35,651 nucleotides of DNA from Candidatus Woesearchaeota archaeon (GTDB lineage Archaea > Nanobdellota > Nanobdellia > Woesearchaeales > SKGA01), in the NCBI GenBank assembly GCA_016926395.1, contig JAFGOT010000027.1, forward strand, positions 1-35,651. The letters run 5' to 3'. The notes under the pieces are model-generated. The model was not told the DNA's origin and searched no databases. It worked only from the letters and a program-made list of their open reading frames with translations. The position numbers and the translations under genes were made by a program. Of this stretch, positions 1 to 35,651 are shown piece by piece; positions within the stretch are counted from its first letter, which is position 1, and each line of letters opens with the position of its first letter.

Positions 1-1263
1 ACTATTGCTGATATTACTTATTTTCATTTTGATGATATAATCTCAAACATTCAAACAAAATCAAATTCTAATATTTTAACTAATCGTAAAACAAGAGGAA
101 AATTAAATGCGGCAATTTCTTGTAGTGCAAATTCTTTAAGATCTCTGCTTCAAAATTTTTCATTTGATCATCGTATGATGCCTGGTATTTATGCAGGTCT
201 TCCTTGGTTTTTTCAAATATGGAGTCGTGATGAATTAATTTCTCTTGGTGGCCTGATTTCTTTAGCAAAAGAGCAACATGATCATGAATTATTCTCAAAA
301 ATAAAATCTATTCTTGAGCGTCATATAAAAAGTGTTCTTCCAAATGGTGACTTGGATAATCGTTTTCCACGAAGTGAACTTGGTAGTGTTGATGCTTTGG
401 GTTGGCTTGGGAAAAGGATTCAAGATTTTTTGATTGCGTTAAAAGACGAAAAACTTCTTTATACTTTATTCTCTCCTGTTGAACTTGTTGGTTGGTCGCA
501 GATGCTAAAAGAAGCTCTAGAAAAATCAAAAAAACACAGACTTGTTGATGGTCTTTTCAAAAACGATTTTAATGAAACATGGATGGATACATCATATCAT
601 GATGATGGTAGGGTTGGTTTTAGAATTGAAATTCAAGCTCTTTATTATTCTCTTTATGATTCAATAATTTTTATCGAAAAACTTGTTAAGTCTCCTTACA
701 CAAATGATTTTGTTAATGAGCAAAAACAATTTGTAAAGTTAATAAGAGAAAATTTCATTGATACAAATTTTGGCGGATATTTAATTGATGGGAAAAATTT
801 TCAAGGTCACACTGATAGGTCTTATCGTCCAAATATTTTTTTAGCAGCATACTTGGCGCCAGATATATTGTCAAGAAAAGAATGGTTAACTGTTTTTGAT
901 GCTTATCTAAAAAAATTATATCTGCCATGGGGAGGTCTTAGCACGATAGGTCATGATAGTTCATTATATCAACCAACTTATACCGGTCAAGACAATAAAA
1001 GTTATCATCGAGGTGATTCTTGGTATTTCATAAATAATATTGCTGCAATTGTTCTTGATAAGTTTGGAAGAAAAAATTATGAAACTCAAGTTCGATCAAT
1101 TGAACATGCTAGTGCTAAAGAGTGTGTTGATTTAGGTTTCTTAGGTCATTTTAGTGAAGTTAGTTCTAGTAGTTTTCAAGAAGCACAGGGTAGTTTATCT
1201 CAAGCTTGGAGTGCAAGTACTTTCTTAGAATTAACTCTTTATCGTTACAGTGAAAACGACTAG
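1..1263 (+). CDS. Glycogen debranching enzyme, C-terminal part (5' end outside window)
   Basis: The frame is open from base 1, so the gene starts upstream; 420 codons are visible. The segment at about residues 61-80 of the visible part (GLPWFFQIWSRDELISLGGL) matches the catalytic (alpha/alpha)6-barrel of amylo-alpha-1,6-glucosidases, where the family has a PWF...W.RD signature with an acidic catalytic residue. Later blocks (NRFPRSELGSVDALGW, VGFRIEIQALYYSLYDS, PNIFLAAYL, GLSTIG, YHRGDSWYFINN) also follow the family order. The predicted role is hydrolysis of alpha-1,6 branch points in glycogen-like polymers in the cytoplasm. No upstream neighbour is visible. The coding sequence ends inside a perfect palindrome and is followed by two further copies of that stop-codon region. 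The family assignment is firm; the exact substrate is inferred. Confidence 0.85.
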   Translation, partial: TIADITYFHFDDIISNIQTKSNSNILTNRKTRGKLNAAISCSANSLRSLLQNFSFDHRMMPGIYAGLPWFFQIWSRDELISLGGLISLAKEQHDHELFSKIKSILERHIKSVLPNGDLDNRFPRSELGSVDALGWLGKRIQDFLIALKDEKLLYTLFSPVELVGWSQMLKEALEKSKKHRLVDGLFKNDFNETWMDTSYHDDGRVGFRIEIQALYYSLYDSIIFIEKLVKSPYTNDFVNEQKQFVKLIRENFIDTNFGGYLIDGKNFQGHTDRSYRPNIFLAAYLAPDILSRKEWLTVFDAYLKKLYLPWGGLSTIGHDSSLYQPTYTGQDNKSYHRGDSWYFINNIAAIVLDKFGRKNYETQVRSIEHASAKECVDLGFLGHFSEVSSSSFQEAQGSLSQAWSASTFLELTLYRYSEND

Positions 1264-1360
1264 TTTTCACTGTTCAACATGTTAGTGTTGTCACAATGAA
1301 AACGACTAGTTTTCGCTGCTCAAAAATGTTTATTTTTGTTGTGGTGAAAATGATTAGTTT
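1248..1360 (+). repeat. Three tandem copies of the gene's stop-codon hairpin with spacer hairpins
   Basis: A core GAAAAYGAYTAGTTT begins at 1252, 1298 and 1346 (periods 46 and 48). The first copy is the true gene end and forms a perfect 10-bp inverted repeat, CAGTGAAAAC (1248-1257) and GTTTTCACTG (1263-1272), with the stop TAG across the loop/stem edge. Each copy can be read as E-N-D-stop. Between copies are two unrelated spacer hairpins: CAACA/TGTTG (1275-1290) and CAAAAAT/ATTTTTG (1321-1338). The third copy is degenerate and runs into a T-rich stretch (1357-1379). The array probably serves as a multi-hairpin transcription terminator. Confidence 0.75.
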
Positions 1361-1413
1361 ATTTTATCTATTATTTTTTCAGAAAAAAGAATTTGAAATA
1401 AAAAGTTCTGTTC

Positions 1414-1427
1414 CCTGATTTTTCAGG
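1414..1427 (-). terminator. Putative terminator of the eIF5A-L40e operon
   Basis: A 5-bp inverted repeat CCTGA/TCAGG with a four-base loop lies 22 bases past the L40e stop. On the minus strand it is followed, about ten bases on, by a short run of Ts. It sits between two convergent genes, so it may also back up the debranching-gene terminator. Confidence 0.45.
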
Positions 1428-1449
1428 TCACAGTTACCTACTTAAAGGT

Positions 1450-1611
1450 TTATTTTTTTCTTACGACTCTTAATGCTTTACTTTTACATTTTCGACATTG
1501 TACTTTTCCAGCCAGAACTTTCATTTGTTGAGCTCTAAACTTTGTTTTACAATCTTTACATACGAAAATGTTTTTGTATAATCGTGCGTCTGCTTCTGCA
1601 AATTTTGCCAT
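1450..1611 (-). CDS. rpl40e: 50S ribosomal protein L40e
   Basis: This 53-residue basic protein begins MAKFAEADARLYKN and carries two CxxC knuckles (CKDC at 18-21 and CRKC at 39-42), the zinc-ribbon layout of archaeal/eukaryotic L40e. Archaeal L40e also starts M-A-x-F-x-E-A-x-A/D-R, which this copy follows closely. It is a structural zinc-binding component of the large ribosomal subunit. The start is supported by GGAG seven bases upstream (minus strand). It lies 29 bases after the eIF5A stop, so the two are probably one transcript and both belong to translation. Confidence 0.92.
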   Translation of the reverse strand: MAKFAEADARLYKNIFVCKDCKTKFRAQQMKVLAGKVQCRKCKSKALRVVRKK

Positions 1612-1640
1612 TTTTTATCTCCTTAGTAAATATGATTTAT

Positions 1641-2042
1641 TTAGTCGTTTTTAATTGACTTCATTACTTTGTCCGCAAGGATTTCCCAGTAAACAACAGT
1701 AACTCCTTCAACTACTTGACCTTGTAATTCTTCTGGAATTAACATGTCGAATGTTTCAAAACTTTCTGAATCCATTACGTTTGCATGTGTTCCTTCTACT
1801 GATAATACTTGAGCGTTTTTCTTACCAATAACTGGAACTTCAACATTATCGTGACCTGGCATGACTAGATTTCTTTTTCTGCCATCAAGCATTCCTGCTG
1901 CCATTAGATTTACTTTTGCGTGTCCGTGTTTTCCTGGTCTTGATACACTAACGTCAGTTACCTGACAAGCAACACCTTCAATAATGATGTAACTGCCTTT
2001 TTTCATGTGACCAATACTTTCGAATTTTATTTCTCCAGCCAT
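1641..2042 (-). CDS. eif5a: Translation initiation factor 5A (hypusine-containing)
   Basis: The 133-residue protein has the usual archaeal aIF5A length and two-domain plan: an N-terminal SH3-like barrel and a C-terminal OB fold. The hypusination loop is intact (RPGKHGHAK), with the modifiable lysine at residue 38. In the family, eIF5A binds at the ribosomal E site and relieves stalling, for example at polyproline stretches; the deoxyhypusine enzymes are not in this window. It is followed by L40e on the same strand. The ATG is preceded by GAGGT, which lies inside a potential hairpin (see the leader feature). No key residue is missing. Confidence 0.95.
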   Translation of the reverse strand: MAGEIKFESIGHMKKGSYIIIEGVACQVTDVSVSRPGKHGHAKVNLMAAGMLDGRKRNLVMPGHDNVEVPVIGKKNAQVLSVEGTHANVMDSESFETFDMLIPEELQGQVVEGVTVVYWEILADKVMKSIKND

Positions 2043-2215
2043 ATTAAATACCTCGTTAGAGGCTCCACAAATTTTTGACTTTTGCTGCCTCGATAATTGT
2101 TATTTTGAATAATGATTTTATTCAATTACAAGAACTTTTTATTCTTGTTTAAGAACACTCGTGCCTCTTGCCTAAGTTTCTATAAACTCTAAGAATTAGA
2201 ATGGCCTTTATAAAT
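2043..2215 (-). promoter_or_regulatory. eIF5A promoter and structured leader
   Basis: Two TATA-like boxes on the minus strand (TTTATAAAT region 2207-2215 and a second near 2179-2187) predict a 5' leader of roughly 110-145 bases, long for this mostly leaderless window. On the transcript strand the leader can form CAAGAA/TTCTTG and GAATAA/TTATTC hairpins. It also has two mutually exclusive pairings near the start. CCTC (2062-2059) can pair with GAGG (2054-2051), covering the GAGGT ribosome-binding site. The same bases can instead pair, as GCCTC, with an upstream GAGGC (2091-2087), which would free the site. Seen by inspection only; not folded computationally. Confidence 0.45.
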
Positions 2216-2250
2216 CTTACTCAGTGTTTAAGCCTTTATAGAGCCTATTG

Positions 2251-2260
2251 ATTTATAAAT
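2251..2260 (+). promoter_or_regulatory. TATA box for nop5-fibrillarin operon
   Basis: ATTTATAAAT lies 24 bases before the ATG of nop5. With the usual archaeal spacing, transcription would begin almost at the start codon, so the mRNA is predicted leaderless; no Shine-Dalgarno motif is present. Confidence 0.7.
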
Positions 2261-2283
2261 AAAGACTGTTTTGTCCTATTATT

Positions 2284-3033
2284 ATGTCCAATAATGATTT
2301 TCAAAGCATCCGAACCGAATTAATCAAGAAAACCAAGTCTCAACTAGCTGATTCTGTAACTGAAGATATAATTATTATGCAGACTCTTGCTACTATTGAT
2401 GATTTATCATTATCTTTGAATAATGTGGCTACTCGTCTTCGAGAATGGGCTGCTTACACTGTTCCTGAATTGGAGCATTCTGTTTCTAATCATGAATCTT
2501 TTGCTAGGTTTTTAGTAACTAAATCTTATGATGAGATTCTTTCTGAGTTTGTTAAAGGACAAACCATGGGTGCTAGGTTATCTTCTGAAGATTATTCTGC
2601 TCTTGTTTCTTTTGCGACCAAAGTTCTTGAAATGTATGAGCTTAGAACTTCATTAACTGATTATCTTGAGTCTTCTTTACAAAAGTACACTCCTAATACT
2701 CTAGCTATCTGCGGTCCTACGATTGCTGCTAGGCTTTTATCAAGTGCAGGATCTTTAAGACGACTCGCTACTATTCCTGCTTCAACTATTCAACTTTACG
2801 GTGCTGAAAAGGCATTATTTAGACACCTAAGAAGCGGAGCTAAAAGTCCAAAATATGGTCACATTTTTAGTCACCCTCTTTTGCAAAATGCGGCTCGTAG
2901 TGAAGCTGGAAAGGTTGCGCGTGCCCTAGCTGACAAAATTGCAATGTGCGCTAAACTTGATTATTTTAAAGGGGATTTCCTAGGTGATAAATACTTGATT
3001 GCTCTTGAAGTCAAATTTGGGGGTAAAAAATGA
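2284..3033 (+). CDS. nop5: Nop5/Nop56-family C/D sRNP core protein, lacking the N-terminal domain
   Basis: The 249 residues cover the coiled-coil region (about 5-130, with the RLREW...PEL signature at 51-63) and the Nop domain (about 135-247, with ICGPTIAARLL, GAEKALFRHL, SPKYGHIFSHPLLQ and GKVARALADKIA...DYF). In the family the Nop domain clamps L7Ae-bound K-turn RNA and the coiled coil dimerises the box C/D methylation complex. Typical archaeal Nop5 is near 400 residues; the N-terminal fibrillarin-binding domain of about 120 residues and the lysine-rich tail are absent. There is no frame upstream that could encode them: a TATA box sits directly before the ATG. It overlaps fibrillarin by 4 bases (ATGA). 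Confidence 0.88.
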   Translation: MSNNDFQSIRTELIKKTKSQLADSVTEDIIIMQTLATIDDLSLSLNNVATRLREWAAYTVPELEHSVSNHESFARFLVTKSYDEILSEFVKGQTMGARLSSEDYSALVSFATKVLEMYELRTSLTDYLESSLQKYTPNTLAICGPTIAARLLSSAGSLRRLATIPASTIQLYGAEKALFRHLRSGAKSPKYGHIFSHPLLQNAARSEAGKVARALADKIAMCAKLDYFKGDFLGDKYLIALEVKFGGKK

Positions 3034-3812
3034 AGCCAAGAAATAATTTTTCAAAGAAGCCTCAAAAGTCTTTTCAAAAAGACAAATCTAAATTTGATTC
3101 AAAACCGCAACGTTCTGAAAAGCAAAGTTCTCACGGGATGATGCCTCTTGGAAAATTTCCTAATGTTTTTTCCGAACGAAAGGGTCGTTTCACTAATTAT
3201 TTTACTAAAACTGAAGATGGTAGATCTTTTTTTGATGAAAAAATTGTGAAAATTGATGGTCAAAAGTATAGAAATGTTAATCCTGAACGAAGTAAGTTAT
3301 TTGCAGGTATTGCATCTGGTATTTCTCAGATTGGTTTCAAAGATGATAGTGTTGTTTTATATCTTGGCGCTAGTCATGGTTATACTGTTAGTTTTTTATC
3401 TGATATGATAATTAATGGCCAAATTTATGCAATGGATTTTGCTCCTCGAGTGGTTAGGGATTTAATTTTCTTATGCGAAGCAAAAACTAATATTGCTCCT
3501 TTTATGGCAGATGCTAACCAGACAGCAGCGTATAGTGAATTGCTTCCTGCTTCTGGTGTTGACGTTATTTTTATGGATATTGCTCAGAAAAATCAAGTTG
3601 AGATTTTTACTAAAAATTGTGATGCTTTCTTAAAGTCTGGCGGTTTTGGTCTTTTAGCACTTAAATCTAGAAGTGTTGATGTTACAAAAAAACCAAAAGA
3701 TATTTTCAAAATTGTTAGATCAGAACTTGAAAAAAAGTATGTTGTTGTCGATTATCGAGAACTTGATCCTTTTGAAGAAGATCATGCTTTGTTTGTAATT
3801 AAGAAAAAGTAA
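3030..3812 (+). CDS. flpA: Fibrillarin-like rRNA/tRNA 2'-O-methyltransferase
   Basis: This is the catalytic subunit of the box C/D sRNP, which transfers methyl from S-adenosylmethionine to ribose 2'-OH groups chosen by guide RNAs. In the 260 residues, the region from about 82 onward follows archaeal fibrillarin: NPERSKL, the SAM loop VLYLGASHGYT (109-119), the acidic strand end (DFAPRV), VDVIFMDIAQKNQ, and LALKSRSVD; K of LALKSRS is the expected catalytic lysine. Residues 1-40 are an unusual lysine/serine/glutamine-rich extension, not the glycine-arginine type of eukaryotes. Its start codon overlaps the nop5 stop. A diverged second copy of its last 13 codons lies downstream at 3869-3907. Confidence 0.93.
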   Translation: MKPRNNFSKKPQKSFQKDKSKFDSKPQRSEKQSSHGMMPLGKFPNVFSERKGRFTNYFTKTEDGRSFFDEKIVKIDGQKYRNVNPERSKLFAGIASGISQIGFKDDSVVLYLGASHGYTVSFLSDMIINGQIYAMDFAPRVVRDLIFLCEAKTNIAPFMADANQTAAYSELLPASGVDVIFMDIAQKNQVEIFTKNCDAFLKSGGFGLLALKSRSVDVTKKPKDIFKIVRSELEKKYVVVDYRELDPFEEDHALFVIKKK

Positions 3813-3822
3813 TTTATTTGGT

Positions 3823-3853
3823 ATTGCGTTAAACGCAATCCCTGGCGCTCGCC
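3823..3853. repeat. GC-rich spacer hairpins after fibrillarin
   Basis: An inverted repeat ATTGCGTT/AACGCAAT (3823-3839) is followed by GGCG/CGCC (3844-3853). These are much more GC-rich than the surrounding sequence and separate the true fibrillarin tail from its second copy. They may be part of a terminator or a junction scar. Confidence 0.55.
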
Positions 3854-3868
3854 TATTGCAAGAATGGC

Positions 3869-3907
3869 GAAGATGATGATGCTTTGTTTGTAATTAAGAA
3901 GAAATAA
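3869..3907 (+). pseudogene. Orphan second copy of the fibrillarin 3' end
   Basis: Thirteen codons read EDDDALFVIKKK-stop, against EEDHALFVIKKK-stop at the true end (3774-3812). By eye 35 of 39 bases match, with an offset of 95 bases, so it is not in the gene's frame. The conserved D-H-A of fibrillarins is D-D-A here. The copy has no start and no upstream homology, so it is a tail fragment rather than a gene. It lies at the left border of the exported-protein block. Confidence 0.8.
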
Positions 3908-3921
3908 TTTCTTGTTTTTTT
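3899..3921 (+). terminator. Terminator hairpin built on the copied stop codon
   Basis: AAGAAA (3899-3904) pairs with TTTCTT (3908-3913), and the loop is exactly the TAA stop of the tail copy. A run of seven Ts follows (3915-3921), the layout of an intrinsic terminator for the nop5-fibrillarin transcript. Confidence 0.6.
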
Positions 3922-4041
3922 CTTATTATTTGTTTATCCTTTCTTTTTAGAAAGCTTTTTAAATGATTTTCACTGAATTTCTTACTATTAGTGTTATTAC
4001 TATAATAATTATAATTCCCTAAGGTGTGATTGGTGAGGTTC

Positions 4042-7000
4042 ATGAATAATAAGATTCTAATTTTTGCATTGTTGACAGTTCTATTTATTGGCTTAAGCTC
4101 AAGTTTTGTATCTGCAGCCGCGGCTGCTGATTGTTCGACCAGTCAAGCTTCGGATGAAAGCTTAAGCACTTCTAATGCTGCGAGTACAGGTCTTAAATTT
4201 GGATTTTATGGTGGTGTTTCCAATTTTTGGGGGACTGCTCGTCCGAGTTATTATTTAGATAGAATAAAGGACGCAACTGTTACATCTTCTGATATTTCTC
4301 AAGTTTTTAATTATTATCCTTCTACTCTTTATGGTTATGCATACAATACTTTGACTGGTGGTGTTCATTATGATTATGATTGTGAAATGGGTTATAGGGC
4401 AGGAACTTATATCTATGGTTATCCTGGAAAATTGACTGTTAAATTATGGTCTGATGGAACTGAAGGCGGCCGTTTACAAAGTACTTTTGATAAGCCTCAA
4501 GCTTTTGTAGGTGTCCAAGTTTATGAATTATATGATGGCGCGGGTTATGATCCTATATGGGGTTTAATGGGTTCAGTATCTTCTAACAATCCTGTTTCTG
4601 TAGGTCAGTTGTTGGCAAACCCTATTAGTAGTAGTCCTTTACACCTTTCAGGTGTTGGCGATCAAGGTTCTGTTTATGAGTATTTATCTTTGCCTCCTGG
4701 AGTTTATTATATTGCAGTAGCTGGTGGTCATAATAATCGTAATGAAGATTGGAATGATGACTATGAAACAGAGATATCCTTGTCTGGTACTTATAAGTCC
4801 TTTTCTCATTTACTTGAAGATGAGACTGACATAAAAAATAATCTTCCTTTAACTTATTTTAAATCATATCCTTCACTTTGTGAATTAGCTGGTGGTGCTC
4901 ACATAAAGAATACCGGTGTTTCAACATCTGATATAGTTAGTGGTGAAATTTATTGTTGTGGTGCTAGGAATGATGATGTTGGTAAATTTAATTATCAGTA
5001 TCGTTGTGATTATGTTGATGGAGAATATGTTTGGACTAATCTTTGTGAGTTGGATTATGACTCTCTTACTGGTGATAGTAAAACAAGAGCAAGTTCTTGT
5101 TTGGTCTGTGAAGCTGATTCTATAGATGGCGAGAATTATGCTGGTTATTGTATTGGTGAGGGTTTTGATGTTTACTGTGATAATTCTCAAACCAAATCTT
5201 GTTCTAATTTTGATGATGATCGTTCAAAGTGTTTGTTAGCTGGTTGTGGAACTTTCGTTCCTGGTACTCAATGTGAGTGTAGTGGTGTAGATTGTTCTTC
5301 AGGTGAAGTTTTTGTTGAACCAATTGGTAGTGCACCTGGTTCTGCTGGTTGTTACACTGCTTCCGAAATGCAGGCTACTTTTGGTGTTTCCGATTATTGT
5401 GATTCCGTTTGTGCTCATACGGACGGTACTGATTATCCTTCGGTGGTTATTGATTATACTGATGGTGATTGTGGCGGTACTAGTTCTTATACTTGTAATT
5501 TTGCGAATGACAATACTTGTCTTGCATTAGATTGTCGTCTAAGAGATGACGCGGCTAATTATTATTATTCTATTCCTTCTGGTTGTTATGAAAATACCTA
5601 TATACGAAATAACAAGCCAGAATGTTTTGCAGTTGGTTGTGGTTGGAAGTGTAGAACTTCTGATGGAAATTGTGATACTTCTATTGATTGTACTATTGGT
5701 AATCACTGCTCTGACGATCACGATCCTGATGAATTAGATTCAAGAACTTGTCATTCTGATGCTACAAAATGTATTGTGGGTTATTATGATGGTTACATTA
5801 ACGGAGGTTCGGCTTTTAGTTCAAATGATCATGTTGAAGTTGGTGTCGGCACCTATGTTTGTGCTGAAGACGAAACGGGTGTTGGAGTTTACAAACAGTG
5901 TGGTATTTATTTAGAACCTTATTCTTATGGTTCATGTACTTCTACTTCTGCTGAATTTACTTGTACTGGCACTCCTGATCCTCAGGTTTGTAAATCTAGT
6001 ACTCTTTATTGCTCTAATGAATGGATTGATGGTCCTAGAACTGCATCTTCTTGTACTAGTATTAATGGTAATTGTCATTACTCTGAGGGTCAGTGTTACG
6101 ATTCTGATGGTGGTTCTGGTGGTGGTGCTTACGCAGGTATTTTCAATGATGTATCTATTCCTTTAGTTTCAGGTTTTACTTTTGAGACTTGTCCGGAGGC
6201 TGGCACTCAATCTGTTTGTGAAGCTATGGGCTGTTCTTGGTCGCCTGCTACTTGTACTGGCACATATACTAAATCATGTAGTGGAACTCCTCCTTGTGCT
6301 TCTTGGTGTTATGCTGATCCTTCATTTACTTCTTGTACTGGTCTATCTTATGCTCAATGTACTACTGGTTGTACCCGTTCTTGTAAAGTAACTGGTTTTG
6401 GCTCTGCTGTTAATAAATATACTAATTCTAATTTAGCTCTTAGAGAATCTGCTTGTGACTGTGCAGGTGATGTTTGGGAAACTTGTTATATTGATTCTGA
6501 CGAAGATGGATTTCCTTCATCATCTCAAACTAATTTATGTGTTGGTTCTGATTATGTTGAAGGCGAGGCATTTGCTCCTTCTGCTGATCCTGATAATCTT
6601 TACTTTTGTGGATCATATACTGGTGTTTGGGATTGTGATGATAATGATGATTCAGTCTATCCTCTTCCTTATTATTTAGATAACGATGGTGATGGTTCTG
6701 GAGATTCTTCAATGGAAGATTTACTTTGTTCTCCTCCTTCTGGTTGGGTGGATGTTGGCGGGGATTGTGATGATGATGATCCTTGTTTGGTTCCTTGGAA
6801 TATTTGGTACTATGACGGTGATGATGATGGTTTTTACAATTCAACTGTAGATTCTACTGATAGCTGTACTCCCTTAACTAATTATGTAACTAATAGAGCA
6901 GAATGTTCAAGTGAGGATTTCTATGTTTCTTCACTTTTACCAGATTGTGATGATTCAATATCTAGTTGTACTTCTAATTGTAATACTGGTTATAGGGATG

Positions 7001-9795
7001 CTGATGAGGATGGTTATCCTCTTCAAAATGATAATATAACGCCTGGTTGTTCAAGTTCTGGTTATATTCTTGAAAGATCTGATGGTGCTTGGGATTGTGA
7101 TGATTCGCCTTCAACCGGTTCGGATATTTATCGTTTAGCTAATGTTTGTCCAGATAGTGATTCCGATGGAGTTTATGTTTGTGAATCTTGTGAAACTGAT
7201 GTTTGTGTTGGTGATTTTGTTTCTGACAACTCTAACTATGTTGGTTTTGACGAGTTAACTTATTCTGATTGTAATGATATTAATTCAGAAGATGACTGCG
7301 ATGATGGCAACATAACAATTTATCGTTTAGCAAACATGTGTCCTGATTTTGATGATGATACTCATTATGATTGTGATGCTTGTCAAACTGATGTTTGTGC
7401 TAATGATAATGTTCCTACATCTCATCCTGATTATATTGAATGGACGCAAACGCAATGTTTGGCTGCAGGAGAAACTGATTGTGATGATTCTCAAAGCGAT
7501 AGGTGGAGAGTTTCAACTGTTCACAAAGATGATGATTATGATGGTTATTATGATTGTGCTAATCCTTTAGTTGATCAATGTATTGGTTGTGATGATCCTA
7601 ATGATGGTTTTTGTAAAGATTCTTACATGCCTGTTGATTCTTATGGTGTTACTTACACTGATGATTATGCATCAACTTGTACTTATGACAACGCTATAAG
7701 TGATTGTAATGATAATGATGTTTTGCTTTATCATTTATGTTGTAATAATGCAAATAGTTATGAGTTCAAAAAATCAAGTCCAACTTATACTTTTGATTCT
7801 TCTAAAACTAACACTATTCTTTACAAAGTAAGAATGGATAATTATGATACTAGTTGGACAAATGGTGAACCTAGAATTGATGGTAACGATTGGCCTTTCA
7901 ATAATGTTGATTGGTCATTAGCTACATACACTTCTGATGGTAAGACTTTATTTGACAAAAGCATTTACGGATGTGCGGCTTCTAGTACTGCTAGTGTTTA
8001 TTATGATGTTGGTCCTGGAAACGTTGTTGTTGTTGAAAATAATGGTGGTGTGAATTTCATTTCTCATGATGGTTCTGCAAAGGACAGAGTAACTAAAGCA
8101 ACAAACACTTATTGTGATTCTAAAGGTTGTCCTTGGGTTGATTGTGACAACAATGCTGCCTCTGCATCTCAATGTGGTTATCCTTTCTTATTGGAAGGTA
8201 AGTCGTTGAAGTCTGGCTGGAATACTTTGAGTGATAATGGTTTATATAATCCTGATGACTCTGCTGAACGAGGTTTTGGTGGTTATACTGATTATGATGG
8301 TACTGCTTATGATGTGCGTCAAACAAGAAATGAATCTTGTGGTGATGATATGATTGCAGGTAGTTCTGAGTATGCAACTATTGGTTTCTGTGAGGCAAGT
8401 ACTGATTATAGAAGACTTTGTTGTGTAAGCCCTAACATGTATAACATGGATGGTATTTGTGTTGCTTACGATCAATGTCCTGATGTTATGGAATCTGCTC
8501 CTGTTTGGATTGATAGTTTGTCTCAAGCAGAATATGATTCTTACGTTGCAATTTTAGCTGTTTCTGGTGATGGTTACTGTTGTGATAATGAAGGTCCAAG
8601 TGTGGGAAAAGAATTATGTGTTGCTAGTGAAAAGGGTTGTTACATAAAAACAGCATCTCTAGCTGAAACTCCAATTCCTAAACCTGGTTATGTTCAAAAT
8701 TGGAATGATTGTCCTGCTGGTTCTTGTGCTCTTGAACTTTGTAGCTCTGCGACCAATTATTCTCTTTGTGAAAAATCAACTACTTGTGAATCCGAAGTGT
8801 ATAAGTTATACGTTCCTGGTATTACAAATCTAAAAGAGTGTCATCCAATTTCTGGTGGTTTATCTATTACTGCAGAGAAAGCTGCTTCTTATCCTTCGAT
8901 GCAAGCTGGTTGTGATGAATCCAGTTGTGAACGAGTTACTGAAACTATTTGTACTCTTGACACGTCTAGTAATTCATGTTATGCTCTTTGTAATGATGAT
9001 AAATCCGAATGCGAACTTGTTTGCGCTCAATCTGATTACACTTGTAGTAATGTTGAAACTTTAAGAAATTGTGAAGATCCATCTTGTGTTTATGATAATA
9101 CTAATCCTGTAATTTCATATAGATACAATGTTGATACAACACAATCCTTATCTTGTGAATCTGACTACTTTACTGAATGTAATGAGTTTGGTTGTGCTCC
9201 TCCAAAATATTGTGGTGGAATTCCTCCAGATGGAACTTTAGAGTATTTTGCAAACTGCGGTGCATATCCTCCTCTTTATACACATAATGTTGTTTGCGAT
9301 GAACACGTATCTTGTAGTAATCATGATTGTAATGAGTCTCAAGCATTAAACAGTGCTGACAATTTAGTTTGTCTTCCTGAAGTTACTGGTGCTTTAGATG
9401 TTGAGGGTAATAATTATCCAAAACTTGCAATGAATGATAACTTAGACACTCTTCAATGTTCTCCTGAGACGACAATAAAAGTTAAAGGTCAGCCTTTCTG
9501 TCCAGAAGGATTTGATTATGATGTGACTAACACCCGTTGTATTAAATCAACATATAATTGTGATTATGGTTATCGAGGAGCATTGGTTAATGGTTGTGAT
9601 AATTTAACTAGAGAAAATGATCCTTACTTAATGTATACTTCTGGTTGTTTCCAAGATTCTTCAGGCTTAGATATTGATTCAGTAAATGATTTGAATGCCA
9701 AGGCTTGTTGTCTAGATTATAGCATCGTTTCTGGTAGTGACATTTATGATGTTTACACCATTGAATCTGGTGAAGAATACATAAGAATCTATTAA
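4042..9795 (+). CDS. Giant secreted cysteine-rich protein with MopE-like metal-binding repeats
   Basis: The 1917-residue protein starts with a clear signal peptide (residues 1-29, MNNKILIFALLTVLFIGLSS then FVSAAAAADC). The ATG at 4042 is chosen over in-frame TTG/GTG codons 9-12 bases upstream because GGTGAGG lies just before it. I count about 137 cysteines (about 7%). Residues about 800-1230 hold seven units pairing a DxDxDG-type calcium loop (DSDEDGFP, DNDGDGSG, DGDDDGFY, DADEDGYP and others) with a DCDD motif, as in the 'putative metal-binding motif' family (PF11617) named for MopE. The remainder is Cys/Gly/Asp/Tyr-rich with many short Cys-x-Cys units. No C-terminal membrane anchor is visible. 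Likely a disulfide- and metal-stabilised surface or released protein; no enzymatic domain recognised. Confidence 0.8.
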   Translation: MNNKILIFALLTVLFIGLSSSFVSAAAAADCSTSQASDESLSTSNAASTGLKFGFYGGVSNFWGTARPSYYLDRIKDATVTSSDISQVFNYYPSTLYGYAYNTLTGGVHYDYDCEMGYRAGTYIYGYPGKLTVKLWSDGTEGGRLQSTFDKPQAFVGVQVYELYDGAGYDPIWGLMGSVSSNNPVSVGQLLANPISSSPLHLSGVGDQGSVYEYLSLPPGVYYIAVAGGHNNRNEDWNDDYETEISLSGTYKSFSHLLEDETDIKNNLPLTYFKSYPSLCELAGGAHIKNTGVSTSDIVSGEIYCCGARNDDVGKFNYQYRCDYVDGEYVWTNLCELDYDSLTGDSKTRASSCLVCEADSIDGENYAGYCIGEGFDVYCDNSQTKSCSNFDDDRSKCLLAGCGTFVPGTQCECSGVDCSSGEVFVEPIGSAPGSAGCYTASEMQATFGVSDYCDSVCAHTDGTDYPSVVIDYTDGDCGGTSSYTCNFANDNTCLALDCRLRDDAANYYYSIPSGCYENTYIRNNKPECFAVGCGWKCRTSDGNCDTSIDCTIGNHCSDDHDPDELDSRTCHSDATKCIVGYYDGYINGGSAFSSNDHVEVGVGTYVCAEDETGVGVYKQCGIYLEPYSYGSCTSTSAEFTCTGTPDPQVCKSSTLYCSNEWIDGPRTASSCTSINGNCHYSEGQCYDSDGGSGGGAYAGIFNDVSIPLVSGFTFETCPEAGTQSVCEAMGCSWSPATCTGTYTKSCSGTPPCASWCYADPSFTSCTGLSYAQCTTGCTRSCKVTGFGSAVNKYTNSNLALRESACDCAGDVWETCYIDSDEDGFPSSSQTNLCVGSDYVEGEAFAPSADPDNLYFCGSYTGVWDCDDNDDSVYPLPYYLDNDGDGSGDSSMEDLLCSPPSGWVDVGGDCDDDDPCLVPWNIWYYDGDDDGFYNSTVDSTDSCTPLTNYVTNRAECSSEDFYVSSLLPDCDDSISSCTSNCNTGYRDADEDGYPLQNDNITPGCSSSGYILERSDGAWDCDDSPSTGSDIYRLANVCPDSDSDGVYVCESCETDVCVGDFVSDNSNYVGFDELTYSDCNDINSEDDCDDGNITIYRLANMCPDFDDDTHYDCDACQTDVCANDNVPTSHPDYIEWTQTQCLAAGETDCDDSQSDRWRVSTVHKDDDYDGYYDCANPLVDQCIGCDDPNDGFCKDSYMPVDSYGVTYTDDYASTCTYDNAISDCNDNDVLLYHLCCNNANSYEFKKSSPTYTFDSSKTNTILYKVRMDNYDTSWTNGEPRIDGNDWPFNNVDWSLATYTSDGKTLFDKSIYGCAASSTASVYYDVGPGNVVVVENNGGVNFISHDGSAKDRVTKATNTYCDSKGCPWVDCDNNAASASQCGYPFLLEGKSLKSGWNTLSDNGLYNPDDSAERGFGGYTDYDGTAYDVRQTRNESCGDDMIAGSSEYATIGFCEASTDYRRLCCVSPNMYNMDGICVAYDQCPDVMESAPVWIDSLSQAEYDSYVAILAVSGDGYCCDNEGPSVGKELCVASEKGCYIKTASLAETPIPKPGYVQNWNDCPAGSCALELCSSATNYSLCEKSTTCESEVYKLYVPGITNLKECHPISGGLSITAEKAASYPSMQAGCDESSCERVTETICTLDTSSNSCYALCNDDKSECELVCAQSDYTCSNVETLRNCEDPSCVYDNTNPVISYRYNVDTTQSLSCESDYFTECNEFGCAPPKYCGGIPPDGTLEYFANCGAYPPLYTHNVVCDEHVSCSNHDCNESQALNSADNLVCLPEVTGALDVEGNNYPKLAMNDNLDTLQCSPETTIKVKGQPFCPEGFDYDVTNTRCIKSTYNCDYGYRGALVNGCDNLTRENDPYLMYTSGCFQDSSGLDIDSVNDLNAKACCLDYSIVSGSDIYDVYTIESGEEYIRIY

Positions 9796-9818
9796 GGTTC
9801 TTTTTTTATTTTATTTTT
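9783..9818 (+). terminator. Stop-codon hairpin plus T-tract
   Basis: AAGAATCT (9783-9790) pairs with AGGTTCTT (9795-9802), eight pairs including one G-U, around loop ATTA. The TAA stop (9793-9795) spans loop and stem. A T-rich tract runs to 9818, where the convergent gene ends. Confidence 0.7.
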
Positions 9819-12800
9819 TTATTCTTTAAGAGTTCCTAAACCCGTGTGAGTTTCATCTTTAGTTCTAGAAGTCATCGTTTTGTATATTATATTAACATTA
9901 GCAAAATCTCTAATCATATCATTAATTGTTATATCTGATGCTAATGCACCGTTCATGAAACTCTTATAGTTGCTTGTCTCTGACATATTTCCGAATCTAC
10001 CAAGTAGTTCTCTCATTCCAATTGCATAATGAATGTCTGATGCGGGTTGTCCTTGAGGTACACAAGTAAATGTTATGTCTGCTGTCGAATTAAATCCTAA
10101 GTTATTCGAGAATCCTCCACTATGTGAATCTGTAATCCCTGCTTTGTCGGTTACTGACTCTGCATTGATTCCCATTTCATCTCTTACTGACTCCATGTAT
10201 TCAGGATCGTTTAAATCAACTTGTGGTACTCCAATTGAAGCTCGCGGTGTATCAACAACGATTATATTATATGGTAAACCAGTGTGTGTTTGGATAAAGT
10301 TACCTAATTCTACTGGCCAGTCTGGATTATCAGAATTTGGAGTGTTATATACTCGCAGTTCATTCCAGTAAGACCAAGGCGCATTATATGTGCTTCCTTG
10401 TAATGATCTTAAGTCGTCTTTATTTATTGTTAGAACAGAATCATTAACTGGGTATGTCCAGCTTTTTTGAATCATGTTTGGATTATAGATTAAAACAGTG
10501 TCTTTGAAATTAGTTAGTTTGTCTTTAACTGGAACAGTTCCCATTTTTATGTTGTATGTTCCACCTACTGGGATGTTATCATGACTAAAATAATTATCAA
10601 CATTAGCTCCTTGAACTACAAAGTCAATGTCGCCAGTTATTCCAACAGGGAATGGTCCTAATCTGTACTCTCCATTAACTGTTGTTGTAGAGTAAACTGT
10701 TCCATCGGTTTCTGTGAATATAACTTCTAGCTCTCCAGCATCCCCATTGTCGCTTGTTTTTCTTTCTCCTTTCAAAACGAATTCTTGTTCAAGAGATGTT
10801 AAAGTTGGTTCTGTAAATACTGTTTGATTTGCACTTAATGATTTAGTCCATGTAGCAGGATAAATAGGTATGTTACCCTCTATTGTTTTTGGTATTACTT
10901 TTAGAGTGTATGTTGTATTTCCTGTTTCATTTACTAAAACTGTATCTGTAATAATTTGCCCGTCTAAAACATTAAATATTGTATCTGCAACACCAAGAGT
11001 GTTATTCGTAAATATGAAATCTGCTGTTGTTCCACTTTGCATTAATGGATCATTAAATCTAGTTCTTATCACTCCTTTGTATTCAGTTGGAGGAACTTCT
11101 TCTTTTACTAATTCATAAACTAATTCATTTGCCACTCCTTCGTTTATTGATATTGGTATAGAATCGCTTTTTATGTATCCTGCTCTCTCCATTAATAATT
11201 TTAAATCCAGTGTGTGTCCGGGCATTGTTGTTTGTAGGTTTGTGATTGTATCTTGTAGACTGTTCCCACTCATTAACAACTGCCCATTAAGGAATGCTTT
11301 TACATCAACAGAATCAAGTGCAATTCCACTTGCGCTATCTTTTCCTACAACACCTAATTCGTATAAGTATGTTAGAAGTTGGTTTTCTGTTATTCTGTTT
11401 TCTATTGTTTCTGCTGTTAGGTTTGTTTCTAGTCTGTAATCTGAGTGTTCATCTAGGTTTGATTTTAGTATTATGTTTTTATTTGTGTTTACGTCTTGGA
11501 ATGTTAGTGTGTCAAGAGAATTGTTTCCGGTGTTGCCAGATCCTATTAGTGTTGAATCGCTACTTAGTACTAGCCAATTAACGCCTGGTAAATTGTTTCC
11601 TTCTCCATCTTGAGAATTTATTACTAATTCGTATAAGTATGTTAGAAGTTGGTTTTCTGTTATTCTGTTTTCTATTGTTTCTGCTGTTAGGTTTGTTTCT
11701 AGTCTGTAGTCTGAATGTTCGTTTAGATTTGATTTTAGTATTATGTTTTTGTTTGCGTTTAAGTCTTGGAATAATAATGTGTCAAGAGAATTGCTTCCTG
11801 TATTTCCTTGTCCAATTAACACTGAATCGCTACTTAACACTAACCAATTAACGCCTGGTAAATTGTTTCCTTCTCCGTCTTGAGAATTAATAACTAAAGT
11901 ATACTCTTTTGGTTGTGGATTATTTATTTCTGTGATTTGATATGTTTGATTGAAGTTTCCGTTTGTCAAATTTATTGAATCTAATTTATCTTCTAAATCT
12001 ATTCCACTAAATCTTAAAAAATGTTTTAATGTATCTGGTGTTATTTCATTAAATGCATCAATACTTATGTTTTCAAAACTTACTTGTCCTTGTTCATTTG
12101 AAAATAATTTTAGTGTATCTGTACTATTTTCTTTCCACATTTCTGCTAGTACGTTGTTTAGAGGATTTCCTGTTTGTTCGCTTACTATTGTGGCGTAAAG
12201 GTTAGCGAAAAATTCTTGCTGTTTTGGAGTTAGATTGTGATAATTTTTTATGATGTCTCCTTGGCTTACTTTCCAAAGAGTATCTCTTGCCATTTCTAAA
12301 TAATCGTTTGCAGGGATTTCAACTGCGAAATCAACACTATCTGGTATTAATTTATTTCCTTCTATTGGTTTGATTGCAATATCAGTTATTTGAGCATCTC
12401 CGTTATTGTCTGTGGTGATATTAAATGAATATTGTCCGTCTAAAGAATTAACATTCATGTTTGTATTTTTTTGTATGTTGCCATATTTGTCTTCTAGATT
12501 AAAGAACATGTTCGCAAAGAATTCTGGCCATTTTTGCATTTCAAAATCAAAGTAGTTGGTGTTTTCTAAATCTACTGACTTAACAATCTCAAGAGGTTGA
12601 TATTCGTCAACTTCTTCTGCATCATCTAATCTGAATATGAAATTATTATTTTCTGCCATTCGAGCGCTTTTTTGTCCATTGTTGTTTTCTGATGATTTAT
12701 CAAATTCAATTGTTTGCATTCCATAACTTGGAAGCATTCCTGGAATAATTTTTTTTGCTGGATGAACTCCATCACTGAATAGAAGAACTTGCTCTGGAAC

Positions 12801-13223
12801 ATTCGGTATGTTCATTGTTGCTTGAAATTCATTACTTCCCACTCTTTGAAATTGTGTTCCTGAAATAGTTTGTCCAGCCATATTGTATAAATGGCCATTT
12901 TCAATATTTTGGTTGGTTGTAACGTTGATTCGCATTTGACCTCCTTCATATGTGATGGTCATTTTATCGCCTGAGAATCCAGGAATGTCATTAATTCCTG
13001 TAACTATGTCTTTTAATTCGTAAAAGCCCGAAAAGTCTGTTAATGTGTCTTTTCGTTTAGTTGTGTCATTTTGAGAAATTGCTTCGACAATAATATTTTC
13101 AAGAGCTTGTCCTGAGTTTTTATCTGTGACGTACCCTTGTATATCCTGGCCGTTTGCAAATAATGGTGCCAAAGCTAATGATCCGATTGTGAGTGTTTTC
13201 CAGAATGCTTTTTTCAGGCCCAT
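9819..13223 (-). CDS. Secreted multidomain protein with carboxypeptidase-regulatory-like domain and protease-like C-terminus
   Basis: The 1134-residue protein has a signal peptide (1-25, cleavage probably after ALAPLFANG). Residues about 27-75 (IQGYVTDKNSGQALENIIVEA...DTLTDFSGFYEL) resemble the carboxypeptidase-D-regulatory-like beta-sandwich common in Bacteroidota secreted proteins. Residues about 90-165 resemble a beta-rich 'YNMAGQ' module of the same world. Two 90-residue tandem repeats occupy 444-533 and 534-623, with more beta-sandwich units to about 900. The C-terminal 200 residues (HSGGFSNNLGFNSTADI, then IHYAIGMRELLGRFGNMSE, YKSFMNG) look like a zinc-protease fold in which HExxH has become RELLG, so activity is unlikely. 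Function unknown; probably cell-surface. Expressed from its own promoter. Confidence 0.6.
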   Translation of the reverse strand: MGLKKAFWKTLTIGSLALAPLFANGQDIQGYVTDKNSGQALENIIVEAISQNDTTKRKDTLTDFSGFYELKDIVTGINDIPGFSGDKMTITYEGGQMRINVTTNQNIENGHLYNMAGQTISGTQFQRVGSNEFQATMNIPNVPEQVLLFSDGVHPAKKIIPGMLPSYGMQTIEFDKSSENNNGQKSARMAENNNFIFRLDDAEEVDEYQPLEIVKSVDLENTNYFDFEMQKWPEFFANMFFNLEDKYGNIQKNTNMNVNSLDGQYSFNITTDNNGDAQITDIAIKPIEGNKLIPDSVDFAVEIPANDYLEMARDTLWKVSQGDIIKNYHNLTPKQQEFFANLYATIVSEQTGNPLNNVLAEMWKENSTDTLKLFSNEQGQVSFENISIDAFNEITPDTLKHFLRFSGIDLEDKLDSINLTNGNFNQTYQITEINNPQPKEYTLVINSQDGEGNNLPGVNWLVLSSDSVLIGQGNTGSNSLDTLLFQDLNANKNIILKSNLNEHSDYRLETNLTAETIENRITENQLLTYLYELVINSQDGEGNNLPGVNWLVLSSDSTLIGSGNTGNNSLDTLTFQDVNTNKNIILKSNLDEHSDYRLETNLTAETIENRITENQLLTYLYELGVVGKDSASGIALDSVDVKAFLNGQLLMSGNSLQDTITNLQTTMPGHTLDLKLLMERAGYIKSDSIPISINEGVANELVYELVKEEVPPTEYKGVIRTRFNDPLMQSGTTADFIFTNNTLGVADTIFNVLDGQIITDTVLVNETGNTTYTLKVIPKTIEGNIPIYPATWTKSLSANQTVFTEPTLTSLEQEFVLKGERKTSDNGDAGELEVIFTETDGTVYSTTTVNGEYRLGPFPVGITGDIDFVVQGANVDNYFSHDNIPVGGTYNIKMGTVPVKDKLTNFKDTVLIYNPNMIQKSWTYPVNDSVLTINKDDLRSLQGSTYNAPWSYWNELRVYNTPNSDNPDWPVELGNFIQTHTGLPYNIIVVDTPRASIGVPQVDLNDPEYMESVRDEMGINAESVTDKAGITDSHSGGFSNNLGFNSTADITFTCVPQGQPASDIHYAIGMRELLGRFGNMSETSNYKSFMNGALASDITINDMIRDFANVNIIYKTMTSRTKDETHTGLGTLKE
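11354..11893 (-). repeat. Two tandem 270-bp repeats inside the secreted protein gene
   Basis: Copies 11354-11623 and 11624-11893 have an exact 270-base period (90 codons). About 85 bases (11354-11438 against 11624-11708) are identical at the nucleotide level, while the rest has scattered, mostly synonymous or conservative changes. This suggests a duplication with later local gene conversion. Confidence 0.9.
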
Positions 13224-13248
13224 ATTGTTATCTTTTAACCTATTTGTA

Positions 13249-13257
13249 TTTATAAAT
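13249..13257 (-). promoter_or_regulatory. TATA box for the 1134-residue protein gene
   Basis: TTTATAAAT lies 26 bases before the ATG at 13223, predicting a leaderless or very short-leader mRNA. No Shine-Dalgarno motif is visible. Confidence 0.65.
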
Positions 13258-13286
13258 GTTTCGATTTATATACTACTGTAAAGTGA

Positions 13287-13298
13287 CAAATTTATTTG
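13287..13298 (-). terminator. Stop-codon palindrome of the lipobox protein gene
   Basis: CAAAT/ATTTG arms enclose the TAA stop (plus-strand 13292-13294). The loop is very small and there is no strong T-tract, so terminator function is uncertain. Confidence 0.35.
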
Positions 13299-14518
13299 CT
13301 TTCGTATATTTTGTCGAAAATAACGTTTGATAAGCTGTCTAGAATGATTGGTGTTAGATATTTTTCAGTTAATTGTTTGGTTTGGTTTTTATTTTCTACT
13401 GTTGTGTATATTACTCTTCCTTGAGCCATTGCATTGTTATTCTCATCAAATTTTTTAGTGTATTTGTAATCAATAAAATTATTTTCTTGTTTGTATGGAA
13501 TAACATCTCCACCTTTTATTTTTAAATCTTGATTTCTTTTAATTTTATTTGCCTTTAACATCATCAAATATATTGCTTTGTCTGATTCATGAATTAATGT
13601 TCCTTTGTTTACTCTTATATCGTAACTTTTCAATGCAAAGTCTATGATGACGACTATTTTGTTTTCATACGTATAAATTCCTGGATTGTTTAAATCTTCT
13701 AGTGTGATAATTTCTAAGTTTGTTTTATTATTTCTTTTTTCTTTTTCTTCTTTTTTGATGTTATATGCTTCTAACCGTTTTTTTGTTAATTCAAAGTATC
13801 CCTCTTGTATTGGGCTTTCTGTTAATTTTGCATATTCTTGGGATTGATTTACAAATTCGAAAATTTCTTCAAAATCTTTGTTGTCTTTTTCTATCATTTC
13901 CTCAAGTCTTTCTTCAAATTTATCTTGGCCTTTCCCAACTGTTTTTTTAAGATCTTCTTCACATTCTTTATCGATAATTAATGCTTTTGTTTTATTTTTA
14001 TAACTTAGAACTAATTTTTCTTTACTCTGTTCTTTGCTTTGTGCGTATTTTAAAGCAGAATAAAGAAACAAATCTATTTGCTTTAGATTTTCTTCATCTA
14101 AATCTCTAATTTGTTTATTATATTCTTTTTTGAATGTTTTTTCTGATTTTAAAATTTCTGAGAAAACATCGTTTCTCTTTGTTTCTAATTTGTTTATCTC
14201 TTCTAGTTTTTTGTTAAAGAAAATCTTTCCATTATCCGACCATTCTTCATCTCGATCTTTTCTTACTAATTCTTTTGCTTTTTCAAAGTCTTGCATATCG
14301 ATATATTTTTGATATTTTAAAGATGCTTCTGTCTCCAAAATTTTCCTATCGAGTCTAATTCTCTCAATTGACAAGTTCATTGTTTTAGCTTTTGCTTTTA
14401 GTTCATTAACTTGTTCTTGGCTAACTCTGTTTTCAGGAATTATTGGTTGAAATGCTTGTTTTGTAGTGCTACAGCTAACTGTTGCGGCTATTATTGCTGC
14501 TAAAGCTAACTTTTTCAT
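13292..14518 (-). CDS. Lipobox-bearing, coiled-coil-rich exported protein of unknown function
   Basis: The 408-residue protein begins MKKLALAAIIAATVSCSTTK, a textbook lipoprotein signal with a lipobox (TVSC, cysteine 16). Residues about 35-270 are charged and strongly helical (KAKTMNLSIERIRLDRKILE..., KLEEINKLETKRND), consistent with long coiled coils. The C-terminal third (about 275-400) is more beta-like (NPGIYTYENKIVVIIDFALKSYDIRV). I recognise no family. The signal and S-T-T-K context look Bacteroidota-like, and it sits in the same block as another protein with that flavour. The start follows a T-rich terminator region with no ribosome-binding site. Confidence 0.65.
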   Translation of the reverse strand: MKKLALAAIIAATVSCSTTKQAFQPIIPENRVSQEQVNELKAKAKTMNLSIERIRLDRKILETEASLKYQKYIDMQDFEKAKELVRKDRDEEWSDNGKIFFNKKLEEINKLETKRNDVFSEILKSEKTFKKEYNKQIRDLDEENLKQIDLFLYSALKYAQSKEQSKEKLVLSYKNKTKALIIDKECEEDLKKTVGKGQDKFEERLEEMIEKDNKDFEEIFEFVNQSQEYAKLTESPIQEGYFELTKKRLEAYNIKKEEKEKRNNKTNLEIITLEDLNNPGIYTYENKIVVIIDFALKSYDIRVNKGTLIHESDKAIYLMMLKANKIKRNQDLKIKGGDVIPYKQENNFIDYKYTKKFDENNNAMAQGRVIYTTVENKNQTKQLTEKYLTPIILDSLSNVIFDKIYESK

Positions 14519-14532
14519 AAAAAAGAGAAATG

Positions 14533-14552
14533 AAGATTATCTTAATAATCTT
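14533..14552 (-). terminator. Hairpin after the TrpRS tail remnant
   Basis: AAGATTAT (14533-14540) pairs with ATAATCTT (14545-14552) around a four-base loop, a perfect 8-bp stem. On the minus strand it begins inside the remnant's TAA stop and is followed by a T-rich run leading to the lipobox gene's ATG. It probably terminates trpS transcription. Confidence 0.6.
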
Positions 14553-14610
14553 ACGGCTTATACAAAAACTCATCAATCAAATCTTTTGCTTTCTCACGTC
14601 TTGCTTGGTG
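14551..14610 (-). pseudogene. Orphan TrpRS C-terminal tail
   Basis: Twenty codons read HQARREKAKDLIDEFLYKP-stop. The true TrpRS ends HQKRRKEAENQIEDFLYKPE-stop. Eleven of 19 residues are identical and the stop falls in the equivalent place, while the DNA is clearly diverged. HQARR is typical of TrpRS C-termini in other organisms, so this is probably the tail of a different trpS allele rather than a fresh duplication. There is no start and no upstream homology. A hairpin CTTCC/GGAAG (about 14611-14627) separates it from the resident gene. Confidence 0.82.
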
Positions 14611-14641
14611 TCTTCCGTTTAGGAAGGCTCAAAAAATAAGT

Positions 14642-15763
14642 TTATTCTGGTTTATACAGAAAATCTTCTATTTGATTTTCTGCTTCTTTCCTTCTTTTTT
14701 GATGTTCAGCTAAGAACTCATTAATTTTGTCAATTAACATTGCTTTTACTTCGCCAGATAAGAGTTCGCCTTTTCGATATTTATCATACATCTCTTGTAG
14801 TTTTTCATCGTCATCTTCAAAGTATTGCATCCATTGACAAGCAACATCGATATCTGGATTTCCGCCTAGTTTTCTATGTTCTTCGACTGTATCTTGTCCG
14901 CCACTAAATGCATATTTGTTAATTTTTTTCTTAACTGTTTTTGGATCATCTGTTAGAAGAATATCTTTTCCTTCTCCACCTTTATCTGTCGATTGTTTTC
15001 CTTCTCCGCCTGTCATTGGCGTCATAAATTTAGCATGTAGTATTGCTGGTTTTTTATGTCCTAATTTTTCTATAACATCTCGACTAATTCTAAAGTGGGG
15101 ATCTTGATCAACACCAAGTGGAATGAGACACGGTCTGTTTTCATTTCTTAGTACGTTTGGTAAGAATGCTGGAACTGTTTGCATTGCAGTATAGAAGATG
15201 CTTCCTATATTGTTGGAATCCGTGAATCCAAATGCGCCTTTAACTTGTGATGTTGTTATTTTTTTTGCTACTTTGATTGCTTCTGGATACATAATTCCTG
15301 CATGTTTTGTATCAATCAAAAAATGTGTTTTTTTTGGGTCAAAACCAAGTGCAATCACATCTAACATGTTCTCGTATGTCCAGTCTTGAATTTCTTCATA
15401 ACTTTTATCTTGTTTGAATAAGAATTTTTCATCATCTGTGAACTGAAACCATAGGTCCACATCAAAAACATCTTGTAACCATTTGACAAATCTCCAAGTT
15501 CCAACATGACCTAAATGTATTGGTCCTGATGGTCCTCGACCTGTATATAAAAAGAATTTATTTCCTTTCTTGTATTCGTCAAGGCACCATTTCAGGTCTC
15601 TGTGTGCAAAGAATATTCCCCTACGTAATTGAGGGTGTAGTTCTCCTGCAAGTTCTTTGATTTGTTTAAGATCCTCTTCTGTGAGTTTCTTTATACCAAA
15701 TTCTAAAACTAGTCTTTCATAATCGACTGCTCCTTCGACCTCGTATGGATTTACTGTACTCAT
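14642..15763 (-). CDS. trpS: Tryptophanyl-tRNA synthetase (archaeal/eukaryotic type)
   Basis: This class I synthetase charges tRNA-Trp. Its 373 residues match the archaeal/eukaryotic branch: HIGH motif as PIHLGH (81-86), the GVDQDPHFR block (218-226), NKYAFSGGQDTVEEHRKLGG and CQWMQYFEDDDEKL, the last strongly like the human enzyme. The usual KMSAS loop is not found; at that position (about 250-266) there is a glycine-rich MTGGEGKQSTDKGGEGK, so the ATP-activating lysine must be one of these. The start ATG is preceded by AAGGAT. It lies alone between convergent/divergent neighbours and has its own TATA-like region near 15815. Confidence 0.95.
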   Translation of the reverse strand: MSTVNPYEVEGAVDYERLVLEFGIKKLTEEDLKQIKELAGELHPQLRRGIFFAHRDLKWCLDEYKKGNKFFLYTGRGPSGPIHLGHVGTWRFVKWLQDVFDVDLWFQFTDDEKFLFKQDKSYEEIQDWTYENMLDVIALGFDPKKTHFLIDTKHAGIMYPEAIKVAKKITTSQVKGAFGFTDSNNIGSIFYTAMQTVPAFLPNVLRNENRPCLIPLGVDQDPHFRISRDVIEKLGHKKPAILHAKFMTPMTGGEGKQSTDKGGEGKDILLTDDPKTVKKKINKYAFSGGQDTVEEHRKLGGNPDIDVACQWMQYFEDDDEKLQEMYDKYRKGELLSGEVKAMLIDKINEFLAEHQKRRKEAENQIEDFLYKPE

Positions 15764-15827
15764 ATCCTTAAAAAAAGACTTTTTCTTTAAAAATCTGTTG
15801 TTCGAATAATATAAATAAAAGAAAATG

Positions 15828-15842
15828 GCTCTGATTTAGAGC
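15828..15842 (-). terminator. Stop-codon hairpin ending the copper operon
   Basis: GCTCT/AGAGC arms enclose a 5-base loop, and the copA TAA (plus 15836-15838) lies within it. The minus strand continues into a T-rich run. Confidence 0.6.
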
Positions 15843-18016
15843 TTTTTTATACGTAAAAGAAGTGAATTGCTTACGACGCTAACACTACTTAACGCCATCG
15901 CCCCACCTGCTATCATGGGATTTAATAGCCATCCTGTTAGCCCATATAACACTCCTGCTGCAATTGGTATTCCAAGAACGTTGTAAAATAGGGCCCAGAA
16001 CATGTTTTGTCTGATTTTACTCATTGTCATCTTGCTAAGTTTTATTGCACGAACAACGTCCATTAAATCATCTTTCATCAAAACTATTTCTCCACTTTCC
16101 ATTGCAACATCCGTTCCGCTTCCCATTGCGATTCCTATGTCTGCTTGAGCTAGTGCTGGAGCATCATTTATTCCATCTCCAACCATTGCGACAACGCCCA
16201 TTTGTTGTAGTTTTTTTACTTCGTTAGCTTTGTCTTCCGGAAGAACTTCTGCAGTGTATCCATCAACACCTACTTGTTTTGCTATTGCCTTTGCTGTTCG
16301 TTCGTTATCTCCTGTTAGCATGTAAACTTTTATTTTCATACTTTGGAGTTGTTTTATTGCTTCTTTTGAACTTTCTTTCACAACATCTGCAACTGCAATA
16401 TATCCCATGATGGTTTTTTTATAAGCCAGAATCATCACGGTTTTTCCTTCTTCTTCTAGATCGTGTATTTCTGGAATGTGGCCTTTAATATCAACTTTAT
16501 TTTTTATCATAAGTTTTGTATTTCCAAACGAGTATTCTCTTTTGTTTACACTGCCTATAATTCCAAAACCTGATATTGCTTTAAAGTTAGTTACTTTTTC
16601 AATTGGTATTCTTTCTTTGTCTGTGTAACTTATTATTGCTTCTGCTAGAGGATGTTCACTTTTTTTCTCTAAGCTTGCGATTATGCTAAGAACGTTTTCA
16701 AGTTTATTCTTTTCAAACACTGTTATGTTTGTGACTGTTGGTTTTCCTTTTGTTATTGTTCCTGTTTTATCGAGAATTATGCTTTTTATTTTATGGCTTG
16801 TTTCAAGTGCTTCTCCGCCTTTAATTAAAATACCTTTTTTTGCTCCTTTACCTGTTCCTACCATTATTGCTGTTGGTGTTGCAAGACCAAGGGCACAAGG
16901 ACATGCTATAACTAGCACTGCAATTCCTGCTTGCAAGGCAAAACTAAATTCTGCCTTCAATCCTAGTAGCCATACTAAAAATGTTCCTAATGCGATTAGC
17001 AAAACACTTGGAACAAAGTATGCTGAAACTGTATCTGCAAATCTTTGTATTGGTGCTTTATTTCCTTGAGCATCTTCAATTAATTTTATTATTTTTGATA
17101 GTGTTGTATTGCTTCCAACTTTTGTTGCTTTAAATGTGAAGTTTCCGTGTTTGTTAATTGTTGCTCCAATTACTGTGTTGCCTTTAATTTTTTCAACAGG
17201 AATACTCTCGCCAGTAACCATGCTTTCATCAACTGATGAGTTTCCGTGCAACACTATTCCATCAACTGGAACTTTTTCTCCTGGTTTTACAACAACATAA
17301 TCGCCAACTTGAACGTCATCAACTTTGACTTTCATTTCAATTCCATCTCTAACAATTGTTGCGATTTTTGGTTTTAGTCCAACTAATTTTTTTATTGCGT
17401 CACTTGTTCTTCCTTTTGCTTTAGCCTCTAGTAATCTTCCAAAAATAACTATTGTTATTAGAACTGCGCTGGCTTCGAAATAAACATGCGCCATCCCCAT
17501 TATTAATTGATATATGCTATAGAAATAAGCAGCACTTGTTCCCATAACAACAAGTGTATCCATATTTGCAGATTTTCCTTTTAGCGCTGCAAATGCGCTT
17601 TTATACATCGGCCATGCTACGTAGAATTGAACTGGCGTTGCAAGTAATCCCATTATTATTGCTTGATATGGAATTGGATTTTTCATAAAAAACATTCCTA
17701 GAATAAATACTGGGAGTGCAAATGTTAATCCTATAAAAAATTGTTTTCTAATTTGTTTGTATTCTTTTTTTCTTTTTTCTTCTTCTTTTTCAAAATCGCT
17801 TCCCTGTGATATTTTTGCTCCATATCCTTTTTTCTTAACGGCTTCTAAAACTTCTTTTAAGTCAACTTTTTTATCATCATAAACGATTGTTGCTTTATTG
17901 GTGCTAAGATTTACATTAGCTGATTCCATTCCATCCAATTTGTTTAAAGCTCTATTTACCATAGAACTACAACTAGCACAATGCATTCCAGTAATTTCAA
18001 GTGTTTCTTTTTTCAT
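15836..18016 (-). CDS. copA: Cu(+)-exporting P1B-type ATPase
   Basis: The 726-residue protein has an N-terminal HMA domain with GMHCASC (C13, C16), eight predicted membrane helices, the CPC ion-path motif (ACPCALG, near residue 370), DKTGT with the phosphorylated aspartate (near 414), TGE in the actuator domain, and [10 protein letters not shown] in the hinge. All are hallmarks of Cu+/Ag+ exporters driven by ATP hydrolysis. The ATG at 18016 is chosen, rather than an in-frame codon 99 bases upstream, because it follows GGAG, starts the HMA domain, and lies one base after the preceding gene's stop. Last gene of a three-gene copper operon; no regulator gene is visible beside it. Confidence 0.95.
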
Positions 18017-18017
18017 T

Positions 18018-19487
18018 TTATACTCCGCAAGTTCCACCTGCAGATCCACCACCACAGCCACATCCGCCTGAAGCTTGAGGTATTGCGGCAATCTCTTGTT
18101 GTATTTCTTTAGCACTCACACTTCCAAGATCTTCTTTTACGATAAATGTTCCTGGTATCATTCCCATCCAACAACTCCATGGAACAACCCCTTCTTTTGT
18201 TGGTGTAAATTCAATGGTTTGCATCCCTTTTTTTATGTCAAATTTGAGATTATATTCTGGTACTTGGATTGCATTATTGCATCCTGTAACTTCAAGTCCG
18301 TTTATTTTCCATTTTACTGGAACATCTTTTTGAAGAACAAATTTATCTGGTTCCCATCCATATCTTGTTACGTTCATTTCAATTACTTGATATTCTCCTT
18401 CCATTTTAACAATTTCATCACTTGCCATGCTGGTTGCTGTTACTTTGGCTGTCAATGTGTTTGTATCAAGACCTGATCCTGATAATGCCAAACCTCTATT
18501 AACCATTATTAATCCTAGTAATATAACAACAAATGCTGATGCTTTGAGAATTTTTGTTGTTGCTCTTCTTGAAACCAAACTCGTGATAAATCCAAATCCT
18601 AAAAGAACGGGTAATGTTCCAAGTCCAAATAAGAATAATATTTTTGCTCCTTCAATCATACTTCCTGTTCCTGCCGCCATTATATAGATTGCTTGAAGAG
18701 GTCCGCATGCTATCATCAAACCGTTTAATAAGCCAATCACTAACGGGCTTTTTGTATTCTTCTGTTCTTTTGCAACAAACTTTGTTACTCCTTTTGGTGT
18801 GTGTAATCCAAAACGTCGAAGTTTTGGAAAGACATTTAACATTTTAAGACCAAAAATTATTAAGAATAATCCGGCAAGAAGTCCTGCTATTCCTCTTATT
18901 TGTGGAGTGAATGCAATAAAAGAACCTAGCAGTCCAAACATTGCCCCGATTATCGTATATGATATTGTTTTTCCAAATCCGTACATAAAATGTGATTTGT
19001 GTGATTTCCTTCCTTCTTTCGCATCTTTTGCGCAATAACTAACAACAAACCCGCCACACATAGCAACACAATGAAATCCTGTTAGTAATCCCCCCACTAA
19101 AATTAAACCATAACTCATTCCTTGAGTTAGTTGTGGTAGTTGAATTCCTTCAACCATTTGAAATAAGAAATATGCAAGAACTCCAATTCCTATTGCTCCA
19201 ACAATCCAACCAGTTATTTCTGTTGTTTTATTTTCTGTTTTATATTTTTTTGATGTTTTGGGTGCTGGACTATCATCTAGAATTAAACATTCATAACCTT
19301 TTTCTTCAATTTTAAAAAGTATTTCATCGATGTCTGTTTTTGAAGGATCATATGTCACTTCTCCTTCTTCAGTTTCATAACTAAAATTTACTTTTTCTAC
19401 TCCCTCAACCTTTTCTGCTTGACGTTTAATTATTGTGGCGCAGGATTCACAAGTTGTTCCTTTTGCAATAAACTTTTCTGTTTTCAT
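18018..19487 (-). CDS. HMA-SafE/DsbD-like membrane protein with cupredoxin and Cys-Gly tail
   Basis: The 489-residue protein is a fusion: an HMA domain (1-70, TTCESC with C13/C16); a six- to seven-helix membrane domain of the sulfite exporter TauE/SafE (DsbD_2) type, with the family's HCxxMCGG as [10 protein letters not shown] (about 140); a cupredoxin-like beta domain (about 360-455, with [26 protein letters not shown]); and a tail [17 protein letters not shown] rich in cysteine. All four parts suit copper handling, possibly passing copper across the membrane or to a periplasm-like face; transport itself is inferred. It follows the HMA chaperone gene directly and precedes copA by one base. 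Confidence 0.85.
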
Positions 19488-19694
19488 CTATTTAACCTCA
19501 TATCCTTCTGAAGCTATTATCTCTTTTAGGTGATCAAGATCTGTTTGAGTTTCTTCAAATTCAATTTCCACTGAATTATTTTTCATCGTTGCTGTGCAGG
19601 TTTTTACTCCTTCTTCATCTTCAATGATATCTTTAATTAGCATTTCACAACTAGGGCAGTGCATTCCTTTAACTTCTAGATTTACTTTTTTCAT
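19488..19694 (-). CDS. Heavy-metal-associated (HMA) copper chaperone
   Basis: A 68-residue single-domain protein with the ferredoxin-like HMA layout and metal motif GMHCPSC (C13, C16), the same residue positions as in the two HMA domains encoded downstream. The family binds Cu+ and delivers it to P1B ATPases. The ATG at 19694 is chosen over a GTG nine bases upstream because that GTG is itself part of the GGTGA ribosome-binding site. Its TAG is immediately followed by the ATG of the next gene. First gene of the copper operon. Confidence 0.9.
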   Translation of the reverse strand: MKKVNLEVKGMHCPSCEMLIKDIIEDEEGVKTCTATMKNNSVEIEFEETQTDLDHLKEIIASEGYEVK

Positions 19695-19728
19695 GGTTTT
19701 CACCTTTCTGTCATTTTGAAAGCAAATC

Positions 19729-19792
19729 CTTTATTAATGCCTTTTCAGAATAAGTTGTGTTCTTTATTGTTCCTAATTGTCAAATTATTGTC
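19729..19792 (-). promoter_or_regulatory. Copper operon promoter with phased ATTGTY repeats
   Basis: An AT-rich TATA-like element (about 19729-19738) precedes the HMA gene. Just upstream, ATTGTT/ATTGTC occurs at 19766, 19776 and 19787, spaced 10-11 bases, so all three face the same side of the helix. This is a plausible operator for a metal-responsive regulator. No regulator gene is present in the operon, and the site assignment is inference. Confidence 0.35.
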
Positions 19793-19816
19793 CCAGAACG
19801 TTTAAAGACGTGTTTT

Positions 19817-21235
19817 TTATAGAAATTGAGAAATATATTTTTTTCGAGTTTCAAATCCATTTTTATGTGCCAGTTTTTTCATTGCACTATCAAATCTACT
19901 TCCATATTGAGCTGCTCTTTTTTTTCTATCACACACATATGAAACAACACCTAACTCTTTACTAATCTTTCTAAGAATTGCTTTTTCTACGCCATTGACA
20001 ATTTTATCCTCTCCTGGTATGCTAAGTGCATATTCCACAAGTTCTTTGTCTAGGAATGGAAGTCTAAGTTCTATGCCGTAATTCATTGTGATGACATCAT
20101 CTCTGTATAGATCCCTTTCATGCATTGCTTTAAGTCCTGTCATACACTCTTCATTTATAGTTTTTGTAGTCTCTTTGTGTCTTTGATAGCCTGCAAATAT
20201 TTCTTCGCTTCCAAGACCTGAGAATATCACTCTTACTCCGTCTTGTTTAGCCATGTTGCAGCATACGGAGAATGGAAGAGCAACTCCTGCTTTAACAACG
20301 TCTGCTTCTTCAATGATTGGAATTATTTTTTTTAGTTCTTTTTCTACTTCTTCTAAGTTTAGAATTTTTTCTTTATACTTTAGATTCATATCGTTTGCTA
20401 CTTGACGTGCCACAACTAAATCTTCAGGATCTTTTGTTCTTTCGTCTTGGAATCCCGCACTATAACATGTAACATCATAACCTAAATCAGTCACTATTTT
20501 TGCTATAACTGTAGAATCTATTCCTCCTGAAAATAATATTCCAACATTAACTTTATCTTCTTTTGGAGGTAAACGTTTTTTTACGGAATTAATTAGAAGT
20601 TTCTTTACTCTTTCCTCATTTAGTTCTTCTTTTCTAAGTTTAAAGAATTCTCTATTTTCAAAGATTATTTTTTTAGTTTTAATATTATATTTTAGAATTT
20701 GTCTTGGATTAAGTTCGATTGATTCTTTTGGCAAAGCCTTTTTTTCACTTGCAAAAAATAATTCGAATTTTAACTCCTCACCACTAATTGGTTGGGTGTA
20801 GTGGTGTAGAGGTTTTACTCCAATTAAATCTCTAGCTAAAATAATCTCTTCTCCTTCGAAGTACGCAAATGCATAAACACCATCTAATTCTTCTAAACAG
20901 GAGGTTCCTTTTTCTTGAAGTAATTGTAATAGTAAATCAGAATCATTTTTTGCATTAAGTTTGTATTTGGAGTTTAGTTCTTTCCAGTTATATATTTCAC
21001 AATTAGATATTATTATTCCTTTTTTTCCAGGAATTGGTTGAGGAACATGTCCAACGATTGACAATAAGTTATGTCCAAAGTAACCTTCTACCTCTTTTGT
21101 TCCAATAGCGGCAATTCTAGTATTATCCGGACCTCTGTTTTTCATTATTTCAAGTCCTTTTAAGACTAATTCTTTTGCTTGATCGTCTGAATCAGTGCCT
21201 GCTTTGAAACCAGCTATACCTATTATACCGCACAT
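19817..21235 (-). CDS. asnB: Asparagine synthase, glutamine-hydrolysing
   Basis: The 472-residue protein converts aspartate, glutamine and ATP to asparagine. The N-terminal class II amidotransferase domain begins MCGIIGIAGF with the nucleophilic Cys2 and has NRGPDN. The synthetase domain has the pyrophosphate loop FSGGIDST (about 237) and IFSGLGSEEIFAGYQRH. The C-terminus is slightly short relative to the bacterial enzyme but complete for the domain. The start is supported by the need for Cys2; a TTTTTAAAT box (21262-21270) lies 26-35 bases upstream and predicts a leaderless message. It follows the phosphohexomutase gene. Confidence 0.92.
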   Translation of the reverse strand: MCGIIGIAGFKAGTDSDDQAKELVLKGLEIMKNRGPDNTRIAAIGTKEVEGYFGHNLLSIVGHVPQPIPGKKGIIISNCEIYNWKELNSKYKLNAKNDSDLLLQLLQEKGTSCLEELDGVYAFAYFEGEEIILARDLIGVKPLHHYTQPISGEELKFELFFASEKKALPKESIELNPRQILKYNIKTKKIIFENREFFKLRKEELNEERVKKLLINSVKKRLPPKEDKVNVGILFSGGIDSTVIAKIVTDLGYDVTCYSAGFQDERTKDPEDLVVARQVANDMNLKYKEKILNLEEVEKELKKIIPIIEEADVVKAGVALPFSVCCNMAKQDGVRVIFSGLGSEEIFAGYQRHKETTKTINEECMTGLKAMHERDLYRDDVITMNYGIELRLPFLDKELVEYALSIPGEDKIVNGVEKAILRKISKELGVVSYVCDRKKRAAQYGSRFDSAMKKLAHKNGFETRKKYISQFL

Positions 21236-21261
21236 TATAATTAGAGAAAAAGGGGCTTTTC

Positions 21262-21270
21262 TTTTTAAAT
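21262..21270 (-). promoter_or_regulatory. TATA-like box for asnB
   Basis: TTTTTAAAT about 30 bases before the asnB ATG suggests a separate leaderless transcript. The box touches the stop of the preceding gene, so read-through is also possible. Confidence 0.5.
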
Positions 21271-22608
21271 CTACGCCCGACTGATTATGTGTTCTATTTT
21301 TTCTTTTAGTTCTTTTACGATATTTTCTCTGTTTCCTTCAATATTTACTCTTACCAGAGGTTCGGTGTTACTTTTTCTAACGTTAAAAAAATATTCATCT
21401 GAATACACACTTATCCCATCAATTTCCAGAATTTCTTTTGCTTCATTTGTAAATTCTTTTTTTATTTCCTTTAGGGCGTAGTTAGGGTCATTAACTTCAT
21501 AATTGATTTCTCCCGAGTTGGCATACTTTTCGATAAGTGGACTAGAAAGTTCTTTTAGTGTTTTGTTTGTTTTATCTAATATGTTTAAAACATTAATTAT
21601 TGTATATATGCTTGAGTCTGTATAATGTAATTTTTGATAAACGTAGTGTCCTGATTTTTCGCCTGCAAATTGAACGCTGTTTTTCTTCATTCCTTTTTTT
21701 ATGTATGGTGCTCCTGATGCAAAAAGAAAACTTTCAATTTTATTTTCCTCTAGTATTTCTTTAACTGCTCGTGAGCTTCTAACTTCATATCCTGCCCTTT
21801 CGCCTTCTTTTAATATATTTGATCCAATTATTCCAATCATGATATCTGCAGGAATTATATCTCCTTCGTTAGTTACGAATATGACTCTGTCAGCATCACC
21901 GTCAAATGCAACTCCAAAATCAAATTCTTCTTTTTTTATTTTGGCTACTATTTGTTTTAAGTTTGCATTTATTGCGGGGTTACATTCGTGGTTTGGAAAT
22001 GTTCCATCTATTTCAGCAAACATTACTTCCAAGTGTATTTTTTCTCCAAATATTTTCTTTAATGCTTTAACTTCTAGTATTCCCATTCCATTTCCTGTGT
22101 CTGCTAATATTTTGTAGCTTCTGTGTATTGGTTTGGTGAGTTTTTTTATTTCATTGACATATTCTTCATTGATTGTTTTTTGAATTAAGTGTCCGGGTGT
22201 TTTTTTATTAAATTCTTTTTTGTTCATTATTTGCTTGATTTCTTCAAGGCCATTTTCTTTGAATATTGGAACGGCATTTTCACTACATATTTTAAACCCG
22301 TTATACTCTTTGGGGTTGTGGCTTGCTGTTATTATAACTCCTCCACAAGCAGTTCCTGAGTATAATGAAAAGTAGAATTGTGGTGTTGAAACTTTTCCTA
22401 TTGTTACAACGTTTTTCCCGGTGCTAAGAATACCTTTTATTAGAGCAGGATATAGTTTGTCGCCACTTTTTCTTCCATCTCGAGCAACGACTATTTTTTC
22501 TCCTTTCAGATATGTTCCAATGGCTTTTCCAAGATTTAGCGCAAATTCTTCATCTATATCTCTTTGATACACTCCTCGGATATCATACGCTTTAAATGGA
22601 TCACTCAA
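21271..22608 (-). CDS. manB: Phosphomannomutase/phosphoglucomutase
   Basis: This 445-residue alpha-D-phosphohexomutase moves phosphate between C6 and C1 of mannose or glucose. It shows the four signature loops: the phosphoserine loop TASHNP (94-99, Ser96), the metal loop DGDADR (236-241), the sugar loop GEKSGH (316-321), and the phosphate loop RKSNTEPLVRV near the C-terminus. The GEKSG loop fits a PMM/PGM rather than a glucosamine mutase, but specificity is inferred. The start is a TTG at 22608, supported by GAGGTGA six bases upstream. Its products would feed the nucleotidyltransferase encoded nearby. Confidence 0.9.
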   Translation of the reverse strand: MSDPFKAYDIRGVYQRDIDEEFALNLGKAIGTYLKGEKIVVARDGRKSGDKLYPALIKGILSTGKNVVTIGKVSTPQFYFSLYSGTACGGVIITASHNPKEYNGFKICSENAVPIFKENGLEEIKQIMNKKEFNKKTPGHLIQKTINEEYVNEIKKLTKPIHRSYKILADTGNGMGILEVKALKKIFGEKIHLEVMFAEIDGTFPNHECNPAINANLKQIVAKIKKEEFDFGVAFDGDADRVIFVTNEGDIIPADIMIGIIGSNILKEGERAGYEVRSSRAVKEILEENKIESFLFASGAPYIKKGMKKNSVQFAGEKSGHYVYQKLHYTDSSIYTIINVLNILDKTNKTLKELSSPLIEKYANSGEINYEVNDPNYALKEIKKEFTNEAKEILEIDGISVYSDEYFFNVRKSNTEPLVRVNIEGNRENIVKELKEKIEHIISRA

Positions 22609-22618
22609 ACACTTTCAC

Positions 22619-22637
22619 CTCTAATACTTTATTAGAG
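22619..22637 (-). promoter_or_regulatory. Palindrome between promoter and start of the phosphohexomutase gene
   Basis: CTCTAATA (22619-22626) and TATTAGAG (22630-22637) form a perfect 8-bp inverted repeat that overlaps the GAGGTGA ribosome-binding site (22615-22621). A TTTTTAAAC box lies at 22647-22655, so the palindrome falls at or near the predicted transcription start. It could act as a protein-binding operator or as a hairpin masking the ribosome site. Confidence 0.4.
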
Positions 22638-22657
22638 ATTCACTTGTTTTTAAACTT

Positions 22658-23815
22658 TTAGTCTAATTTTAAGTACTGTTCTTTTCTTAGAAGTAAGCCT
22701 TTGTGTGGTATGTTAATTTGATCAAGGCTTGTATTGGTTGATAATTTGTATAGTGTGTCTTGAGGAAACACAATTTGTGTGCCTTTCCCTACTAGTCTAT
22801 TATAATAACCTTCATTGATGCTGTATTCTGATATTTCTTTGGCTAATATATGGTTTTTTGTTAGTGTTATTTTTCCTTGATACTTTTTCCCGTTTTTAGC
22901 AACTGGCATTCTTTTAGCCAGCAATCCTGCAAGGTATGCTTGTTGTATTTCTTCTCTTGAAGCATCTCTTTGGTTGTTGCAGATTTTTTTTAGGTTTATT
23001 AGATTTCTTTGTTCAATTAATTTTGAGAATCCTAAATATTCGCTAAAAAATTGTTGAATAACTTTTGAATGAATTGTTAATGGTCTGTTTCTTCCTGTTC
23101 CAAAATCTTGTCCATTTCCATTTCTTAATATAGCATCTTTTTGCACTTTGAAACTGTTTTCAATGATTGGGATTATTGTTTCTATCATCCATTCTTTTTC
23201 TTCTTCTCCAAAATAATTGAAGTATACTGTATGGACTCCTTCTTTTCCATTTTCTATTGTTGCCCCTGCAGTTGCAATCCCATACATTATTGCTTGTTCT
23301 AATCCTATTTTAGGAATTTTTATTCCTCTTGCTAAATCATTATCTGAAAATTGAAGACTTGGTCCCCAGATTTGGATTGTTTCTTTTGCGTTTAGAAGCA
23401 TATCTTTCTTTTCTATTTCTTCATAAACTATTTTTCTTAGTACTGTAGGACTATTAACTTGTATTCCCATTTCAGAATTTAATGTATTTCTTTCAGATTT
23501 GAAATATTGATTTATTCCTTTATTTATTGATTCTGATGATATTTGATAATTGTCTTCTGTTCCTATTAATGATTCAATTAAACTTCCTGTTATGTGCATA
23601 AGTGCGGTTGCCTTTTCAATTCCTTGTCTTGTAAGTGCAATATATGTCAGCTCTGCAGCTTCAATAACTCTGTTTTTTGTTCCGTGTGGTTTTCTTTCGC
23701 CTTTGATATTTTCTATTTCACTATCGCTGATTCCAAATGTGTTTTGAATTATATTTAATCTAGTTTCAAGATTATGTTCTTTCAAATCCGTTGGTTGTAG
23801 TAGTTTGGTTTTCAT
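22658..23815 (-). CDS. Degenerate LAGLIDADG-like protein of unknown function
   Basis: I do not recognise a characterised family. The 385-residue protein has an N-terminal helical region (1-140), possibly DNA-binding (ISDSEIENIKGER... is helix-turn-helix-like). Two segments resemble the paired LAGLIDADG helices of homing endonucleases: GLEQAIMYGIATAGAT (171-186) and QQAYLAGLLAKRM (291-303). Both are followed by beta-rich stretches, and a 'PLTIHSKVIQQFFSEYLGF' block as in such enzymes lies between them. The acidic catalytic residues that normally end each motif are missing, so nuclease activity is unlikely. It is free-standing, with no intron or intein context. It has a strong TATA box (23847-23855). 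The fold assignment is inference. Confidence 0.4.
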   Translation of the reverse strand: MKTKLLQPTDLKEHNLETRLNIIQNTFGISDSEIENIKGERKPHGTKNRVIEAAELTYIALTRQGIEKATALMHITGSLIESLIGTEDNYQISSESINKGINQYFKSERNTLNSEMGIQVNSPTVLRKIVYEEIEKKDMLLNAKETIQIWGPSLQFSDNDLARGIKIPKIGLEQAIMYGIATAGATIENGKEGVHTVYFNYFGEEEKEWMIETIIPIIENSFKVQKDAILRNGNGQDFGTGRNRPLTIHSKVIQQFFSEYLGFSKLIEQRNLINLKKICNNQRDASREEIQQAYLAGLLAKRMPVAKNGKKYQGKITLTKNHILAKEISEYSINEGYYNRLVGKGTQIVFPQDTLYKLSTNTSLDQINIPHKGLLLRKEQYLKLD

Positions 23816-23846
23816 TACTTATCAGTAACTAAGAAATCGATTTTTA

Positions 23847-23855
23847 TTTATAAAT
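23847..23855 (-). promoter_or_regulatory. TATA box for the LAGLIDADG-like gene
   Basis: TTTATAAAT lies 32 bases before the ATG at 23815, predicting a leader of only a few bases. Confidence 0.65.
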
Positions 23856-23880
23856 GTGTCTGAATATAAAAAATAAAAAT

Positions 23881-23910
23881 AACTGGTTTTTACTAGTCGT
23901 TATTCCAGTT
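23881..23910 (-). terminator. Stop-codon hairpin and T-tract after the nucleotidyltransferase gene
   Basis: AACTGG (23881-23886) pairs with CCAGTT (23905-23910), and the TAG stop lies in the 18-base loop. On the minus strand the stem is followed by ATTTTTATTTTTT. Confidence 0.6.
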
Positions 23911-24720
23911 TTTGATTGCTTGTGCTAATGCCTCTTCACTTCGAACGTCTTGCCATTCTCCATAAAATACATATCCTGCACATTCTTCTCTGTTCGCTAG
24001 TTTAGGAAATACATCTTCCTCTAGTCTCCCATATCCTTCAGGAGCCTCATTTATTACTTCAGGTTCAAAAATGTAGAGTCCGGCATTAATTAGGTTTGTT
24101 GGAATATTTTCTTTTGGTTTTTCTACAAAACTATATACTCTATTTCCATTAAGAATTACGACTCCGTAGTCTTTAGGATTCATTGTGGTTGTTACTGCAA
24201 TTGTTGCTAATGTGCCTTGTTTTCGATGATATTCGTACATTTCTTTTATGTCAATGCTTTTTAGTTCATCACCATTACATACTAGAAATGTTCCACTTAT
24301 ATGTTGTGCTGCCTCTTTTAGTGCGCCTGCGGTTCCAAGAGGAACATCTTCTTCAATGTATGTTATTTCAACGCCAAGTTTTTTACCATCTTTTAGGTAA
24401 TTTTTTATAATTTCTTTTTTGTGACCTACTGCAATTATGAATTTTTTTATTCCTTGTTTTTTAAGCATTAAAATATTGTGTTCTAGAATTGTTTTTCCAT
24501 TTACTTCAAGCATTGTTGTTGGAATATCTTTCCGATCTATTTTCAGTTCGTATGGTCCTCCTGCAAGAATCACTGCTTGAGAGATGTTTTTTCTTTGGAG
24601 TGCTTTAGATAGATTGAGTTCAATCGCGTGACTTCTATTTTTTATTACGGTTCCATCTACTTGTGCATCTATTGATGATAGCATATCTTCGTCTATTGTG
24701 ATTGTTATTCTTTCTTTCAT
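23893..24720 (-). CDS. Ribbon-helix-helix/sugar-phosphate nucleotidyltransferase fusion
   Basis: Residues 1-45 of 275 (RITITIDEDMLSSIDAQVDG...NRSHAIELNLSKAL) form a ribbon-helix-helix DNA-binding domain of the CopG/MetJ kind. Residues 48-272 are an NTP_transferase fold of the mannose/glucose-1-phosphate nucleotidylyltransferase type: AVILAGG (49-55), MLEVNGKTILEHN, LGTAGAL, CNGDEL, and FVEKP. The usual GxGTRL signature after AGG is replaced by PYELKIDRK, and the PKPM lysine is lost (PTTM), so catalysis may be weak or altered. Such a fusion suggests a sugar-nucleotide enzyme that also binds DNA, perhaps regulating its own gene; that is inference. AAGGAT precedes the ATG. A 14-codon in-frame mini-ORF lies directly upstream. 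Confidence 0.85.
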   Translation of the reverse strand: MKERITITIDEDMLSSIDAQVDGTVIKNRSHAIELNLSKALQRKNISQAVILAGGPYELKIDRKDIPTTMLEVNGKTILEHNILMLKKQGIKKFIIAVGHKKEIIKNYLKDGKKLGVEITYIEEDVPLGTAGALKEAAQHISGTFLVCNGDELKSIDIKEMYEYHRKQGTLATIAVTTTMNPKDYGVVILNGNRVYSFVEKPKENIPTNLINAGLYIFEPEVINEAPEGYGRLEEDVFPKLANREECAGYVFYGEWQDVRSEEALAQAIKNWNND

Positions 24721-24729
24721 TTTTATCCT

Positions 24730-24774
24730 TTATAACAAATGAAGCTCAAAAACGGTTGTTTTTTGTTGTTTCAT
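24730..24774 (-). CDS. Putative 14-residue leader peptide
   Basis: Directly upstream of the nucleotidyltransferase gene, an ATG follows a near-perfect GGAGGA seven bases away, the strongest ribosome-binding site seen nearby. It encodes MKQQKTTVFELHLL and stops at TAA nine bases before the main ATG. It is in the same frame as the main gene, so stop read-through would add 18 residues. It may be a translational-coupling leader, a regulatory upstream ORF, or the former gene start cut off by a nonsense mutation. No homolog is recognised. Confidence 0.45.
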   Translation of the reverse strand: MKQQKTTVFELHLL

Positions 24775-24815
24775 TTTATATCCTCCAAATATAAGTATGA
24801 CAATATATGATGTGT

Positions 24816-24824
24816 TATTTAAAC
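24816..24824 (-). promoter_or_regulatory. TATA-like box for the leader-nucleotidyltransferase unit
   Basis: TATTTAAAC lies about 45 bases before the leader ATG. The predicted transcript starts near 24795 and includes the GGAGGA site. The adjoining stretch 24831-24950 shows no gene or clear element. Confidence 0.45.
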
Positions 24825-24950
24825 TTTATGAATCTAGTATGAACCCCTCTATTTAGTGGTTATTTATTTGTGTAGAATTGTTGTTTAAAAAGAAAGTGAA
24901 GGTGTCCTACATCTTAAGAAGTTGTATTGAATTGTTTAGAAATTTAAATG

Positions 24951-25015
24951 TTGAAACAGCTAAGCTGTTTCAATAAGTTAAGAATTAACTCCTGAAACTG
25001 TTTCAAGCAGTTTCA
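24951..25015 (-). terminator. Double hairpin terminator of the L37Ae-UPF0147 operon
   Basis: The first hairpin, TGAAACTG/CAGTTTCA (24993-25000 with 25008-25015), encloses the TGA stop of UPF0147. GTTAA/TTAAC (about 24977-24989) follows as a spacer. A second perfect 10-bp hairpin, TTGAAACAGC/GCTGTTTCAA (24951-24960 with 24964-24973), comes next. On the minus strand the second hairpin repeats the gene's end: ATTGAAACAGCTTAG (IETA-stop) against ATTGAAACTGCTTGA. Confidence 0.65.
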
Positions 25016-25260
25016 ATGCCTTCCAACATACTTGAGATGCTCCAAATTTGTTGTCTTGTAAATTGGTCTAAATTAGCATCTCCTGATATTTCATCAAGAT
25101 CACTAAGCAGTTTGTTAATAGTGAGAGAAAGGTCTTCATTATTTGAGCTTTTTAATAATTTAACAATCGCGCTTAATTTGTTCTTAATATTTCTTGGCAC
25201 GTTACTATCTTGTTCAAGTTCCGTAACATATTCTATTACTTCTTCCAGTTGCTCGTTCAT
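25003..25260 (-). CDS. UPF0147 family protein
   Basis: This 85-residue, all-helical acidic protein matches the conserved archaeal UPF0147 family, including NVPRNIKNKL near residue 20 and DANLDQFTRQQIW near residue 57. Its molecular function is not established. It is the last gene of an operon with prefoldin beta, Pcc1, RpoP and L37Ae, a context shared by many archaea. It begins about 56 bases after prefoldin beta and has a weak GGAG-type site (AACGGAGTAAAAAA before ATG). Its stop lies in a hairpin loop. Confidence 0.85.
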   Translation of the reverse strand: MNEQLEEVIEYVTELEQDSNVPRNIKNKLSAIVKLLKSSNNEDLSLTINKLLSDLDEISGDANLDQFTRQQIWSISSMLEGIETA

Positions 25261-25316
25261 TTTTTTACTCCGTTAAAAAATGCTCAAAATTTTTGATTGC
25301 ATTTTTTACACCATAT

Positions 25317-25631
25317 TTATTTTTCTAGATTATTGACGAGTTCTTCTCGTAATTTTTCAGCTTGTTCTTTAAGTTTAGATTCTTGTTTTTCTAAAGCATC
25401 CAGTCGGCTTTCATAAAGATTCTTCCGTTCTTCTAAACTATTTTTTATGTCTTTAGAATCTTTTTTTATCATTAATGTTCCAACAATTTGATATGCTTCT
25501 TTTTGATTTTTTAGTTCTCCAAGAGCACTATCTACTTCCATTATTTGTTTTTGATATTGTTGCTTTTGAGAAACGATTTGTGATAAGCTGTTTTCAATCA
25601 AACTGAGCTGTTGTATTTTTTCTTCGCTCAT
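25317..25631 (-). CDS. pfdB: Prefoldin subunit beta
   Basis: The 104-residue protein has the prefoldin beta plan: two long coiled-coil helices (about 5-45 and 65-102) joined by a short beta hairpin around YQIVGTLMIKKD. The signature ALGELKNQKEAYQIVGTLMI is nearly canonical. In the family, four beta and two alpha subunits form a jellyfish-shaped ATP-independent chaperone that hands unfolded proteins to the chaperonin. The start follows a GGTGA site (GGCTGGTGAAAA). It lies 12 bases after pcc1 in the operon. Confidence 0.93.
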   Translation of the reverse strand: MSEEKIQQLSLIENSLSQIVSQKQQYQKQIMEVDSALGELKNQKEAYQIVGTLMIKKDSKDIKNSLEERKNLYESRLDALEKQESKLKEQAEKLREELVNNLEK

Positions 25632-25643
25632 TTTTCACCAGCC

Positions 25644-25886
25644 TCATATTAATTTTTTTATTTGTTCGTAGATATCAAGAGTTTTGGTTATGCTTGTTAG
25701 TACTGCTCTTAAAGCAACCGCATCTTGTGCTTCCACTTTGAATATTAAATCAAGATTGTTTTTTTCGATACTGTATTTTGCTCGACTGTTGCTCAACTCT
25801 TTATCTTCGGGAGCGAACAGTTTTAGCAATTTTTCCGTTTCTGCTTCTTTAACGCACTCAGTTTTTAGGCTTAGTGTGTATTTCAT
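25644..25886 (-). CDS. pcc1: KEOPS complex subunit Pcc1
   Basis: The 80-residue protein has the small Pcc1 alpha/beta fold: beta strands MKYTLSLKTE, KNNLDLIFKVEAQD, and the C-terminal helix ALRAVLTSITKTLDIYEQI, close to archaeal Pcc1. Pcc1 dimerises and bridges Kae1 in the KEOPS complex that makes the t6A modification at position 37 of ANN-decoding tRNAs. The ATG overlaps the rpoP stop (ATGA), implying translational coupling. This is the usual archaeal gene neighbourhood, which supports the call. A t6A-modifying methylthiotransferase is encoded 2 kb away. Confidence 0.85.
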   Translation of the reverse strand: MKYTLSLKTECVKEAETEKLLKLFAPEDKELSNSRAKYSIEKNNLDLIFKVEAQDAVALRAVLTSITKTLDIYEQIKKLI

Positions 25887-26020
25887 CTTGCTTTAACAGT
25901 TGCACTTTTAGTTCGGGATTTAAAGATGATTTTTGATCCGCAATAAATGCATCGAACTTTCTTTTTGATGTATTGTTCTCCTACCACTTTGTTGCATGAG
26001 AAGCATCTATATTCAGCCAT
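25883..26020 (-). CDS. rpoP: DNA-directed RNA polymerase subunit P (Rpb12-like)
   Basis: A 45-residue zinc-ribbon protein: MAEYRCFSCNK (CxxC at 6-9) and VRCIYCGSKIIFKSR (CxxC at 24-27), followed by a basic tail. This is the layout of archaeal RpoP, which holds the Rpo3/Rpo10 platform of RNA polymerase. GGAG lies about ten bases before the ATG. Its TGA overlaps the pcc1 ATG, and L37Ae lies 26 bases upstream. Confidence 0.93.
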   Translation of the reverse strand: MAEYRCFSCNKVVGEQYIKKKVRCIYCGSKIIFKSRTKSATVKAR

Positions 26021-26046
26021 TTTATTTTATTCTCCTAGATTCAAGC

Positions 26047-26289
26047 TTAAATTTCAGCTACTTTGGTTTGGATTTTGGATTTTTTTGCTACAGTATATGC
26101 TTTACTTGCAAATTTAGTTCCGCATTTAGAACATTGCCAAATTCCAAGGCTTACTCTTTTTACTTGATCTCGTGAGCAGGATGGGCATGTATATTTTTGT
26201 CTTTGTTGTTTTTCGATTACACCAAATTTGTCTTTAACGGTTTTCCCGTATCGCGCACCGAATCTTTTTGTAGATGGATTTTTTACCAT
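26047..26289 (-). CDS. rpl37ae: 50S ribosomal protein L37Ae
   Basis: The 80-residue zinc-binding ribosomal protein opens with a basic segment (TKRFGARYGKTVKDK), followed by CPSC (residues 35-38) and CSKC (53-56) zinc knuckles and the closing GTKFASKAYTV typical of the family. First gene of the L37Ae-RpoP-Pcc1-prefoldin beta-UPF0147 operon. AAGGAG precedes the ATG. The start of transcription is unclear: an AT-rich TTATAA lies upstream near 26308-26318, and the tRNA gene on the same strand ends only 53 bases away, so co-transcription is possible. Confidence 0.95.
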   Translation of the reverse strand: MVKNPSTKRFGARYGKTVKDKFGVIEKQQRQKYTCPSCSRDQVKRVSLGIWQCSKCGTKFASKAYTVAKKSKIQTKVAEI

Positions 26290-26342
26290 TTTGTTTCTCC
26301 TTACTTTAATTTAAGATTATAATTTTTTATTGAATTTGTAGA

Positions 26343-26417
26343 TGGGGCTGTCCAGATTCGAACTGGAGTCCTATGGTCCCAAACCACAGATGATAGACCA
26401 AGCTACACTACAGCCCC
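26343..26417 (-). tRNA. tRNA-Pro (anticodon UGG)
   Basis: The acceptor stem GGGGCTG pairs with CAGCCCC. The anticodon arm TGTGG-TTTGGGA-CCATA gives anticodon TGG, and the T arm TCCAG-TTCGAAT-CTGGA is canonical. The D arm has a GGT in the loop and a weak three-pair stem with a G-U. The discriminator is A and CCA is not encoded, so it must be added after transcription. No intron. Confidence 0.95.
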
Positions 26418-26445
26418 AAATAGTAAGTTCGAGAAATGCTAGGCG

Positions 26446-26454
26446 ATTTATAAA
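26446..26454 (-). promoter_or_regulatory. TATA box for tRNA-Pro
   Basis: A TTTATAAA core (26447-26454) lies about 30 bases before the mature 5' end, the normal archaeal distance for a tRNA promoter. Confidence 0.7.
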
Positions 26455-26562
26455 GGTTTCCAAACACTTTTTTTACTCTACTTTAATTTAATTGTGCTCT
26501 AACGCCTTAAAACCGTAGAATTACGCAAATTTTCAAACCAAATACTTGTTTGCTCTTCACGC

Positions 26563-27609
26563 TTATAGGACTGGTGTGCCAAGATTTTTCTTCAGATTTT
26601 CAATTATTTCCACAGGACTTGGATCCGTCTTATATCTTAATGCTAAGTAATACGCGCTTAGGTCTCCTATTAAGATTGCTGTGAAAACTTTTGTTAAAAA
26701 GTCAGTTCCAGTTAATTTTATTTCAGTTGTTTCCACTCCTGCTTTATTTGTTAAATCTTTAACAAGTTCCATTCTTTTGTGAATTCTTCGATGGTCGTCA
26801 TCAAAGTGGAATGTTACAATATGATATTTTTCACTTTCAAGTCTTGTATAGCCTAAGATTTCATTATGATTAAATTCACTATAGCTATGGGAGAATGCAT
26901 GTATCTTTGCGTTCTCATTAATCTCACTTTTGAACCTATATGCTACAGGGTAATATTTATCAGAAGCATAAATTATTGGAATCGTTCCAAACAATTTCTC
27001 ACTAATATTTATTGAGTATGTTTTGAAATCAGGTTTTACTATCCCTTTTACTAATTCTTGAACGCTTGCCTGTTGAGTTGGTATTATTCCTAATCTTTCT
27101 AAAATTCGAAGGATTGGAAAGAATAGGTAGCTTATGGCTGCTGTTCTTGGTTGATATCCTTTTGGAACTTTTATGAATGGTAATCTGTTAAATGTGAATA
27201 ACTCTTCAAGTCTTCCTCCACTTGCAAGACCAACACATTTTCTTGTTATTCTTTGTGCTTCTTTAAATGCACTCAACGTTTCTTCTGTGTTTCCTGAATA
27301 ACTAACTGCAAACACTAATGAGTTCTCAGTCATTGTGCTTGGAATATTATAGTCTTTAACGGAAAAAACAGGAATTTTAGAACCTAGGTGGTTTAGTAAC
27401 ATTCTAGCAAATTCACTGCTTATTGCACTTCCACCCATTCCTAGAAAAAAGATTTTATCTACTGTTTGGATGTCAAACAGTTCAACATCGTCACCCAGTA
27501 AATATGCAGATTTTATATCTGCTCCTACCTTAGAATATTGTTCTAACAGGTTAGCTTTGTCATATTGGAAATAATCTTCAGGAAATTGATTTAGTTCATC
27601 TTCGGCCAT
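26563..27609 (-). CDS. Bifunctional phosphoglucose/phosphomannose isomerase
   Basis: The 348-residue protein interconverts fructose-6-phosphate with glucose-6- and mannose-6-phosphate. Two SIS domains are visible: FFLGMGGSAISSEF (about 53-66) and SYSGNTEETLSAFKEA (about 107-122), with the FNHNEILGYTR block (about 242) that carries the catalytic histidine/glutamate in this family. The C-terminus TDPSPVEIIENLKKNLG is canonical. The ATG at 27609 is preferred over a GTG six bases upstream. A TATA-like AT-rich stretch (about 27645-27660) is divergent from the methylthiotransferase promoter. Product mannose-6-phosphate would be the substrate of the mutase at 21271-22608. Confidence 0.92.
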   Translation of the reverse strand: MAEDELNQFPEDYFQYDKANLLEQYSKVGADIKSAYLLGDDVELFDIQTVDKIFFLGMGGSAISSEFARMLLNHLGSKIPVFSVKDYNIPSTMTENSLVFAVSYSGNTEETLSAFKEAQRITRKCVGLASGGRLEELFTFNRLPFIKVPKGYQPRTAAISYLFFPILRILERLGIIPTQQASVQELVKGIVKPDFKTYSINISEKLFGTIPIIYASDKYYPVAYRFKSEINENAKIHAFSHSYSEFNHNEILGYTRLESEKYHIVTFHFDDDHRRIHKRMELVKDLTNKAGVETTEIKLTGTDFLTKVFTAILIGDLSAYYLALRYKTDPSPVEIIENLKKNLGTPVL

Positions 27610-27687
27610 TGTCACGCACCCTAAAACCTCTATATTATCATAATATTTATTTATTTATAAATATATTCATAGTTTATTCCCTTTAGT

Positions 27688-27696
27688 TTTATAAAT
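27688..27696 (+). promoter_or_regulatory. TATA box for the methylthiotransferase gene
   Basis: TTTATAAAT lies 25-33 bases before the ATG at 27721. This supports that ATG as a leaderless start, rather than an in-frame TTG 12 bases upstream. Confidence 0.7.
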
Positions 27697-27720
27697 GCCT
27701 TCTTTTTCTTGTACATTGGT

Positions 27721-29046
27721 ATGACTTCAATTTTCATAAAGACCTTTGGATGTTCTCATAATGTTGCAGATAGTGAAGAACTTGCTTATTATCTGTCAAA
27801 TTTTGGTTATACTATTCTTGGTCTTGAAAATGTTACTAGTCATTTGAGCTCTTCTCAATCTGAATACGAATTAGAACTTCTAAAACAAGCTGATCTTATT
27901 ATTTATAACACTTGTACTGTAAAAAACCCTAGTGATGATAAATTTTTCACTTTGTTAAAAAGAACAAATAAACCTGTTGTACTTGCTGGTTGTATTCCTC
28001 AATCTCAAGTTGCAGATGAATGGTTAAAAGATTATAGTGCTATTGGCGTTGATAATCTTGACTTAATTGTTGAAGTTGTTGAAGGCACTCTAAAAGGGGA
28101 TGTTGTTCATCGACTTAAGAAAAGAAAAAGTTTAGATGATCGAGAACTTCCCATTATTAGGCGTAATTCTTTTGTTGCTATAATTCCTATTTTACAAGGT
28201 TGTCTTGGAAGTTGCACTTATTGTAAAACTAAACAGGCAAGAGGTCATCTTAAAAGTTACCCTAAAGAAACAATCATAAAACAAATTAGAAAAGCAAAAC
28301 ATGAAGGTGTAAAAGAAATCTGGCTTGTTTCTGAAGATAATGGTGCTTATGGAAAAGATATTGATTCTTCCCTGCCTGATTTGTTAAGAAATATTTCTTA
28401 CACTGTTTTGAATTCTGATATTATGGTGCGAGTTGGAATGCTTAATCCTGAATATGCTTTTGAATACAAAATTGAATTAGCAGAAATCATAAAACAAGAT
28501 TGTTTTTACAAATTTCTTCATATTCCAATTCAGTGTGCTAATGATTCTGTTCTAAAAGATATGAACAGACCTTACACCACTTCTCAATTTAAGGAGTCTT
28601 TTTCGTATCTAAGAGAAAAAATTCCAGATATAACTTTGGCTACTGATATCATTTGTGGTTTTCCAACTGAAAGTCCAGAACAATTTCTAGATACTCTTAA
28701 TTATGTTAAGGAAGAAAAATTTACTGTAATAAATATTTCAAAATTTTATCCAAGACCAAAAACTCCTGCCGCGAGGATGAAATTACTTCCGACACATGAA
28801 GTAAAACGTCGTAGTAAGGAATTGAGCGATTGGTTTTCTGGTGTGAATTTTAACGAGCCTTATGTTGGACAAACGTTATCTGTTTTATTCACTGAAAAAG
28901 GAAATGTTGATGGTTCGTTTATTGGTAAGACTAATAATTATCGAAATGTTATTGTTAAATCAAAAAAGGACATTTTAGGGATGCGTTTTAATGTTAAAAT
29001 ACATTCTACGACTCGAGATGATTTGCGAGGAGAAATAGTTAATTAG
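27721..29046 (+). CDS. tRNA t6A37 methylthiotransferase (CDKAL1/MtaB-like)
   Basis: A 441-residue radical-SAM enzyme converting t6A37 to ms2t6A37 in tRNA. The N-terminal UPF0004 domain provides three cysteines for the second iron-sulfur cluster (TFGCSHN, YNTCTVKN, LAGCIPQ). The radical-SAM motif is QGCLGSCTYC (about C161, C165, C168). A C-terminal TRAM domain (about 380-441, GQTLSVLFTEKG...VIVKS) binds tRNA. The layout and sequence fit the archaeal/eukaryotic branch. The substrate modification is made by KEOPS, whose Pcc1 subunit is encoded nearby. Its stop overlaps the stop of the convergent MscS-like gene by four bases. Confidence 0.92.
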   Translation: MTSIFIKTFGCSHNVADSEELAYYLSNFGYTILGLENVTSHLSSSQSEYELELLKQADLIIYNTCTVKNPSDDKFFTLLKRTNKPVVLAGCIPQSQVADEWLKDYSAIGVDNLDLIVEVVEGTLKGDVVHRLKKRKSLDDRELPIIRRNSFVAIIPILQGCLGSCTYCKTKQARGHLKSYPKETIIKQIRKAKHEGVKEIWLVSEDNGAYGKDIDSSLPDLLRNISYTVLNSDIMVRVGMLNPEYAFEYKIELAEIIKQDCFYKFLHIPIQCANDSVLKDMNRPYTTSQFKESFSYLREKIPDITLATDIICGFPTESPEQFLDTLNYVKEEKFTVINISKFYPRPKTPAARMKLLPTHEVKRRSKELSDWFSGVNFNEPYVGQTLSVLFTEKGNVDGSFIGKTNNYRNVIVKSKKDILGMRFNVKIHSTTRDDLRGEIVN

Positions 29047-29633
29047 TAATTATCTAGTCTTTTATTGTGAGCGTTTTCTTCTATTTTTTTTCTCACATGA
29101 GGTTCTTTTAAGAACAATCTGTTAGGGATATGTATTACATCGTCATATTTGGTTTCAACTTTTGTTTCAGAAAAATTAACTTCAATTACTTTCCCTTTTA
29201 CGCTGTTTATTTCTATAATTATTCCTGTTGGAATTCTTCTTGATATTTGTCTGTACGCCACAATGTTTGGTATTAAATCTTTTATCGCAAGTAAAGCCGA
29301 GATAAATAGAACTATAATCACTGCTATTGATATTATGTTTAAAAGCAGATTTGTTATTCCTACTTGATTTAAAGCAATGATTGTGAATATGAAATAAATC
29401 GAGAATGAAATAATTCCTGATATTAATTTTTCAATACTGGTTTTTATGCCCATTTTTTCTTTTAAGGCCTTATCTAGTTGAAACTCTTTTAAGACTTTTT
29501 GTAACAGCTTTCCAACTAAGTGTCCTAGTATTAGACCAATAAAAAACCACACTAATGCAATGATTATGTTGTTAATTAAAGGGTTGTTTTCAAGCAGGTT
29601 TCCTGTTGTAACGTTTAGGAAGCTTTCATTCAT
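29043..29633 (-). CDS. Short MscS-like membrane protein
   Basis: The 196-residue protein has a hydrophobic helix at about 22-45, two more at about 68-88 and 92-118, and a C-terminal beta part (IIIEINSVKGKVIEVNFSETKVET...VIHIPNRLFLKE) like the beta domain of MscS small-conductance mechanosensitive channels. The pore helix region is IAVIIVLFISALLAIKDLIPNIVA. It lacks the large C-terminal alpha/beta cage of bacterial MscS. Predicted role: ion or osmolyte passage under membrane tension (inferred). The promoter probably lies at CATTAAAAAC near 29660, divergent from the HerA-like gene. Confidence 0.75.
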   Translation of the reverse strand: MNESFLNVTTGNLLENNPLINNIIIALVWFFIGLILGHLVGKLLQKVLKEFQLDKALKEKMGIKTSIEKLISGIISFSIYFIFTIIALNQVGITNLLLNIISIAVIIVLFISALLAIKDLIPNIVAYRQISRRIPTGIIIEINSVKGKVIEVNFSETKVETKYDDVIHIPNRLFLKEPHVRKKIEENAHNKRLDNY

Positions 29634-29755
29634 TCTAACTGTAAAAGATGTCTGGCTGGTTTTTAATGTTTTCGCAAAATACGCCTTTGTTGTGCTTGTT
29701 TATTTGATTGTTTTTTGTTTATTTTCTTTATTATCTTCCTCATAGAGCGTAAGGC

Positions 29756-29763
29756 TTTTAAAC
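29756..29763 (+). promoter_or_regulatory. TATA-like box for the HerA-like gene
   Basis: TTTTAAAC lies 22-29 bases before the ATG at 29785, predicting a leaderless transcript. It is the loop of an inverted repeat AAGGC/GCCTT, possibly an operator. Confidence 0.5.
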
Positions 29764-29784
29764 GCCTTATTCTTACAATAAGTC

Positions 29785-31827
29785 ATGCTTCTGGGAAAAA
29801 TCTTTGGAAAAGTAACAACAAAGGAGTTTAAGTTTCTAGCTGAGGCTGAAGTTAGAAAATTTGAGTACGTCCAAGTTTATCACGAAGTATATGAATATGT
29901 TTTATGTCAAGTTGTTGAACTTGAAAAACAAGAGAATATGACAACTGCTCTTTGTCAAATTATTGGCTTTAAGGATAAAGATGCTAAAATAAAAAAACTT
30001 CGTATTCCTTTTGAGCCGGGCAGTGAAGTTCTTAGTGCAGAAGATGATTTTATTTCAAGTATTATTAAACTTGAGAATACTCAAACAGGTGCTTATTTGG
30101 GAAAACTTGAAGGCAGGGATATTCCTGTTCAATTAGATTTAAAAAAATTATTAACTAAACATGTTGCTGTTCTTGCGAAATCTGGTAGCGGAAAATCTTA
30201 TTCTGTTGGTGTTTTACTTGAAGAAATTATTGACAAAAAAGTTCCTTTGTTAATTATCGATCCTCACGGAGAGTATTCTTCTATGAATCTTCCAAATGAT
30301 AATGAAGAAGAAAAAAAATTGATGGCTACTTTTGGTGTTACTCCTCAAGGTTTTAAAATTAATGAATATGGTGATACAACTGTCAATCCAAAAGTTAGGC
30401 CGCTACGTCTTCCTAACAATCTATCTTCCCAAGAATTGGTTGATATGCTTCCTGTAAGACTTTCTGCCTCTCAATTAGGTCTTCTCTATAGTGCGACTCA
30501 AGATATGTCTGCTTGTGATTTTGATAGTGTTATTTATTCGTTGCAGCAAGAAGAATCAAATGCCAAATGGAATGTTATTAAAGTTATTGAACAATTAAAT
30601 AATATTGGCTTATTTTCCTCTGCTCCCACTCCTTATCATGAACTTGTAAAATCAGGTTCTTGTTCTATTGTTAATTTCAAAGGGATTGATCCTGATATTC
30701 AAGACATCATTGTTTACAAATTAACCAAAGATTTATTTGAACTTAGAAAACAAAATAAAATTCCTCCTTTTTTTCTCGTAATAGAAGAAGCTCACAACTA
30801 TTGTCCTGAACGTTCTTTTGGTGAAAAAAAATCTAGTAAAATTCTTCGAACTATTGCAAGTGAGGGTAGAAAATTTGGTTTAGGTCTTTGTGTTATTTCT
30901 CAACGTCCTGCAAGAGTTGATAAATCTGTTGTCAGTCAATGTAGTACGCAGATAATTCTTAAAGTCACCAATCCTAATGATTTAAAGGCAATAAGTTCGT
31001 CTGTTGAAGGAATAACTAACAATACGGAAGCTGAAATTCAAGAACTTAGTATTGGAACTGCTTTAGTTACTGGTATAACTGATGTTCCTTTATTCGTCAA
31101 AGTTAGACCAAGAAGAAGTCTTCATGGAGGTCACGCTATCGATATACTTGGTGAATCAAATGGTGATTCTTTTTCTGATAATACTTTGTCATCTTCGGAT
31201 GAGGGATCTGATATTTTTGCTCAATCAAAAGAATTTGAAGAACAAGATATTGTTCCGTTAATTAAACCGAACACTACGCCAAAAGATTTGATGGTTATGA
31301 GTGATATTCCTTTAAGTGATATTCAAAACATTCTTCGTCCAGCTTACATGTTTACTTGCGAAGATAAAGAAGGGAAATTCAAATTGTTAGTAAGTAGAGA
31401 AGATGGTAGAATTATTACTGATAAAGAAGATTTTCAATTAAAGTCATTACCTGAGCTTCACAAGTTAACTAAAAAAGAACTTTTAGTTCTTCATCAAGCT
31501 TATGTTTTAAATCAATTTACTAGTCTTGATATGGTTAAGGCTATTGGTTCTAATATTGACATAGTTGATGATTTAAAATCACTTATTGATAGAAATTATG
31601 TTCAAGAAATAAGTCCTGATCATTTTAAAATCAGCGATAAATATATTTTTAGCACTCTTAACAAATTTAAAGTCTTTGACGAGATTAATTATGAGAAAAT
31701 TCCTTATACTCAAAAAGTTGAAGCAACTGTTGATATTGATTCAATTGTGGAAAATCTTCAACGTTTCACTTCCGTTCTTGATCATGCTGAAGTATACGTC
31801 TTAACATATCATTGCGTCCCCAAATAA
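29785..31827 (+). CDS. HerA-like (DUF87) P-loop ATPase with C-terminal extension
   Basis: The 680-residue protein has an N-terminal barrel-like domain (about 1-110), Walker A AKSGSGKSYS (131-140), the HerA-specific IIDPHGEYSSM after strand 2, Walker B FFLVIEEAHNYC (about 328-340), and an RTIASEGRKFGLGLCVISQRPA arginine/sensor block. HerA forms hexamers that translocate DNA, usually with the nuclease NurA in end resection. No nurA is adjacent here, and residues about 500-680 form an extra region with a winged-helix-like stretch (LTKKELLVLHQAYVLNQFTS...). It may therefore be a HerA-family member with another partner. The MprF-like gene follows. Confidence 0.85.
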   Translation: MLLGKIFGKVTTKEFKFLAEAEVRKFEYVQVYHEVYEYVLCQVVELEKQENMTTALCQIIGFKDKDAKIKKLRIPFEPGSEVLSAEDDFISSIIKLENTQTGAYLGKLEGRDIPVQLDLKKLLTKHVAVLAKSGSGKSYSVGVLLEEIIDKKVPLLIIDPHGEYSSMNLPNDNEEEKKLMATFGVTPQGFKINEYGDTTVNPKVRPLRLPNNLSSQELVDMLPVRLSASQLGLLYSATQDMSACDFDSVIYSLQQEESNAKWNVIKVIEQLNNIGLFSSAPTPYHELVKSGSCSIVNFKGIDPDIQDIIVYKLTKDLFELRKQNKIPPFFLVIEEAHNYCPERSFGEKKSSKILRTIASEGRKFGLGLCVISQRPARVDKSVVSQCSTQIILKVTNPNDLKAISSSVEGITNNTEAEIQELSIGTALVTGITDVPLFVKVRPRRSLHGGHAIDILGESNGDSFSDNTLSSSDEGSDIFAQSKEFEEQDIVPLIKPNTTPKDLMVMSDIPLSDIQNILRPAYMFTCEDKEGKFKLLVSREDGRIITDKEDFQLKSLPELHKLTKKELLVLHQAYVLNQFTSLDMVKAIGSNIDIVDDLKSLIDRNYVQEISPDHFKISDKYIFSTLNKFKVFDEINYEKIPYTQKVEATVDIDSIVENLQRFTSVLDHAEVYVLTYHCVPK

Positions 31828-31862
31828 TAAACTTTAATAAGTTCTATACCAATTATATTGGA

Positions 31863-32987
31863 ATGAACAACGTTTCTAAGGACGAGATAAAGGAAATTCT
31901 TAAGAAATATGGTTATAACACTTCTTCATTTCAATTATTGACTTCTGGAATGAATTATTTTACTAGTGAATTAGGTGTTTCAGGTATTATTGGTTATTTA
32001 GTTGTTGGTAATGTTTTTGTTTGTGCAGGCGACCCTTTGTGTTCTGATGATGATTTTTTCAATTTAGTTCATGAGTTTAGATTATTTGCTAAGCGTAACA
32101 AGAAAAGATGTCTTTTCTTGCAGGTTTCAGAAAACATTGAAAAAAAGTTTAGAATTATGGGTTTTGGTTCATTGAAATTTGGTGAAGAAGCGGTTATTGA
32201 TTTGAACAATTATACCTTTGAAGGTCGAGAAAAAAGAGTTGTACGTCAACATGCTTCTCGTGCTAGAAATGCTGGTGTCGAAATTTCTTTATTGTCGAGT
32301 AAGGCAGAAGAGCGAGAGATATCTTATTTAAGTGAAGATTGGCTTGGTGGGCGAAAAACTAAAGGTTTTTCTTTTTTATTAGGTCTTAATCCTTTAGAAG
32401 AAAAAGAAGAAAAGTTCATTTTTGTAGCTAAAGAAGAAGGTGAATTAGTTGGTTATTTAACTGCAGTTCCAATCTATGCTCGTAATGGATTTTACTTTGA
32501 AGATGTTATTCGTAGTATTGATGCTCCAAGCGGGACAAATCAATTATTGATTCAATATGCAATAGAATTTCTAAAAGAAAAAGGTTTCTCAATTGTTACT
32601 TTAGGAACTGCCCCTCTTGGAAATCTTCGAAATGATGATACTGCAGAGCATAAACGAATAAATAATATTCTTAAATATTCTTATGAGCACTTAAATGGTT
32701 TCTATAATTTTAAAGGCCTTTATGAATTCAAATCAAATTTTGTTCCGAGTGTCTGGGAGAAGAAATATTTATGTTTTTATCCTGAAAAAATAAAAGCTAA
32801 TTATTTTGTAGCAATCATACGTGCATACACTGGTAAACGCCTTTCAGGTCTCGCATTTTCTCAATTAAAAAAACTAGCAACACAACCAATGGCTCCTTTA
32901 AAAAATATTGCAAAGCCTATACAGAACATTACAAAACCAATAAAGAAAGTTAAAATAAAAAAACCAAAATTAAAATTAAAAAAATAA
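31863..32987 (+). CDS. MprF-type aminoacyltransferase domain protein (DUF2156)
   Basis: The 374-residue protein resembles the soluble C-terminal domain of phosphatidylglycerol lysyltransferases (DUF2156, double GNAT fold): SGIIGYLVVGNVFVCAGDPLC near 45, KRNKKRCLFLQVSENIEKKF, the EEAVIDLNNYTFEGREKRVVRQHASRARNAG region written here only in outline (about 125-155), LVGYLTAVPIY, and YNFKGLYEFKSNFVPSVWEKKYL near 295-320. In bacteria this domain moves an amino acid from aminoacyl-tRNA to a lipid head group. No flippase helices are present; instead a lysine-rich tail (about 345-374) may touch the membrane. The ATG at 31863 is chosen because TTTAATAAG lies about 27 bases upstream; an upstream in-frame codon would overlap the HerA-like gene. 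The substrate in an archaeon is unknown. Confidence 0.75.
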   Translation: MNNVSKDEIKEILKKYGYNTSSFQLLTSGMNYFTSELGVSGIIGYLVVGNVFVCAGDPLCSDDDFFNLVHEFRLFAKRNKKRCLFLQVSENIEKKFRIMGFGSLKFGEEAVIDLNNYTFEGREKRVVRQHASRARNAGVEISLLSSKAEEREISYLSEDWLGGRKTKGFSFLLGLNPLEEKEEKFIFVAKEEGELVGYLTAVPIYARNGFYFEDVIRSIDAPSGTNQLLIQYAIEFLKEKGFSIVTLGTAPLGNLRNDDTAEHKRINNILKYSYEHLNGFYNFKGLYEFKSNFVPSVWEKKYLCFYPEKIKANYFVAIIRAYTGKRLSGLAFSQLKKLATQPMAPLKNIAKPIQNITKPIKKVKIKKPKLKLKK

Positions 32988-33006
32988 TTTTTAGTTATTA
33001 TTTTTT
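32979..33006. terminator. Shared bidirectional terminator enclosing two stop codons
   Basis: AAAAAATAAT (32979-32988) and ATTATTTTTT (32997-33006) form a perfect 10-bp inverted repeat. The plus-gene TAA (32985-32987) is in one arm and the minus-gene TAA (plus 32991-32993) is in the 8-base loop. Poly-T follows in both directions of reading, so one element can serve both genes. Confidence 0.7.
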
Positions 33007-33482
33007 GGATCGGAATATTTCATCCAATGTTCTTGTATTCTTTTCATTACAAATTCAAGTTTTTCCTTGATTTCTTCGTTCCAAAATTTCAATCCTTCAT
33101 CAATGAATGGACCTTGAGCTTGCATGTTTTTTGTAATTCCAATAACATTATTTTTGCTAACGTATGCCATCATTTTATTCATTAAAAGATTAAGATCGTT
33201 TTTCTCTTCATCACTAAATGCTTGATTTTCAGTCATGTTAACTATACTGCTAGGGTTTGGCATAAGTATTGAATGAAGGTGATTGTACCATGAAAAATAA
33301 GTATTAACTATTCTTGCGCATAATTGTCTGTCGTATCTGTTGCTAATAAAACCCGTTCCTAATGCATCATCTTTTAGAAAAAATACTTTTTCTAATTCTT
33401 CAAAATTAGATTCAAATTTTAACTCTTCCTTTAGTTTAGAAAATGCTTTGTCTAGTTCTTCATACACTTCTTCATTGCTCAT
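32991..33482 (-). CDS. Hypothetical helical protein
   Basis: The 163-residue protein is not recognised. It appears all-helical and charged (VYEELDKAFSKLKEEL at the N-terminus, FWNEEIKEKLEFVMKRIQEH at the C-terminus), with no signal peptide or membrane segment and one cysteine. The middle has an NTYFSWYNHLHSILMP segment with several aromatic residues that may form a binding core. AAGGCGAT precedes the ATG. It lies downstream of the exosome operon on the same strand, but two hairpin/T-tract elements separate them, so it may have a separate or reduced transcript. Confidence 0.6.
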   Translation of the reverse strand: MSNEEVYEELDKAFSKLKEELKFESNFEELEKVFFLKDDALGTGFISNRYDRQLCARIVNTYFSWYNHLHSILMPNPSSIVNMTENQAFSDEEKNDLNLLMNKMMAYVSKNNVIGITKNMQAQGPFIDEGLKFWNEEIKEKLEFVMKRIQEHWMKYSDPKNNN

Positions 33483-33502
33483 TTGTATCGCCTTATTTTT
33501 TT

Positions 33503-33578
33503 AGAAAAATAAAAAATAAAAAATAAACTGCTTTTAGATTAACTGTTTGCAGTTCTCAAAAGAATCTAAAGATTCTTT
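33503..33578 (-). terminator. Two successive hairpins ending the exosome operon
   Basis: The first hairpin, AAAGAATC/GATTCTTT (33559-33566 with 33571-33578), encloses the rrp42 TAG stop in its loop edge. The second, AACTG/CAGTT (33541-33545 with 33550-33554), is followed on the minus strand by three T6 runs (33503-33528). Together they look like a strong terminator before the hypothetical gene. Confidence 0.65.
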
Positions 33579-34345
33579 CTTAATTCGTTGCTTGTTTTTG
33601 ATGCAATATCAAAAGCATCTCCCAATTGTTCGATTGAGAAACTTTCTGATCCTCCTTTTTGTAGGGAGCATATTCTTTTGTCATCAAGACAAGTTACAGT
33701 AATCCTAGCTTCGATTGCATCTTCTTCAACTTTTGTAGGATCTACAAATAATTGATTTCCAATTTTACAAACAGTAACTGGGATTGGAGTTTCATTAATT
33801 TCCAATTTTTTATCTGTTAACTCTTTGTAGTTGACTTTTCCGTCTTCAATCACAGGGAATCTTGTTGCTTTGATTGCCGCCATTGCAGCTAAGCCGCCAA
33901 CATCAATTAGATTTCCGTCATGATTTAAAGGAACAACATCAACACTAACAATCCAAACTTTTTCTCCTGGTTCAACGCATAGTTGTTTAGCATCAATACA
34001 GTGTCCTTCTCGGATACCTCTATCAATTACTCTACCAATTTCGATTGCGTCAATACTTGGAGGTCCACTTTCTAGGCTTGGATGTGCCATTGGAATTAAT
34101 TCACAACCTACCATTAAAACTCCTTCATCAGGACTGTCTGGGTATGGTGTACCAAGAGATAGTTTTACTCCTGCGATAACTTCACAGTCACCAACTTTAA
34201 CTCGAGCACTTCCTTCACCAGTTACAGCGATATCTGTTTCAATTTCGATTTTTCTAAATTCTTCTTTTTTTCGTCCATCATATCTGATGTCTGCTTCTAA
34301 AGCTTTAACGATATGTTCTTTACTATTAGGTGCATTTCTACTCAT
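33566..34345 (-). CDS. rrp42: Exosome complex subunit Rrp42
   Basis: This 259-residue RNase PH-fold protein matches the non-catalytic partner Rrp42 of the archaeal exosome: N-terminal KALEADIRYDGRKKEEFRKI, then GSARVKVGDCEVIAGVKL, EGVLMVGCELIPMAHPSLESGPP and VSVDVVPLNHDGNLIDVGGLAAMAA. Three Rrp41-Rrp42 dimers form the hexameric ring that degrades or tails RNA. Its start overlaps the rrp41 stop by eight bases, giving tight coupling. The stop lies in a hairpin. Confidence 0.95.
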   Translation of the reverse strand: MSRNAPNSKEHIVKALEADIRYDGRKKEEFRKIEIETDIAVTGEGSARVKVGDCEVIAGVKLSLGTPYPDSPDEGVLMVGCELIPMAHPSLESGPPSIDAIEIGRVIDRGIREGHCIDAKQLCVEPGEKVWIVSVDVVPLNHDGNLIDVGGLAAMAAIKATRFPVIEDGKVNYKELTDKKLEINETPIPVTVCKIGNQLFVDPTKVEEDAIEARITVTCLDDKRICSLQKGGSESFSIEQLGDAFDIASKTSNELRKNL

Positions 34346-35066
34346 TGTCTTGCGCCTCCCCTTCTTTACCGTACTTTTCTTTTAGTGCATCTCGTTGGAT
34401 TTTTGCGATATCTTTTCCTGCAATTCTTGCAAGTTCAAGTGCGCTTTTCAAATCTTCTTTATTGATTACACCGTCCATTTGTAAAAGTACAATTTCATCT
34501 GTGCTTGGAATTATTGCTACTGGAATATCAACTGCTCCTTCACCTTCGTGATGTGCTTCTTCAGTATAATCCAAATCAACTAAATTACTTCCATCTACTC
34601 GACCAACTGCAACTGCAGCTACCATATCTCTCATGATGATTCCTGCGTCTGCTAATGCAATACTTGCAGCGCTTATACCTGCTGCTCGACTTCCTGCATC
34701 TGTTTGAGGTAAGTCAATAAATACATCAACTACTGCGTTTGGAAATTTATCGAGGTCAACTACTGCGCTAAGTGCTTTTTCGGAAACCATGCTAATTTCT
34801 TTTGCACGTCTGTTTGGTCCAGGTCGAACTCTTTCACCTTGTCCTGAGAAAGGCATCATGTTATATGTTACTCTTAAAATCCCTTTTGTTGGATCTTGCT
34901 GGAATCGAGGATATAATTCTCTTGGTCCATAAACAGTTGCATATGCCCAAGTTTTTCCAATTTTAAAATACGCACTACCATCTGCGTTTTTTATAACGCC
35001 TGCTTTTGCCTCTATTGGTCTACATTCAGTAAAGGATCTTCCGTCATGTCTTTTTGTATATGCCAT
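34338..35066 (-). CDS. rrp41: Exosome complex catalytic subunit Rrp41
   Basis: The 242-residue phosphorolytic subunit of the exosome, with RNase PH hallmarks: KRHDGRSFTECRPI at the start, TWAYATVYGPREL, the RNA/phosphate-binding ERVRPGPNRRAKEISM, and VDVFIDLPQTDAGSRAAGISAASIALADAGI, which contains the conserved catalytic aspartate. It degrades RNA 3' to 5' with phosphate. The ATG at 35066 (MAYTKRHDGR) is chosen over an in-frame codon 84 bases upstream because it gives the family's normal start, follows GAGG, and lies just after the rrp4 stop. A C-terminal acidic tail (KYGKEGEAQDNE) is present. Confidence 0.96.
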   Translation of the reverse strand: MAYTKRHDGRSFTECRPIEAKAGVIKNADGSAYFKIGKTWAYATVYGPRELYPRFQQDPTKGILRVTYNMMPFSGQGERVRPGPNRRAKEISMVSEKALSAVVDLDKFPNAVVDVFIDLPQTDAGSRAAGISAASIALADAGIIMRDMVAAVAVGRVDGSNLVDLDYTEEAHHEGEGAVDIPVAIIPSTDEIVLLQMDGVINKEDLKSALELARIAGKDIAKIQRDALKEKYGKEGEAQDNE

Positions 35067-35070
35067 TTTC

Positions 35071-35651
35071 TTATTCCTCACTGTTGTTGTTTTCTTCGTC
35101 TGCGTTTTGTTCATTGTTGAACTCTTCATTTGCAGGTTCGTTTTCTTCATTTCCTCTAACTGATAGTTCTTTTCCAGTTTTTTCTTCTAGAAATACTTTT
35201 ATTCGATCAGTTAATCCAGAAATATGAGATTCTTCTTCGATTTTTTCAATAGTTTCAACTGCTAAATTTTCCATTGCAGGTTCGCCATTAATCCAAACAA
35301 GTCCATTTTGTCCAACTGTAATTTTACAATCGGTTGCTTGTTTGATCATTGAAACCATACTTCCTTTTTTACCAATTATTCGAGGTACTTTGTTTGTGTT
35401 AACTTTTATTATTCTTCCCCCTCGAAGTTTGTAAAGACCTTGTCCTTTAACACTAACATCAACTAAGTTCTGGCTTGTTACATTTGTTATTTTACCAACA
35501 AAGTAATCGCCGATATTATAGTATCGTGTTAAGTCTGCTCCTTTTGGTACGAAGTCAAATGTTCCGTCTTTAATTGGAATTAAACCAGTGTATGGGCAGT
35601 TAAATTCTACTCTCCATCCCATGCTGATTACATCAATTACTTTTCCAATAA
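35071..35651 (-). CDS. rrp4: Exosome RNA-binding subunit Rrp4 (start outside window)
   Basis: The frame is open to the window edge: reading continues upstream of the first methionine as IGKVIDVIS then MGWRVEFNCPYTGLIP, which is internal to Rrp4, so the N-terminal domain and start lie beyond 35651. Visible parts are the S1 domain and the KH domain with the GxxG loop (VPRIIGKKGSMVSMIKQAT). Rrp4 forms the RNA-binding cap on the Rrp41-Rrp42 ring. An acidic, asparagine-rich tail of about 30 residues (GNEENEPANEEF...) ends the protein. It is the first visible gene of the rrp4-rrp41-rrp42 operon. Confidence 0.94.
   Translation of the reverse strand, partial: IGKVIDVISMGWRVEFNCPYTGLIPIKDGTFDFVPKGADLTRYYNIGDYFVGKITNVTSQNLVDVSVKGQGLYKLRGGRIIKVNTNKVPRIIGKKGSMVSMIKQATDCKITVGQNGLVWINGEPAMENLAVETIEKIEEESHISGLTDRIKVFLEEKTGKELSVRGNEENEPANEEFNNEQNADEENNNSEE

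Follow-up and report, generated by a model that had tools for sequence, protein, structure and literature searches.

The window (35,651 nt, the whole stretch of DNA that was analysed) carries the gene encoding fibrillarin on the plus strand and the gene encoding tryptophanyl-tRNA synthetase (trpS) on the minus strand. Between them lies a 10.8-kb block of three genes (Table 1). The initial annotation had read all three products as exported proteins, and their N-termini indeed resemble those of signal-peptide proteins or lipoproteins. The 1134-aa protein also contains tandem in-gene repeats (window 11354-11897; 175 bp, 270-bp period). At each border of the block, a second and diverged copy of the neighbouring gene's 3' end had been noted. 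Both copies were reproduced on re-reading, with the same extent and the same degree of identity. The second fibrillarin tail starts 56 nt past the resident end, a stop codon is present in both second copies, and folding of the DNA places hairpins between the first and second copy at both joints.

Table 1. Genes, gene-end copies and inserts between the fibrillarin and trpS genes (window coordinates)
Feature	Coordinates	Strand	Remarks
Fibrillarin gene (PF01269)	3030..3812	+	Resident copy, used end; stop codon 3810-3812
Fibrillarin 3' end, first copy (EEDHALFVIKKK, stop)	3774..3812	+	
F1-type hairpin element	3817..3868	+	Hairpin 1 3820-3842; conserved 3' box CGCTCGCCTATTGCAAGAATGGC with weak hairpin 2 3851-3868
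Fibrillarin 3' end, second copy (EDDDALFVIKKK, stop)	3869..3907	+	35/39 bases
Exported protein, 1921 aa, no Pfam family	4030..9795	+	Ordinary neighbour, not cargo
Exported protein, 1134 aa, carboxypeptidase-regulatory-like domain	9819..13223	-	Neighbour
Lipoprotein-like exported protein, 408 aa, no Pfam family	13292..14518	-	Neighbour
trpS 3' end, second copy (HQARREKAKDLIDEFLYKP, stop)	14551..14610	-	11/19 residues
Short trpS insert	14611..14641	-	Hairpin CTTCC-TAAAC-GGAAG at 14612-14626, behind T-run; not F1, F2 or F4 type
trpS 3' end, first (used) copy (HQKRRKEAENQIEDFLYKPE, stop)	14642..14704	-	
Tryptophanyl-tRNA synthetase gene trpS (tRNA-synt_1b, PF00579)	14642..15763	-	

The resemblance between first and second tails was compared with permuted pairings. 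In an ungapped DNA scan, 984 open reading frame tails were each aligned with their own downstream 400 nt. The fibrillarin tail scored 29, compared with 15 for the best among 984 permuted pairings. At the protein level, fibrillarin scored 49 and trpS 61, compared with 30 for the best among 4,890 permuted pairings. Since the second tails exceed every permuted pairing, chance was excluded for both genes.

The window comes from the incomplete draft genome (G000; 1 Mb in 40 contigs, 82.5% complete) of a small-genome archaeon, probably of the DPANN group. It was compared with two genomes of the same genus, G001 and G002 (HKST-UBA04, a Nanoarchaeota MAG), and with one of the same family, G003; the scans of G001 and G002 cover part of each genome. 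Fibrillarin has no match in G001 (96% complete) or G002 (99% complete), and its match in G003 has 64% identity. A genome search with the fibrillarin spacer led to contig C38, where the hairpin and box lie between the stop codon of a PAC2-family gene and a second PAC2 end. The same layout, in which a stop codon is followed by a hairpin insert of ~20-110 nt and then by a second gene end, was found at ~20 gene or tRNA ends of G000 (~13 protein-gene ends, 5 tRNA 3' ends and 2 gene starts). At the other doubled gene ends of this genome, the second copy always lies within about 130 nt. The proteins concerned include a methionine-aminopeptidase-like protein (Peptidase_M24), OapC, an XPD-like helicase, an exonuclease III family protein, PAC2, PCNA, a RumA-like tRNA_U5-meth_tr protein, an RsmB/F methyltransferase, a DUF7121 coiled-coil protein and one unnamed protein. 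Another is a zinc-ribbon protein without a Pfam match, read by eye as topoisomerase-type. The tRNA 3' ends are those of Val, Asn, two Gly and Leu, with three copies at Leu. In a permutation-controlled scan of G000, 14 tails scored at least 30 where 0.2 were expected; ~12 of these are real and two are low-complexity or long-gap matches. In G001, six tails reached this score against 0 expected (415 kb scanned). An unbiased scan for short-spaced direct repeats returned 19, of which 10 overlap or adjoin a protein-gene end and others lie at tRNA 3' ends and at a gene start; 59% of tolerated 40-bp windows would be expected to fall wholly between genes.

Several of these sites show further detail. 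The tRNA-Leu 3' end (TGCGAAGCACAGG) occurs three times at L101:10100-10330 (G000 C32), and an F4 hairpin separates two of these copies. At one tRNA-Gly gene (L105:35340-35480 in joined contig coordinates, G000 C37), the gene-side copy ends in the discriminator base and lacks CCA, which instead follows the displaced copy. A doubled gene start was found at L080:3143-3260 (G000 C11), where partial first codons (MVRVAI..) and an F4-like hairpin precede the full gene (3240-4229), which is GAPDH-like by eye. In G002, a tRNA 3' end is present three times in a row with two different hairpin inserts between the copies (L218:1300-1600). In G001, a zinc-ribbon gene has a third partial tail copy (PKKKKRK and a stop) behind the second (L205:11607-11830), which suggests repeated insertion at one gene. 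Two near-identical 85-bp direct repeats about 1.1 kb apart at L104:13873-15112 (G000 C36) are unrelated to the tail repeats.

The inserts fall into recurrent types. Three families were found at different genes of G000: F1, with the 3' box CGCTCGCCTA(n)TGCAnGAATGGC; F2, with GCAGCTTTTGnnTGAAAAGnTGC; and F4, with CAATAATC-TTT-GATTATTG. F1 is present at 8 ends in four genomes, and the end is doubled every time. Its sites are fibrillarin and PAC2 in G000, YhbY and two tRNAs in G002, DUF7121 and one more gene in G001, and a gene in a further genome, G042. Exact matches to the F1 box in the searchable GTDB r220 contigs were limited, besides G000, to G002. The order within an F1 insert is the stop codon, a T-rich stretch, hairpin 1, hairpin 2 and the second copy. 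The element at the fibrillarin joint is supported by its relatives (at L069 7561-7611 and in G001, G002 and G042), an alignment, compensatory changes and the DNA fold. The sequence of hairpin 1 varies and its pairing is kept, with four pairs changed on both sides; stem covariation was 0.381, compared with 0.182 for shuffled sequences and at most 0.175 when the stem was slid. Hairpin 1 was missed by MAFFT with RNAalifold and was revealed by counting over a named structure. F4 hairpins lie at tRNA-Gly (twice), tRNA-Leu, tRNA-Asn, PCNA, one gene start and other sites, and flanking repeats scoring at least 14 were found at 7 of 15 sites against 3 of 600 random positions. In antisense reading, several inserts carry conserved hairpins at one of their ends and an A-rich stretch at the other. 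Rfam returned no match at E<=5 across eight insert-bearing loci. A viral origin of F1 and F2 was considered and dropped, as IMG/VR held no match to the exact patterns. The trpS insert has no counterpart at other sites; its anatomy alone would place it among the hairpin elements, and it is perhaps truncated.

Doubled ends in the relatives were found at RumA, DUF7121, YhbY and tRNA genes, with cargo behind none of them. Every family member with a RumA gene (G000, G001 and G003) has its end doubled, and among the ends read from relatives outside the family none is doubled. For DUF7121, doubling was seen in each of the three genus members (G000, G001 and G002), and not in G003 or other families. 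Because the DUF7121 copies match each species' own peptide, either the pairs have separate origins or selection has kept acting on both ends.

The block between the two joints had been interpreted as a cassette of surface genes, acquired from a relative with the same fibrillarin and trpS neighbours and flanked by the donor's gene ends. The order of parts at both borders does match that description. However, doubled ends recur at ~20 other places without any block, and the F1 insert of the fibrillarin joint is shared with other genes and other species. Fibrillarin and trpS are not adjacent in the relatives examined: they lie on different contigs in G003, trpS has other neighbours in G001, and G001 and G002 lack a fibrillarin match. 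The GC content of the block (34.0%) equals that of its flanks (32.8 and 32.7%), and third-position GC is also alike. A search for tail repeats up to 25 kb apart turned up paralogues and no pair that encloses kilobases of cargo. The inserts of the two joints are unrelated to each other. Taken with the recurrence of doubled ends without a block, the non-adjacency of the two genes and the flank-like GC content, this indicates that the two joints are independent. The cassette was therefore rejected and is regarded as highly improbable. What stands of the earlier proposal is insertion at a gene end that leaves the gene unharmed, with one of the two ends derived from another version of the gene in several cases; its scale and the link from joint to joint do not.

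The two copies of an end range from nearly identical to extensively recoded. Near-exact pairs were found at L131 (32/32), at the methionine-aminopeptidase-like gene (85/86) and at tRNA-Val (29/29), and the RumA end repeat of G003 has a precise boundary right after the stop codon. Judged by sequence, these fresh pairs resemble exact duplications of a target of 14-86 bp. At XPD, the insert provides a new stop codon (TFN and a stop in place of AFAPKDD and a stop). Other pairs keep the peptide at ~55% DNA identity. The RumA copies of G000 differ at 25 of 54 bases and yet at only 6 of 18 residues. The DUF7121 end reads FQKSLGK and a stop twice in G000 and FQRSMSK and a stop twice in G002; almost every codon differs between the copies, and Ser switches between TCA and AGT and Arg between AGA and CGC. 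If the changes were random, conservation of the peptide would have P<5e-6 for RumA in G000 and for DUF7121 in G000 and in G002, and P = 8e-5 for RumA in G001; trpS is weaker (P about 0.03). As these older copies (RumA; DUF7121 in G000 and G002) encode the same peptide with different codons, both ends were once working gene ends. In pairs of low divergence, changes are also mainly silent (13 residue changes, where random placement would give 28), a bias that loses significance once silent changes in the first copy make up more than ~1/3 of the total; in that case plain duplication followed by drift is possible for these pairs. Synonymous gene ends lying side by side are a natural and countable record of end swapping and silent recoding.

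Each of the two joints thus probably arose by its own local insertion, independent of the other, of a short hairpin element without genes (about 50 nt long at fibrillarin, about 31 nt at trpS) at the 3' end of a conserved gene; elements of this kind form a population in this archaeal family. We infer insertion because repeats are seen and because relatives are without the doubled end. A site-specific or staggered insertion at the gene end would regenerate that end, so that the gene would never be broken. The copy beside the gene body would become the working end and the displaced copy would stay behind; C-terminal ends in these genomes can thus be chimeric. Which copy is native points both ways: the second trpS copy is nearer than the resident end to the ends of 15 of 19 relatives, the second RumA copy of G000 and of G001 is slightly nearer to relatives, and at fibrillarin it is the first copy that is nearer. 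Where the copies differ mainly by silent changes, the working end may have been the element-borne one in some lineages or alleles and the native one in others, as with prophage e14 in icd. The mobilizing enzyme would act in trans. G000 encodes three tyrosine recombinases (PF00589), none within the inserts, and these are possibly the best candidates for moving the elements; the two longer ones are encoded at C6:19898-20986 and C30:1664-2410 (minus strand). The element population offers a concrete test of whether the solitary tyrosine recombinases of such archaea have substrates. Tyrosine recombinases normally need an identical core of 7 bp or more; some very diverged pairs contain no such core.

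Integration at a gene end with a replaced and mostly silently recoded end is already known for kilobase elements that carry genes. Archaeal integrative elements with a tyrosine recombinase, and casposons, use the 3' ends of tRNA and protein genes, can supply the stop codon and reuse sites in tandem (PMC6563490, PMC4046053). The hairpin inserts resemble them in targeting tRNA genes and conserved protein genes at their 3' ends, in leaving the gene whole, in the att-like direct repeats that flank them, in the element-supplied stop codon and in tandem site reuse. Those elements, in contrast, span kilobases and encode an integrase or Cas1, whereas the hairpin inserts are ~20-110 nt long, gene-less and many per genome. 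No integrase was found inside the inserts and no larger insert between tail copies. A casposon would have Cas1 and PolB genes with terminal inverted repeats and kilobase size; the size of the inserts leaves no room for genes. The e14 prophage of Escherichia coli, as described in a secondary account, brings its own version of the icd gene end, with 10 synonymous and 2 non-synonymous differences, and displaces the native end (PMC2973815, citing Hill 1989). Going by that account, the mainly silent replacement of a gene end is shared with the hairpin inserts; e14, however, is a 15-kb prophage at a single gene, and the inserts are gene-less and lie at many. In fungal mitochondria, mORFs bring a foreign C-terminus to atp6 in Allomyces and to atp6, atp9, cox2 and nad3 in Glomus (PMC3630166). 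The likeness extends to a new in-frame C-terminus, an insert, a second C-terminus downstream and mostly silent differences; in the mORFs the stranded downstream copy is the native one, and here the evidence on which copy is native points both ways. The mORFs encode a LAGLIDADG or GIY-YIG endonuclease, whereas the hairpin inserts encode nothing, and no homing endonuclease ORF fits within them.

Short elements offer other parallels. MITEs leave short fixed duplications and are not known to prefer gene ends; a MITE of a known transposase would also have terminal inverted repeats matching a transposase element. Like MITEs and the REP-type palindromic repeats of prokaryotes (PMC10969869), the inserts are short, gene-less, hairpin-forming and dispersed. 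Unlike MITEs, they give duplications of 14-86 bp at gene ends. The Y1 transposase (Y1_Tnp) was looked for and not found in G000-G003, and a REP/RAYT origin was set aside on this basis. Compared with integron attC sites, one stem is conserved in structure with compensatory changes, core sites were not found consistently and the targets are housekeeping genes. A population of gene-less inserts of ~20-110 nt at ~20 ends of a 1-Mb archaeal genome, with two synonymous versions of a gene end left next to each other, appears to be undescribed in the literature searched.

Other explanations were weighed against independent insertion of gene-less elements. An artefact of assembly or strain mixture has next to no probability: G000 is an incomplete draft, but the pattern is present at many loci in at least four independent genomes, and conserved inserts with diverged copies go beyond what mis-assembly makes. 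A homing drive with a recoded rescue end, in which a nuclease, perhaps guided by RNA from the insert, cuts the native end and a silently recoded end escapes, would account for conserved genes and tRNAs as targets, for the silent recoding, for the same gene being struck independently in several species and for fresh-pair mismatches that are often near the insert. We hold it to be very doubtful, given that no TnpB/Cas12-type gene (PF07282 did not pass the cut-off) and no Y1 transposase were found in G000-G003, that no consistent flanking motif was seen and that the methionine-aminopeptidase pair is unrecoded. A TnpB/Cas12 guide was accordingly rejected. A broader version, a natural homing system without its own protein gene that combines a hairpin with a silently recoded rescue end, relies on a nuclease or recombinase in trans and spreads via the essential-gene and tRNA ends of a small-genome archaeal family, is considered distinctly unlikely.

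The second tail could itself be selected, being expressed as an alternative C-terminus (by splicing, bypassing or as a separate peptide) so that both ends are kept. The DUF7121 peptides repeated in nearly all different codons in G000 and G002 would fit, as would the RumA second tail with a common junction in three species. Yet the frame relative to the first tail varies, no start or splice signal was seen, tRNA ends are doubled as well, and the second RumA copy of G003 is without the conserved V/L before Glu; this explanation is judged quite improbable. It is rather unlikely that a transposon, or SINE-like target-primed reverse transcription, simply duplicated the target site and that the second copy then drifted neutrally. 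The exact and near-exact pairs and the precise RumA boundary in G003 speak for such a plain duplication, and the inserts resemble SINE-type retroposons in their long and variable duplications, in the A-rich end of several when read antisense and in a possible truncation (trpS insert). Against it, RumA and DUF7121 keep their peptides in recoded copies, and known DNA transposases leave short fixed duplications. Reverse transcriptase (PF00078) was not found in G000 or G002, and the enzymes of G001 and G003 look DGR-type; the retroposon route was rejected on these grounds. The reverse transcriptases of G001 (L204:13242-16260) and G003 (L210, L212 and L213) resemble those of diversity-generating retroelements, and that of G001 adjoins a candidate variable protein and a phage-portal-like gene.
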